A DNA stretch of 40,110 nucleotides from a virus. The DNA is taken from positions 1 through 40,110 of the IMG/VR virus record IMGVR_UViG_3300010885_038891; one strand, given 5' to 3'. Numbering within the stretch: position 1 is the stretch's first letter; every line of letters begins with the position of its first letter. The position numbers and the translations under genes are program-made. Below the pieces are notes generated by a model. The model ran no database searches and had not been told where the DNA came from. It saw nothing but the letters and a program-made list of their open reading frames with translations. Of this stretch, positions 1 through 40,110 are shown in pieces.

Positions 1-123
1 AAATTTTAAATTCGTTATTAAATGAAACCACACGTCCTGTTAAAAAGAAAGAAAAGAAAAATGACTTACCAACTATCTCTTTTTCTAAGTGATTCCCGTG
101 AATTGACTCAAATATTCACGTAT
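1..123. repeat. Terminal redundancy, left copy
   Basis: The first 123 bases are identical to the last 123 bases of the window. This is what an assembler leaves when it runs past the closing point of a circular, or circularly permuted, molecule. The repeat starts inside one small gene and ends inside the next, and has no attachment-site or transposon-end structure. The true unit length is therefore 39,987 bp, and genes near both window ends belong to one continuous rightward block. Confidence 0.95.
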
Positions 124-222
124 CGTGATGACGCATTCAATTATATTCGTCATTTATCCGAAGTGTTGAATAAAACTTCTTTACGGGTAAAAGCCGTCAC
201 CTTGAAAAGCTTAAGATCTTAG
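61..222 (+). CDS. Small unknown protein before the HTH regulator
   Basis: I do not recognise this 53-residue protein. An upstream in-frame ATG at 22 would give 66 residues, but it has no ribosome site and would add a very basic stretch. The ATG at 61 follows a purine-rich run, which is a weak ribosome site, so I prefer it. The product is mixed alpha/beta in character with no membrane segment. It ends 1 base before the HTH gene starts, so the two are probably co-translated. The pairing recalls two-gene regulator or toxin-antitoxin cassettes, but nothing in this protein supports a toxin call. Confidence 0.55.
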   Translation: MTYQLSLFLSDSRELTQIFTYRDDAFNYIRHLSEVLNKTSLRVKAVTLKSLRS

Positions 223-223
223 T

Positions 224-418
224 ATGGAAAGTAATGAGTTGAAGCAATTCCGTGAAACATTGGAATTTAATAAAACATTAATGGCAAAATGTTTAGGAGT
301 TCCCTTGCAAACCTATATCCACTGGGAAAACGGAACCCGTAAAATGAACAGTTCCGCTAGAAAACTACTGGATATTATCTCCAAACTAGATAAAAAATCA
401 ATCAATAACCTTTTCTAA
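224..418 (+). CDS. XRE/Cro-type helix-turn-helix regulator
   Basis: This 64-residue protein is almost entirely one helix-turn-helix domain. The pattern LKQFRETLEFNKTLMAKCLG, then VPLQTYIHWENG, then ARKLLDII fits the small XRE/Cro or HigA-like fold, with the recognition helix around residues 27-38. It is the most likely DNA-binding repressor in this phage. With no integrase present it more likely times lytic transcription than maintains lysogeny. It is the last gene of the rightward early block, 1 base after the preceding gene and with no Shine-Dalgarno of its own, so it is probably translationally coupled. Its operator is unknown; the inverted repeat at 2933-2949 is one candidate. Confidence 0.75.
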   Translation: MESNELKQFRETLEFNKTLMAKCLGVPLQTYIHWENGTRKMNSSARKLLDIISKLDKKSINNLF

Positions 419-473
419 ACATTGAAGGGTTCTTTTACTTATGTTTTAATGGGTTAGGTCGGTGGGACCGCAT

Positions 474-2930
474 TTATCCCGACTCGTTAGGGTCGGGATA
501 TTCTGTTTTCTCGTAACCGTGGGCGACCCTACTTCGGTATCTACTTTCTAACCTCTTCTGTTTGATACTTATAATTTCTTCACGATGACTTTTAAACTGA
601 GTCAAAATATTCGGGTTGATCGCCCATTGTGCTTTACCTCGTAAATCATCATAATTGGAGTCTAGTCGTTTTACCCAATTTGCTGCTTCAAGTAAACTCA
701 TGCCACATAGGATAATATGATTCCTATCTTGAGCATTCTTTCCCTCCAACGTACGCCGGGTAGCGTTGCGAAGATCTGCCAGCGTTAGCTTCTTCATGTC
801 GGCATACTGAAGTACATAATTAGCCAACCAAATATCAAAACTGTCATTGGTTCCAATCTCGTGAAAAGTGTATCGCAATGACGGGATAATGTAGGTTCGC
901 ACAAAACAGATAACTCGTTTCACTAGTTCCACATTAATCACGGTGCTATATGGGTCTTCCATTAAATGAAACATGAGAATAATCCTGCCCGTGGTTCCTT
1001 CTATTTTTCCGAACGATGTCATAAATACATCGGAGCTTTGGAGTAGTCTTTCTTCGCGCTTCGTGTGTTCGTACCATTGCTGGAATCTCCTAAACTCGGT
1101 AAAGGCGTCTTGGGATAACCTGTATGTTTGGACCGGTAACGAATATATGGTACGTAGTAGTTTCTCCCATTCGTATGAGTGTGAAAGAAATTCCGGAACT
1201 GGTTCTCCTAATTTAGTTTCCCCGGATCTCAAAACTGCCGGTAAAAACCGTTGAGCAAGTCCGTCGCCCGCCATTCCTACGATATTTTGACGAAGAACTG
1301 TCGGTTGTATGTTCCCGTAAATACTGACGGCCAAATTGTCACAACGTATCGACCCTGTACCCACACGATCCATTTCATAAGGTTCACCCTCATAACTGAC
1401 AACCCAACAAGATCGATCCTCTCCACTGTTTTTATCCGTTATTTTACGAATCCATGAATTCATCTCATCTAGATAACAAAGGAGTCCGCGTGGTCGGTCT
1501 GCTGATGAACGGATTAGTTTTTGACTCGTGATATCAGAAATCGTGATTCTCAAAGGAACAGGTTGAGGAGGAAGATCCGGCACTTCTGGTATTTCATCGG
1601 CACCGAAGAGGGCTTCTGGAGATGAAGCGTGTTCAAGAAAAAGCTTTTTGGCTGAGGAGTGAGCGGCCTCTTGAGATTCCCATTCAAGTAGATCTTTTTT
1701 AAATCGTGGTCGATCCTCAGCCTCAAGACTTCGTAGAACCTGGAGCATTGGTCTTGATCCTGGGGACTTTTTGTCAGCTGGTTCCCCGACAGTCATCATC
1801 CATAGTATGGGTGGAACCTGGAACCCCGGCATAAGTTCCAATCGTATCCGCGAATCCACTACCGCACATGCAGCAGAAATTCCAGCCCATAAAGGTACCA
1901 AAACATCACACCCTACGCTGGTGGAAACTTCTTGTGCCCGTCTTTGTAGAATAGGAGGGAAAACTGTGATATCGGGATTAGGGGGTTGAGGACGAAGTCC
2001 GTGTAGGAGGAGCTCAGCCTCCATGACAGGACCGTTAGTATTGAACAAATAGTCTAGGTTCTCCTCAGGTGCAGAATACCCATAATCCATTGCAATTTTA
2101 AACAAGGTTCCTGCCGTAACAAGATTATCTTTATTAATCTTAAAACTGTTCCATTGAGTACGTAATTCACGATATCCCGGGTATTTGTCTTTGCTCAATT
2201 GTGACCATTCGTCCCAGGCCTTGAAGTATGTGTCCCCCTCATCGGACATAGATCCTATCCAATGTAACGACATCCCCACATGAACCCATTCATCTCGTGA
2301 GCAATCTGAGGGGATTTTAATTAGAGCTTTTACCACTTCAGACGTATCGGGGATATCTACACTTGGGAGAGTGTCTAAAGTTACAACCAGATCATTCCAT
2401 ATTTTCAAAAGATAATCGGGAATAACAGGTAAGTTCATCCACGAACCACGACCTCTCCATTCGTAAGGTTTACCCGTTATGGGGTGGATACTGGGGGGAA
2501 TAACATCCTGAACGGTGAGGCCCTCTTGGGTAGCACATCTAAACTCCACCACTGTTTTTTTACGTTGAAGAATTTTTTTGGTTATCTGTGTAATGCCACC
2601 AGGCATCTTAAAAAGTAATTTGGTTCTATTTTTAACACCCGAGTGGATAATTACGGTATCTTCAGACTCACAAAGAGTTAAAAGATTTATCCCGTGAGAT
2701 TTGAAAAACTCAAATGCCATTTCCCAATCGTCTACGTCTAAGGCCATAGTTCCAGAATACGCGTGTGCAAGACCAACCCCGTAACCTGGAGGCAAATCCT
2801 GAGCAGATTTTAAAACAGACTCACGATGATTCCATTTTTTAGAATTTGGACCATTTGGTCCTTTTGAACCCGGGGGAATTGGAACTAGACAGAATCCGTT
2901 ATCAATGTATGTTTGACAATTGTTTAGCAT
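474..2930 (-). CDS. Primase-polymerase/helicase (prim-pol, PriCT, DUF3987-like)
   Basis: A multidomain replication protein of 818 residues that probably primes and unwinds the phage DNA. Residues 1-185 look like an archaeo-eukaryotic primase domain: Y8xxxGF, the metal-binding LDVDD at 64-68, and PPSIHP followed by GKPYEW at 145-158. Residues 195-285 match a PriCT_2-type linker (EWVHVGMSLHWIG, WDEWSQ, AGTLFKIA). From about 325 on it resembles DUF3987 helicase-like proteins, with a degenerate Walker A (GEPADKKSPG, 382-391) and a LDEMNSW Walker B. The frame extends upstream to a TTG, but the ATG chosen starts at the normal N-end of the domain and clears the divergent control region. It is the only gene in its transcription unit, facing away from the replication operon. 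Confidence 0.8.
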   Translation of the reverse strand: MLNNCQTYIDNGFCLVPIPPGSKGPNGPNSKKWNHRESVLKSAQDLPPGYGVGLAHAYSGTMALDVDDWEMAFEFFKSHGINLLTLCESEDTVIIHSGVKNRTKLLFKMPGGITQITKKILQRKKTVVEFRCATQEGLTVQDVIPPSIHPITGKPYEWRGRGSWMNLPVIPDYLLKIWNDLVVTLDTLPSVDIPDTSEVVKALIKIPSDCSRDEWVHVGMSLHWIGSMSDEGDTYFKAWDEWSQLSKDKYPGYRELRTQWNSFKINKDNLVTAGTLFKIAMDYGYSAPEENLDYLFNTNGPVMEAELLLHGLRPQPPNPDITVFPPILQRRAQEVSTSVGCDVLVPLWAGISAACAVVDSRIRLELMPGFQVPPILWMMTVGEPADKKSPGSRPMLQVLRSLEAEDRPRFKKDLLEWESQEAAHSSAKKLFLEHASSPEALFGADEIPEVPDLPPQPVPLRITISDITSQKLIRSSADRPRGLLCYLDEMNSWIRKITDKNSGEDRSCWVVSYEGEPYEMDRVGTGSIRCDNLAVSIYGNIQPTVLRQNIVGMAGDGLAQRFLPAVLRSGETKLGEPVPEFLSHSYEWEKLLRTIYSLPVQTYRLSQDAFTEFRRFQQWYEHTKREERLLQSSDVFMTSFGKIEGTTGRIILMFHLMEDPYSTVINVELVKRVICFVRTYIIPSLRYTFHEIGTNDSFDIWLANYVLQYADMKKLTLADLRNATRRTLEGKNAQDRNHIILCGMSLLEAANWVKRLDSNYDDLRGKAQWAINPNILTQFKSHREEIISIKQKRLESRYRSRVAHGYEKTEYPDPNESG
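476..499. terminator. Hairpin between convergent genes, possible terminator
   Basis: ATCCCGAC and GTCGGGAT form a perfect 8-bp stem with an 8-base loop. It overlaps the stop codon of the leftward primase gene and lies 58 bases after the rightward HTH gene. Read rightward it is followed by a weak T-rich stretch (ATTCTGTTTTC); read leftward there is no T run. It is a moderate candidate for ending the early transcript. Confidence 0.45.
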
Positions 2931-2941
2931 AGTGAGATAAT
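2913..2941 (+). promoter_or_regulatory. Sigma70-like promoter of the replication operon
   Basis: TTGACA (2913-2918), a 17-bp spacer and GATAAT (2936-2941) match consensus at 11 of 12 positions. Transcription would start near 2948, just ahead of the RHH gene. The -10 box lies inside an inverted repeat, so repression is likely. The -35 box sits within the first codons of the divergent primase gene. Confidence 0.75.
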
Positions 2942-2949
2942 GTATCTCA
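2933..2949. promoter_or_regulatory. Probable operator over the -10 box
   Basis: TGAGATA and TATCTCA form a perfect 7+7 bp inverted repeat around a 3-base centre, covering the -10 hexamer of the replication promoter. A dimeric repressor here would block the operon and perhaps the divergent primase gene too. The adjacent RHH protein and the HTH protein at 224-418 are the two candidate binders. Confidence 0.55.
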
Positions 2950-2993
2950 TAAGTGCATTCAGCGCAAGTCGTAATGTCAGAAAGGAGTTTAAC

Positions 2994-3191
2994 ATTAAAT
3001 CTAATCAACCGTTAAAAGATACTCAGGTATGCACACGGATTTCTTCTGAAATTAGAGACAAGTTTTACGAAAAAGCTTTAGTTTTTGGAAACCCTTCAGA
3101 AGTTTTACGTGATATCATTGAAGCTTTTATCGATGATCGCTATACAATTATTCCCGACCCGAAAGGTAAATCTATCTATGCTAGAAGATAA
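2994..3191 (+). CDS. Ribbon-helix-helix-like regulator, apparent ATT start
   Basis: A 65-residue protein resembling Arc/MetJ-type ribbon-helix-helix regulators: a short strand (DTQVCTRIS), a helix (SEIRDKFYEKALVFG), NPSEVLRDIIEAFID, and a basic tail. The start is unusual. The only in-frame ATG (2940) lies inside the -10 promoter box, upstream of the expected transcript start. A good Shine-Dalgarno, AAAGGAG (2981-2987), is spaced 6 bases from an ATT codon, and no ATG, GTG or TTG follows in frame before the conserved domain. ATT starts are rare and known mainly from infC. The protein heads the replication operon and probably autoregulates it through the inverted repeat upstream. The domain call is moderate. 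Confidence 0.65.
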   Translation: MKSNQPLKDTQVCTRISSEIRDKFYEKALVFGNPSEVLRDIIEAFIDDRYTIIPDPKGKSIYARR

Positions 3192-3669
3192 AATTCAAAA
3201 ATTAACTGAGAGTGTCCAATCATTAGAAAAAGTGATATCCGCATTTATGGCAGGTCATTTAAAGGCCACTATTTCAGAAAAAGCAAAAGATCCGTCAAAG
3301 GGTATTCCTATTATTGATACCACTCTTATCAAAAATCCTATTCTTGAAAACAAGGTTGTTGAAAATAAGATCGTTCCTAGTGAACCAAAAGCAGAAACAC
3401 TAACCGCACCTTTTGAAATGCCTTCTTTCATGAAGGAGGAATCACCTGAAGTTCTTGATACACCACCTCATGTTCCGTTGAATGATCTTGGTGATGTACT
3501 CGCATACACTCAATCCGTATACGGTGAACTAGGGCCAGTAGATGGATCCGGAATTCAGAAAATCCTAAAAGACGATTTCGGATGTACTCACATGAGTGAA
3601 CTTCCCAAAGAGAAATTTATTCAATATTATTTTAAAATTGAAAAACTCAAAAAGGACAAAAACAAATGA
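3178..3669 (+). CDS. Coiled-coil protein of the replication operon
   Basis: A 163-residue protein of unknown function. The N-terminus (about 1-30) is a predicted coiled coil (LEDKIQKLTESVQSLEKVI). The middle is a charged, flexible linker, and the last 50 residues form a small helical module (GIQKILKDDFGC, MSELPKEKFIQYYFKIEKL). I chose the ATG that overlaps the end of the RHH gene by 14 bases, preceded by GAAAGG. Longer in-frame starts would run out of frame across the RHH gene. The linker carries MPSFMKEESPEV, a motif shared with a virion-region protein (19634-19918) and, in shorter form, with the end of the DUF2815 protein. It overlaps the nuclease gene at ATGA. A replication accessory role is only inferred. 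Confidence 0.7.
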   Translation: MLEDKIQKLTESVQSLEKVISAFMAGHLKATISEKAKDPSKGIPIIDTTLIKNPILENKVVENKIVPSEPKAETLTAPFEMPSFMKEESPEVLDTPPHVPLNDLGDVLAYTQSVYGELGPVDGSGIQKILKDDFGCTHMSELPKEKFIQYYFKIEKLKKDKNK

Positions 3670-4901
3670 GTCACGCTAGACTAAGTCCTAGTAAGGCCCA
3701 TAGGTGGATGAAGTGTCCCGGTTCTATTCGAGAGGAAGAGACTATCCCTTCTACAACTTCATCGTATGCTGTAGACGGCACCCATTCCCACGCTCTCCTA
3801 GATTCTTGTTTGCGTTTTGGAGTGTCTCCTGAGGATATGGTAGGGAAAACAATCTCTTCCCATGAAGGAGCATTTCAGGTAGATGAGGATAGAGCATCCA
3901 GAGTTCGTTTGGCATATGAATATGTCAAAGAGGTATCCACTCCTTCCACTATTCTAAAACTCGAATCTAAGGTTAATCCTGAACGACTCGTAGGTAGATC
4001 CGATATGTATGGGACAGTGGATGTTCAACTCATTGACAACGAAACCTTGGAGATTATTGATTATAAAGATGGAATTGGTAGAGTAGATCCTTTCGAAAAT
4101 CCTCAAATGATCATTTATGCGTTGGGGGTGTTGAGTGAAATGGAAGGGTATGAACCGAATTATGTGAAAATGACAATCATTCAGCCCAAATTAGCCACAT
4201 TTGGAGAAAATGTTGTCAACAGTATCATAATTTCACTCAATAAACTAAAAAGTTACATTCCGGTTCTTAAGGACTGTGCGGATGCAACTGACACTGCGGA
4301 TGCCCCTCTTATAGCTGGGGAGAAGCAGTGTCATTTTTGCCCAGTTAAGGGCAACTGTTCTTCTTTGATTTCAAAGTCGCTTGGTGACATCGGAATTAAA
4401 TTTGACAACCTAGAGACTGTACAGGAAATCTCCAATAAGGATACCAATTCTATAAGTGAAGACGAGTTGCGAGAACTTCTGGAAGCGATCCCATTGCTTA
4501 AACAACTGATTGTTTCAACCGAAGAAGAAGCCCTGAAACGTTTAAAGCTCGGGAAAGAAATTCCAGGGTTCAAGTTAGTTCGTGGGAATGGATCTAGACG
4601 CTGGAGCTTACCCGAAGAAGAAATTGCGGAAAAGCTTACTAAAATGGGGATTCCCAAGTCTGAAGTATTAGTCACCAAGGTGGTATCACCCGCCCAAGCT
4701 GAGAAATTAAGATGGACTAAAAAAGATGGAACTGTTAAAAGATTAACACCTCGTCAGTTAACCACACTGGCTCAGGAATACATCATAAAAACGGAAGGAT
4801 CTTTGACTATTGCGAATGAATTAGACCCCAGAAAATCTGTAAAATTAGAACCCAATGAAAACGAGTTAAATCAATTATTTGAACCTGTGAATGAGGAGTA
4901 G
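3666..4901 (+). CDS. DUF2800 family Cas4/RecB-like nuclease
   Basis: A 411-residue protein that probably degrades or resects DNA during phage replication or recombination. It shows PD-(D/E)XK nuclease features: E100, D119 in GTVDV, D132-x-K134 in DYKDG, and QMIIYALG at 147-154. Four cysteines, C17 (MKCPGS) and C222, C225, C231 (CHFCPVKGNC), fit the iron-sulfur cluster that staples Cas4/AddB-type nucleases. It opens with the typical ARLSPSKAHRWMKCPGS block. It overlaps the preceding gene at ATGA and is followed within 4 bases by the DUF2815 gene. This pair is a conserved replication module in many phages, best known from Firmicutes phages. Confidence 0.85.
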   Translation: MSHARLSPSKAHRWMKCPGSIREEETIPSTTSSYAVDGTHSHALLDSCLRFGVSPEDMVGKTISSHEGAFQVDEDRASRVRLAYEYVKEVSTPSTILKLESKVNPERLVGRSDMYGTVDVQLIDNETLEIIDYKDGIGRVDPFENPQMIIYALGVLSEMEGYEPNYVKMTIIQPKLATFGENVVNSIIISLNKLKSYIPVLKDCADATDTADAPLIAGEKQCHFCPVKGNCSSLISKSLGDIGIKFDNLETVQEISNKDTNSISEDELRELLEAIPLLKQLIVSTEEEALKRLKLGKEIPGFKLVRGNGSRRWSLPEEEIAEKLTKMGIPKSEVLVTKVVSPAQAEKLRWTKKDGTVKRLTPRQLTTLAQEYIIKTEGSLTIANELDPRKSVKLEPNENELNQLFEPVNEE

Positions 4902-4905
4902 TAAA

Positions 4906-5538
4906 ATGATAAAATTAAATAATGTGAGATTGTCTTTCCCCCACTTAATTGAGCCACGGGTAACTGTTAATGAGTCCACTGGTAAGGAAAGTTCATCCTA
5001 CGGTTGTCAGATTTTAGTTGAACCTGATAATGCCGATTTTAAAAAACTTATGGATAATGTTCATTCCATCGCGTTGGAAACATGGAAAGACAAAACGGGC
5101 ACCATTCTTCAAATGATCAATGAGGACAAACTGAAGCGATTTTTTGGAAAAGGTGAAACGAAGATTAAAAAAGAAACTTTGGAACCCTACGAGGGATATG
5201 CCGGCATGATGTATATATCATGCAATCGTAAAAAAAGACCTCAGGTTTATAAAACAAATGGTACTGTGGTGGATTCGTTAAATGACGCACTGTATTTAGA
5301 AGAAACCCGTAAGATGTATCCCGGATGCCGTGTTAATGTAGTTCTTCGACCATGGGTTCAAGATAATAAATTTGGTCGTGCATTGCGTTGCGAGTTATTG
5401 GCAGTTCAATTCAATAAACATGATTCCGCATTTGGAGACGGCGAGAAAGACACTTCTTCTTTATTCAGCGCTTCTGATTCCGAGGAAGTTGTTGATTTTT
5501 CAAGTGACGTGTCCTTACCTTCATTTATGTTAGGCTAA
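4906..5538 (+). CDS. DUF2815 family, ssDNA-binding-like protein
   Basis: A 210-residue protein of the DUF2815 family, thought to act as a phage single-stranded DNA-binding protein. It has the family opening (KLNNVRLSFPHLIEP), a central KxxFGKG block and the VNVVLRPWVQDNKFGRALRCELLAVQF block. The acidic, serine-rich tail resembles the acidic tails of SSB proteins that recruit partners. It ends in LPSFMLG, echoing the PSFM motif of two other proteins here. I chose the ATG five codons into the frame because GAGGAG sits 7 bases before it. It lies between the nuclease and the polymerase, consistent with a shared replication complex. Confidence 0.8.
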   Translation: MIKLNNVRLSFPHLIEPRVTVNESTGKESSSYGCQILVEPDNADFKKLMDNVHSIALETWKDKTGTILQMINEDKLKRFFGKGETKIKKETLEPYEGYAGMMYISCNRKKRPQVYKTNGTVVDSLNDALYLEETRKMYPGCRVNVVLRPWVQDNKFGRALRCELLAVQFNKHDSAFGDGEKDTSSLFSASDSEEVVDFSSDVSLPSFMLG

Positions 5539-5539
5539 A

Positions 5540-7390
5540 GTGAACAAAGATTTTGTTTACGACATAGAGACATTTCCCAATGTCTTCACCATCACATTCG
5601 AGTGTTGCGATTCGCCATTCACGTTCTATTTTGAGATGAGTGAATGGCGAAATGACGGTGACAAGCTAATAGAGTTTCTCAAATACCTACGCAACTCTAA
5701 AAGTCGAATGGTGGGTTTTAACAACCTCCACTTTGATTACCCTATTTTACATACTATTATTTTAACCAACGGTAAGATTTCTCCTGACACTATCTATAGA
5801 AAGTGCGAAGCTATTATCGAAGCAGGCAATGAAGAAACACGTTCGTTTACACATTTGATTTCACCTAAGGATTATTTTGTGGATCAACTGGACTTATTTA
5901 AAATCCATCATTTTGACAACAAAGCCCGCTCTACTAGTCTCAAATCACTCGAGTTTAATATGAGAGCCTCTTCAATTCAGAGTCTACCATTCAAAGTGGG
6001 TAAATTTTTAACCAGAGAAGAGGTTACAGTTCTGAAAGAGTACAATGCTTATGATGTATTCCAAACTAAAAAATTCTACCATGAATCTTTAGATATGATC
6101 CGATTTAGAGAAGAGTTGTCTATCAAACATAAAAGAAACTTTATGAACCATAATGATACTAAGATTGGAAAAGATTTCTTTATTTCCGAGTTGGAGAAAT
6201 CTAATATTACGTGTTACACGGTTCAAGGTAATAAGAGGGTTCCACGTGGAACTAAACGTCCACATCTTTATCTCAAAGATGCCATATTACCTAAAGCTAT
6301 TCCACTTCGCCCTGAGTTTAAAGAGGCTGTTGATTTTCTCGTGAGTCAGGATATTGCGTCTACTAAAGGAGTATTCAAAGATCTTTCGGTAACCATTAAT
6401 GATTTCAAGTTTGTTCTAGGTGTAGGTGGTGTTCACGGTTCCGTAAAATTCAAAAGAATATCCGAAGATGTAGAATTCGAGATCATTGATTTAGATGTAT
6501 CGTCCTATTACCCAAATTTGGCTATCAAGAACAAGTTTTTCCCTGAGCATCTTACGTCTCGATTCTGTGAAATCTATGAGGATCTTTATAATCAACGCAC
6601 CAAATATAAGAAAAATTCAGCAGAAAATAAGATGCTGAAACTTGCACTAAATGGGTCTTACGGGGATAGCAATAATAAATACAGTCCTTTATATGATCCC
6701 CTGTTCACCATGAAAATAACTTTGAATGGTCAATTGTTCCTATGTCGATTGGCGGAACAATTATTCCAAATTCCAGATTTAACTCTCCTTCAGATAAATA
6801 CCGACGGTTTGACTGTAAAAGTTAGAAGAAGTGACCGAAGTAAATTAGAACAAGTTGCATCATGGTGGGAAAATCTAACCGGATTAAACCTAGAGTGGAA
6901 TTATTACAAACGTATGTTTATTCGGGACGTTAATAATTATTTAGCTGAATACCTGAATGGGGAAATCAAAGCTAAAGGGGCATATGATCATGAATTAGAG
7001 TGGCACCAAAATCACTCTAACTTGGTAGTGCCTAAAATCGCCCAACAGGTTCTTCTATATGATAAACCTATAAGGGACACATTGAGATCATGGAAAGACC
7101 CTTTGGATTTTATGGCCCGTGCGAAAGTACCTCGGTCTAGTAAGTTAGTTTATGAAGGGTATACGGTTACTCAATTACCTAATATTACCCGTTATTACGT
7201 TTCTCAAGAAGGAGGGTATTTGTATAAATGGATGCCTCCTTTAGAGGAATTTAAACAATGGCGAAAAATGGCTATTTGCTCAGGATGGAAGGTCCTCCCT
7301 TGCAATGAGTTAACAGAAAACGAAATTTATGATTTCGATTATGAATATTATGCTCAGGAGATAGAAAAGTTATGCCTACCTCTCATTTAA
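5540..7390 (+). CDS. Family B DNA polymerase with 3'-5' exonuclease
   Basis: The replicative DNA polymerase, 616 residues from a GTG start. The exonuclease half has Exo I (YDIET, D8 and E10), Exo II (GFNNLHFDYPIL, D66) and Exo III (YNAYD, D172). The polymerase half has family B motif A (DLDVSSYYPN, 317-326), motif B (KLALNGSYG, 367-375) and motif C, INTDGLTV around D422. Motif C has Asn at the first Asp of the usual DTD. Related phage modules with DUF2800 and DUF2815 usually carry a family A enzyme, so a short family B enzyme here is notable. It starts 1 base after the DUF2815 stop and overlaps the VRR-NUC gene by 19 bases. No protein-priming region was identified. Confidence 0.88.
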   Translation: MNKDFVYDIETFPNVFTITFECCDSPFTFYFEMSEWRNDGDKLIEFLKYLRNSKSRMVGFNNLHFDYPILHTIILTNGKISPDTIYRKCEAIIEAGNEETRSFTHLISPKDYFVDQLDLFKIHHFDNKARSTSLKSLEFNMRASSIQSLPFKVGKFLTREEVTVLKEYNAYDVFQTKKFYHESLDMIRFREELSIKHKRNFMNHNDTKIGKDFFISELEKSNITCYTVQGNKRVPRGTKRPHLYLKDAILPKAIPLRPEFKEAVDFLVSQDIASTKGVFKDLSVTINDFKFVLGVGGVHGSVKFKRISEDVEFEIIDLDVSSYYPNLAIKNKFFPEHLTSRFCEIYEDLYNQRTKYKKNSAENKMLKLALNGSYGDSNNKYSPLYDPLFTMKITLNGQLFLCRLAEQLFQIPDLTLLQINTDGLTVKVRRSDRSKLEQVASWWENLTGLNLEWNYYKRMFIRDVNNYLAEYLNGEIKAKGAYDHELEWHQNHSNLVVPKIAQQVLLYDKPIRDTLRSWKDPLDFMARAKVPRSSKLVYEGYTVTQLPNITRYYVSQEGGYLYKWMPPLEEFKQWRKMAICSGWKVLPCNELTENEIYDFDYEYYAQEIEKLCLPLI

Positions 7391-7695
7391 TACGAAAAGA
7401 TCCTTTAGAGAAAGACGTTGAGAAACGAATATGCGACCGAGCCAAAAGTAAGGGGTATCTTGCTTATAAGTTTACCAGTCCGGCCCGTCGAAGTGTTCCA
7501 GATCGAATGTTTATCAATCGTCACGGTTTTATATTCTTCATGGAGCTAAAAAGACTCGGGGAAAAACCTACTCCTTCTCAACTTCGAGAACATGCAACGT
7601 TAAGGAATAATGGCGCTTTGGTCTTTGTAGTTGATAATAAAGAACAAGGTTACCAAATTATTGATCAATTTTGTAATCATTACCCCGCTCGATGA
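7372..7695 (+). CDS. VRR-NUC domain nuclease
   Basis: A 107-residue stand-alone VRR-NUC nuclease, probably cutting branched DNA. The family pattern is complete: an N-terminal helix with E17, SVPDRMF (D44), FMELKR (E58, K60) and PTPSQ (Q70). An AGGAG lies 11 bases before the ATG, inside the end of the polymerase gene. It overlaps the helicase gene at ATGA. VRR-NUC next to an SNF2 helicase is a recurring phage arrangement, suggesting that the two act together on forked intermediates. Confidence 0.88.
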   Translation: MPTSHLIRKDPLEKDVEKRICDRAKSKGYLAYKFTSPARRSVPDRMFINRHGFIFFMELKRLGEKPTPSQLREHATLRNNGALVFVVDNKEQGYQIIDQFCNHYPAR

Positions 7696-9092
7696 AAACC
7701 TTATATCCTTACCAGAAAAAAGCCGTTAACTTCCAATGTACTCATCCAGAATCGATGTTATGGCTAGACATGGGATTGGGTAAGACCGTAGTCACCCTCA
7801 CCTCGATTAACCATCTTCTTGGGACTGGACATTTACGAGGTTGTTTAATTGTAGCCCCGATCAAAGTCATTCGACTTGTGTGGAAACAGGAAGCCTTGAA
7901 ATGGGGTCATACTAAAGATCTTAAGTTTGTATCCCTTTTAGGAAATCGCGATCAGCGTACCCGTGCATTACTAAGACCTGGGCAAATATTTCTTATCAAT
8001 TATGAAAATATTAAATGGTTAGCTGAGACCCTTCACCAATATTTCATCAAAAAAGGAAAACCTATCCCTTTCAATGGAGTGGTGTGGGATGAAGTATCCA
8101 AAATGAAAAATTCCGGTACGAAGCGAGTTCGATCCATTAAATACATCCTGGACCATTTCGAGTGGAGCACAGGACTAACCGGAACACCTGCTTCAAACGG
8201 TTATAAGGACCTCCATGGTCAGTTTTTAGTAGTAGATAAAGGTAAGAGGCTAGGAACGTCTAAAACGGCCTTTGAGACACGCTTTTATCACACTGTGCAA
8301 GGCACGTTTAAAAAAATTCCTTTTCCTGATACCGAAGAGAAAGTCAAAAATCTAATAGGGGACATTACACTTGAGATGTCAGCGCAAGACTATAACCCAT
8401 TACCTGATATTTTAATTAACCCTGTGCGGATTGAACTCCCTTCGGATCTTCGGTCCAAATATGACAGCCTCGAAAAGCAATTTTTCTTCGAACTCGACAA
8501 TGGGAAAGAAATTGAAGTGTTTAATAAAAGCGCTCTTGGAAACAAGTGCCTTCAGTTCTCAAATGGTGCAGTATATCCAATGCCTGGTAATGTTGAGTAC
8601 GAAGAAGTACACAAGCTCAAACTAGACGCACTTGAGGACATCATAGATGAAGCTAATGGGAATCCGGTTTTGTGTTCTTATATGTACCGGTCCGATGCTG
8701 ATAGGATCATGAAAAGATTCAAAAGTTTGTCCCCTATTAACCTTACGGAATGTAAAACCCAAACGGCTTTAGATAATGCCATGACGCGATGGAAGAAAGG
8801 CGATTGTCGTTTAATGATTGGTCATCCGGCCTCAATGGGCCACGGGATAGATGGTCTTCAAGATCATGGGCACATTTTAGTGTGGTTCGGATTGACGTGG
8901 TCCCTTGATCTATATAGCCAATTTAACGCAAGGATTCGAAGGCAGGGTCAAGGCATCCCCGTGATTTGCCATCATATTATTACAGTGGATACCATAGACG
9001 AGGTGCAGTTAGCACGTCTAAATGAGAAAAGTGAAACTGAATCATCACTTAGACGTGTTATCAAAGAGTACCGACAAAGACGAGGTGTTTAA
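7692..9092 (+). CDS. SNF2/DEAD-like DNA helicase or translocase
   Basis: A superfamily 2 ATPase of 466 residues, probably moving on double-stranded DNA during replication or repair. Motif I is DMGLGKT (26-32), motif II WDEVSKMKN (Walker B D133-E134) and motif III TGLTGTPASNG. The C-terminal RecA-like lobe has SYMYRSDADRIM, MIGHPASMGHGIDGLQ and the arginine-finger block QFNARIRRQGQ. There is no fused nuclease; the VRR-NUC is the separate gene upstream. Its stop codon overlaps that of the convergent holin gene by 4 bases (TTAA), so no terminator separates the replication and late blocks. Confidence 0.87.
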   Translation: MKTLYPYQKKAVNFQCTHPESMLWLDMGLGKTVVTLTSINHLLGTGHLRGCLIVAPIKVIRLVWKQEALKWGHTKDLKFVSLLGNRDQRTRALLRPGQIFLINYENIKWLAETLHQYFIKKGKPIPFNGVVWDEVSKMKNSGTKRVRSIKYILDHFEWSTGLTGTPASNGYKDLHGQFLVVDKGKRLGTSKTAFETRFYHTVQGTFKKIPFPDTEEKVKNLIGDITLEMSAQDYNPLPDILINPVRIELPSDLRSKYDSLEKQFFFELDNGKEIEVFNKSALGNKCLQFSNGAVYPMPGNVEYEEVHKLKLDALEDIIDEANGNPVLCSYMYRSDADRIMKRFKSLSPINLTECKTQTALDNAMTRWKKGDCRLMIGHPASMGHGIDGLQDHGHILVWFGLTWSLDLYSQFNARIRRQGQGIPVICHHIITVDTIDEVQLARLNEKSETESSLRRVIKEYRQRRGV

Positions 9093-9256
9093 ATCTTATC
9101 TTTCTTTTCGTATATGGACCACACAACACCAGCAAGTGCACTTGTTCCGCCCATAATCGCATCAGCTGATTGACCGTCTATTCCGTATTTAACAATCAAT
9201 CCTCCAGCTAATGCTGTCAATACGTGCCGAATCACTAAAGCAAAAATCTTATCCAT
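9089..9256 (-). CDS. Small holin, Pam3-gp28-like
   Basis: A 55-residue membrane protein with two hydrophobic segments (about 4-24 and 33-48) and a charged end (YEKKDKI). The pattern ALVIRHVLTALAGGLIVKYG followed by ALAGVVWSIYEKK fits the Pam3-gp28 family of putative phage holins, which open the inner membrane for the endolysin. AAGGAG sits 8 bases before the ATG. It follows the endolysin gene closely and is the last gene of the late operon. Its stop codon overlaps that of the convergent SNF2 gene. Confidence 0.75.
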   Translation of the reverse strand: MDKIFALVIRHVLTALAGGLIVKYGIDGQSADAIMGGTSALAGVVWSIYEKKDKI

Positions 9257-9259
9257 TTC

Positions 9260-9739
9260 TTACACTCCTTCTAATAATTTACACATTCTTCGAACCCACC
9301 CCTTACTAAATACCCCCCAGTTAGATAATCCAACCATAAAACGCAATCTTTGACAAATCAAACTTTTGATTAATTGTTCAGTATCGAAAGTTTTTGCCGC
9401 CGATAGAGTAACTGGTCCAAGAATTCCATCACTTTTGACACCCAGTGCTCGCTGTAACCATAATATACATTGATAACACCCTGAATTTACGGCACCATCA
9501 AATACAATATATTGTATTTTTTCAGGTAATTGGTCGATTTTTAAATAATCCCAGAAATCACTTTTGTAGATTTTTTTAGCATTATGTATTGGAAAATCTT
9601 TCATTTGTCCTTTATATCCATGACTTCGGGCTAAAGATTCTGTTATACCATATCGGGTTTTACCTCCTGTATCAGCAGGATTATCGACATACCCTCCTTC
9701 AACAAATATAAGGATTTCAAACGCTCTATCAAAATTCAT
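9260..9739 (-). CDS. Endolysin, GH108 N-acetylmuramidase
   Basis: A 159-residue lysozyme that cleaves the peptidoglycan glycan chain at lysis. The GH108 catalytic block is clear: E14 in VEGGYVDNPADTGGKTRYG, followed by GIT. The C-terminal part (YIVFDGAVNSG, WLQRALGVKSDGILGPVT) is the usual GH108/peptidoglycan-binding half with the DGxxGP motif. No signal peptide is seen, so it should depend on a holin. The frame has earlier ATGs, but the one overlapping the upstream stop at ATGA starts exactly at the conserved N-terminus. Its neighbours are a holin and a small C-terminally anchored protein. Confidence 0.9.
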   Translation of the reverse strand: MNFDRAFEILIFVEGGYVDNPADTGGKTRYGITESLARSHGYKGQMKDFPIHNAKKIYKSDFWDYLKIDQLPEKIQYIVFDGAVNSGCYQCILWLQRALGVKSDGILGPVTLSAAKTFDTEQLIKSLICQRLRFMVGLSNWGVFSKGWVRRMCKLLEGV

Positions 9740-9963
9740 AACATTCTCAACTTTCCCATTAATAGTCCCATTCCCATGACAGCAGACCATTTTAATACCT
9801 CATATGCCCATGTTGTGGCAATAGTCGTAACCTTTTGGTTTTGCTCTAGAGGGGTCACCCTTGAATCAAATTTCAAATGTAATGATTTAATTTCATCTCT
9901 AAGGTGTTTAACAGAATCGTCAATATTTTTCACTAGTTGGAAGAGGGCTTCAGATTCAGTCAT
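9736..9963 (-). CDS. Small coiled-coil protein with C-terminal membrane segment
   Basis: A 75-residue protein: an amphipathic coiled-coil-like stretch (about 5-45) and one hydrophobic segment near the C-terminus (about 56-72). This shape recalls XhlA-like lysis accessory proteins or small tail-anchored holins. It sits directly before the endolysin, overlapping it at ATGA, and overlaps the ejection protein gene upstream. AGGGA lies 5 bases before the ATG. A lysis role is inferred from position and shape. No separate spanin genes were found in the late operon. Confidence 0.65.
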   Translation of the reverse strand: MTESEALFQLVKNIDDSVKHLRDEIKSLHLKFDSRVTPLEQNQKVTTIATTWAYEVLKWSAVMGMGLLMGKLRML

Positions 9964-11846
9964 CGCTTCCCTATAAGCTTAGATCGTCTATCTCGCTCTT
10001 CAGTGTTAGTGAAATTGACATATGCTCCAGTTAAAGGGTTTTCGATAACGTTGGTTCCCTTTTTCAAGAACGACCCTATTTTATCAGTAGAAGCTTTTCT
10101 CTTGAGAGCGGAGTCAATCGCTTTCGCTGCAAGTTCGGGAGTCAACATTTCTTGAGCAATCTCCATAGCTGCCTTTTCAGTAATTTTACCAGCCAACTTT
10201 CTATATATGAAATTAGCTACGCTTATCGGAACACTCAGCATACTGGGAGTGTCAAGTTTAATATTCGAGTTTAACACGTTTTTAGATGATTTAGAAGAAA
10301 GATAATCCGACAAAGCTCCTCTTTCCAAATCCTTCCGTACACCTTCAACCACGTTAAGTTGCTCAGGGGTCAAAATCTCACTTAAATTCTGATAACGAGC
10401 TGCCCCCTTGGTGGCAGATTTTACAGTTTTAGGTGCATCATCTACAGCTTTTACGAATCCGCTGGCCCGCAATTTACTGGTTTCTTCTCCCATAATGGGA
10501 GTAACCTTTTTCCCCAATTCTTGAAGAATCTGAGCTTGGTTTATGGGTTTACTTTGTTCGGAAAAAGTCTCACGTGCCTTTTTATACTCGGGTAAATTCT
10601 TTTCTGTCCAATTCAAAAACTCTTTACGGGTGTCTCCTATAGCCTTGGCCTCTTGCGCACCGATTCCAAACTGTTCAGGATTCGTCAGCATGTCATCCAA
10701 CGATGTCTTAATATGATGTAGTCCAGATCCAAATATTTCCGTTGGGGCTTGAGTAGATTGTGAAAAGAAGATTCCGTTTTCATCTACAAGAGGACTACCG
10801 GCAGAAGATTTCCCTTTTACGAAAACTTTACTGCGTTTCTCAGCTGCTAACTCTTCCGCTCGAGCTAAAGCTTTCTGCATTGACGGTCGTCTAAATAGCC
10901 CCTCTAGGTCTTTATCTACTTTCACCACTTTACTGGTTGCCTCAGGATAAAGTTGAGCAGCAGTCGCAGAACGAATATCTTGGAATTTCTGAATATCTCC
11001 AGGAGTACCTCCTACTTTCTCAATCGCTTGAATATTGGCTTGTTTTTGAGCTAATTCTCTTTGAGCGTACTCAGTAGGTAATACTTTGGCTGCTTCTTTA
11101 CCAAGTCCTTGGAATCCTATAACACCTGTGTCGGCAGCCGCTTGAGCTGCTGTAGGCATGCTTCCCGGAGTATATGCCGGAGAATTTCGAAGTGAAGACA
11201 CAACTTCTGAACCTCTTCCTTCAACAGCATCTAAATAAGCACCGGTTTTCGGAGAAAGTAGTTTATTTGCTACGAAATTTGCAGGTGTACCTGCACTTTT
11301 TAAAATTGCCCCGGGTACTTTAGCAGCATAAGTCAAAGGATTTATCTTTGCTCCCAAGGCTGCCACTTTCGGCAACCCTGCTGCTTCTCCTACACCCGAT
11401 AAGGCAGAAGCAAAATCAACGAGTACACCGACAGGATCTTCAGCCACAGTTCTTTTGACGTTAGACCATCCACCGTAACGATCTTTAAAAAAGTGTCCCA
11501 CCTGTGTTGCTTTCTCTTTTGCCTCAGGAGCATCTGATACGAACTGGGAAACCTCATCAGGTAAAATATTTAATCCTGCCCCTACTAAAATTTGAGATAT
11601 GTCTTTTATAGACTTTTTGGGGTGACGAATAAGATTGTATACACCACTTGCTAAATTTTCGACATTTGTGATTGCGCTAGGGATAGCATTCTTTACCGCG
11701 CCTACAGCGGTTTCCCCTAAAGTATATTCTTTTTTAGGAGCGACTGTTTTTACAGAAGATTCATTTTGACCTTGAAACTCATCCCAAGGTCCTGATTCTT
11801 GAGTTTTAAACTCATCCCAAGGTCCAACCATTACACTTTCCGCCAT
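9960..11846 (-). CDS. Ejection (internal virion) protein, P22 gp16-like position
   Basis: A 628-residue protein in the place of P22 gp16, probably packaged in the head and injected with the DNA. The N-terminus has two copies of GPWDEF in an 11-residue period. The rest is helical and alanine/lysine-rich, with hydrophobic stretches (KSAGTPANFVANKLL; VPISVANFIYRKLAGKI). No lytic transglycosylase motif was seen. Starts at 11846 or five codons later at 11831 are both possible; the second forms a TAATG overlap with the gene upstream. It is the last of three consecutive ejection genes, matching the P22 order 7-20-16. Confidence 0.65.
   Translation of the reverse strand: MAESVMVGPWDEFKTQESGPWDEFQGQNESSVKTVAPKKEYTLGETAVGAVKNAIPSAITNVENLASGVYNLIRHPKKSIKDISQILVGAGLNILPDEVSQFVSDAPEAKEKATQVGHFFKDRYGGWSNVKRTVAEDPVGVLVDFASALSGVGEAAGLPKVAALGAKINPLTYAAKVPGAILKSAGTPANFVANKLLSPKTGAYLDAVEGRGSEVVSSLRNSPAYTPGSMPTAAQAAADTGVIGFQGLGKEAAKVLPTEYAQRELAQKQANIQAIEKVGGTPGDIQKFQDIRSATAAQLYPEATSKVVKVDKDLEGLFRRPSMQKALARAEELAAEKRSKVFVKGKSSAGSPLVDENGIFFSQSTQAPTEIFGSGLHHIKTSLDDMLTNPEQFGIGAQEAKAIGDTRKEFLNWTEKNLPEYKKARETFSEQSKPINQAQILQELGKKVTPIMGEETSKLRASGFVKAVDDAPKTVKSATKGAARYQNLSEILTPEQLNVVEGVRKDLERGALSDYLSSKSSKNVLNSNIKLDTPSMLSVPISVANFIYRKLAGKITEKAAMEIAQEMLTPELAAKAIDSALKRKASTDKIGSFLKKGTNVIENPLTGAYVNFTNTEERDRRSKLIGKR
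11775..11825 (-). repeat. Direct repeat coding the duplicated GPWDEF motif
   Basis: Two identical 18-base copies, at 11775-11792 and 11808-11825, are spaced 33 bases apart. They encode two GPWDEF peptides at the N-terminus of the ejection protein. A duplicated aromatic-acidic short motif is typical of a docking site. Confidence 0.8.
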
Positions 11847-13132
11847 CTTTTCTTATCAGCGGGGTTACCGCCTAGAAACTTATAACCTCCCCTCACTTCC
11901 CCTGTTTTAGGGACAGCTCGTGGGGCAGACTGAGAAGATGGGACAGAAGGTAAGTTTATTTTACCCACACCGGTTCCCTGTAATGCTTCAGCGGGTAAAC
12001 TATTTGATCTGTCATTCCATTTGTTTACACTAAGGACAGAAGCATTTATAGCTTTTTGTGCCAACCTGCGTATGGATTGTGCATCGTACACTATATCACC
12101 GGCAGCTGCCTTCTCTACGAACTTTCTATCACCTTCCGTAAATCCTTGTCCGGTTCCTAGACCTGCCGTCCTAACCGCTTGTAATGTACTTTGAGCTAAT
12201 GAGGACATCAATTGCTCGGTATTAGCTATTCGTTCTGTGTCATTCACCCCGGCAACCTTTAATGCTTTGGATAGTCCCAGGATAGCGTTTGCGCCAGTAC
12301 CAGTTATGACATTCCCGGTGTTTAGCAAGTCAACTATTTGATTGGCATTTCTTATAGTCTCAGGAGCTTTATTTGCATTCTGATATAAAGTTAAATCTTC
12401 TTCTGCAATACCTTCACCAAACTTTTTACCATATGCTCCTTGTGTCTGATTAGTCACATTTATAGTAGTTTTTGGGGCGTTTGGACTTCGTGTCACTGCT
12501 GCCATAGAGCCTGGAACAACAGTGGCTGTACCATCTCCATATTTTGGAGCCCTGAGGACACGAGTGGAACCACCGAGATTTTGATCTACATAGTGATTCT
12601 CTAATGCTTTTTCTACGCCTAGTTTAGATTGATTAAGGAGGCTAGTGAACCCTTGGGGTGTAGATAAAGCCATGTCGATTTCAGCTCGTTTTTGATCTTT
12701 ATTGATCCCACGTTCTTTAAAATACTGTCCAAGGATAGGATCTGTGTGGTTGCGCTCATGCCATGCCACGTATTGTTCAGGAGTTTGAACCGTGGCTAAT
12801 TCTTCACGAGATCTTTTTAAAGCCGCATCGACTACTTCACCTGAGGTCTTTTGACGAGTGAGATCCGAAGTTTGCTGGTCCGATTTATTCTTAATAAAAA
12901 CGGCACCAGATTTTCCAAAATTATTCATAATTTCTTGTTGGACTTTAGGGTCATTTACATCTACATTTCCGAGGAGATAACTTTTCAATCCCCGTGACTC
13001 ATCTAATGCAAGTTGCGCCTCATCTCCTTGTAATTTAGCATTTCTGACCTGTAATGCTGTAGCATATTGAGTAACAGGGTTAGGGAGCTCTAAGGTTTTA
13101 ATAGATAAAGGAATATTGGGATCGATTGGCAT
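11831..13132 (-). CDS. Ejection protein, P22 gp20-like position
   Basis: A 433-residue, mostly helical protein without signal peptide or clear enzyme motifs. By position between the gp7-like and gp16-like genes it corresponds to P22 gp20, which is ejected into the cell envelope at infection. The N-terminal 170 residues are rich in Q, E and K helices, and the middle (TGNVITGTGANAILGLSKAL; TVRTAGLGTGQGFTEGD-like) is more hydrophobic. GGAGG sits 9 bases before the ATG. The family assignment is by context more than by motif. Confidence 0.65.
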   Translation of the reverse strand: MPIDPNIPLSIKTLELPNPVTQYATALQVRNAKLQGDEAQLALDESRGLKSYLLGNVDVNDPKVQQEIMNNFGKSGAVFIKNKSDQQTSDLTRQKTSGEVVDAALKRSREELATVQTPEQYVAWHERNHTDPILGQYFKERGINKDQKRAEIDMALSTPQGFTSLLNQSKLGVEKALENHYVDQNLGGSTRVLRAPKYGDGTATVVPGSMAAVTRSPNAPKTTINVTNQTQGAYGKKFGEGIAEEDLTLYQNANKAPETIRNANQIVDLLNTGNVITGTGANAILGLSKALKVAGVNDTERIANTEQLMSSLAQSTLQAVRTAGLGTGQGFTEGDRKFVEKAAAGDIVYDAQSIRRLAQKAINASVLSVNKWNDRSNSLPAEALQGTGVGKINLPSVPSSQSAPRAVPKTGEVRGGYKFLGGNPADKKRWRKV

Positions 13133-13137
13133 TTTAT

Positions 13138-13806
13138 TTATCCTCCGATTCTACTCAATAGATCTTTATTTTGCATATAACTTAAATAGCTACCTATTCC
13201 GCCGGTGAGAGCATTGGCGGATCCTACATACCCTGACGCGCGGGCATTCGCTCCAGTTTGATAAGCTTCCCCTGCATTTTGGGCATATTGACTTCCTGCT
13301 GAACCTAAAGTAGTAGCAGCCGTTTGACCTTGTCCAATTAGACTTTGTAAGGGGTTAAGTTGATTAGCACGGTTAACTTGATACCGATCGAATGCTTTTT
13401 GATATTCTTGAGACGCATTGTCTTGACCATATCTTTGAATACCTTTGAGAACTGACCCAGAAAGTAAACCACCTCGAGCGGCGGCACTATTCTCCAATCC
13501 TTTTATACCTTCAGAAAGACGAAATTGATACCCTGGATCAGTTTGGAAATCTTTCATGGAGAAATCACCAGTATACTTACCAAAGTCTGTTTGTCCAGTA
13601 TTAGGAGATAACCCTAAAAGGGTTATTAAGCGATCTTTGGATGCTAATCCTGCCTGTCTAAAAGGGTCTTGAAGTTCTGTTTGACGTTCAAATTGTTCTT
13701 TCTGAAGATTGGCAGATCTTTCAGCAACATTTTCTTGCTCGGCAGCTGCTTTATTACTATTGATTATGCCGACTCCCGTAGCAACAGCTAATCCTATAAA
13801 TGTCAT
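13138..13806 (-). CDS. DNA transfer protein, P22 gp7-like
   Basis: A 222-residue protein resembling phage gp7-type ejection proteins. A short hydrophobic N-terminus (FIGLAVATGVGI) precedes a coiled coil of N, E and Q (SNKAAAEQENVAERS). Next comes the signature DPGYQFRLSEG...ARGGLLSGSVLKGI, and finally a glycine/alanine-rich end. Such proteins are carried in the head and help DNA cross the envelope. It overlaps the cupin-like gene upstream at ATGA and starts the three-gene ejection cluster. Confidence 0.75.
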   Translation of the reverse strand: MTFIGLAVATGVGIINSNKAAAEQENVAERSANLQKEQFERQTELQDPFRQAGLASKDRLITLLGLSPNTGQTDFGKYTGDFSMKDFQTDPGYQFRLSEGIKGLENSAAARGGLLSGSVLKGIQRYGQDNASQEYQKAFDRYQVNRANQLNPLQSLIGQGQTAATTLGSAGSQYAQNAGEAYQTGANARASGYVGSANALTGGIGSYLSYMQNKDLLSRIGG

Positions 13807-14252
13807 GATTCTAGTACCCCGACCCGCAATTTATTTCCCACGCCGAAAGGGGACCCTGGATCATCTTCTACAAGTTCCAATTCTGCGTCTTCTACCGTTA
13901 ATGCATTTGTTCTATGGATCGTAACGCCAATAGAATCCACCACAGCGAACGTAGCTCGTTTTGTACCAGGTTTACTAATTACAATATCTCCTGCATTAAG
14001 TACGACCGGGTTTTCTCCAGTTTCAGCATTGAGAACAATTATTTTACCCTTTGCACACATGAACAGATGTTCTTTCTTATGAACTTTCCCTAAAATTGCG
14101 GTTCCTTCAGGTCGAAACACACGTCTACAATACACACCTTCTATAAAAAAATGTTCCGTTGGTAATTCGAGTTGTTCATGACTAGATAATAGAGATTCCA
14201 ATTCTTCCATGCGATTAAGCGATTCCTGAGATAAGACTTTCTCTTTCATCAT
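13803..14252 (-). CDS. Cupin-like protein of the virion region
   Basis: A 149-residue protein with a cupin-like beta-barrel pattern: RVFRPEGTAILGKVHKKEH, then CAKGKIIVLNAETGE, then LNAGDIVISKPGTKRATFAV, then IHRTN. Similar cupin-fold proteins occur beside ejection genes in many podoviruses and siphoviruses; their role is not established. The single KxH in KVHKKEH is a weak metal site, so enzyme activity is doubtful. It overlaps both neighbours by 4 bases, so it is fully embedded in the late operon. Confidence 0.65.
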   Translation of the reverse strand: MMKEKVLSQESLNRMEELESLLSSHEQLELPTEHFFIEGVYCRRVFRPEGTAILGKVHKKEHLFMCAKGKIIVLNAETGENPVVLNAGDIVISKPGTKRATFAVVDSIGVTIHRTNALTVEDAELELVEDDPGSPFGVGNKLRVGVLES

Positions 14253-14587
14253 TGAGTAACTTTTCTACCTGACACTCGGATATTAATAGATGATGCCGCA
14301 CTTGCCACGGTGGAAATGAAATCACCGGGACTTAAATACTGACCTACTATTTCCGGGAAAGTATAAGTTTCAGCTGGTTGTAAGGCTTTAGTTTTTACAA
14401 TTAAGTTTGAAGTTCCAGCACTTCCCGAGAATGTCACTAAATTCACACTAATAGTCACAACTCCTCCACTAAAATTAGTGGCTGTCATTTTATCAATGAT
14501 TGTAGTTACATTGGTTGAAGTATATTGAGTAGTTTGTGAGTCTTCTGCAATTTTTGCAGGTACGAGGACATTAACCGTGATTGCCAT
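14249..14587 (-). CDS. Small beta-rich virion protein
   Basis: A 112-residue protein rich in T, S and V with alternating hydrophobic residues, suggesting a beta-sandwich such as a head or tail decoration protein. There is no signal peptide and no catalytic motif. AAGGA sits 7 bases before the ATG. It lies directly after the tailspike gene, so a tail-associated or capping role is plausible, but I do not recognise the family with certainty. Confidence 0.6.
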   Translation of the reverse strand: MAITVNVLVPAKIAEDSQTTQYTSTNVTTIIDKMTATNFSGGVVTISVNLVTFSGSAGTSNLIVKTKALQPAETYTFPEIVGQYLSPGDFISTVASAASSINIRVSGRKVTQ

Positions 14588-14597
14588 TTTTAAATCC

Positions 14598-16556
14598 TTA
14601 AGCTGCTAAAGTTGTAGAGACTTTCCATACAGTATCAGATCCACTGTAGCCAGTACAGACCCATTCTAAAGGATTTCCTGCAGAAGGTGTCTTTAATCTG
14701 TAAACATCCCCTTTTAGTCCAGGAGTGCTGGTGGTGGGGGCACTCGTACCAAGTATTAATCTATATCCTCTAAATACATTGGTCGTAAATCCAAAAGCAC
14801 TTGCAATCACATTTACAGACTCATCCAGGGTACAGTTTTTATGCAGAATTATGCCAGTAGTCACAACACTAGTTACAATGTTGACCCATTTATCCGCGTC
14901 CCCTCCTACGGTCATGTTATCGATTGTCAAATTATACCCGCTGGAATCTGACGAGTCTTGGACAACAGGAGTAATTGCATCAATCGAGGTATTTTGGATT
15001 AATGTGGTTCCTCCTTTATTGTACACACCTATTTTAAACGTATCATGAATTCTACAGTTAATAACTGAGACAGAATTGCTTAACGAATATGCATTATTTA
15101 AACTATAGATTGCTGCGGATTCATCTGTCACTTGAACCGAACTGTCTAAATAAAAATCACAATTAGTAAATATTAAAAAAGACGGACTACCATTTGTGTA
15201 ATATACATCAATTCCAAAACGTTGAATTCCTATTGAACCCGTTACTCTTTTGAAGACAATTGCACAATTTTCAAACTCTATCTTTCCAGGACTTACGAGT
15301 CTATTTGAAAAACTGTCAGCATTACCAAAAACTAAATATGAGTTACTGATTTTTAATCTACTACCGTCGCCACCATTGCTTATAGTAATCGGTCCGTTTA
15401 TTGTAGTGACATTATCCAATTGAGCTATTATTGTTTCCGATCCTAAATCGAATCCATTTTCACAAAATACATTTGACATTTGTATATTTACAGAGAGGTT
15501 ATTTAAATAACCAGCCCCGTCTATTTCTGCATCTATTCTGGATAAATTTGTTACACCTCTTGCGTCAATGTTTACCAGTTGAACGTATGAGTTTCCGCCT
15601 GTCACCACAACACTTCCCCTTCGACACTCTCGGAAAAAACAATTGGACACTTGAATATCCACATTTGTATAAATACTAATTGCATCAGCTATGCAAGATT
15701 CAAATATGCAATTAGATACTTGAGCCCTTAGTCTTCCAGGGTTATCATTAGATGCCGCTAAGAATATTAAATGTGCCTGTTCCAAATCTCCAGAAGGTTG
15801 ATTGGCAACATTTCCATTAAAATACAGATTCGACCAGGAGACCAATGGGCTGTCTTGTGCAAAGTCTTCCACATCATTAACAGTGAACATTCGTGAAAAT
15901 TTTTCAGCCGTGGGGGGTTTAAATAATTGTGAAGAGCTTCCTGCACCATGGAAGGAAATATTGGAGTAATAATAAACAGAGGTGATTTTATATACACCAG
16001 GTGGAAAATATATACCGCCTCCCCCATTTGCGCGGACAGTGTTTATGCAATTTTGCACAAATGAGGTGTCGTCTGTAGTTCCGTCCCCTGTTGCCCCAAA
16101 ATCTTTTACACTGACCCATTCTTGTAACTTTTGGTGTACTGTTCGTGCAACTGCATTTGTGAGTACCCCTGTTTGATTTGATTGTTTGAATCCAACAAGT
16201 GCGTCACCTAACACTACATTTGACGTGTTGCTCAATTGAGTTAAAATGTTTGATGGGTCGTTTGACCCTACTATATTATCGTAAGTACCAATCACGCTTC
16301 CTGTGGAATTACTGAGTACAATTTTATAACTGACTCCCTGAATCAACCAAACTTCATTAGATAATCTTCCCGACGGGAGTAAGAAAATAGGATTAGGATT
16401 AGCGATATCTCCGGTAGAAGTGGTATACGTTGTGGCAGGAGTAGTGGTCCCGGCTAGATAAAATTGAAGAGTTCCTCCACTTAAAGGTAATCCCGCGTTA
16501 GTGAAAAACTGCCAACCTGCTCCAGCCAGTAAAGATAAGTTAACAATTTCTGACAT
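14598..16556 (-). CDS. Tailspike with pectate-lyase-type beta-helix
   Basis: A 652-residue receptor-binding spike that probably cuts surface polysaccharide. Residues 1-100 form a head-binding-like domain (GWQFFTNAGLPLSGGTLQFY; TTTPATTYTTSTGD) seen on many podovirus spikes. At about 147 comes the classic entry block WVSVKDFGATGDGTTDDT, then GGGGIYFPPGVYKI, opening a right-handed parallel beta-helix to about 560. The C-terminal 60 residues (LKGDVYRLKTP; WVCTGYSGSDTVW) look like a separate small domain. The sugar target is probably O-antigen or capsule. Active-site acids cannot be assigned without a structure. Confidence 0.85.
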   Translation of the reverse strand: MSEIVNLSLLAGAGWQFFTNAGLPLSGGTLQFYLAGTTTPATTYTTSTGDIANPNPIFLLPSGRLSNEVWLIQGVSYKIVLSNSTGSVIGTYDNIVGSNDPSNILTQLSNTSNVVLGDALVGFKQSNQTGVLTNAVARTVHQKLQEWVSVKDFGATGDGTTDDTSFVQNCINTVRANGGGGIYFPPGVYKITSVYYYSNISFHGAGSSSQLFKPPTAEKFSRMFTVNDVEDFAQDSPLVSWSNLYFNGNVANQPSGDLEQAHLIFLAASNDNPGRLRAQVSNCIFESCIADAISIYTNVDIQVSNCFFRECRRGSVVVTGGNSYVQLVNIDARGVTNLSRIDAEIDGAGYLNNLSVNIQMSNVFCENGFDLGSETIIAQLDNVTTINGPITISNGGDGSRLKISNSYLVFGNADSFSNRLVSPGKIEFENCAIVFKRVTGSIGIQRFGIDVYYTNGSPSFLIFTNCDFYLDSSVQVTDESAAIYSLNNAYSLSNSVSVINCRIHDTFKIGVYNKGGTTLIQNTSIDAITPVVQDSSDSSGYNLTIDNMTVGGDADKWVNIVTSVVTTGIILHKNCTLDESVNVIASAFGFTTNVFRGYRLILGTSAPTTSTPGLKGDVYRLKTPSAGNPLEWVCTGYSGSDTVWKVSTTLAA

Positions 16557-16565
16557 CGGGTCATC

Positions 16566-17492
16566 CTATAAGGTAGAGATTATGAAACACAAAAGTTCAT
16601 CATATCTTATACCCAATTTTGTGTTTTGAAAACCATTCAAATCGGTATAAACATCCCGACAGAAAATACCATAGTCGTCAGCATTGAGACCTTCTTCTTT
16701 AAAAACTCGTTCTACATCTTGCGCAATGATGCCGAAGTGTACCCTAGCTTTATCTTTTTTTACCTTATGGGCAGATTTAAAAACAAACGATTTTATTTTC
16801 TTTTTAAGTCGTCTAGCTACGGTTTTTTCCACAATATTGAGAGGACGAATATTCATTTTTTCCGATTCATCGGAAGTATTAATAGTACCGGTGCCTGCAT
16901 ACAGAACACTCCACCGTAAAGAAGCACTCCCAAAGTTTTGAGTATTATCCGTAGTGGGAGCAAAGTTACCACTTCCGTCAAATGTCAAGAATTGTAAATA
17001 TGCCGGATTACTCCAGGTGGGAGGGTTTGTACCTTGACTTGTTAGAATTTGACCTGCTGTTCCAGCTTGGGTGATTCCTATTGAAGATCCAGTTCCATAT
17101 AATATCCCCCCAAGAGTTGAAATCCCCCCTTCTAAATTAAAAAAAGACATTGTTCCGAATTGAGTAGGAGAAGGAAGAACGTCTGACGTTATGGGTAACA
17201 CCGAACTAGGTATAATAGAAGCTAATTGAGACTGCTGGTAAAAATAATCGAATACTCCTGATTCATCCTTATATTGAGGTGATATTTCAAAAACAGGATT
17301 AAAATTAGAGGAATCTTCATTTATTTGCGTAACGGGTGGAGATAATTGCAAATCTTGTAGATTTACCATGGTGGATCCACTTGCTGTCAAATCAAACAGA
17401 TTATAGAAAAAACGATACCAGACGACAGATACTCTTCCATTGTCTTCAATAATAGGAATGATTGGGGATGGTATTTTAGTAGTGTCAAGCAT
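16566..17492 (-). CDS. Tail fibre/needle-like protein with S74 chaperone domain
   Basis: A 308-residue fibre-type protein ending in an intramolecular chaperone of the Peptidase S74 family. The S74 domain starts near residue 203 with TINTSDESEKMNI, containing the expected catalytic Ser (S207) and Lys (K212), and continues through HFGIIAQDVERVF and the C-terminal YDELL block. The domain normally trimerises the fibre and then cuts itself off before the serine. The upstream part (LWDGSGN-like, TTDNTQNFGSASLRWSVLYAGTG) is a short beta-stalk. It overlaps the gp10-like gene and precedes the tailspike, the place of the P22 needle (gp26), which it may replace. Confidence 0.78.
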   Translation of the reverse strand: MLDTTKIPSPIIPIIEDNGRVSVVWYRFFYNLFDLTASGSTMVNLQDLQLSPPVTQINEDSSNFNPVFEISPQYKDESGVFDYFYQQSQLASIIPSSVLPITSDVLPSPTQFGTMSFFNLEGGISTLGGILYGTGSSIGITQAGTAGQILTSQGTNPPTWSNPAYLQFLTFDGSGNFAPTTDNTQNFGSASLRWSVLYAGTGTINTSDESEKMNIRPLNIVEKTVARRLKKKIKSFVFKSAHKVKKDKARVHFGIIAQDVERVFKEEGLNADDYGIFCRDVYTDLNGFQNTKLGIRYDELLCFIISTL

Positions 17493-18927
17493 CAGTTTCT
17501 TCTGCGCTCAACATTGCTCCTGTTATTTCAATTTTTACAGGATCAGTTCCAGACACTTCATATACTCTATCTCTTATTTTTTCTGTCATTCCTAGACGTC
17601 TCCAGATTACTCGGGTTCCGTATTTACCTATTTTACCCATTGGTCTCCATTTTTCATTGGACCAAGTGTATCCAGAATCATCTGAAAAACGCATTATAAC
17701 TTGAGGATTTTGACCTTGACCTAAAGTGGATCCTACCCCGGATGTGCAATCAAGTTGTAAACTATGTTGGGCAGTTCTTTTTAGTTTATTTACGTCGGTT
17801 CCTAATGCTCTCCATGATCTTAACCATTTTTGAGTTTCACCATTGTCAGAGTAAGTATTTAAATCTAAAGAATAAAGGTTTCCATTTTGATAATCTCCTA
17901 CAATAATTTTATTACCGAATACCATTTGACAATTACTTCGATGTCGTGTGAAATTCCCATTCTGAAATCCTGCTCGTTCGTGCCACGAATTGGTTGATAC
18001 ATCGTAACACCACGTCGCATTATCATTTGGAAAACTAATAACGTAAAAAGAGTGACCATCTTGTTGATAAGGATAAGCTATAGCACTACTTAAATCACTA
18101 TATTGCTGAATTTGCCACTCAATGGCATGTGTGGATACTCTTTGAGCAGAATACCCATTAATGCGATAAATAGTACCCACTCCGCTAAGATCACATCCAA
18201 GCCAGAAGATACTATTGTCTAATTGCACAATTGAGTATGTGGCCAAGCATCCTATTTGGTTAACTGCACCTTGAATCCGAGTGAATGGAAAATCTATCGC
18301 CCCTGAGTTGTACCAAAATTCAGTAGACTTACTACCAAAAAGAATTAATTCTTGACGGTTTACACATGATCCGGTCAAATTATCAGGTATGGCTTCCGCA
18401 CTAGCAAATTCAAGAGGATCGACTTGTAATCCGTTAAGTAGTTGAGTAATTCCTACTTTTTGACTATCGGGTATGGTATACACAAAATAACCGTCTAAAT
18501 AATCTACAGTCACAGCACCTTGGAAATCAGGGTCTATAATTTGAGAAAATTCATCTGTCAGTCGGTTATAAATAAAACTTGGACCATTGCATGCAATGAA
18601 TAATTGAGTTCCGTTGTCAGTCATACTTACTTGTCCTGTGTTATCAGCAACGGTTCCTTTAATTGAAGCGGTATAAGTCATATCCTCTAAGCTATATAAC
18701 TTACTCCCTGATACAACATAAGCTTTGTCGCCAAATCCTGACCATAACCCTCGAATAGGACCTTCTCCTACAGTAGTTAAAAATTTTAATCCTGGACATC
18801 GATTTAAGAATGCGGGTGTTTTTCCACCTTCAGGAACTATTTCAGGAAAAAGGTTGACCATTCGGTTATTTGCAGCATGAATACTCCGAGTAACATAACT
18901 AGATCCTAAAATAGGAGATGATATCAT
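17485..18927 (-). CDS. Packaged-DNA stabilisation protein, P22 gp10-like
   Basis: A 480-residue tail hub protein of the P22 gp10 family, which plugs the portal after packaging and carries the spikes. Matching features include the N-terminus SSYVTRSIHAANNRMVNLFPE, CPGLKFLTTVGEGPIRGLW, repeated beta-propeller-like blades (VSGSKLYSLE; WLGCDLSG), the block DVSTNSWHERA, and the C-terminal RFSDDSGYTWSNEKWRPMGK...RVIWRRLG. Length agrees with the family. It overlaps the gp4-like gene at ATGA, preserving the P22 order gp4-gp10. Confidence 0.85.
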   Translation of the reverse strand: MISSPILGSSYVTRSIHAANNRMVNLFPEIVPEGGKTPAFLNRCPGLKFLTTVGEGPIRGLWSGFGDKAYVVSGSKLYSLEDMTYTASIKGTVADNTGQVSMTDNGTQLFIACNGPSFIYNRLTDEFSQIIDPDFQGAVTVDYLDGYFVYTIPDSQKVGITQLLNGLQVDPLEFASAEAIPDNLTGSCVNRQELILFGSKSTEFWYNSGAIDFPFTRIQGAVNQIGCLATYSIVQLDNSIFWLGCDLSGVGTIYRINGYSAQRVSTHAIEWQIQQYSDLSSAIAYPYQQDGHSFYVISFPNDNATWCYDVSTNSWHERAGFQNGNFTRHRSNCQMVFGNKIIVGDYQNGNLYSLDLNTYSDNGETQKWLRSWRALGTDVNKLKRTAQHSLQLDCTSGVGSTLGQGQNPQVIMRFSDDSGYTWSNEKWRPMGKIGKYGTRVIWRRLGMTEKIRDRVYEVSGTDPVKIEITGAMLSAEETDA

Positions 18928-19637
18928 TGCAATCCAGTGTAAATGTTATAGCCCCATCGAGTTGAGACTAACGAACGGGGGAAAAATAAAACATCGTCTG
19001 GGTTATTTATTTTTTTAAGGGTGTTTAAACTTTTAGCTGCAATTTTAGAAACTGTTTTACTAGGTTCTACACCAAATTCTGAGGATATCTCACAAGCTAA
19101 GTTAAATCGAGCGGCTCTAAGATAACCAGGAGGGAAAAATAACTGGGTGCCAATTTCAGCAGCCCCTGATAATGGTTTTGTAGACACAAAATGCCATATT
19201 AGAGATTGTGTGGGTTTTGGGAATATATTGATTTCAATATCAGGGTAAGTCATATTTACGAATATAACTTGAGGAAGAGTCGATGTTGCACTTTTAAGAG
19301 TGATCGCATTGTATTGTTCTTGGTTTATAAAGCTGGGAGTGAATGATTGTTTCCCCCCAGCATTTGTATAATAAGTTGAAAAGTCTAGTAAAGTTGGTCT
19401 TTCCCCAACAAAATCGCCCGTTGGTCCTAACGTTTGACGAATTTCACCAACGGGCCATGTGAATACTTGATCTTGGGTGCAAAATACGGATAACCGATCT
19501 GCACTCCAAGATTCAAACATTTGATTTAAAGCAAGTAAACAATCTTGCGAAGTGGCTGCTGAGGGTTCTTCATCTTCCGCAAGTTGTCCAATTAACCGCA
19601 AGCAACCGTTGATTAAATCACCTGCTGTGACTATCAC
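18924..19637 (-). CDS. Tail accessory factor, P22 gp4-like
   Basis: A 237-residue head-to-tail adaptor that binds the portal ring after DNA packaging. The pattern AGDLINGCLRLIGQL, ALNQMFESWSADRL, then FINQEQYNAITLK, then FFPPGYLRAARFNLACEIS matches the gp4 tail accessory family. In P22 this protein also has muramidase activity; no such motif is evident here. Translation begins at a GTG overlapping the upstream stop (GTGA). The order upstream of the gp10-like gene is as in P22. Confidence 0.8.
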   Translation of the reverse strand: MIVTAGDLINGCLRLIGQLAEDEEPSAATSQDCLLALNQMFESWSADRLSVFCTQDQVFTWPVGEIRQTLGPTGDFVGERPTLLDFSTYYTNAGGKQSFTPSFINQEQYNAITLKSATSTLPQVIFVNMTYPDIEINIFPKPTQSLIWHFVSTKPLSGAAEIGTQLFFPPGYLRAARFNLACEISSEFGVEPSKTVSKIAAKSLNTLKKINNPDDVLFFPRSLVSTRWGYNIYTGLQ

Positions 19638-19918
19638 TTACGAATCGCTTTACCAGGTTTAGAGGATTCTTTCATGAAACTGGGAACTTCAGGTTCTTCA
19701 CCTAAATTACCAGGTTTAGAGGATTCTTTCATGAAACTGGGAACTTCAGGTTCTTCACCTAGATCTTCAGTTTTTTCAAGAACAGATGTTTCCACTTTTG
19801 AAGCTTCTCTTTCACATGGGCGATATTCTTCCCACCCATTAGCTTTATCATGAGATACTTCTTTAGAAGATACCGCCACTTTTGCTCCATAGATCGCATG
19901 TCGAAGATATACATTCAT
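19634..19918 (-). CDS. Small protein with duplicated PSFMKESSKPG motif
   Basis: A 94-residue protein of unknown function. The N-terminal 35 residues (VYLRHAIYGAKVAVS) may be a small folded region; the rest is charged and probably disordered. It contains two copies of a 19-residue unit with core EVPSFMKESSKPG, made by a 57-bp tandem duplication. The same PSFMKE motif appears in the coiled-coil protein of the replication operon, with different codons. It overlaps genes on both sides (ATGA upstream, GTGA downstream). It could be a linker or docking protein in the virion or a regulator; I cannot decide. Confidence 0.65.
   Translation of the reverse strand: MNVYLRHAIYGAKVAVSSKEVSHDKANGWEEYRPCEREASKVETSVLEKTEDLGEEPEVPSFMKESSKPGNLGEEPEVPSFMKESSKPGKAIRK
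19651..19764 (-). repeat. 57-bp tandem duplication
   Basis: Two adjacent 57-base units (19651-19707 and 19708-19764) differ at one position near their ends (AAAT versus AGAT). They lie in frame in the small protein with PSFM motifs, adding 19 residues. The near identity implies a recent duplication, and copy number may vary between isolates. Confidence 0.9.
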
Positions 19919-20097
19919 TTGGTTTCCCCTAGATCCTCGGGAGTGGATACTTGATCAACTTCTTCAATTTTCAATAAAAGAGTTTTGTATAGAGAAATTC
20001 CCGTCTGAACTTGAACAATAAAAGTGTTTGCTTTTTGTAGTTCTGAATTCATGTGCTCTAATTCTTTTTCTAAATACTCTTTACTTATTTCACTCAT
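19915..20097 (-). CDS. Small coiled-coil protein
   Basis: A 60-residue helical protein (SKEYLEKELEHMNSELQKAN, then TFIVQVQTGISLYKTLLLKI) with heptad-like spacing and an acidic tail. The frame is open further upstream, but the chosen ATG is preceded by AGAAGGG with 8 bases between, and the upstream part overlaps another gene. Small coiled-coil proteins of this kind often follow capsid genes in P22-like phages; a chaperone or assembly role is only a guess. It overlaps the next gene at ATGA. Confidence 0.65.
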   Translation of the reverse strand: MSEISKEYLEKELEHMNSELQKANTFIVQVQTGISLYKTLLLKIEEVDQVSTPEDLGETK

Positions 20098-20110
20098 CGG
20101 TGGGTCCCTT

Positions 20111-20779
20111 CTAAGGTTGATCGGAAACCATAATATAATATGGAGTGCCGTCCGCTGCAACCATTTTAATAACATGAGTCACTGCTGCTGCCGACTTGGC
20201 CCTAAAAATAGTGTTAGATGCGGGGTTTGGCATATTCAATAAGTTTGGGATTTTAACAGTATTGGTATCCGTTACTCTTAAAAATGAGGTAATCGCTGGG
20301 ACAGTTACCCCACTTGCGATATCCGAATCTAATTGAATGGCTGCTAAAGTTCCACCAGGAGTTGTTCCACTTGCTGCACCTAATGTGGCACGTAAAGCAT
20401 TTCCTGCACCAGATATAGAACCACCTGACAAAACAGACATAGAAATGTGTGCCCCATTGATTGTTCCACCATCGGCACAATTTGCTGAAACTGTAGAAAA
20501 CGCTCTAAAAGTTTCACCGGATCCCCCAATCCCGGTGAAATTTAATTTAGTATAAAGTGCTCGGACATCCCCTGTTAAATTAGTGGCAGTTCCATATATT
20601 TGTGCAATATTTCCACTACTCGCACCAATAGGTAATAGTGATGTTCCGCCTTGGAATGTTTGAGTAAATGACAATCGTGTAGCCGCAACTACAGATTCTT
20701 CAATTTCACTATCTCGAATGTTTGATCCCTTAAGATCTTGATCTAAATACGCTACACCAATTGGTTTTTGGTTACCCAT
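20111..20779 (-). CDS. Probable capsid decoration/structural protein
   Basis: A 222-residue protein rich in glycine, serine and threonine with many beta strands and no signal peptide. A short N-terminal part (GVAYLDQDLKGSNIRDSEIE) is followed by long beta-rich stretches (TNLTGDVRALYTKLNFTGIG; FRAFSTVSANCADGGTINGA). It ends in ADGTPYYIMVSDQP. Position directly after the coat gene and a similar 142-residue protein suggests a capsid surface or cement protein. AAGGA lies 6 bases before the ATG. Confidence 0.65.
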   Translation of the reverse strand: MGNQKPIGVAYLDQDLKGSNIRDSEIEESVVAATRLSFTQTFQGGTSLLPIGASSGNIAQIYGTATNLTGDVRALYTKLNFTGIGGSGETFRAFSTVSANCADGGTINGAHISMSVLSGGSISGAGNALRATLGAASGTTPGGTLAAIQLDSDIASGVTVPAITSFLRVTDTNTVKIPNLLNMPNPASNTIFRAKSAAAVTHVIKMVAADGTPYYIMVSDQP

Positions 20780-20788
20780 TATAATTCC

Positions 20789-21217
20789 TTAAGCTCTTCG
20801 AGTTAGAGTCCAAGCACCGACTCCTGTTTTTCTTGCACGGAATATACCGGAAGAAATGGTAGTGATAGCATTATTGGCGGCAATAGTTACATTACCTACA
20901 AGTGTCCATCCTGTGCCTGTCGCGATTGATGATGACTCAGCAGCTACTGTACTTTGATTGCATACCGCAAATTCAAAGAAACTCCCTATTTTAAAATTAG
21001 GAAAAGCTGTGTCCATCTCAGTACCTGTAGGTAACGTATAAACAGCTGCTGTCGCTCCACCTGGAATGACATTAAGTTGACCGGCGGTTATTTGGGCTAC
21101 TGATAAAGTAGCCGTGACAGTAGCAGTAGCTGGATTATCTTGTACACTGGTGATAAGGGTTCCAAAACCCCCATTACCTAATTGATATGTTTCAACATTT
21201 GGTAAAGAACTTGACAT
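20789..21217 (-). CDS. Probable capsid decoration protein
   Basis: A 142-residue beta-rich protein with the pattern YTLPTGTEMD, then FKIGSFFEFAVCNQS, then GTGWTLVG, then SGIFRARKTGVGAWTLTR. This resembles small phage head-decoration or fibre-tip sandwiches. AAGGAG sits 8 bases before the ATG, and it is the first gene after the coat gene, suggesting high expression. The assignment is by context and composition. Confidence 0.65.
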   Translation of the reverse strand: MSSSLPNVETYQLGNGGFGTLITSVQDNPATATVTATLSVAQITAGQLNVIPGGATAAVYTLPTGTEMDTAFPNFKIGSFFEFAVCNQSTVAAESSSIATGTGWTLVGNVTIAANNAITTISSGIFRARKTGVGAWTLTRRA

Positions 21218-21233
21218 TTATTATCTCCTTATT

Positions 21234-22451
21234 TTATCCGACGAGTCGTACAGCGACTTCAGGACGAATTGTAGCAAAACCGTACAATACATCAAGTCGG
21301 GTTGCCAATTGGTCATTGTTAACATCATATTGACGTAAAAGTCTCATACTTACCCCGTTATGAACTTGACGAGAGGCCATATCCACACCTTTAGGAAGAA
21401 TTAAGTCTGCGGTTGCAAACGTAATTGCATCTTTATGATAGATGATATTTTGAGGGAAACTTAATCCACCTGCACCCACAAATGCAACTGCGGCGTTATT
21501 TTGAGGAAATGCATTAATAGTCGCCAACGCATGATCAGCTGTGTACATAGGGGGAGAAACTTCTACTGAGGTCCAAGCTCCACCTGATGCGGTACTAGTT
21601 GAAGTACACACAAATTGTTGCAAATCGCCCATAATTTCACGAGTTTGAGGGTTTACCATGTAAACATTATCAATTACAAACACGTCGCCTTTATTAATGG
21701 TTGCTGATCCAGTCCCGCCGTCTAAATTAATAGTGGTTGAACCTTGAGTGGTGACAGCACCATTTACTAAAATATTGTCACTTGTACTTCGGGTACCATT
21801 AGTATGATTTACAATAGATTGAGTCATATTGATTTCATCATAGCCTAAAATATCACTAGAAATGATACCTTTTTTGAATTGGCGTGCAATTACCTCAACT
21901 GGATTAAATAAACCTTTGGTTCCTTCAACAAGTTCGGTATTTGCAGCAGGGTTGATTGCGGCATATCGGGCATCCATTGGAGCAGCATACTCGTTCAATT
22001 TACGTTGAGCTTGAAGCAAAACCAATGATGTACCAGGAGTAGTTCCAGGGGTACCTACTGTATTGTAAATGGATTTATATACTGTGGCGATATCGGCATC
22101 GATTGATGCGGCAAGCTGACTAACTCGAGGTTTAATAATTAATTCAGCAAAATCATCTAATTCCATGGTTAATTCTGCACTAGTAAAAGTCAAACCAATA
22201 TGAGCTTGTTCACTTACCGTGAGAGTGGTGAATTGTTGATTTTCTGCTTGTGCTTGTAAAGCAGCACCTTTAGTAACTAACGCTCGGTCAGGTAAACGAA
22301 TACGTAAAGTAGTACCAATTTTTGCACCTGGGATTGCGTAAGAGTCATCATATGCTCTATTCACAGTTCTTCCGAATACCATTTGATTTTCTAGAATCAT
22401 TAAAGCTTTTCTAGTAATCATATCTGGGGTTAAAATTCTATTTGTAGGCAT
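21234..22451 (-). CDS. Major coat protein, P22 gp5-like
   Basis: A 405-residue HK97-fold coat protein of the P22 family. The N-terminus (ILTPDMITRKALMILENQMV), the IGTTLRIRLPDR block, LTMELDDFAELIIKPRVSQL, NPVEVIARQFKKGIISSD and the C-terminal YDVNNDQLATRLDVLYGFAT are all typical. A TTG two codons upstream is possible, but the ATG chosen has AAGGA 7 bases before it. It follows the scaffold gene within 9 bases, downstream of a strong internal promoter, as expected for the most abundant virion protein. Confidence 0.9.
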   Translation of the reverse strand: MPTNRILTPDMITRKALMILENQMVFGRTVNRAYDDSYAIPGAKIGTTLRIRLPDRALVTKGAALQAQAENQQFTTLTVSEQAHIGLTFTSAELTMELDDFAELIIKPRVSQLAASIDADIATVYKSIYNTVGTPGTTPGTSLVLLQAQRKLNEYAAPMDARYAAINPAANTELVEGTKGLFNPVEVIARQFKKGIISSDILGYDEINMTQSIVNHTNGTRSTSDNILVNGAVTTQGSTTINLDGGTGSATINKGDVFVIDNVYMVNPQTREIMGDLQQFVCTSTSTASGGAWTSVEVSPPMYTADHALATINAFPQNNAAVAFVGAGGLSFPQNIIYHKDAITFATADLILPKGVDMASRQVHNGVSMRLLRQYDVNNDQLATRLDVLYGFATIRPEVAVRLVG

Positions 22452-22460
22452 GATCAATCC

Positions 22461-23249
22461 TTATTTATATTTAGATTTTGCTTTTTCAACCATCCTTTTT
22501 CTTTCTGCGTTAATCCAATCTGATGTACTCATACTGTCAACAGATCGTGGATCAGTTGTATCATACACAGCGCCTTTAGTGTTACCTGAGTTAATAGGAG
22601 AAATAGGGTCAGGAGCATTTGTGACTTTCTTCACAGGTGGTGAAGAAGCAAGTTTTACTTCTAATTTACCTATTTCTTTGATTTGTAAAAGTGGAGAAAG
22701 TTTTGATATTTTTTCCGCTTCACTGGAGTTTTTAGCTAAGTGATATGCAATATCAGGACCATTCTCCGATGTAATAATAGCGTCTATCATTACATCTGTT
22801 ACTTTGAAATCAGAAGAGCCTACCACAGACTCAAAGTCAGGGTATTTTTCTCGCGCCAACTCAGTTTTATCGGCGTATGCATCATATACCTTTTGAGATT
22901 CTTGTTGAATCTCCCGCTCTTGAGCTATTTTTTCTGCTTTTTGAGTGGCTAAGGCATCAATATAGTCTTCATTTGTAGAGTAATGCTCAGGATTAAGTTG
23001 AGTATTTACATCAATTGTAGAATTAGGGCTAGAAGGTTGTCGACGTTGTAACTCTCGTTTTTGACGTGCCAATCTTTTTTCTAAAATTGAATCTAATTCT
23101 TGCTGGGTAAACTTTTTTTCTGGTTCTGGTTTAGATTCTTGATCAATTGGATCTTGAATCTCCGGTTGTATTTCTTCAGATTCAGGAGTTACCGTAACTT
23201 CCTGAGTCTGGGTAGGAGTTTCCTCCACCGTTTGGTCAATTAATTCCAT
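22461..23249 (-). CDS. Scaffolding protein
   Basis: A 262-residue acidic, helical protein typical of phage scaffolds, which guide coat assembly and then leave the head. It opens with an E/Q/P-rich disordered region, then a coiled coil (FTQQELDSILEKRLARQKRE) and long charged helices (ATQKAEKIAQEREIQQESQK). The C-terminal basic segment (WINAERKRMVEKAKSKYK) matches the short basic helix-turn-helix that P22-type scaffolds use to bind coat. AAGGA sits 7 bases before the ATG, and the coat gene follows at once. Confidence 0.85.
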   Translation of the reverse strand: MELIDQTVEETPTQTQEVTVTPESEEIQPEIQDPIDQESKPEPEKKFTQQELDSILEKRLARQKRELQRRQPSSPNSTIDVNTQLNPEHYSTNEDYIDALATQKAEKIAQEREIQQESQKVYDAYADKTELAREKYPDFESVVGSSDFKVTDVMIDAIITSENGPDIAYHLAKNSSEAEKISKLSPLLQIKEIGKLEVKLASSPPVKKVTNAPDPISPINSGNTKGAVYDTTDPRSVDSMSTSDWINAERKRMVEKAKSKYK

Positions 23250-23291
23250 TTGGAATCCTTCCTAGTGTTATGCGCTAGTACATTTTTCATT

Positions 23292-23320
23292 ACTATACGA
23301 GTAGGAACCAACCACGTCAA
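23292..23320 (-). promoter_or_regulatory. Strong internal late promoter for scaffold and coat
   Basis: On the minus strand, TTGACG (23315-23320), a 17-bp spacer and TATAGT (23292-23297) match the sigma70 consensus at 10 of 12 positions. It lies in the 78-base gap before the scaffold gene, by far the largest gap in the core of the late operon. The -35 overlaps ACGTGGT, the 7-mer repeated in the control region near 30.1-30.4 kb. Confidence 0.65.
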
Positions 23321-23327
23321 CTGAATT

Positions 23328-25052
23328 TTATTGAATGACGTGATATTTCCATTTGTATGCGGTTGCAGCTGTTAATGCAGTAGTCCCAGAAATAATGGCA
23401 AATGTCGTAGTTGTTTCCGTAACATATACCATCGTAACTCCACTTAGCAAAGCCGTAATAGCGTTTGCAGGTTGTAATTGAACAAAAGGAGAAGTACCGT
23501 AGGTTGTATTAAACGTAATAGTGGCGATTGTTGCGTTTGTGCCTGAGGGAGTTGTACCGGTTGTCACATTAACAATCCCAGCCATGTCTGTACTATTTGA
23601 CCCAATAGACACCGTAGGTGTAGTCCCCGCTCCTGCTCCTGCGGCTATAGTAGGTGCCGCACTTGTCCCAGCCAATCTGTATGCCCCCATATCACCACCA
23701 ACATCTAGATTATGAGAAATACCAGTAACTTTATTGACTCCAAAAAACATATTATTAGATACGTCCGCTGTAAATAATCCATTTGGGGTTAATGTTTCAT
23801 TACCTGCGGTCCCACTTCCAGGGGGAACATATAAAACTAAAGAGTTTTCACCATAAGGGTTGCCGTTACCTCCCCATAATAGACAGCCACCTTTAATATC
23901 AGGATGCGAATTAACTGTTTTTACAACAACCGATGCTGAATTATCAATTTTTGTATTAATTCCCCACATAACATCTGAATTTGAGTTTACTGATAAATTA
24001 GCCCAAGTGCCTGCCCAACTTGACGCACTATTTCCAATATTATAAGTCAAATTATTGGAAGCGGTAGTTCCAAATAAACCAATATTATGTATTTTAAAAA
24101 CACCATCTTTATCAATATTTAAAACTTCATTGGTAGCAGTTCCTGAGTTAAGAGATAGTGAAAATTTATTAGCATTATTAGATACTGAGCCATCTTTTTT
24201 AAATTCAAATCCTCCGGAATATTCAGGAGAACCACTCTGTGCATTATTTACATATGTTGCAAATAAAACATCATCGTCTGTTATACAATATGAATTAGAA
24301 TTTATATATAAAGCAGCTCCTATTAAACTATTACCACCCGAAAGATAAACACTATTCCCAGCAGAACTGACTTGAAAAGTATTTTCTAGTGAAAAATTAT
24401 CTAAAAAGTGTGGAGCCTGTTCAAGTATGACTTTACCAGATCCACTTGTGCCATTTGAAAGGTCTGAAGCTGATAATTGACTAACAGTAAATACACCCCC
24501 TAGTGTTTCTTGCTTAACCACTTGGGAAGTTCCTCCAGTGGATGATAAATCGGCACCCGTGCCTCCTTTATTAATAGATAAAATATTAACTAAATCATAA
24601 GCAGAATCTGCCGTCCCGTTTAGTCCACCTACAAATGCATTTGCCGTTAAAATATTATTTAATGGATCATATAATAATCCAGAATTTGTGTAAGGTTCAC
24701 TAACAATTGCAGTACCACTATCAAGTGAAAATAAAAGATATGCTGATCCTGAAGGAGGGGTGAAAGTATACTGATTAACTTCAATGTTACGAGGGGTAAC
24801 TGATGATGACCCATCGAATGACACCCCTCCAATATCTCGAGGGGTTTGCAATACTGTCGCACTTGCAGCATTGACATCAATACTTGAAGCGAGCTCTACT
24901 GCCGTACCAGATAATGTAAAATTAGAACTAAATGTGAAAAGGTCTGATATCGATACTTTTGAAGTAACACCACCTTGAACAATAGGAACTAGTTCTGACC
25001 CTGATACGGGAGTAGTAGCTGCCGGTAATTGAGAAATTTTTAAATTTGCCAT
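23328..25052 (-). CDS. Fibre-like structural protein between portal and scaffold
   Basis: A 574-residue beta-rich protein with a fibre-type N-terminus (LKISQLPAATTPVSGSELVP, then VQGGVTSKVSISDL), repeated NIEVNQYTF, GGTGADLSSTGG and GNSVYLSGGNS blocks, and a small C-terminal domain (TIATITFNTTYGTSPFVQLQ; AATAYKWKYHVIQ). The N-terminal block is widespread on tail and head fibres. Its place between portal and scaffold is unusual for a tail fibre, so a head fibre is possible. GGAG lies 8 bases before the ATG. Confidence 0.7.
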   Translation of the reverse strand: MANLKISQLPAATTPVSGSELVPIVQGGVTSKVSISDLFTFSSNFTLSGTAVELASSIDVNAASATVLQTPRDIGGVSFDGSSSVTPRNIEVNQYTFTPPSGSAYLLFSLDSGTAIVSEPYTNSGLLYDPLNNILTANAFVGGLNGTADSAYDLVNILSINKGGTGADLSSTGGTSQVVKQETLGGVFTVSQLSASDLSNGTSGSGKVILEQAPHFLDNFSLENTFQVSSAGNSVYLSGGNSLIGAALYINSNSYCITDDDVLFATYVNNAQSGSPEYSGGFEFKKDGSVSNNANKFSLSLNSGTATNEVLNIDKDGVFKIHNIGLFGTTASNNLTYNIGNSASSWAGTWANLSVNSNSDVMWGINTKIDNSASVVVKTVNSHPDIKGGCLLWGGNGNPYGENSLVLYVPPGSGTAGNETLTPNGLFTADVSNNMFFGVNKVTGISHNLDVGGDMGAYRLAGTSAAPTIAAGAGAGTTPTVSIGSNSTDMAGIVNVTTGTTPSGTNATIATITFNTTYGTSPFVQLQPANAITALLSGVTMVYVTETTTTFAIISGTTALTAATAYKWKYHVIQ

Positions 25053-25056
25053 GTGA

Positions 25057-25212
25057 TTACTCCAAAAGGATTAAAAATCCGCTTTCCTGTAAAAGATTTC
25101 CTCCGTCTTCTTGTAAAAGATTACCTGTTAAGGTGGTTCCTTGCATATTGGACAGAAAAGTTATAACTCCACTTATTCCAAGTGATATTGCATTTTGAAC
25201 ATTAAAACTCAT
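25057..25212 (-). CDS. Small protein with LLQE repeats
   Basis: A 51-residue protein with a possible hydrophobic helix (AISLGISGVITFLSN) and a C-terminal tandem NLLQEDGG / NLLQESGF repeat ending ILLLE-like. LLQE-type repeats occur at the ends of small phage structural proteins, but I know no function. Its ATG overlaps the stop of the upstream 100-residue gene (ATGA), and it ends 4 bases before the fibre gene, so it is clearly part of the late operon. Confidence 0.6.
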   Translation of the reverse strand: MSFNVQNAISLGISGVITFLSNMQGTTLTGNLLQEDGGNLLQESGFLILLE

Positions 25213-25511
25213 CGGATATTAGTGGGTTTTGCGTATACAGTACCCCCTTCCGTTAATTGAAGGGCGCTTACTCTCCATTTCCCAGATACATCTGCTGGAA
25301 CTTTAAATGGAATAGGAGTAAAAGGTGGAATGGGGGTACTTGCCGAAGTGGCAACCGCGTCTTCTCCGATTTCAACATAACAAGAAGTAGTGGACCAAAT
25401 TAATACACCTTCGGGACCTGCTGACCATCCACTTGTTGAACCTGCTGTTCCAGTATAAGCTACACTTTGAGCAGGAAATGTAGCATTCGCTGCCGGATTG
25501 AATAATTCCAT
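25209..25511 (-). CDS. Small beta-rich structural protein
   Basis: A 100-residue protein with the pattern GPEGVLIWSTTSCYVEIGED, PIPPFTPIPFKVPADVSGKW, then RVSALQLTEGGTVYAKP. It looks like a small jelly-roll or Ig-like module. Proteins of this kind are often found next to portal genes as head-completion or decoration proteins. AAGGA lies 7 bases before the ATG. Exact role unknown. Confidence 0.65.
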   Translation of the reverse strand: MELFNPAANATFPAQSVAYTGTAGSTSGWSAGPEGVLIWSTTSCYVEIGEDAVATSASTPIPPFTPIPFKVPADVSGKWRVSALQLTEGGTVYAKPTNIR

Positions 25512-25547
25512 GAAAATATCCTTAGATTGAACAATATTGTCATCATC

Positions 25548-27659
25548 CTACACTTGTTCAGGTACTCCTTCAACTGGTTCTTGAACTGAAGGTAATGCGG
25601 GCTCTTCAATATCCGTACTTCCACCAATATCTCCTGTTTCCATCATGCTATGAATTGTACCTATTACGATTTGCTGAATCTGGTCTTCATCTAATCCTGA
25701 TTGAATTTGAGCCAATCTTTTTGTTTCAGCGTCATAAGCTTTTATTTTTAATTCTTGAGCTTCAAAAGACTGACTAATGTTGATAAGCATTTGCTGAGAT
25801 TTTTGTACTTCTTCCCCAAGCATTTGAATTTGTTTTTGAGCAGCTTGTAGTTGAGGAGATTCATCTTCATCCGAAATTAAGGAAGGATCGATTGTTTTAG
25901 CAAAACGCTTTGCAATCTCTTGAGCACCTGGCCAATCCATATTCTTAATGAATAAATCACCTGCTACTGCCCATAATTCAGGATTACCTTGTAATAATTG
26001 AGCCATTGATTCAAGTGATTCTTGGCGTTTGGTTAAGTAACTCGGACCTGTCGTTACGCATACATCATATGTCCCCACTCCAGGATTATAAATTTTGTCA
26101 ATGACGTTACCTTCCTCATCCAGTATCTTTTTAACAGGTTCTGGTTGATCAGGATTAATTTTAATCATGGATGATATTTTATCTTCCCCAATGATACGAG
26201 CGATACGTTCAGTATCGTAGATTTTAGGAACAAGATCGATAATCTGACGGGTTAAATATCTGACACCTCGTGCATAATTATCAACGTAATGATATGTACC
26301 AGTGTCAACTTGTCTTTCACGAGCGAGAATAGCTTTTCCCGATCGTTCATTTGATGTTTGACCTAAACTCGAATCATATTGCCCAGTTGCGGCCTTAATA
26401 TCATCAGACGCACCTAATTTAGCTTGAATTAGACCTGTTTGTGCTAAAGGAGGTTGTGCGCGTTGAGGAAGAGGTAAAACCTGATTATTTGCATCTGTAA
26501 CGTTTGCATTAACTTCAAGATAAGGATAGTTAACCGTGTTGGCTGTTTTCCATTGATTTTCGTATCCTTCAAATTGTCCACCATATCCGATAAAAGGGGC
26601 TTTTGGAGCTAATGCTAGCATCTCTGCTTCTTGACTCACCCAATAATTATACATTCTTTGAGGGTCTTTAGCATTGCGTACAATACCCGATATATATTTT
26701 CTACCTTGAATGAGAAACTCATTACCGATAATACGAACAATAGGAATATATTTTCCAGGCCATTCACCTTTTTCTAAAATTTCATACCCATTTATTTTAC
26801 ACCATTTAACTTTTTCAGTTCTAACTTGTCTTTGTCTGATGTGTGTACCAAACTGCATTAAATTTTGAAAATCTTCATCTGTTCCTTTAAAGCTAGTAGC
26901 GCCCCCTTCATACAGATTAAGAGTTTTCATTTCATAATCAACATAGAAGTATTCCGCAATTCGAATAAGATCTTTATTTACCCATCCTGATAATGTTTCA
27001 TCTCCTACCCCTGCATCCTGAACACTGGAAATAGGGTCTGAGTCGGGCCATATTGATTTATATTCTTTAGGTGTCATTTCTTGAGTAATAAACGCCCATT
27101 TAGCATCTGATCCACAAGGATCTTGGATCATAGGATCCAGGTAGACACTAAAGCTATTTTGAATCCTCCCAATGAAAATATCTTGATTAAATGTTTTATC
27201 ATCGCAGAATTTAGTAAGAAGACGAACATATCCTTCACCATGAGCAACTTGATTCCCACATGCTGTGTCATAAGCAACATCTGCGTCACTAATATACTCA
27301 ATATGGCGAACCATACCATCTAAAATTTCTGCTACTTCAACATCGGCACCATCGTCGGCAGGAATAACTTTTCCAGAAGGTCTATTTTGACGTTGGTCAT
27401 TGGTTATCTGGTTAACGTGTTGAGGAAGTTTGTTAATAGTTAAACAAGGTCGAGCGGAAATGTTTTGTCCGCCTTGTGCCGATCTTGTATTGAGTACATC
27501 GTCAGGCCATTGAAAACGATTATCCGATGAACCTGCCAAAAATCTCAAATCATCTACTTGATCTATACGTGTATTAGAATATGCCCCCAGGACTGTTTCA
27601 AATCTTTCCCTGGCTACGGATAATATTTCTTCTTCGGTATCTTTTTTAGGATTCTTCAT
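25548..27659 (-). CDS. Portal protein, P22 gp1-like
   Basis: A 703-residue portal subunit, the twelve-fold ring through which DNA enters and leaves the head. The N-terminal part (RPCLTINKLPQHVNQITNDQ; RPSGKVIPADDGADVEVAEI) and IEYISDADVAYDTACGNQ are hallmarks of the P22 portal family, and length agrees with P22 gp1. The region around 380-460 (QTSNERSGKAILARERQVDT) is the wing/stem, and the C-terminal 120 residues are a Q/E-rich coiled coil like the P22 barrel. It follows terL with a 9-base gap, and no good ribosome site is visible. Confidence 0.9.
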   Translation of the reverse strand: MKNPKKDTEEEILSVARERFETVLGAYSNTRIDQVDDLRFLAGSSDNRFQWPDDVLNTRSAQGGQNISARPCLTINKLPQHVNQITNDQRQNRPSGKVIPADDGADVEVAEILDGMVRHIEYISDADVAYDTACGNQVAHGEGYVRLLTKFCDDKTFNQDIFIGRIQNSFSVYLDPMIQDPCGSDAKWAFITQEMTPKEYKSIWPDSDPISSVQDAGVGDETLSGWVNKDLIRIAEYFYVDYEMKTLNLYEGGATSFKGTDEDFQNLMQFGTHIRQRQVRTEKVKWCKINGYEILEKGEWPGKYIPIVRIIGNEFLIQGRKYISGIVRNAKDPQRMYNYWVSQEAEMLALAPKAPFIGYGGQFEGYENQWKTANTVNYPYLEVNANVTDANNQVLPLPQRAQPPLAQTGLIQAKLGASDDIKAATGQYDSSLGQTSNERSGKAILARERQVDTGTYHYVDNYARGVRYLTRQIIDLVPKIYDTERIARIIGEDKISSMIKINPDQPEPVKKILDEEGNVIDKIYNPGVGTYDVCVTTGPSYLTKRQESLESMAQLLQGNPELWAVAGDLFIKNMDWPGAQEIAKRFAKTIDPSLISDEDESPQLQAAQKQIQMLGEEVQKSQQMLINISQSFEAQELKIKAYDAETKRLAQIQSGLDEDQIQQIVIGTIHSMMETGDIGGSTDIEEPALPSVQEPVEGVPEQV

Positions 27660-27668
27660 GAAAGTATA

Positions 27669-29198
27669 TTACGCGGACATCCAGGAAGTCGCAACTCCTT
27701 TTTCCGACATTGTAATTCGTTGGACTATTCTTGTTTCATGTTTAAGATGTGCCACATCAAATGCAAAAGTTAAAGTAAACGCATCCGCGGAATCTGGAGA
27801 CGCAATTCCCTTACTTCTCATCTCTTCTTTACTTTCCACTAATACTGCCCCTTTCGAGTTAAATTTTTTCTTAGGTGCCAATAAGTCACGTTTTAAAACT
27901 TTATCGTTAGGGATACTACCTGTTTTTAGCCAAGTTTTACCCGCTGTCCAAATTTCCGCTCTTTTATTGGCTAATTGTGCCGGTTTTTTAGATTTCCAAG
28001 ACGAGTTAACTGCTCGAACCACTTTATATCGTTGTTCATGGAGTCTATCGATTATGCCCACCCCGAGTCCTCCCTCGTCAATATTTACCATAGCTGGATT
28101 ATATTCTCGGATAATGTCAATTACTCGACCTACGATACTCATGGTACCTTCTTTATATCGCAATATTTTTGTTATTTGTCTACCTTGTCTAAACACAATG
28201 GCGGTACTGTCTCTACCTTTACCACCGGAAGGGTCTACCCCTACGATCAATGGTGCTGTTTTATCTAGTTCAACTTTACGTTTACATGCTTCTTCGATAT
28301 CAAAAGCCGACATGAATTGATCTTCTCCAATATCAGGAGGTAACCCGTAAACTTCAACTCGGGCTTCATCCGAGTCTTCACCGTACTCTTGCATAATTTC
28401 TTCATAAATACGTTTATCGGTATCTTCGACATCTCTGGCATCAATTGTATGTGTATTCCAAAATTCACTTTTGTTATTAAAACATTCGTGGAAGTATCCA
28501 GTATTGCGCCGAGGGTTAGAAAAGGCAAACCAATATCTATCGGGAATCTTTTCAGTAAAGTATCCTTTGGCTACCGCCCAAATCGAATCGGGGATACCCG
28601 AAGCTTCATCGAATATCAACATAACCCCGTCATGGTTGTGAACTCCCGCATACGAGTCGGGATTCTCTTCACTCCATAATTTACCTTCAGCACCCCAATA
28701 CCGTGTTCCTTTTTTCAAATCCCGTTCCACTAAATCAGTTAACCATTTAGCGGGAACAAGACGAGTGGCGGAAATCTCCCACCAATGGGAATGGATACAC
28801 ATGATCGACCATTTGGTTAACTCACCCCATGTGACCGAACGTAACTGGTTTTCACTATTTGCGCTTACAATCACACTGGATCCAATTCGCGTGGTTAGCA
28901 TCCATAAGATTAACCACGCGATCAAACAAGATTTACCAATCCCCCGCCCAGACCGAATGGCTTCTTTAATGACGTCGAAATCAATCTGACCTTTATTTAC
29001 AAGAATGTGTGCTTTTATTTTACGAAGTATTTTAGTTTGCCATTTACGAGGTCCAGTTTTAAATTCCAAAGGGGTGTTTTTCTCACCCCATGGAAATGCG
29101 TATCGGACAAATAGTTCAGGATCATCTCGTAATACAGACGACCATAAATTAGTCATTAACGTTTGTTCCTCTTTAGCTGAGTAAATAGGTTTTTGCAT
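27669..29198 (-). CDS. terL: Terminase large subunit
   Basis: The DNA-packaging motor and nuclease, 509 residues. The ATPase half has Walker A GRGIGKS (84-90), Walker B VMLIFDEA (192-199) and the coupling block FAFSNPRRNTGYF. The nuclease half has GVDPSGGKGRD (D322), NIDEGGLG (D374) and SPDSADAF (D469, D472), the three-metal RNase H-like site. It is adjacent to terS, sharing TAATG at the overlap, and followed by the portal gene. It belongs to the broad group found in P22-like and related phages; whether it cuts by headful or at a cos site cannot be told from the protein alone. Confidence 0.92.
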   Translation of the reverse strand: MQKPIYSAKEEQTLMTNLWSSVLRDDPELFVRYAFPWGEKNTPLEFKTGPRKWQTKILRKIKAHILVNKGQIDFDVIKEAIRSGRGIGKSCLIAWLILWMLTTRIGSSVIVSANSENQLRSVTWGELTKWSIMCIHSHWWEISATRLVPAKWLTDLVERDLKKGTRYWGAEGKLWSEENPDSYAGVHNHDGVMLIFDEASGIPDSIWAVAKGYFTEKIPDRYWFAFSNPRRNTGYFHECFNNKSEFWNTHTIDARDVEDTDKRIYEEIMQEYGEDSDEARVEVYGLPPDIGEDQFMSAFDIEEACKRKVELDKTAPLIVGVDPSGGKGRDSTAIVFRQGRQITKILRYKEGTMSIVGRVIDIIREYNPAMVNIDEGGLGVGIIDRLHEQRYKVVRAVNSSWKSKKPAQLANKRAEIWTAGKTWLKTGSIPNDKVLKRDLLAPKKKFNSKGAVLVESKEEMRSKGIASPDSADAFTLTFAFDVAHLKHETRIVQRITMSEKGVATSWMSA

Positions 29199-29836
29199 TA
29201 TGTGATTTCTTCATAGTCGGCATCAAGGATTTCATCATGCGATTTCGAGTGGTCAGAATGAGTGGATCCCTCGTTTAAATATGTAGGAATTTGTATTCTC
29301 TTTTGAGCATCTGCTAATGCAGTGGATATGCTGATTACACCAACCTCTACTTGTTTGGTTTCACCAAATCGTTTTTTATCCCATATTCCTATAAGGTGTT
29401 TACGGGTTTCAATTCGAAGTTTAGATCTAGCAATATCTTCCAATTCATTGTCTTCCCCATCTGCTATGGAAATCATCTCAGACGAAATAATTTCAGCGCC
29501 TATTGCTTGTGCCTCATAATATTGTTCTTTGCGACTAGACGAGCGAATAATCCACCGCATAAAGTCACCCTTATTGATATCCCGTACATCTTTTTCCAAA
29601 ATAGCACTTAATGGAATACCCTGAGAAACTTTGTCTATGACAATCGGAAACATCAATTCAAATTGAAGTCGGGTTAATTCTAATTGTGTAGGAGTTGCCT
29701 TGATATTTGGGTCTTCGACGGTCAACCAATCAGGAAGAGGTGTTTCACGATTCATCTGATTTATCCATTGGTGATTTTCCAAAAATATAAAAAATTTTTC
29801 AGCGAAATCGCGGTTGTTCCGCCGATTTTTCACCAT
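29198..29836 (-). CDS. terS: Terminase small subunit
   Basis: A 212-residue DNA-recognition subunit of terminase. The block SAILEKDVRDINKGDFMRWI carries the helix-turn-helix-like DNA-binding part. It is followed by EAQAIGAEIISSEMISIADG and LRIETRKHLIGIWDKKRFGE, which is the standard small-terminase core. The C-terminus is acidic and probably disordered. The start is uncertain: ATG 29836 lacks a good ribosome site, and ATG 29755 is an alternative that keeps the core. It is the first gene of the late operon, next to a GC-rich element that may be the packaging site. Confidence 0.82.
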   Translation of the reverse strand: MVKNRRNNRDFAEKFFIFLENHQWINQMNRETPLPDWLTVEDPNIKATPTQLELTRLQFELMFPIVIDKVSQGIPLSAILEKDVRDINKGDFMRWIIRSSSRKEQYYEAQAIGAEIISSEMISIADGEDNELEDIARSKLRIETRKHLIGIWDKKRFGETKQVEVGVISISTALADAQKRIQIPTYLNEGSTHSDHSKSHDEILDADYEEIT

Positions 29837-29840
29837 CTTC

Positions 29841-29870
29841 AGGGCCCTGTCCCCCCCCGGGCTCCGGGGT
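29841..29870. other. GC-rich palindromic element, candidate packaging site
   Basis: In an AT-rich genome this short stretch holds a perfect palindrome, AGGGCCCT, a run of eight C's, and a CCCGG/CCGGG inverted repeat. It lies 5 bases upstream of the terS ATG. Cos or pac sites often sit beside terS and are GC-rich, but P22-type phages have pac inside terS, so this is only a candidate. Confidence 0.35.
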
Positions 29871-29927
29871 ACTGATTATCACTGAACACGCGTCATGAAG
29901 CCACGTTTCCTATCCCTGATCATCAGT
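29871..29927. repeat. Imperfect 11-bp inverted repeat
   Basis: ACTGATTATCA (29871-29881) pairs with TGATCATCAGT (29917-29927) with one mismatch. The right arm also contains the short palindrome CTGAT-C-ATCAG. It lies in the leader ahead of terS and could be a protein site or an RNA hairpin. Confidence 0.55.
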
Positions 29928-29931
29928 GCAC

Positions 29932-29969
29932 CCACGATCCGTGAAAAGGGGAATAAACGCGGATCGTGG
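29932..29969. repeat. Perfect 10-bp inverted repeat
   Basis: CCACGATCCG (29932-29941) and CGGATCGTGG (29960-29969) are exact inverted copies around an 18-base centre. No T run follows on either strand, so a simple terminator is unlikely. It lies in the 5' leader of the late transcript and may be an operator, a replication site or an antitermination-type RNA element. Confidence 0.65.
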
Positions 29970-30021
29970 ATTATGTGGGTCAGTGGAGGTTTTAACCATC
30001 CTCTGTCTCAACGTTATATAG

Positions 30022-30048
30022 AGTATCACGTATCATAGGTAGTGTCAA
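30022..30048 (-). promoter_or_regulatory. Candidate promoter of the late operon
   Basis: On the minus strand a perfect TTGACA (30043-30048) is followed after only 15 bases by GATACT (30022-30027). A TATATA at 30015-30020 has a 22-base spacer, which is too long. The non-optimal spacing fits a promoter that needs an activator. It would give a leader of about 180 bases before terS. Confidence 0.45.
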
Positions 30049-30093
30049 TCACTTGTTGGACGAATATAGACAAAAACCAGTGAAAACCTTGAT

Positions 30094-30259
30094 ACGTGGT
30101 AAACACGTGGTACTAGTGGTAACTATACGTGGTAAAAATCACCCCAAATATCCACGAAAAACGTGAAAAAGTGAATGCGTGGTTCTGAAAAACGTGAATG
30201 CGTGGTGAGATTTGAGCGAAAAAGCAAATGCGTGGTGGCACGTGGTAACTCGACGTGGT
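30094..30259 (+). repeat. Iteron-like cluster of CGTGGT repeats
   Basis: Eight direct copies of CGTGGT lie in 166 bases. Five read ACGTGGT (at 30094, 30105, 30127, 30240, 30253) and three TGCGTGGT (at 30176, 30199, 30229). A variant AGTGGT is at 30115, and ACGTGAA occurs twice between the copies. An inverted copy lies at 30374-30380, just upstream of the early promoter. Several spacings are near one or two helical turns (11, 22, 23). This is the layout of origin iterons or of a regulator-binding cluster. Confidence 0.75.
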
Positions 30260-30304
30260 TTTCTGGTACAACTTCATCCCATTTCTTAGATCTCAGATTT
30301 TAGT

Positions 30305-30336
30305 ATTTTTAAATTCGACTTTTTTAATTTAAAAAT
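30305..30336. repeat. AT-rich 11-bp inverted repeat, possible unwinding element
   Basis: ATTTTTAAATT and AATTTAAAAAT pair perfectly around a 10-base centre. The block is almost pure A and T and lies next to the iteron-like cluster, as a DNA-unwinding element would. The T runs on both sides would also permit a weak bidirectional terminator. Confidence 0.6.
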
Positions 30337-30338
30337 CA

Positions 30339-30368
30339 CGTTTCGGGGAAACGGGTACATTTTGTACC
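30339..30368. repeat. Two adjacent small hairpins
   Basis: CGTTTC-GGG-GAAACG (30339-30353) is followed directly by GGTACA-TTT-TGTACC (30354-30368). Each has a 6-bp perfect stem and a 3-base loop. They lie between the AT-rich element and the early promoter and could be protein sites or single-strand initiation structures. Confidence 0.6.
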
Positions 30369-30399
30369 GCGTAACCACGTACCCCTAAAAAGAATAGGT

Positions 30400-30428
30400 T
30401 TGACAATAGTCACCAGTGGGTATATAAT
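30400..30428 (+). promoter_or_regulatory. Consensus sigma70 promoter of the early block
   Basis: TTGACA (30400-30405), a 17-bp spacer and TATAAT (30423-30428) are a perfect consensus match. Transcription would begin near 30435 and run through the early genes toward the window end and across the circle junction. It needs no phage factor, as expected for the first promoter used after injection. Confidence 0.88.
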
Positions 30429-30491
30429 AGATATAGAGTTGAGACAGGGATGATCAAGACTCATCTATATAATAGAAAGGGAGAATTACTA

Positions 30492-30938
30492 ATGATAAAA
30501 ATAACAGGACCACATGAGTTTTCAGGCTGTCTAGGCTACTATGAAAAATGGAAAACAATAAAAACGATCGAATATAATCCAGATCAAGATGTGATTGAAT
30601 TAGACTGGGGCTGGAGAACAACCTTTAGGGATATAAATTCCGAATCTAGGGAGCGCGTTTATTGGATAACGGTATCTCGTAAAATAGATAAGGAGTGGGT
30701 TGAGATTATGGACGAGTGGTTTTACTTTAAATCAGAGGCTAAATATTTCATGGCCTTACTGTCCCCTACTGAGTTTGTGAACGTCTCTAATTGTAGCCAG
30801 GAGACTTTGACTAGGTTAAATCGGGAATTCGCCAGAACCGGAAACGTTATAGGAATAAAATGCGTCAATGACGCGGTCAATGCCTATATTAAAATTGAGG
30901 AATACAATTCAAAAAAACAACTTGCAGGAGTAAATTAA
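30492..30938 (+). CDS. First early protein, unknown
   Basis: A 148-residue protein I do not recognise. It is rich in W, Y and charged residues (YYEKWKTIKTIEYNPDQ; LDWGWRTTF; EWVEIMDEWFYF), with an alpha/beta look and no membrane segment. The frame is open from an ATG at 30450, but the ATG chosen has AAGGGAG 8 bases before it. It is the first gene behind the consensus promoter, where phages often place host-takeover or anti-defence genes. Its stop TAA abuts the next ATG. Confidence 0.7.
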   Translation: MIKITGPHEFSGCLGYYEKWKTIKTIEYNPDQDVIELDWGWRTTFRDINSESRERVYWITVSRKIDKEWVEIMDEWFYFKSEAKYFMALLSPTEFVNVSNCSQETLTRLNREFARTGNVIGIKCVNDAVNAYIKIEEYNSKKQLAGVN

Positions 30939-31352
30939 ATGAAAATCAGAAATAAATACGGCGAATTCTGTACAGCTAGAGAGTTTTGGGATGAGTTGAC
31001 AAATGGGTCAGTAAAAATACTAGAATGCCCCTTTTATTATTGGTATTGGCATTCATACAATTACGCCGTAAAAGCCGATTTTGAAAGCGAAATAAATAAA
31101 TTTAAAATACAACTCAGTATTTTATCTAATACTGCTATTGATGTAATTTATTCTCATGAATTGTCCGACTCTAAAATACAAATAAACCCGAATTATACAA
31201 TATCTGTTTTACGACCAGAAACCTGGTTAGACGATATAAATAATACTATTGAGGAGCAAATGCAACGGTATAAAAAACATATTATAAATGTTTCTGAGTA
31301 CAATAAATCGGTGGAACTTTTATCAACTATCACAGAAATTGAGGAGAATTAA
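30939..31352 (+). CDS. Early protein, unknown
   Basis: A 137-residue protein of unknown function with many aromatic residues near the N-terminus (CPFYYWYWHSYNYAV) and a mostly helical C-terminal half. No membrane helix or enzyme motif is seen. GGAG lies 8 bases before the ATG. The start codon directly follows the stop of the gene upstream, and its own stop directly precedes the next ATG. Confidence 0.7.
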   Translation: MKIRNKYGEFCTAREFWDELTNGSVKILECPFYYWYWHSYNYAVKADFESEINKFKIQLSILSNTAIDVIYSHELSDSKIQINPNYTISVLRPETWLDDINNTIEEQMQRYKKHIINVSEYNKSVELLSTITEIEEN

Positions 31353-31574
31353 ATGCATAGCTTAGATCGCGCAATAAAAGTTCATATTGATGAAATAAGG
31401 CCAGGGGATGTTATTTTTCATAACGGTGATTTTCGGACCGTAACTAAAGGCAGCATAAAAAATTGCTTATTTATGGGGAAAACGTTATTTGGGGATAACT
31501 ATAGATCTGGGACAAAGGCAGTCACAAAGTGGACACCCCCGATTTGGTTCAATGGTAAACTTTTAAATACGTAA
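31353..31574 (+). CDS. Small early protein, SH3/KOW-like
   Basis: A 73-residue protein with IRPGDVIFHNGDFRTVTKG, then a variable loop and GDNYRSGTKAVTKW, a pattern seen in small beta-barrel (SH3- or Hint-like) phage proteins. Function unknown. GAGGAG lies 6 bases before the ATG, and the stop of the preceding gene abuts it. Confidence 0.68.
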   Translation: MHSLDRAIKVHIDEIRPGDVIFHNGDFRTVTKGSIKNCLFMGKTLFGDNYRSGTKAVTKWTPPIWFNGKLLNT

Positions 31575-31614
31575 TTCACAATGAGACCGAAAGTTAAACA
31601 CGAAAGGGATTTAA

Positions 31615-32022
31615 ATGATACTTATACACTATTCACCGTGTTACCTGCCAGACGGAGAATATTATTTACAACTAGGGTTAACGGAACAAGACGCAAAATT
31701 TCGAAGTAATGATTTTAAAAACATACCATATAACTACCCAGAACCCACAATTATTAAAACTGAAAAAATTGATGGGGTTATAGTTTTAGAGGTCATGCAA
31801 TCCGACTATTCTCACGATAGAAATAGTCTTTTTAATGACTCTAAAAAGATGAACAGGGCCATGACTAAAAAAATATTGCACCCTAAAATGGCTCTCTGGA
31901 CGGTCTCAGCATTAAAGACTCACCTCCTAGATGGAGGGGAGGCAATTATTGAAGGGGAAAACTCAAAACCTGTATGGGTAAAATCGGTCAAAGAATTCGA
32001 AGAAAACGCATGTATACGCTAG
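31615..32022 (+). CDS. Early protein, unknown
   Basis: A 135-residue protein I cannot assign. It begins LIHYSPCYLPDGEYYLQLGL and has a basic central stretch (DSKKMNRAMTKKILHPKMA). No membrane segment is apparent. AAAGGG lies 6 bases before the ATG. A 40-base gap precedes it, and a ten-codon mini-ORF follows it. Confidence 0.65.
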   Translation: MILIHYSPCYLPDGEYYLQLGLTEQDAKFRSNDFKNIPYNYPEPTIIKTEKIDGVIVLEVMQSDYSHDRNSLFNDSKKMNRAMTKKILHPKMALWTVSALKTHLLDGGEAIIEGENSKPVWVKSVKEFEENACIR

Positions 32023-32044
32023 ACGAATTAAGGGAGATTAACTA

Positions 32045-32077
32045 ATGAGATCATATTGTGAAATAGAGGGTAATTAA
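32045..32077 (+). CDS. Ten-codon mini-ORF, possible leader peptide
   Basis: ATG-AGA-TCA-TAT-TGT-GAA and four more codons run to a TAA that abuts the next ATG. AAGGGAG lies 8 bases before the ATG, a better ribosome site than many real genes here have. It may couple translation to the zinc-ribbon gene. A chance ORF is possible. Confidence 0.35.
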   Translation: MRSYCEIEGN

Positions 32078-32290
32078 ATGAGCATGCGAATGACCGAATT
32101 CACTTACATTGATAAGCGTATTTTTAAATGTTCAATGGGTTTAAATATGTGCCAATGTGAACACTGCCAAAAAAAATTATACTTCGATTTTAAAGAGGTT
32201 TTCTTGGGATTATTTGATCAGTTTTTATGCTATCGTTGCAAAGAAAATGAAATTTGGAATTTCGAAATACCAAAAGAATGGATTAATTAA
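32078..32290 (+). CDS. Small probable zinc-binding protein
   Basis: A 70-residue protein with cysteine pairs MCQCEHC and CYRC about 25 residues apart, fitting a zinc ribbon. Between them is a hydrophobic, aromatic stretch (YFDFKEVFLGLFDQF). Such small phage proteins often bind host RNA polymerase or other host proteins, but no specific match is evident. GAGGG lies 7 bases before the ATG. Confidence 0.65.
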   Translation: MSMRMTEFTYIDKRIFKCSMGLNMCQCEHCQKKLYFDFKEVFLGLFDQFLCYRCKENEIWNFEIPKEWIN

Positions 32291-32608
32291 ATGACATCCC
32301 GAACCCCGCTAGAGTTTATTACAGACGCCATGTCTGACAAATCAATTCACCGCCTCTTAATAGAAAGTCTTGCAGTTCTAACTGAAGATCAGCAGCTTGT
32401 TGTCGCGAAGCGGATTGGATATGTGAAGCCGCTAATTTGTGATGCTTGCAAGCAATCGATAAAAATTCCTAGCCCCGACCCCGATGATTTCTCATTTGAC
32501 CCTGAGGAGTTTGATAATGACGAGCTTAGAGATTTACTTGAAGCGGATTCTTCGGAGCTTATCACATATGATGATGATTTACACACGTTTATTTTAAGGG
32601 GGTACTAA
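32291..32608 (+). CDS. Small protein with very acidic C-terminal half
   Basis: A 105-residue protein. The N-terminal half (LEFITDAMSDKSIHRLLIESLAVL-type helices) contains a CDAC pair. Residues about 60-98 hold 16 Asp/Glu and only one basic residue. This charge density resembles DNA-mimic anti-restriction proteins or acidic anti-host factors, but it could be only a disordered tail. The ATG directly follows the upstream stop codon. Confidence 0.65.
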   Translation: MTSRTPLEFITDAMSDKSIHRLLIESLAVLTEDQQLVVAKRIGYVKPLICDACKQSIKIPSPDPDDFSFDPEEFDNDELRDLLEADSSELITYDDDLHTFILRGY

Positions 32609-32736
32609 TGGACAAAGATACCACGTTCAACCTGATCCGGTTATACAATAAATCACCTGAAACTTATTTTAAGTTTGCTGGTGAACGTTCGAATTATGAA
32701 ATTATGGAGGTATTAGAATGGATAGTGAACAATTGA
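32608..32736 (+). CDS. Very small early protein, unknown
   Basis: A 42-residue frame (DKDTTFNLIRLYNKSPETY, then FKFAGERSNYEIMEVLEWI). AAGGGGG lies 5 bases before the ATG, a strong ribosome site. The ATG overlaps the last base of the preceding stop, and the 3' end overlaps the next gene by 19 bases. No motif is recognised. Confidence 0.6.
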   Translation: MDKDTTFNLIRLYNKSPETYFKFAGERSNYEIMEVLEWIVNN

Positions 32737-32933
32737 AAAAGGAAGTAGAGGAAAAACTTAGGCTATTACAACTTTTCGAAAATTCGATATTCAAGGGATT
32801 GGCTACACCTATGAATGAGTCGCTCATACTCTTTTATTTGCTTACCTACCACACCAAATGTTGTGCGTGTATATGTAAAACCTTGGGTATACCATTTACG
32901 TATCATCTTAATAGTGAGGACAATGAACAATGA
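32718..32933 (+). CDS. Small early protein, unknown
   Basis: A 71-residue protein with an N-terminal charged helix (SEQLKKEVEEKLRLLQLFEN) and a cysteine cluster (HTKCCACICKTLG) that could bind a metal. GGAGG lies 7 bases before the ATG. It overlaps the glycosyltransferase gene at ATGA, which suggests co-translation. Confidence 0.62.
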   Translation: MDSEQLKKEVEEKLRLLQLFENSIFKGLATPMNESLILFYLLTYHTKCCACICKTLGIPFTYHLNSEDNEQ

Positions 32934-34186
32934 AGAAACTATATTTATTTCCCGGATGCTCACCTTACATAGGTGGAGCGGAAACTTTGTTTCATTCTAT
33001 CGCTGAACGACTAAAACACGAATTCGATATTCACGTGCTGCTTCAACCTGGAGCGTGTGAAAACCTATTCGAATTACAACCGGTTACAGGTGTAACACTG
33101 CACAACTTATCAACTGAATATCGTTTCAAATGTTACGATAACGGGGTTCTACTATGTGGTGGCGCATCAATTGGGCAAATCCCTAACCTAATTTACCCCT
33201 CTCAAACTAAATTAGTCGTATGGCCGCTTCATACACTTGAATTGTTTATGTCATTTACCCCATTCGTGCATTACATTTCCACACGATTCGGGTATACGTT
33301 TTTACGAAAATACGTGAATTGGATGGCTGAGGGTTCCACGATAAAAAGTATCCTCAATAATCTGAATGAAAAAAATGGTCTGATCTTCATGGACTATAAT
33401 ACTCTCGCGTGTTCTGAGTACGTTTTGGGGATATCCGGTAAAGTGGTGCCTTTGATGGTTGACTTTAAAGATCAAATTCGCGAGAAAAAAACTAATGAGG
33501 TACCTAGAATCGCGTGGGTGGGTCGTCTAGACTCGTTTAAAATTCACATTTTAGAATATATCATCCGCGACATGTCTAAAAGAAAAAACACGAGTTTTCA
33601 CATAATCGGTAGTGGTAAAGCTGAAAAAAGAATCCGTGCTTTAGCCAACCGGTTGAACTTCAATATCACATTTCACGGATTCGTAGAACCAAGTAAACTA
33701 CCCGACCTTATACAAACAATGGATGTCGTCTTTGCAATGGGAACGAGTGCACTCCAAGCCGGCCATCTAGGCGTAGCCACGGTACTGGTCGACTATTCAG
33801 AAAAGAGGATAAAAGAAGACAGTTATCAGTTTTCATGGTTATGCGATCAAGTGGTTATCGGAGTTGGTCAAGATATTAATATGCCGTATTTTAGAAGATC
33901 TACCTCTTTGAGGGGAAGTGATGATTTTAAAACAATCGGGAGTCAATGTCATGATTATGTGGAGAAATATCATGGGGAATCAGCTAATAAGAAGTTGATT
34001 GAGGCACTTCATACTAGCACGGCTCCTTTATCCCTAGTTCATGAGATTAAGTTTATTAAACCAATTCAGAAAACGTTGTATATAAGACTATCCAAGATTA
34101 GGGATAAGATCCTTAAAATGCGTAGTCAATATTCATACTCGTTTTTTGAAAAAGTAATTGACTATTTTTATCCAGTGGTGATATAG
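32930..34186 (+). CDS. GT-B glycosyltransferase, GT4-like
   Basis: A 418-residue cytoplasmic sugar transferase. The N-lobe begins KKLYLFPGCSPYIGGAETLF, with the glycine loop of GT4 enzymes at 14-18. The C-lobe has PRIAWVGRLDSFK, FHIIGSGKAEKRIRAL and NITFHGFVEPSKLPDLI. The nucleotide-sugar site reads AMGTSALQAGHLGVATVLVD, with Gln where an acid of the EX7E pair is usual, so activity or donor may differ. A basic C-terminal helix (YIRLSKIRDKILKMRSQYS) could bind membrane. In an early operon it could modify host O-antigen to exclude other phages, or modified phage DNA bases; no base-modification gene was seen, so the first is favoured. Confidence 0.8.
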   Translation: MKKLYLFPGCSPYIGGAETLFHSIAERLKHEFDIHVLLQPGACENLFELQPVTGVTLHNLSTEYRFKCYDNGVLLCGGASIGQIPNLIYPSQTKLVVWPLHTLELFMSFTPFVHYISTRFGYTFLRKYVNWMAEGSTIKSILNNLNEKNGLIFMDYNTLACSEYVLGISGKVVPLMVDFKDQIREKKTNEVPRIAWVGRLDSFKIHILEYIIRDMSKRKNTSFHIIGSGKAEKRIRALANRLNFNITFHGFVEPSKLPDLIQTMDVVFAMGTSALQAGHLGVATVLVDYSEKRIKEDSYQFSWLCDQVVIGVGQDINMPYFRRSTSLRGSDDFKTIGSQCHDYVEKYHGESANKKLIEALHTSTAPLSLVHEIKFIKPIQKTLYIRLSKIRDKILKMRSQYSYSFFEKVIDYFYPVVI

Positions 34187-34225
34187 TTAATTCACATAAT
34201 TAAAGTATTCGAATAAAGGAAAGTC

Positions 34226-34417
34226 ATGAAAATAAATATTAATTTCGTTGCTCTATTGGCCGTCATTGCTTCCGTTTTAGTGTTAACATTTGCACTTTGG
34301 TACTACCGAATCGAAGAGGAAATTGAAATTCCAGAATCCACAGTAGATATGTACTACAGAACCTCCACGGATCGTTACCCTGGGAGGCTTACAACCCCTA
34401 CTGAGGTAAACCCATGA
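34226..34417 (+). CDS. Small single-pass membrane protein
   Basis: A 63-residue protein with one transmembrane helix (about 6-27, FVALLAVIASVLVLTFALWY) and a polar tail (RIEEEIEIPESTVDMYYRTS). It has no signal-peptidase site. AAAGGAAAG lies 5 bases before the ATG. It overlaps the next small membrane gene at ATGA, so the pair may act together, perhaps in superinfection exclusion or membrane modification; this is inference from location after the glycosyltransferase. Confidence 0.65.
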   Translation: MKININFVALLAVIASVLVLTFALWYYRIEEEIEIPESTVDMYYRTSTDRYPGRLTTPTEVNP

Positions 34418-34566
34418 CCTGGTGGCTTGTCGTATCCATAATCTTAAATGCTTGGTTATTCATAACCGCGATTCAGTACCAGAAAGCATACTGTGATTCC
34501 ATACGTGCACACCATGAAGTTGAAAAATCATTTCGTGAGAAGTGCCGACAACTAGAAACAAAATGA
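34414..34566 (+). CDS. Small membrane protein with coiled-coil tail
   Basis: A 50-residue protein: an N-terminal hydrophobic helix (TWWLVVSIILNAWLFITAI) followed by a charged helix (HHEVEKSFREKCRQLETK). The ATG overlaps the upstream stop. The shape recalls inner-membrane spanin subunits, but the early location and lack of a lipoprotein partner argue against that role. Confidence 0.6.
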   Translation: MTWWLVVSIILNAWLFITAIQYQKAYCDSIRAHHEVEKSFREKCRQLETK

Positions 34567-34611
34567 TACCCATTTAAAACTTTGTGAGATTCTTATGAGA
34601 GAACTAAATAA

Positions 34612-35355
34612 ATGAAAACTGTTATTTTTAAAAATTATGAAGAATTTTTAAACCGGAAGGAAAGAGAGGTCAACGGGGTTAGCCCTGAATTCGCACAACA
34701 ATTTCCAGAATTTGAAAAAAATAATGATACAAATAAGGCATGCTGGAATTGCCGTGGTTGCCGTGGTTGCCGTGGTTGCCGTGGTTGCCGTGATTGCTGG
34801 GATTGCTGGGATTTCTGGGATTGCCGTGGTTGCCGTGGTTGCCGTGATTGTAGTGATTGTAGTGATTGTAGTGATTGCAGTGATTGCTGGAATTGCCGTG
34901 GTTGCAGTGGTTGCAGTGATTGCAGTGATTGTAGTGATTGCAGTGATTGCTGGAATTGTAGTGATTGTAGTGATTGTAGTGATTGCCGTGGTTGCTGTGG
35001 TTGCTGGAATTGCCGTGGTATTGACAAAGAGCGATTATATATACCAAAAATAGAAAATATTCATCAAAAAGTGTATGAATCGGCCTCTAAGCCTGGGTCG
35101 CTTAATATGAGCAAGTGGCATACCTGCGATACAACACATTGTCGAGCAGGTTGGGTGACTACCATTGCAGGAGATCAAGGAAAAAAATTAGAGGATTATT
35201 ATGGTCCCATATTGGCGGCGGTAAAAATATATAAAGTCAGCTCATCAATTGAAGTTAAATGGGCGTTGCGTTTTTTCGAAAGCAACAAAACTGCCATGGC
35301 TGATATGAAAAGATGCGCTGAATTAGAAAGGAAACAAAATGAAATCCAAAATTAG
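34612..35355 (+). CDS. Cysteine tripeptide-repeat protein with conserved C-terminal domain
   Basis: A 247-residue protein in three parts. Residues 1-43 are a short N-domain. Residues 44-136 are 31 tandem tripeptides of the form C-[R/S/W/C]-[G/D/N], carrying 31 cysteines with one C replaced by F. The C-terminal 100 residues form a separate domain (IENIHQKVYESASKPGSLNM; SKWHTCDTTHCRAGW; FFESNKTAMADMKRCAEL). I recall similar Cys-rich arrays joined to a WHTCDTTHCRAGW domain in other phages, without known function. The array could be a solenoid, a metal or redox-active scaffold, or a display rod. No signal peptide, so it acts in the cytoplasm. Confidence 0.8.
   Translation: MKTVIFKNYEEFLNRKEREVNGVSPEFAQQFPEFEKNNDTNKACWNCRGCRGCRGCRGCRDCWDCWDFWDCRGCRGCRDCSDCSDCSDCSDCWNCRGCSGCSDCSDCSDCSDCWNCSDCSDCSDCRGCCGCWNCRGIDKERLYIPKIENIHQKVYESASKPGSLNMSKWHTCDTTHCRAGWVTTIAGDQGKKLEDYYGPILAAVKIYKVSSSIEVKWALRFFESNKTAMADMKRCAELERKQNEIQN
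34741..35019 (+). repeat. 9-bp tandem repeat array, 31 units
   Basis: Thirty-one 9-base units of the form TG(C/T)-(CGT/AGT/TGG/TGT)-(GGT/GAT/AAT), one with TTC as first codon. Runs of identical units (four TGCCGTGGT; four CSD units twice) suggest growth by slippage or unequal crossover. The array also leaves other frames open, producing spurious ORFs on both strands. Confidence 0.95.
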
Positions 35356-35393
35356 ACATCAACCCATGACGATTTCATCTTAGAGGTATAACG

Positions 35394-35747
35394 ATGCCAT
35401 TAAAATATAAATCAAAAATCACCGATCCCGTTCAAACCGTTGTAGATATGATAAACACGATAGGTCGAGTTTCTACCGCAAAACACTATTCCACATATCC
35501 GACACACGTTGATGCTTTCCTATACCGAAATGGTGCCACAAAGCGTCGATTCTGGGAATGGGATGGTAAAACAAAACCAAATATGGTGGCCAAATGTATT
35601 GCCGCGTATTGCGATGAAAATGGACTATCTAGAGCCGACGAGTACTTCCACCGGTGGGACGGGTACTGTGCGTATATACTAAAAAGTTCTGGATATAAGT
35701 TTAAAATAAAATGGACAGTAAAAAAGGAGGTTCCTGATAATGTCTAA
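35394..35747 (+). CDS. Early protein, unknown
   Basis: A 117-residue protein with a helical N-half (DPVQTVVDMINTIGRVSTAK) and a basic, aromatic C-half (FWEWDGKTKPNMVAK; YILKSSGYKFKIKWTVKKE). The HTH-like VSTAKHYSTYPTHVDAFLY segment hints at nucleic-acid binding but is not a clear match. AGAGG lies 8 bases before the ATG. It overlaps the DUF3310 gene by 8 bases. Confidence 0.65.
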   Translation: MPLKYKSKITDPVQTVVDMINTIGRVSTAKHYSTYPTHVDAFLYRNGATKRRFWEWDGKTKPNMVAKCIAAYCDENGLSRADEYFHRWDGYCAYILKSSGYKFKIKWTVKKEVPDNV

Positions 35748-35964
35748 AGAAATATCAAGTGACCCCGTCAACCAACCAGCTCATTATACAGAGGGCGGTA
35801 TAGAGACTATCGATATAATACGATCAAAACTATCTCGTGATGAGTTTAATGGGTTCCTAAAAGGGAACGTATTAAAGTATGGCACTCGTTCGGGTAAGAA
35901 GAACGATGAGAAACAAGATTTAGAAAAAGCTAGATGGTATTTAGATATATTGATAGGAGAGTAA
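35740..35964 (+). CDS. DUF3310 family protein
   Basis: A 74-residue protein that is essentially one DUF3310 domain: DPVNQPAHYTEGGIETIDII, then FLKGNVLKYGTRSGKKND, then DLEKARWYLDIL. The family is related to T7 gp1.7, a nucleotide kinase, and is common in phage early regions; the short form may bind nucleotides or partner with other enzymes. GGAGG lies 9 bases before the ATG. Confidence 0.88.
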   Translation: MSKEISSDPVNQPAHYTEGGIETIDIIRSKLSRDEFNGFLKGNVLKYGTRSGKKNDEKQDLEKARWYLDILIGE

Positions 35965-35966
35965 TA

Positions 35967-36407
35967 ATGATCAAATTTAGAGGGTTTAGAGTAGATGCAT
36001 GGGGTTGGGTTCAGGGATTTCTAGTTAGAGATGAAGGTAAATTTTGTATACAGACAGAAGTAATAAACCGTATTTTTCACAGGTTTGAAGTACACCCCGA
36101 ATCCCTAGCCATAGCCGATACCAATTTAAAGGACAAAAGCGGCAGAGTTATCTTCGCCTCGTTTGAGTATGAAGAAGGTAAGATGTCTAGAGGGGGAGAT
36201 ATTTTTGCAGGATACTACCCATGGGAGGTTTATGAATTCAAATTTGGAAAATATTTTGTAGAGGCAGATACTATGCATAGCTCCAATGAGATAGGTCACG
36301 GATTTCATCTTGGGCATAGCTATGCGACGTTTACATATCGTAAAAATAGTTTTACGTTAAAAGGAGACGCATACAACTATCCCAAATTATTAGAGGAGAA
36401 ATTATGA
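35967..36407 (+). CDS. YopX-like protein
   Basis: A 146-residue protein with the YopX pattern: IKFRGFRVDAWGWVQGFLV, then EVHPESLAIADTNLKDKSGR, then VIFA. The family is widespread in phages and has no established function. The C-terminal half (YPWEVYEFKFGKYFVEAD; HLGHSYATFTYRKNSF) is longer than in typical short members. I chose the ATG preceded by GGAGAG, 5 bases away; an upstream ATG lies within the DUF3310 gene. It overlaps the next gene at ATGA. Confidence 0.68.
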   Translation: MIKFRGFRVDAWGWVQGFLVRDEGKFCIQTEVINRIFHRFEVHPESLAIADTNLKDKSGRVIFASFEYEEGKMSRGGDIFAGYYPWEVYEFKFGKYFVEADTMHSSNEIGHGFHLGHSYATFTYRKNSFTLKGDAYNYPKLLEEKL

Positions 36408-36631
36408 AAATATTTGATCCCAAAATTACGCCTGGGCCGTGGAAAATACAAGATTATATTGCGGCAATATCCGCCATCCCCGCAATGACGCAAGTCATAA
36501 AAGTAGCTAGAAAAGTAGATTGGTTTGTTCAACCAGAAAAGGGAGACATTAAAAGTATAGAAGTTCTTAATGAATTAGGTAATGCTTTGTACGAACTAGA
36601 CCAACTACATGGAAAGGAAGTAGATAAATGA
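36404..36631 (+). CDS. Small early protein with TPGPWK motif
   Basis: A 75-residue protein beginning KIFDPKITPGPWKIQDYIAA. The ITPGPW block is a common opening of small phage accessory proteins of unknown function (ead/Ea22-like). The C-terminus is a charged helix (IEVLNELGNALYELDQLHG). It overlaps neighbours at ATGA on both sides and directly precedes the hexapeptide-array gene. Confidence 0.65.
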   Translation: MKIFDPKITPGPWKIQDYIAAISAIPAMTQVIKVARKVDWFVQPEKGDIKSIEVLNELGNALYELDQLHGKEVDK

Positions 36632-37275
36632 AAGAGAAAATAATCAATGAATCTATTATCGAAGGCGATTTAATTTTTGATGGTAAGTTAATTTTTAAAT
36701 GCGATTGTGAAATTATCGGTAATTTAAAATGTGATGAAATATATTCAGAATATTCATTGAAAGTTATTCTTAACCAGGACGTTCGCGGGTACCAGTACGT
36801 TGGCGGGAACCAGGACGTTGGCGGGAACCAGGACGTTCGCGGGAACCAGGACGTTGGCGGGAACCAGGACGTTCGCGGGAACCAGGACGTTCGCGGGTAC
36901 CAGTACGTTGGCGGGCTCCAGTACGTTGGCGGGAGCCAGTACGTTGGCGGGAACCAGGACGTTGGCGGGAACCAGGACGTTCGCGGGAGCCAGGACGTTT
37001 GCGGGAGCCAGGACGTTCGCGGGAGCCAGGACGTTCGCGGGTACCGTTATTTTTCATTTGGTTCCAAATATAAATTTGGTGTTCTTGGAGATGTAGTAAA
37101 AATAGGATGTAAAGAAAAAACTGTTTCTGAATGGGAAGAATTTTTTACTACTAAACAGAAAATAGAATTAGAACCTGATTCACCCGCCTATAGGCGACTT
37201 CATATGGGATTTAATGCCTGTAAGGCTTTGATGGGATGGCATGATGTTTATAGGAAACCGGAGGTTAAACAATGA
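36628..37275 (+). CDS. Hexapeptide-array (left-handed beta-helix-like) protein
   Basis: A 215-residue protein. Residues 1-48 look like beta-solenoid strands (IIEGDLIFDGKLIFKCDCEI). Residues 49-138 are fifteen hexads, [N/Y/S/L]-Q-[D/Y]-V-[G/R/C]-G. Read as V-[G/R/C]-G-x-Q-x, they fit the hexapeptide rule of left-handed parallel beta-helices, about five turns. The C-terminal 77 residues (FGVLGDVVKIGCKEKTVSEW; FFTTKQKIELEPDSPAYRRL) form a distinct domain that I recall from other phage proteins of unknown function. The acyltransferase active-site histidine of LpxA-type proteins is absent, so this is not an acyltransferase. GGAAG lies 9 bases before the ATG. Confidence 0.75.
   Translation: MKEKIINESIIEGDLIFDGKLIFKCDCEIIGNLKCDEIYSEYSLKVILNQDVRGYQYVGGNQDVGGNQDVRGNQDVGGNQDVRGNQDVRGYQYVGGLQYVGGSQYVGGNQDVGGNQDVRGSQDVCGSQDVRGSQDVRGYRYFSFGSKYKFGVLGDVVKIGCKEKTVSEWEEFFTTKQKIELEPDSPAYRRLHMGFNACKALMGWHDVYRKPEVKQ
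36772..37041 (+). repeat. 18-bp tandem repeat array, 15 units
   Basis: Fifteen units of consensus NNC-CAG-KAC-GTT-NGC-GGG. Codon 1 is AAC, TAC, AGC or CTC; codon 3 GAC or TAC; codon 5 GGC, CGC or TGC. Codons 2, 4 and 6 and every third position are invariant in all units. The array is far more GC-rich than its flanks. Confidence 0.97.
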
Positions 37276-37625
37276 ATCAATACGAAAAAGATGAAATACA
37301 TTTAAAAAGAAAACGAGATGCAATTTCAAGTATTGTATACTCTCACCTACTGGTAGATCCAGGTTTTTTACCAGTGCTAACACAGGTTACTACTACCGGT
37401 ATAAATGATGCTTTTAAAAAAGCTAAAAGACAGGCGTCAGAGTATGAAACCGCTCTCAATATTATTCATAGATCAAGATCAAGTGGGTTAAAATCTAAAG
37501 AATATAGATTTGGCCTAGGTATTATTAAAAAATGGTATGACGCTGGACTAAGTTTTATTGATTGGAAATTTCCAGACGATATAGAATCTGCTGAAACCAA
37601 TCCGGCTTATAAGTGGGGGGATTAA
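37272..37625 (+). CDS. Early protein, unknown
   Basis: A 117-residue, mainly helical and basic protein (KDEIHLKRKRDAISSIVYSH; INDAFKKAKRQASEYETALN). It could bind nucleic acid, but has no recognised domain. GGAGG lies 7 bases before the ATG, which overlaps the stop of the hexapeptide-array gene. Confidence 0.65.
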   Translation: MNQYEKDEIHLKRKRDAISSIVYSHLLVDPGFLPVLTQVTTTGINDAFKKAKRQASEYETALNIIHRSRSSGLKSKEYRFGLGIIKKWYDAGLSFIDWKFPDDIESAETNPAYKWGD

Positions 37626-37627
37626 AT

Positions 37628-37750
37628 ATGATTGATTTTGGTGAAATAATTTTATTATGGAAGATGATTATATGTTGTATTTTATTTTTTATACTCCCCA
37701 TTATTTCTATTATATTAATAATATTAAAATTAGGGGGGGAATTTAAATGA
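37628..37750 (+). CDS. Very small hydrophobic membrane protein
   Basis: A 40-residue protein that is nearly all one long hydrophobic stretch, isoleucine- and leucine-rich (LLWKMIICCILFFILPIISI). GGGGGG lies 7 bases before the ATG, and the stop overlaps the next ATG (ATGA). Small toxins, holin-like proteins and membrane exclusion factors have this shape. No function can be assigned. Confidence 0.6.
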   Translation: MIDFGEIILLWKMIICCILFFILPIISIILIILKLGGEFK

Positions 37751-38170
37751 ATCAGAACCCACAACGACCATGTGCCTGCGAAGGGCTTCCTCACGATTGT
37801 GGAATGTGTGAGCCTAAAGCCCCAGAAACCGTCTATTTAAACCCCTCAGTGTTTTCTGTAGATCTACTGGGGGCCGACCTTTCTAAGAGGCAGTATGCAG
37901 AGGATATTGAGTACGTTCGTAAAGACCTAGTCCGTACCTGGCGACCGATTGAGGAAGTCAAAATATTTAAAAAAAAAAGGCAAGGAAGTGCTAATTAAAA
38001 TTAAATACGGTAACACCATTGATATTAACTTGGTTCATTGGGTAGGTGCGGAAATACAATGCTGGGAAGATAGGTGCGGGCATAGGTTCTCGGAAAAAAG
38101 TGAGAAATTTAAAATAATCGAATTTATGGAGATCCGGAGGGGCCAAGAACATGAATTATATGCCAGATAA
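37747..38170 (+). CDS. WRPI/FMEI-family protein split by a frameshift at A10
   Basis: Two frames, 37747-37998 and one continuing to 38170, together encode one protein homologous to its downstream neighbour. Frame 1 gives EYVRKDLVRTWRPIEEVKIF. The second frame supplies GKEVLIKIKYG, LVHWVGAE and FMEI, matching YTRHDLVPTWRPIDDIP, IVHWGP and HFMEI in 38151-38459. The break falls in a run of ten A's (37969-37978). Losing one A, or a +1 shift, restores a product of about 140 residues. It may be transcriptional slippage, a real mutation or a homopolymer read error. An N-terminal cysteine cluster (CACEGLPHDCGMC) may bind zinc. Reminiscent of DUF551-like phage proteins. Confidence 0.7.
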
Positions 38171-38459
38171 TATCTATGCCAGCTCATTAACTAAAAATGG
38201 GGGTCTTTGGGCACCAGAAAGTATTTTTAGAGCACAGGAGAAGTATACCCGCCATGACCTAGTCCCGACTTGGCGTCCTATTGATGACATCCCTATTAAT
38301 AAATTAGTCCCATTTATTTTAAGATCTCGTAGGAAAGACGGTGAATTTGAATATATAGTCCATTGGGGCCCTATCTTCTCTAGACCAATATGGATGAAAT
38401 ATAAAGGAGAGACATTTACTTTCACCCACTTCATGGAGATACCGGAGGGACCGAAGTGA
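38151..38459 (+). CDS. WRPI/FMEI-family protein, intact copy
   Basis: A 102-residue protein with HDLVPTWRPIDDIPINKLVP, then GEFEYIVHWGPIF and TFTHFMEIPEGPK. It aligns along its length with the frameshifted gene upstream, so the two are tandem paralogues. The architecture recalls DUF551-type phage proteins (W-x-P-I ... HW). No catalytic motif. GGAGGGG lies 8 bases before the ATG, and the gene overlaps the upstream one by 20 bases. Confidence 0.68.
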   Translation: MNYMPDNIYASSLTKNGGLWAPESIFRAQEKYTRHDLVPTWRPIDDIPINKLVPFILRSRRKDGEFEYIVHWGPIFSRPIWMKYKGETFTFTHFMEIPEGPK

Positions 38460-38629
38460 CATGTACATTTGGAGTATTTTCAGCGGTATCTAAAAAGTTT
38501 TGCTTTGGTATCCGGGAATCATCAAAAGAGAAGGCAATGGATAAACTGATTCAAAAAGTAGGTTATTGGAATTCTCGAAAATATAGATGGATTATTAAGC
38601 CTATACCTAAAAAGGAGGCACCGAAGTGA
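38456..38629 (+). CDS. Small basic protein, GTG start
   Basis: A 57-residue basic protein (FGVFSAVSKKFCFGIRESSK; NSRKYRWIIKPIPKKEAPK) of unknown function. It starts at a GTG overlapping the preceding stop (GTGA), with GGAGGG 6 bases upstream. The junction GGAGGNACCGAAGTGA recurs at its own 3' end, where the next gene also starts with GTG. Confidence 0.6.
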   Translation: MTCTFGVFSAVSKKFCFGIRESSKEKAMDKLIQKVGYWNSRKYRWIIKPIPKKEAPK

Positions 38630-38928
38630 ATAATAAACGAATAAAAGTTTACCGCGCTAGTCAGAACCATTTAGTAAAAGAAGGAATGATAGTTAATTTT
38701 TACATCTCTAAATTCTGTCGACCTGATCACGTAAAGCAAAAAGGCAAAGGTCACAAATTTATAAAAAATAAATTCTTACTAAGAATAGATTACCTCACGA
38801 TTACAGCAGAAACCAACATGACATTTAAACGTTTTGGTCGTGATAATTATCGATGTGAATATATAGAGGAAGACGGAGCATCAAACTTTCAGGTTGAATT
38901 TTTTGAGATTATGGAGGTTTCTAAGTGA
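38626..38928 (+). CDS. Early protein, possible distant FMEI paralogue
   Basis: A 100-residue protein with a basic N-half (NNKRIKVYRASQNHLVKEG) and a beta-rich C-half ending QVEFFEIMEVSK. The ending resembles the FMEI ends of the two genes upstream, so it may be a diverged family member. GTG start with GGAGG 8 bases upstream, overlapping the preceding stop. Confidence 0.62.
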   Translation: MNNKRIKVYRASQNHLVKEGMIVNFYISKFCRPDHVKQKGKGHKFIKNKFLLRIDYLTITAETNMTFKRFGRDNYRCEYIEEDGASNFQVEFFEIMEVSK

Positions 38929-39164
38929 AGCGAATTAAACTAAAATTCATGGTAGACCCTGAATGGCTGAAAGAGCATACCTATATTGAAGATCCCGTTA
39001 GGGTTAAAATAGTTGACCCTGAGGCTATATTTTTAACCGGTATACTAGGTGAGTCCGGTCGTGAAATGTGCCTGGCGGGATTCCCCTTTATATTTGAAAG
39101 GAAATTAGCCGAAAATTTAATAAATAAGTGGATAGCTGAAAAGATAGAGGAGGAACCCACATGA
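38925..39164 (+). CDS. Small early protein, unknown
   Basis: A 79-residue protein (KFMVDPEWLKEHTYIEDPVR; ISLTGILGE-like; ERKLAENLINKWIAEKIEEE) with alternating strands and a charged C-terminal helix. GTG start overlapping the upstream stop, with GGAGG 8 bases before. It overlaps the J-domain gene at ATGA. Confidence 0.65.
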   Translation: MKRIKLKFMVDPEWLKEHTYIEDPVRVKIVDPEAIFLTGILGESGREMCLAGFPFIFERKLAENLINKWIAEKIEEEPT

Positions 39165-39793
39165 ACCCATATAAGATATTAGGCGTATCCAGAGAAACAT
39201 GCACCGACGAAGAAGTGAAAAAGGCATACAGGAATAAAGCTAAGCTTCTCCATCCTGACCAAGGAGGAGACCCTCAGGAGTTTCAAGAGTTGAAAGCTGC
39301 ATATGAGCTTATTAAATCTAAGACAAAACGGGATTCTTTTGAGTCAGGTGAAACAGATACTATTCGAGTTGAAGCCCTTAATCTCATTGGTGCATTATTC
39401 AACGAACTGCTTTACAAGTCGTTTGACAGATATATGAAAACATCTTTTCTCGTAGAAATCGAACTTAGACTTAAAGAAGGACTTGATCAGATAAGTAAAG
39501 AACTACAGGAAATTCGCACAAAATCTAGAAGTTTAAATGACAGATTGGGTGTTGTTTTCTTGAAACCTGGTAAACAAGAGCGGGCTTTATTTGATGAGGT
39601 CATTGAACATAATTTGAAGCAACTCGGATATGAGAAAAAGAAACTAAAATCTGTGAAAAAGGTTCATATCACCGCACTTCGAATATTGCGAAATTTCGAG
39701 GAAAGTTCCGATTGGGATGATGTAGAACCTCAGGCTCTCTTGATGGCCCGTGACTCCAGTGATTTTAGGAAAATCTTATATAGTATTGATTGA
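39161..39793 (+). CDS. J-domain (DnaJ-like) protein
   Basis: A 210-residue protein with an N-terminal J-domain (about 1-55): NPYKILGVSRETCTDEEVKK, AYRNKAKLLHPDQGG with the essential HPD at 31-33, and FQELKAAYELI. J-domains activate host DnaK. There is no G/F region or zinc domain, so it is not a general DnaJ; the C-terminal 150 residues are a charged helical domain of unknown role. It may steer host DnaK to a phage target such as replication complexes or capsid assembly. GGAGG lies 7 bases before the ATG. Confidence 0.85.
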   Translation: MNPYKILGVSRETCTDEEVKKAYRNKAKLLHPDQGGDPQEFQELKAAYELIKSKTKRDSFESGETDTIRVEALNLIGALFNELLYKSFDRYMKTSFLVEIELRLKEGLDQISKELQEIRTKSRSLNDRLGVVFLKPGKQERALFDEVIEHNLKQLGYEKKKLKSVKKVHITALRILRNFEESSDWDDVEPQALLMARDSSDFRKILYSID

Positions 39794-39818
39794 CAAATAA
39801 AACTCCAGAGGGTAACAT
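39790..39818 (+). promoter_or_regulatory. Candidate promoter giving a leaderless transcript
   Basis: TTGACA (39790-39795), a 17-bp spacer and TAACAT (39813-39818; 4 of 6) follow the J-domain gene. Transcription would start at about 39825, which is the ATG of the next small gene. A leaderless regulator mRNA, as for lambda cI, would be consistent with the HTH gene downstream. Confidence 0.5.
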
Positions 39819-39824
39819 AAACAC

Positions 39825-39989
39825 ATGAATAAACTTAGTAAAATACTACAGGATCAACTAGATTCACATGATGCATTAGTACAGGCATCTTTGAAACTAC
39901 ATGCTGTCCTTATTGACTCAAATGTAGCCTCTTCAGAACGATTATTAAATTTCCAGAAATGGGAACACACTTTAATGGAATCAGTATAA
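39825..39989 (+). CDS. Small helical protein at the circle junction
   Basis: A 54-residue, fully helical protein (NKLSKILQDQLDSHDALVQA; SERLLNFQKWEHTLMESV). Its stop lies at the edge of the redundant end, so in the circle it directly precedes the genes at 61-222 and 224-418. The ribosome site is weak (AGAGGG, 12 bases away), but a promoter overlaps it, so leaderless translation is possible. Unknown function; it could be a small regulator. Confidence 0.6.
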   Translation: MNKLSKILQDQLDSHDALVQASLKLHAVLIDSNVASSERLLNFQKWEHTLMESV

Positions 39990-40110
39990 ATTTTAAATTC
40001 GTTATTAAATGAAACCACACGTCCTGTTAAAAAGAAAGAAAAGAAAAATGACTTACCAACTATCTCTTTTTCTAAGTGATTCCCGTGAATTGACTCAAAT
40101 ATTCACGTAT
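39988..40110. repeat. Terminal redundancy, right copy
   Basis: Exact copy of bases 1-123, the overlap at which the circular assembly closes. Genes here repeat those at the left end and should be counted only once. Confidence 0.95.

Follow-up and report, generated by a model that had tools for sequence, protein, structure and literature searches.

Phage proteins in which cysteine recurs at every third residue (CXX arrays) constitute a large, widespread and unnamed group, and these array proteins are probably a kind of phage solenoid protein. The member described here has 247 residues and is encoded in a 40110-base virus record (IMG/VR record IMGVR_UViG_3300010885_038891), the whole of which is hereafter called the window. 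Its array is probably a new minimal β-helix with a coil of 12 residues, as judged from modelling; the fuller proposal, in which such a rod would carry or present a C-terminal domain in early infection, is given about an even chance of being correct. If this fold holds, a side of three residues would be about the smallest repeat able to build a β-helix, and phages would have made many such rods of very different lengths. The array would then represent a simple sulfur-cored rod amenable to design, would explain an unnamed PHROGs family, and would allow the reason for which phages retain cysteine at each third residue to be tested directly. Moreover, the array is carried by two phages with named hosts, Vibrio phage 1.238 and FL-1, the latter frame-shifted as deposited.

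The gene and its cysteine array

The window holds terminase, portal, major head and head-closure genes, and the record is therefore that of a tailed phage. The CXX gene occupies 34612-35355 on the plus strand, from an ATG start to the stop codon (included). Its product begins with MKTVIFKNYEEFLNRKEREVNG, an N-terminus that is charged and, read by eye, without a hydrophobic stretch, for which reason the protein is probably cytoplasmic. An N-terminal cap (residues 1-43, 34612-34740, plus strand) of the "cap 1" type, FxxYxEFLxREDKxxNGVSxEFA...N.TNxG, is kept in relatives; it is followed by the array (residues 44-136, 34741-35019, plus strand) and by a C-terminal helical domain (residues 144-247, 35041-35352, plus strand).

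The initial annotation had placed 31 repeat units at 34741-35019, and both the coordinates and the frame are borne out, the 31 triplets lying in frame with the open reading frame. Its count of 31 cysteines in 93 residues likewise holds, made up of 30 that begin a triplet and the second cysteine of a CCG unit; the whole protein has 34. The description of the array as C-[R/S/W]-[G/D/N] repeated 31 times is right in the number of units but too uniform, because cysteine comes first in 30 of the 31, unit 9 being FWD, and one unit is CCG. The triplets comprise 11 CSD, nine CRG, four CWN, two CRD, two CWD and one each of FWD, CSG and CCG, so that only C, F, W, R, S, G, D and N occur and threonine is absent. 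The 31 units are built from only nine different 9-mers, and tandem repeat (TRF) scores of 272 at a period of 63 bp and 227 at a period of 9 bp indicate that the array is not a product of chance. Moreover, the array is very likely translated, judging from its frame and codons, since it is joined in frame to a cap and a C-terminal domain that are both conserved in relatives, and since its cysteine codons swap between TGC and TGT but hardly ever to those of other residues.

A set of 65 arrays, taken from those of the 75 family members that had been reached via the C-terminal domain alone, was compared after ragged array ends had been trimmed. Cysteine stands first in 1818 of the 1828 triplets, and 60 arrays are perfect; the ten other first residues are serine (5), leucine (3) and alanine (2), a count that leaves aside non-cysteine residues at the very start of two arrays (L177 and L188). 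The register is unbroken in 65/65 arrays, and breaks occur outside this set in L025, L112 and L226. The last of these, from a Spirosoma metagenome-assembled genome, is among the longest arrays seen, with 61 overlapping CxxCxxC matches and a two-residue register break. Across the 65 arrays, cysteine is encoded by TGC 1532 times and by TGT 286 times, with both codons present in 28; the first two bases of the codon hardly vary (0.02 and 0.05 bits), in contrast to the remaining positions of the 9-mer (0.65 to 1.77 bits), which indicates that cysteine is held by selection at the protein level.

Growth by local duplication, proposed at the outset from homogeneous runs of units, is supported by this comparison. 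AGY and TCN serine codons are mixed in none of the 65 arrays, so each array would have expanded from its own founder unit, and two close relatives (L216 and L218), whose C-terminal parts are 95% and whose caps are 97% identical, differ in having 28 and 22 triplets. As far as the sequences indicate, array length changes through 9-bp duplication. The comparison of array length that the initial annotation had proposed gave 11-49 triplets in the 65 arrays, with no clear preference for length modulo 3, 4, 5 or 6 among them, while L225 and L222 have about 4 to 6; near relatives differ by 6 and by 10 triplets, gaps that have no multiple of 4 or 5 in common.

The C-terminal domain, its distribution and the exchange of repeats

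The C-terminal domain was predicted by AlphaFold, using 38 sequences, to be helical over residues 150-246 (block pLDDT 71-96). Within it lies the motif WHTCDTTHCRAGW (35116-35154, plus strand), of which W, H, C, T, H, C, R, G and W are invariant in 24/24 aligned relatives; it may be guessed that the invariant histidines and cysteines form a zinc site. Alignment of the domain with 204 PDB chains by VIA-align reached a Z of 3.8 at most, and a profile search of PDB sequences gave an E of 0.25 at best. A search of BFVD yielded one notable match, a 74-residue viral entry (E 2.4e-3, TM 0.83 by target), which its length and identity suggest to be a fragment of FL-1.

No Pfam or NCBIfam match to the 247-residue protein was found above cut-off. 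Two PHROGs families of unknown function match it, each covering a part only: phrog_31265 matches the C-terminal domain (E 1.6e-28, through model positions 149-248 of 264 only), and phrog_15341 matches residues 43-138 over the array (E 2.7e-15), a weak, low-complexity match. PADLOC gave no match for the protein at E 0.1, and among 38 family members two PADLOC families produced one marginal match each (best E 0.02 and 0.058). No characterised homologue was found in the searches made, and no earlier description in searches of open-licence papers.

A tblastn search of 50,697 phage records matched Vibrio phage 1.238, in three records, and FL-1. Flavobacterium phage FL-1 and Vibrio phage 1.238.A (AUR97317.1) have the same cap and a CXX array; the Vibrio phage protein, however, ends in a short tail and is without the C-terminal domain. 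The latter (L019:3001-3375) bears the database label "insect antifreeze protein" (IPR016133), which is probably over-called because the protein has no Pfam match; an insect antifreeze Pfam match was likewise absent among the 38 family members and the further relatives tested. The deposited FL-1 sequence (L002, about 3001-3319) has a frameshift within the motif of the C-terminal domain, which is annotated there as a separate small protein. A scan of viral contigs returned 16 relatives with the domain as query and 429 with a domain alignment, of which the best 80 were analysed, thereby biasing class shares towards the query protein's own type. In GTDB genomes, 36 loci were found, including Bacteroidota, Alphaproteobacteria and Xanthomonas, and one of 72,556 plasmid records matched, labelled as a pentapeptide protein. 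The nearest rows to the 247-residue protein on a domain tree include Dyadobacter and Spirosoma loci, which makes a Bacteroidota host likely.

Among 90 distinct proteins with the THCR[AG]GW motif, 76 carry CXX arrays, two carry arrays cut by a contig end, 11 carry pentapeptide repeats and one has a short ADLRG stretch, shares that rest on the best 80 of the 429 relatives and are biased in the same manner. True pentapeptide repeats precede the C-terminal (WHTC) domain in L015, L017 and L231, which match PF00805, and in L239 the domain stands behind a repeat labelled as LRR-like by reading, for which there was no Pfam match. When CXX arrays were sought by a DNA pattern, at least 119 array ORFs were obtained, many of them spurious (antisense or Pro-rich stretches). 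Among the matches listed, at least two kinds of N-terminal cap occur, and the C-termini, with classes assigned by regular expression, comprise WHTC, CGCF-type, MSEY..FC type, LTKEEY-type and short DRKLEPDL-like tails. Several CXX-array paralogues lie close together on each of four viral contigs among the matches listed (L025, L073, L083 and L093), and each of these is short-tailed, ending like DRKLEPDL.

On a tree of 122 domains, built from few columns and consisting mostly of open forks, the pentapeptide group forms one side of one branch (support 96). A single change between CXX and pentapeptide repeats suffices, so the repeat would have been exchanged once or rarely, and frequent module exchange is rejected. 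The N-terminal caps show about six changes on the domain tree, of which the starred branches force only one. The initial view of the array as a tunable scaffold on a fixed effector is thus sustained in part. Carriers of one C-terminal domain do range from 11 to 49 triplets, and exchange is rare on the tree; the effector is not strictly fixed, however, because the domain also stands behind pentapeptide and LRR-like repeats and CXX arrays occur with other C-termini.

Predicted fold of the array

In the proposed fold, one CXX triplet would form one side of a β-helix, with the cysteine in β conformation and its side chain inward, the second residue, mostly serine, in β conformation and outward, and the third (Asp, Gly, Asn, Arg, Ser or Tyr) at an αL corner. 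Four triplets, or 12 residues, would most likely close one coil, and 31 triplets would make up about eight coils, giving a thin rod whose interior is lined by stacked thiols. The N-terminal cap would close the start of the rod, which would bear the compact helical domain with its invariant His-Cys-His-Cys motif; rod length would be set by gain or loss of 9-bp units, with no need for a fixed phase.

Structure prediction, which the initial annotation had recommended, succeeded for the cap, the C-terminal domain and residues 42-60 but not for the remainder of the array. Two AlphaFold models were made, from 38 sequences and from 33 shortened, nearly gap-free sequences, and they are not independent because they share sequences. 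The cap reached a pLDDT of about 77-91 in the 38-sequence model and 82-93 in the 33-sequence model, and residues 42-60 (34735-34791, plus strand), the sole array part resolved, gave ten-residue block means of 77 and 59 in the former and 82 and 67 in the latter. In both models, single-residue bridges (pairing taken from the DSSP string) connect residues 42, 45 and 48 with 54, 57 and 60, that is, i to i+12 and in every case at the second triplet position. Beyond residue 60 the pLDDT is below 50 in both, and hence we infer the fold of the array there.

A scan of ideal backbones over 11 torsion classes found β-β-αL to be best for closing triplets, with position 1 inward and positions 2 and 3 outward. 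In this ideal geometry, a coil of four triplets forms 11/12 inter-coil hydrogen bonds when left-handed and 8/12 when right-handed, and a coil of five forms 15/15 when right-handed and 14/15, with more clash, when left-handed. A coil of three triplets is tight, and in a coil of six the sulfurs lie 5 to 6 Å off axis, leaving the core empty. Residue preferences were counted in 109 arrays picked by regular expressions that favour cysteine: in the 32 without the WHTC domain, V/I/T occupy 128/783 second and 12/783 third positions, and G/N/D occupy 82/783 and 446/783, respectively; in the 77 with the domain, V/I/T occupy 56/2246 and 6/2246. The third-position preferences fit the β-β-αL model and thereby support it, and the register kept throughout the 65 domain-linked arrays likewise speaks for the proposed rod. 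Lag tests between triplets of the same arrays (identity, charge, Gly, aromatic/hydrophobic and non-Ser) gave no consistent period, with a largest z of 2.7, and the sequences thus do not reveal how large a coil is.

The pentapeptide repeat is a known β-helix, and its presence in the array's place in one clade, ahead of the same C-terminal domain, supports reading the array as a β-helix as well. The commonest surface dipeptides of the pentapeptide units are SG, RG, RD and SD, and SD and SG lead in the CXX units. Pentapeptide proteins (PF00805) nonetheless differ from CXX proteins in their period of five and their A/L core, and none of the 38 CXX family members, the 247-residue protein included, matched the pentapeptide model.

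Against solved structures, the best match of the family profile was the beetle antifreeze protein TmAFP (1EZG), over the array (E 7.7e-4), with a score of 21.7 bits and a composition bias of 38.7 bits, above the score. The Vibrio phage protein alone gave an E of 0.23 against 1EZG, and Foldseek returned no match with the cap-plus-array model. Like the predicted array, TmAFP is a tight, regular β-helix with core cysteines and an inward residue at every third position, these being residues 2, 5, 8 and 11 of each 12-residue coil, as described in PMC8038014. The initial statement that a period of three does not match pentapeptide or hexapeptide repeats stands for the pentapeptide model, but a period of three is shared by the inward residues of the beetle protein. 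Unlike the array, with cysteine every three residues, TmAFP has the consensus TCTxSxNCxxAx, with cysteine every six; it is also secreted, disulfide-bonded and provided with ice-binding threonine, whereas the CXX protein has no seen signal sequence and its array no threonine.

Possible function and competing explanations

Genes near 121 loci, with family names taken from sequence reading, include exonuclease-like neighbours in 10, DNA methyltransferase-like in 10 and RecT-like in 8, which suggests a setting of early, variable genes, although the exonuclease-like and methyltransferase-like neighbours are found at a minority of the loci. Read from sequence, the CXX protein is probably an early-region rod bearing a helical His/Cys domain; as a rod or adapter, it would offer that domain, or its own surface, to some host target early in infection. 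The near-absolute cysteine is not fully accounted for by a core with a structural role alone, and a metal-loaded core is the main alternative. In a metal-thiolate array, the cysteines would bind metal ions or clusters, whether to store, sequester or sense them, much as metallothioneins do though not necessarily by common descent, and the repeat would grow since more thiols bind more metal. Such an array would account for a first-position cysteine that is stricter than the core of 24 pentapeptide relatives (A in 342/373 and L in 357/373, against 1818/1828) and for freely varying length. In an ideal four-triplet coil, the distance between the sulfurs and the axis is 2.1-3.2 Å according to handedness and rotamer, a range within which the usual metal-thiolate bond lengths fall. 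However, a loose thiolate cluster would not require so strict a period of three, with αL-type residues in third place; in one clade the same C-terminal domain is preceded by pentapeptide repeats rather than by a CXX array, and none of the ten substitutions is His or Asp. Metal binding is accordingly regarded as rather unlikely. The special case in which a single metal ion or small cluster sits in every coil, giving a cytoplasmic metal-thiolate wire, a stack of thiol quartets tuned nine bases at a time, is improbable.

It is likewise doubtful, to the point of improbability, that the array is a tolerated product of slippage without a structural role, with only the cap and the C-terminal domain mattering. 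Local duplication does build the arrays, near relatives do differ in length, and no periodic surface or conserved outward residue pattern was found at any array index past the first triplet; drift of this kind, however, is at odds with the near-fixed cysteine codon bases, the register held in every array of the set and the occurrence of some arrays without the C-terminal domain. A DNA mimic or gyrase-type inhibitor is brought to mind by the relatives with true pentapeptide repeats, as MfpA and Qnr act through DNA mimicry (PMC8145042). This is very unlikely, the mixed charge of the arrays (mean -0.14 per triplet, 16/76 net positive) being not consistently acidic and speaking against it. Least credible is the precursor of a ribosomally made modified peptide of the thiazole/oxazole type. 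According to PMC2674419, heterocycloanthracin-type bacteriocins do contain Cys-Xaa-Xaa repeats of variable number, and a Bradyrhizobium precursor contains Cys-Arg-Gly repeats; yet such precursors are generally small, beginning with a leader and carrying the repeat towards the C-terminus (PMC2674419), whereas the CXX array is followed by a conserved domain about 104 residues long. Moreover, heterocycloanthracin-type precursors are accompanied by modification genes, and neither YcaO nor radical SAM enzymes were found in the 40110-base record, with positive controls, although the record may be incomplete and the host might supply such an enzyme. Mixed charge, the missing surface pattern and the lack of these enzymes together favour a rod that carries or spaces the helical domain.

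Other features of the window may be recorded. A second repeat protein is encoded 1.3 kb downstream of the CXX gene (36628-37275, plus strand), with an 18-bp unit in about 15 copies that specifies the hexapeptide NQDV[RG]G, followed by a C-terminal part with IGCKEKTVSEW; it belongs to PHROGs of unknown function, and its C-terminal part had no relative in one scan of viral contigs. Kinship of one alternative CXX C-terminal family with this protein was considered and rejected, the hhalign probability being just 0.6%. Directly upstream of the CXX gene lies an ORF of 418 residues (32930-34186, plus strand), which we take to resemble a glycosyltransferase because of PYIGGAE near its start, as in family 4. 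Lastly, a perfect 57-bp direct duplication in two copies is located at 19650-19761, within the minus-strand ORF 19634-19918.

Follow-up and report, generated by a model that had tools for sequence, protein, structure and literature searches.

A hexapeptide-repeat array in a tailed-phage protein suggests a virus that keeps reshuffling a binding surface in the manner of PRDM9

The window, by which we mean the whole 40,110-nt stretch of DNA analyzed here (IMGVR_UViG_3300010885_038891, positions 1 to 40,110), is the record of a tailed phage, with recognizable genes for a primase/helicase, an exonuclease, a gp2.5-like annealing protein, a polymerase, a portal, a terminase and a major head protein. 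The structural genes that could be recognized occupy the - strand between 14 and 30 kb. Apart from them, in a block of small ORFs on the + strand between 30 and 40 kb, lies a gene whose central part is an array of short tandem repeats. This gene and a second repeat-bearing gene close to it have the following features.

34612-35355, + strand: neighboring ORF P0002, with about 31 C-x-x units of 9 bp at 34741-35019 and a conserved C-terminal domain; present also in the related contig L008.
36628-37275, + strand: ORF of the array protein P0001, 215 amino acids, with flanks conserved in frame in L008 and other relatives.
36628-36771, + strand: N-terminal part (residues 1-48), modeled as beta-helix coils capping the array and leading into it; conserved with L008.
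36772-37041, + strand: array of fifteen 18-bp units encoding [N/Y/S/L]-Q-[D/Y]-V-[R/G/C]-G, each modeled as a single Q-x-V strand with an x-G-x turn.
37042-37275, + strand: C-terminal part, with short beta strands and two helices predicted by AlphaFold2, shared with relatives.

The C-terminal part matched no Pfam family; its motif I/V-K-I-G-C-x-E-K-[TS]-x3-W-x2-FF is common to the window protein and to the proteins of contigs L008, L002, L004 and L027. The same block of small genes also contains a glycosyltransferase group 1 ORF (32930-34186) and a DnaJ-domain ORF (39161-39793). Elsewhere, a 57-bp tandem repeat in two exact copies (19650-19761) lies inside a predicted - strand ORF. PADLOC returned no match.

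All fifteen units of the array are free of indels and remain in the + frame of the ORF. Codons 2, 4 and 6 are CAG, GTT and GGG in every unit, and no third base varies. Codon 1 is AAC in eight units, AGC in four, TAC in two and CTC in one; codon 3 is GAC in eleven and TAC in four; and codon 5 is CGC in seven, GGC in seven and TGC in one. These make up seven unit types related by seven substitution steps, 7 of them non-silent and 0 silent. An earlier sequence-only reading had described the array in these terms, with all differences amino-acid changing, and the description proved exact on recount. It had also argued that ordinary divergence should leave silent changes. We too counted none, but the argument is statistically weaker than it appears: about 23% of random changes in the window unit are expected to be silent, and 0 of 7 therefore gives P of about 0.17. 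The lack of silent changes in the window array alone is thus not significant, and the case for selection rests on the comparison with relatives described below.

A 16-base core taken from the unit has 15 copies in the window, compared to 0.07 expected from shuffles, and every copy is within the array. GC content is 67% in the array, as compared to 39% in the window as a whole and 30% in those parts of the array gene that lie on either side of it, and the array includes codons that are rare in this genome (GGC makes up 9% of the Gly codons, CGC 7% of those for Arg and AGC 6% of those for Ser). These two observations rule out phage codon bias as the source of the uniform third bases, which are a product of common descent or homogenization. 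No inverted repeats were found flanking the array. In most relatives, as in the window, the GC content of the array is higher than that of its locus.

AlphaFold2, supplied with an alignment of ten sequences, predicted an ordered solenoid of period 6 for the window protein (mean pLDDT 81), in which each hexad forms one Q-x-V strand and turns of three residues connect the strands. The pLDDT was 94-97 in the N-terminal part and dropped along the array to about 57-60 in the last units. A second model, of a family of paralogues from contig L030, had a pLDDT of 91 and a pTM of 0.83, with array blocks mostly at 93-98 and the same register. In the modeled register every other residue is Q, V or G, with the variable residues in between, and we infer from this that the variable residues point outward in the predicted solenoid.

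As the sequence-only reading had proposed, the array was therefore predicted to be ordered and not disordered. That reading had suggested a left-handed beta-helix displaying chosen residues; the ordered beta-solenoid and the outward variable residues are supported by both models, but left-handedness is not established. Foldseek against the PDB gave no significant match for either the window or the L030 model, and the weak best matches were mixed beta-helices, with better superpositions to other beta-helices than to those of the LpxA type. Like LpxA-type left-handed beta-helices, the array has a six-residue period, an aliphatic residue in each turn and, as predicted, short parallel strands. However, the LpxA-type hexapeptide pattern is [LIV]-[GAED]-X2-[STAV]-X or [LIV]-G-X4 (PMC12081914), while the phage hexad, V-[RGC]-G-[NYSL]-Q-[DY], has Gln at the [STAV] place and often Arg at i+1. 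The Pfam hexapeptide family gave no match for the array. Pentapeptide-repeat proteins (PF00805) are also beta-solenoids of short repeats, but their repeat length and core differ and PF00805 had no match in the window.

Pattern and alignment searches of viral contigs identified xQxVxG arrays in L002, L003/L011, L004, L005/L006, L008, L019, L021, L022, L025, L027, L029, L030 and L033, and the same hexad is present in at least ten related virus contigs. The closest relative of the window protein is that of L008, with 60% identity. In L006 the array gene is followed immediately downstream by an ORF (379-1362) that looks like RecT, as judged by eye. All of these relatives are metagenome contigs, and in them, as in the window array, short-read assembly may collapse or reorder 18-bp repeats.

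Searches by tblastn with the window, L004 and L002 proteins gave no match in cultured phages at the limits used, in part because the low-complexity filter masks the array. A DNA pattern of paired units did not occur in the viral contigs because the third bases are not the same from one array to the next. The GTDB genomes, screened by DNA pattern and by alignment, yielded no confirmed relative, nothing was matched in a PDB sequence search, and we found no description of the motif or of such phage arrays in the literature. The array did match profiles of PHROG families 5070, 7964 and 31248 (E = 4e-9 to 2e-6 for the window and 3e-29 for L003); these matches indicate repeat similarity and not a functional assignment, since they mainly cover the repeats and phrog_5070 is also matched in 6 of 14 control genomes.

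The nearer arrays each have their own uniform third bases: the unit is AAC CAG GAC GTT CGC GGG in the window, AAC CAG GAT GTG CGT GGC in L008 and AAT CAG GAT GTC CGA GGC in L002. In all of them the variation falls at codons 1, 3 and 5, and the sets of residues overlap. Differences within an array are almost all amino-acid changing whereas differences between arrays are almost all silent. To express this contrast we used a McDonald-Kreitman-like table of non-silent to silent counts, comparing sites variable within arrays with sites fixed between arrays. The ratios were 7:0 within and 0:4 fixed for the window and L008 (P=0.003), 7:0 and 0:5 for the window and L002 (P=0.0013), and 24:2 and 0:5 for three disjoint array pairs summed (P=1.2e-4), all of these being approximate values from small samples in which the array pairs share ancestry and palettes and so are not fully independent. 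Tree-based tests do not apply to such recombining arrays (PMC3890296).

Across the family, pN at codons 1, 3 and 5 exceeded pS in 17 of 19 arrays (sign test, P=0.0007), while pN at codons 2, 4 and 6 was 0-0.12. Silent differences as frequent as amino-acid-changing ones were therefore not the situation in most arrays, although they were seen in some distant members: L022 and L033 carry silent changes freely and L021 is near parity. Given these exceptions, the lack of silent change marks recently homogenized arrays and is no rule for the whole family.

Near-identical relatives show that the arrays turn over. The contigs L003 and L011, from different samples, have flanks that are 99.4-99.5% identical, with 2 silent changes as the only differences in the flanks of the array gene, yet they carry 22 and 11 full units respectively, in different order. 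L005 and L006 are opposite ends of a single contig, and NQDVGG is present two or three times in the array where they overlap, a difference that may be due to assembly. A second case is provided by the sister contigs L025 and L030, and the virus of L003/L011 has in addition an array of another kind.

L030 8405-11032 and L025 3100-4787: tandem hexad-array gene families of five and three paralogues, respectively, with blocks shuffled between paralogues.
L015 ~770-1046 and L016 ~842-1118: pentapeptide array of 18 units A-[NYD]-L-[SR]-[GS] in the L003/L011 virus.

Among the L025/L030 paralogues, blocks such as TQRVSG-DQRVIG-YQHVEW-NQFVIR recur in new contexts. Co-linear 21-unit arrays of the two contigs differ by 5 amino-acid-changing codons and 1 silent codon, and several of these swaps are multi-base (for example AAG to TAT and TAC to CGC). 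Swaps of two or three bases point to conversion from another unit and not to point mutation. Variation in the pentapeptide array is almost all at first bases and residue-changing; three codons distinguish its two versions, all of them changing the amino acid and none silent, again by conversion-like swaps. When L025/L030 and the pentapeptide array are combined, the ratio of non-silent to silent differences is 8:1 in the arrays as compared to 4:8 in the flanks (P=0.024). Turnover was observed in L003/L011 and in L025/L030; no near relative of the window virus itself was found.

Recent amplification or conversion together with selection for side-chain variety, as first proposed from the window alone, is borne out by the inverted ratios, by the excess of pN in 17 of 19 arrays and by the rearranged arrays. 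We therefore infer that the array is probably a coding minisatellite encoding an early-region beta-solenoid of the phage, homogenized by recombination while selection keeps its surface varied. Each 18-bp unit would add one short strand with Gln inward, a variable residue outward and Val inward, followed by a Gly turn flanked by two further variable residues. In-register recombination between units, whether by unequal crossing-over, slippage or conversion, would alter their number and order and would also even out silent and core positions among the units of any one array. Phage annealing recombinases probably help in this, and the gp2.5-like annealing protein together with the exonuclease is a plausible motor. 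Selection would keep the three outward positions varied within a small polar and aromatic palette (N/Y, D/Y and R/G, plus S, H, W, K and I), and the protein would so present a changeable mosaic surface.

Another way to obtain this pattern is through structural tolerance: codons 2, 4 and 6 would be under purifying selection, positions 1, 3 and 5 would be free to vary, and silent changes would be homogenized away. The core positions are indeed strongly conserved, and outward positions of solenoids are commonly permissive. However, homogenization should erase variation at free sites too, yet this variation is at intermediate frequency in almost every array. It is also confined to a palette that is mostly reached by transversions (N/Y, D/Y, R/G), and the codon swaps in close relatives are mainly amino-acid changing. 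We consider structural tolerance unlikely on these grounds.

It could also be speculated that a few cassettes were recently and neutrally amplified, that silent changes are too young to have appeared and that the seven amino-acid changes arose by chance. The window taken alone would allow this, as 7 non-silent and 0 silent changes have a P of only about 0.17 and its genome-foreign codons (67% vs 39% GC) are as in a recently acquired block. It is distinctly improbable in view of the relatives, since the same three positions vary among near-same residues in many arrays whose silent sites were fixed separately. Under neutrality, cassettes would not be expected to retain these three polymorphisms as all other positions become fixed, and neutrality does not fit with pN exceeding pS in 17 of 19 arrays.

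Targeted mutagenesis, for example by a diversity-generating retroelement, would change few codon positions, and NAY codons do vary without making stops. Nevertheless it is very improbable here: C/G and G/T pairs, which lack A, are among the variable bases, so that the changes are not adenine-specific, no template copy of the unit was found elsewhere in the window, a scan of 22 ORFs gave no match to a reverse transcriptase, and the differences between relatives resemble whole-codon swaps between units. A gene on the opposite strand, in whose codon-aligned frame first-base changes (and so nearly all within-array differences) would be silent and PANVLV repeats conserved, is hardly credible, as stops in the flanks break that frame in every relative checked, the antisense peptide varies (PANVLV, ASDILI, AAHVLV) while the sense hexad is constant, and it is the sense frame that is conserved in the N- and C-terminal flanks.

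As for what the surface of the favored recombining solenoid might do, the charges at its variable positions are mixed (D 11 and R 7 in the window, D 9 and R 8 in L008, D 9 and R 12 in L003). The DNA-mimic surface offered in the sequence-only reading is for this reason not supported, and a mimic of the Qnr/MfpA type is disfavored by the mixed D/R charges and the absence of a PF00805 match in the window. Ice binding is not supported as there is no Thr-lined face. A tail fiber, spike or other virion protein is likewise not supported, the array gene being apart from the structural genes; its only similarity to a tail protein was a weak match to a collagen-like tail (E = 0.087). A possible role, which we put forward tentatively, is the binding of a variable host or competitor target. 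Such binding would take place in the cytoplasm, early in infection, with a host or rival-phage molecule as the target.

The pattern of the hexad arrays may be general across the other solenoid arrays in these phages, the pentapeptide and C-x-x arrays. In the C-x-x units of P0002, C is followed by R/S/W and then by G/D/N, and silent TGC/TGT variation is present. P0002 matches the profiles phrog_31265 and phrog_15341, both of unknown function. Its C-terminal domain is common to L008 and Flavobacterium phage FL-1, which has a C-[SF]-[DRGYN] array, and toward its N-terminus it matches a gene from a Vibrio phage that bears the annotation "insect antifreeze protein". A broader proposal, somewhat doubtful at present, is a general phage class of self-shuffling solenoid binders: unrelated solenoid repeats (hexad Q-x-V, pentapeptide A-x-L-x-x and C-x-x) would each be coding minisatellites in which outward residues alone escape homogenization, giving diversification free of reverse transcriptase against host-defense or competitor targets.

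The hexad array can be compared to two known systems. The zinc-finger array of PRDM9 is a coding minisatellite whose units are homogenized except at contact positions (PMC3890296), and the phage array resembles it in having near-identical tandem units, three mostly non-synonymous variable positions and turnover of number and order by recombination. In contrast to the eukaryotic, DNA-binding zinc fingers with their 28-codon units, the phage unit is an 18-bp hexapeptide of a predicted beta-solenoid, a candidate binder. WD40 repeats of the fungal HNWD NLRs het-d/het-e undergo concerted evolution and have hypervariable recognition-surface sites under diversifying selection (PMC12222747). High internal conservation, hypervariable sites and length polymorphism are shared with the phage array, while the HNWD sensor is a fungal beta-propeller that differs in fold, organism and unit size.

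These data suggest that a virus keeps reshuffling a binding surface much as PRDM9 does. The evolutionary signature of recognition surfaces in PRDM9 and the fungal NLRs is seen here in a family of small phage proteins to which no function has been assigned, and it suggests a route of phage diversification that needs homologous recombination only. If selection favors variety among the outward residues, the proteins of this family probably recognize something fast-changing. The phage arrays are compact and easily expressed, and their natural variants are a ready set for finding the target.
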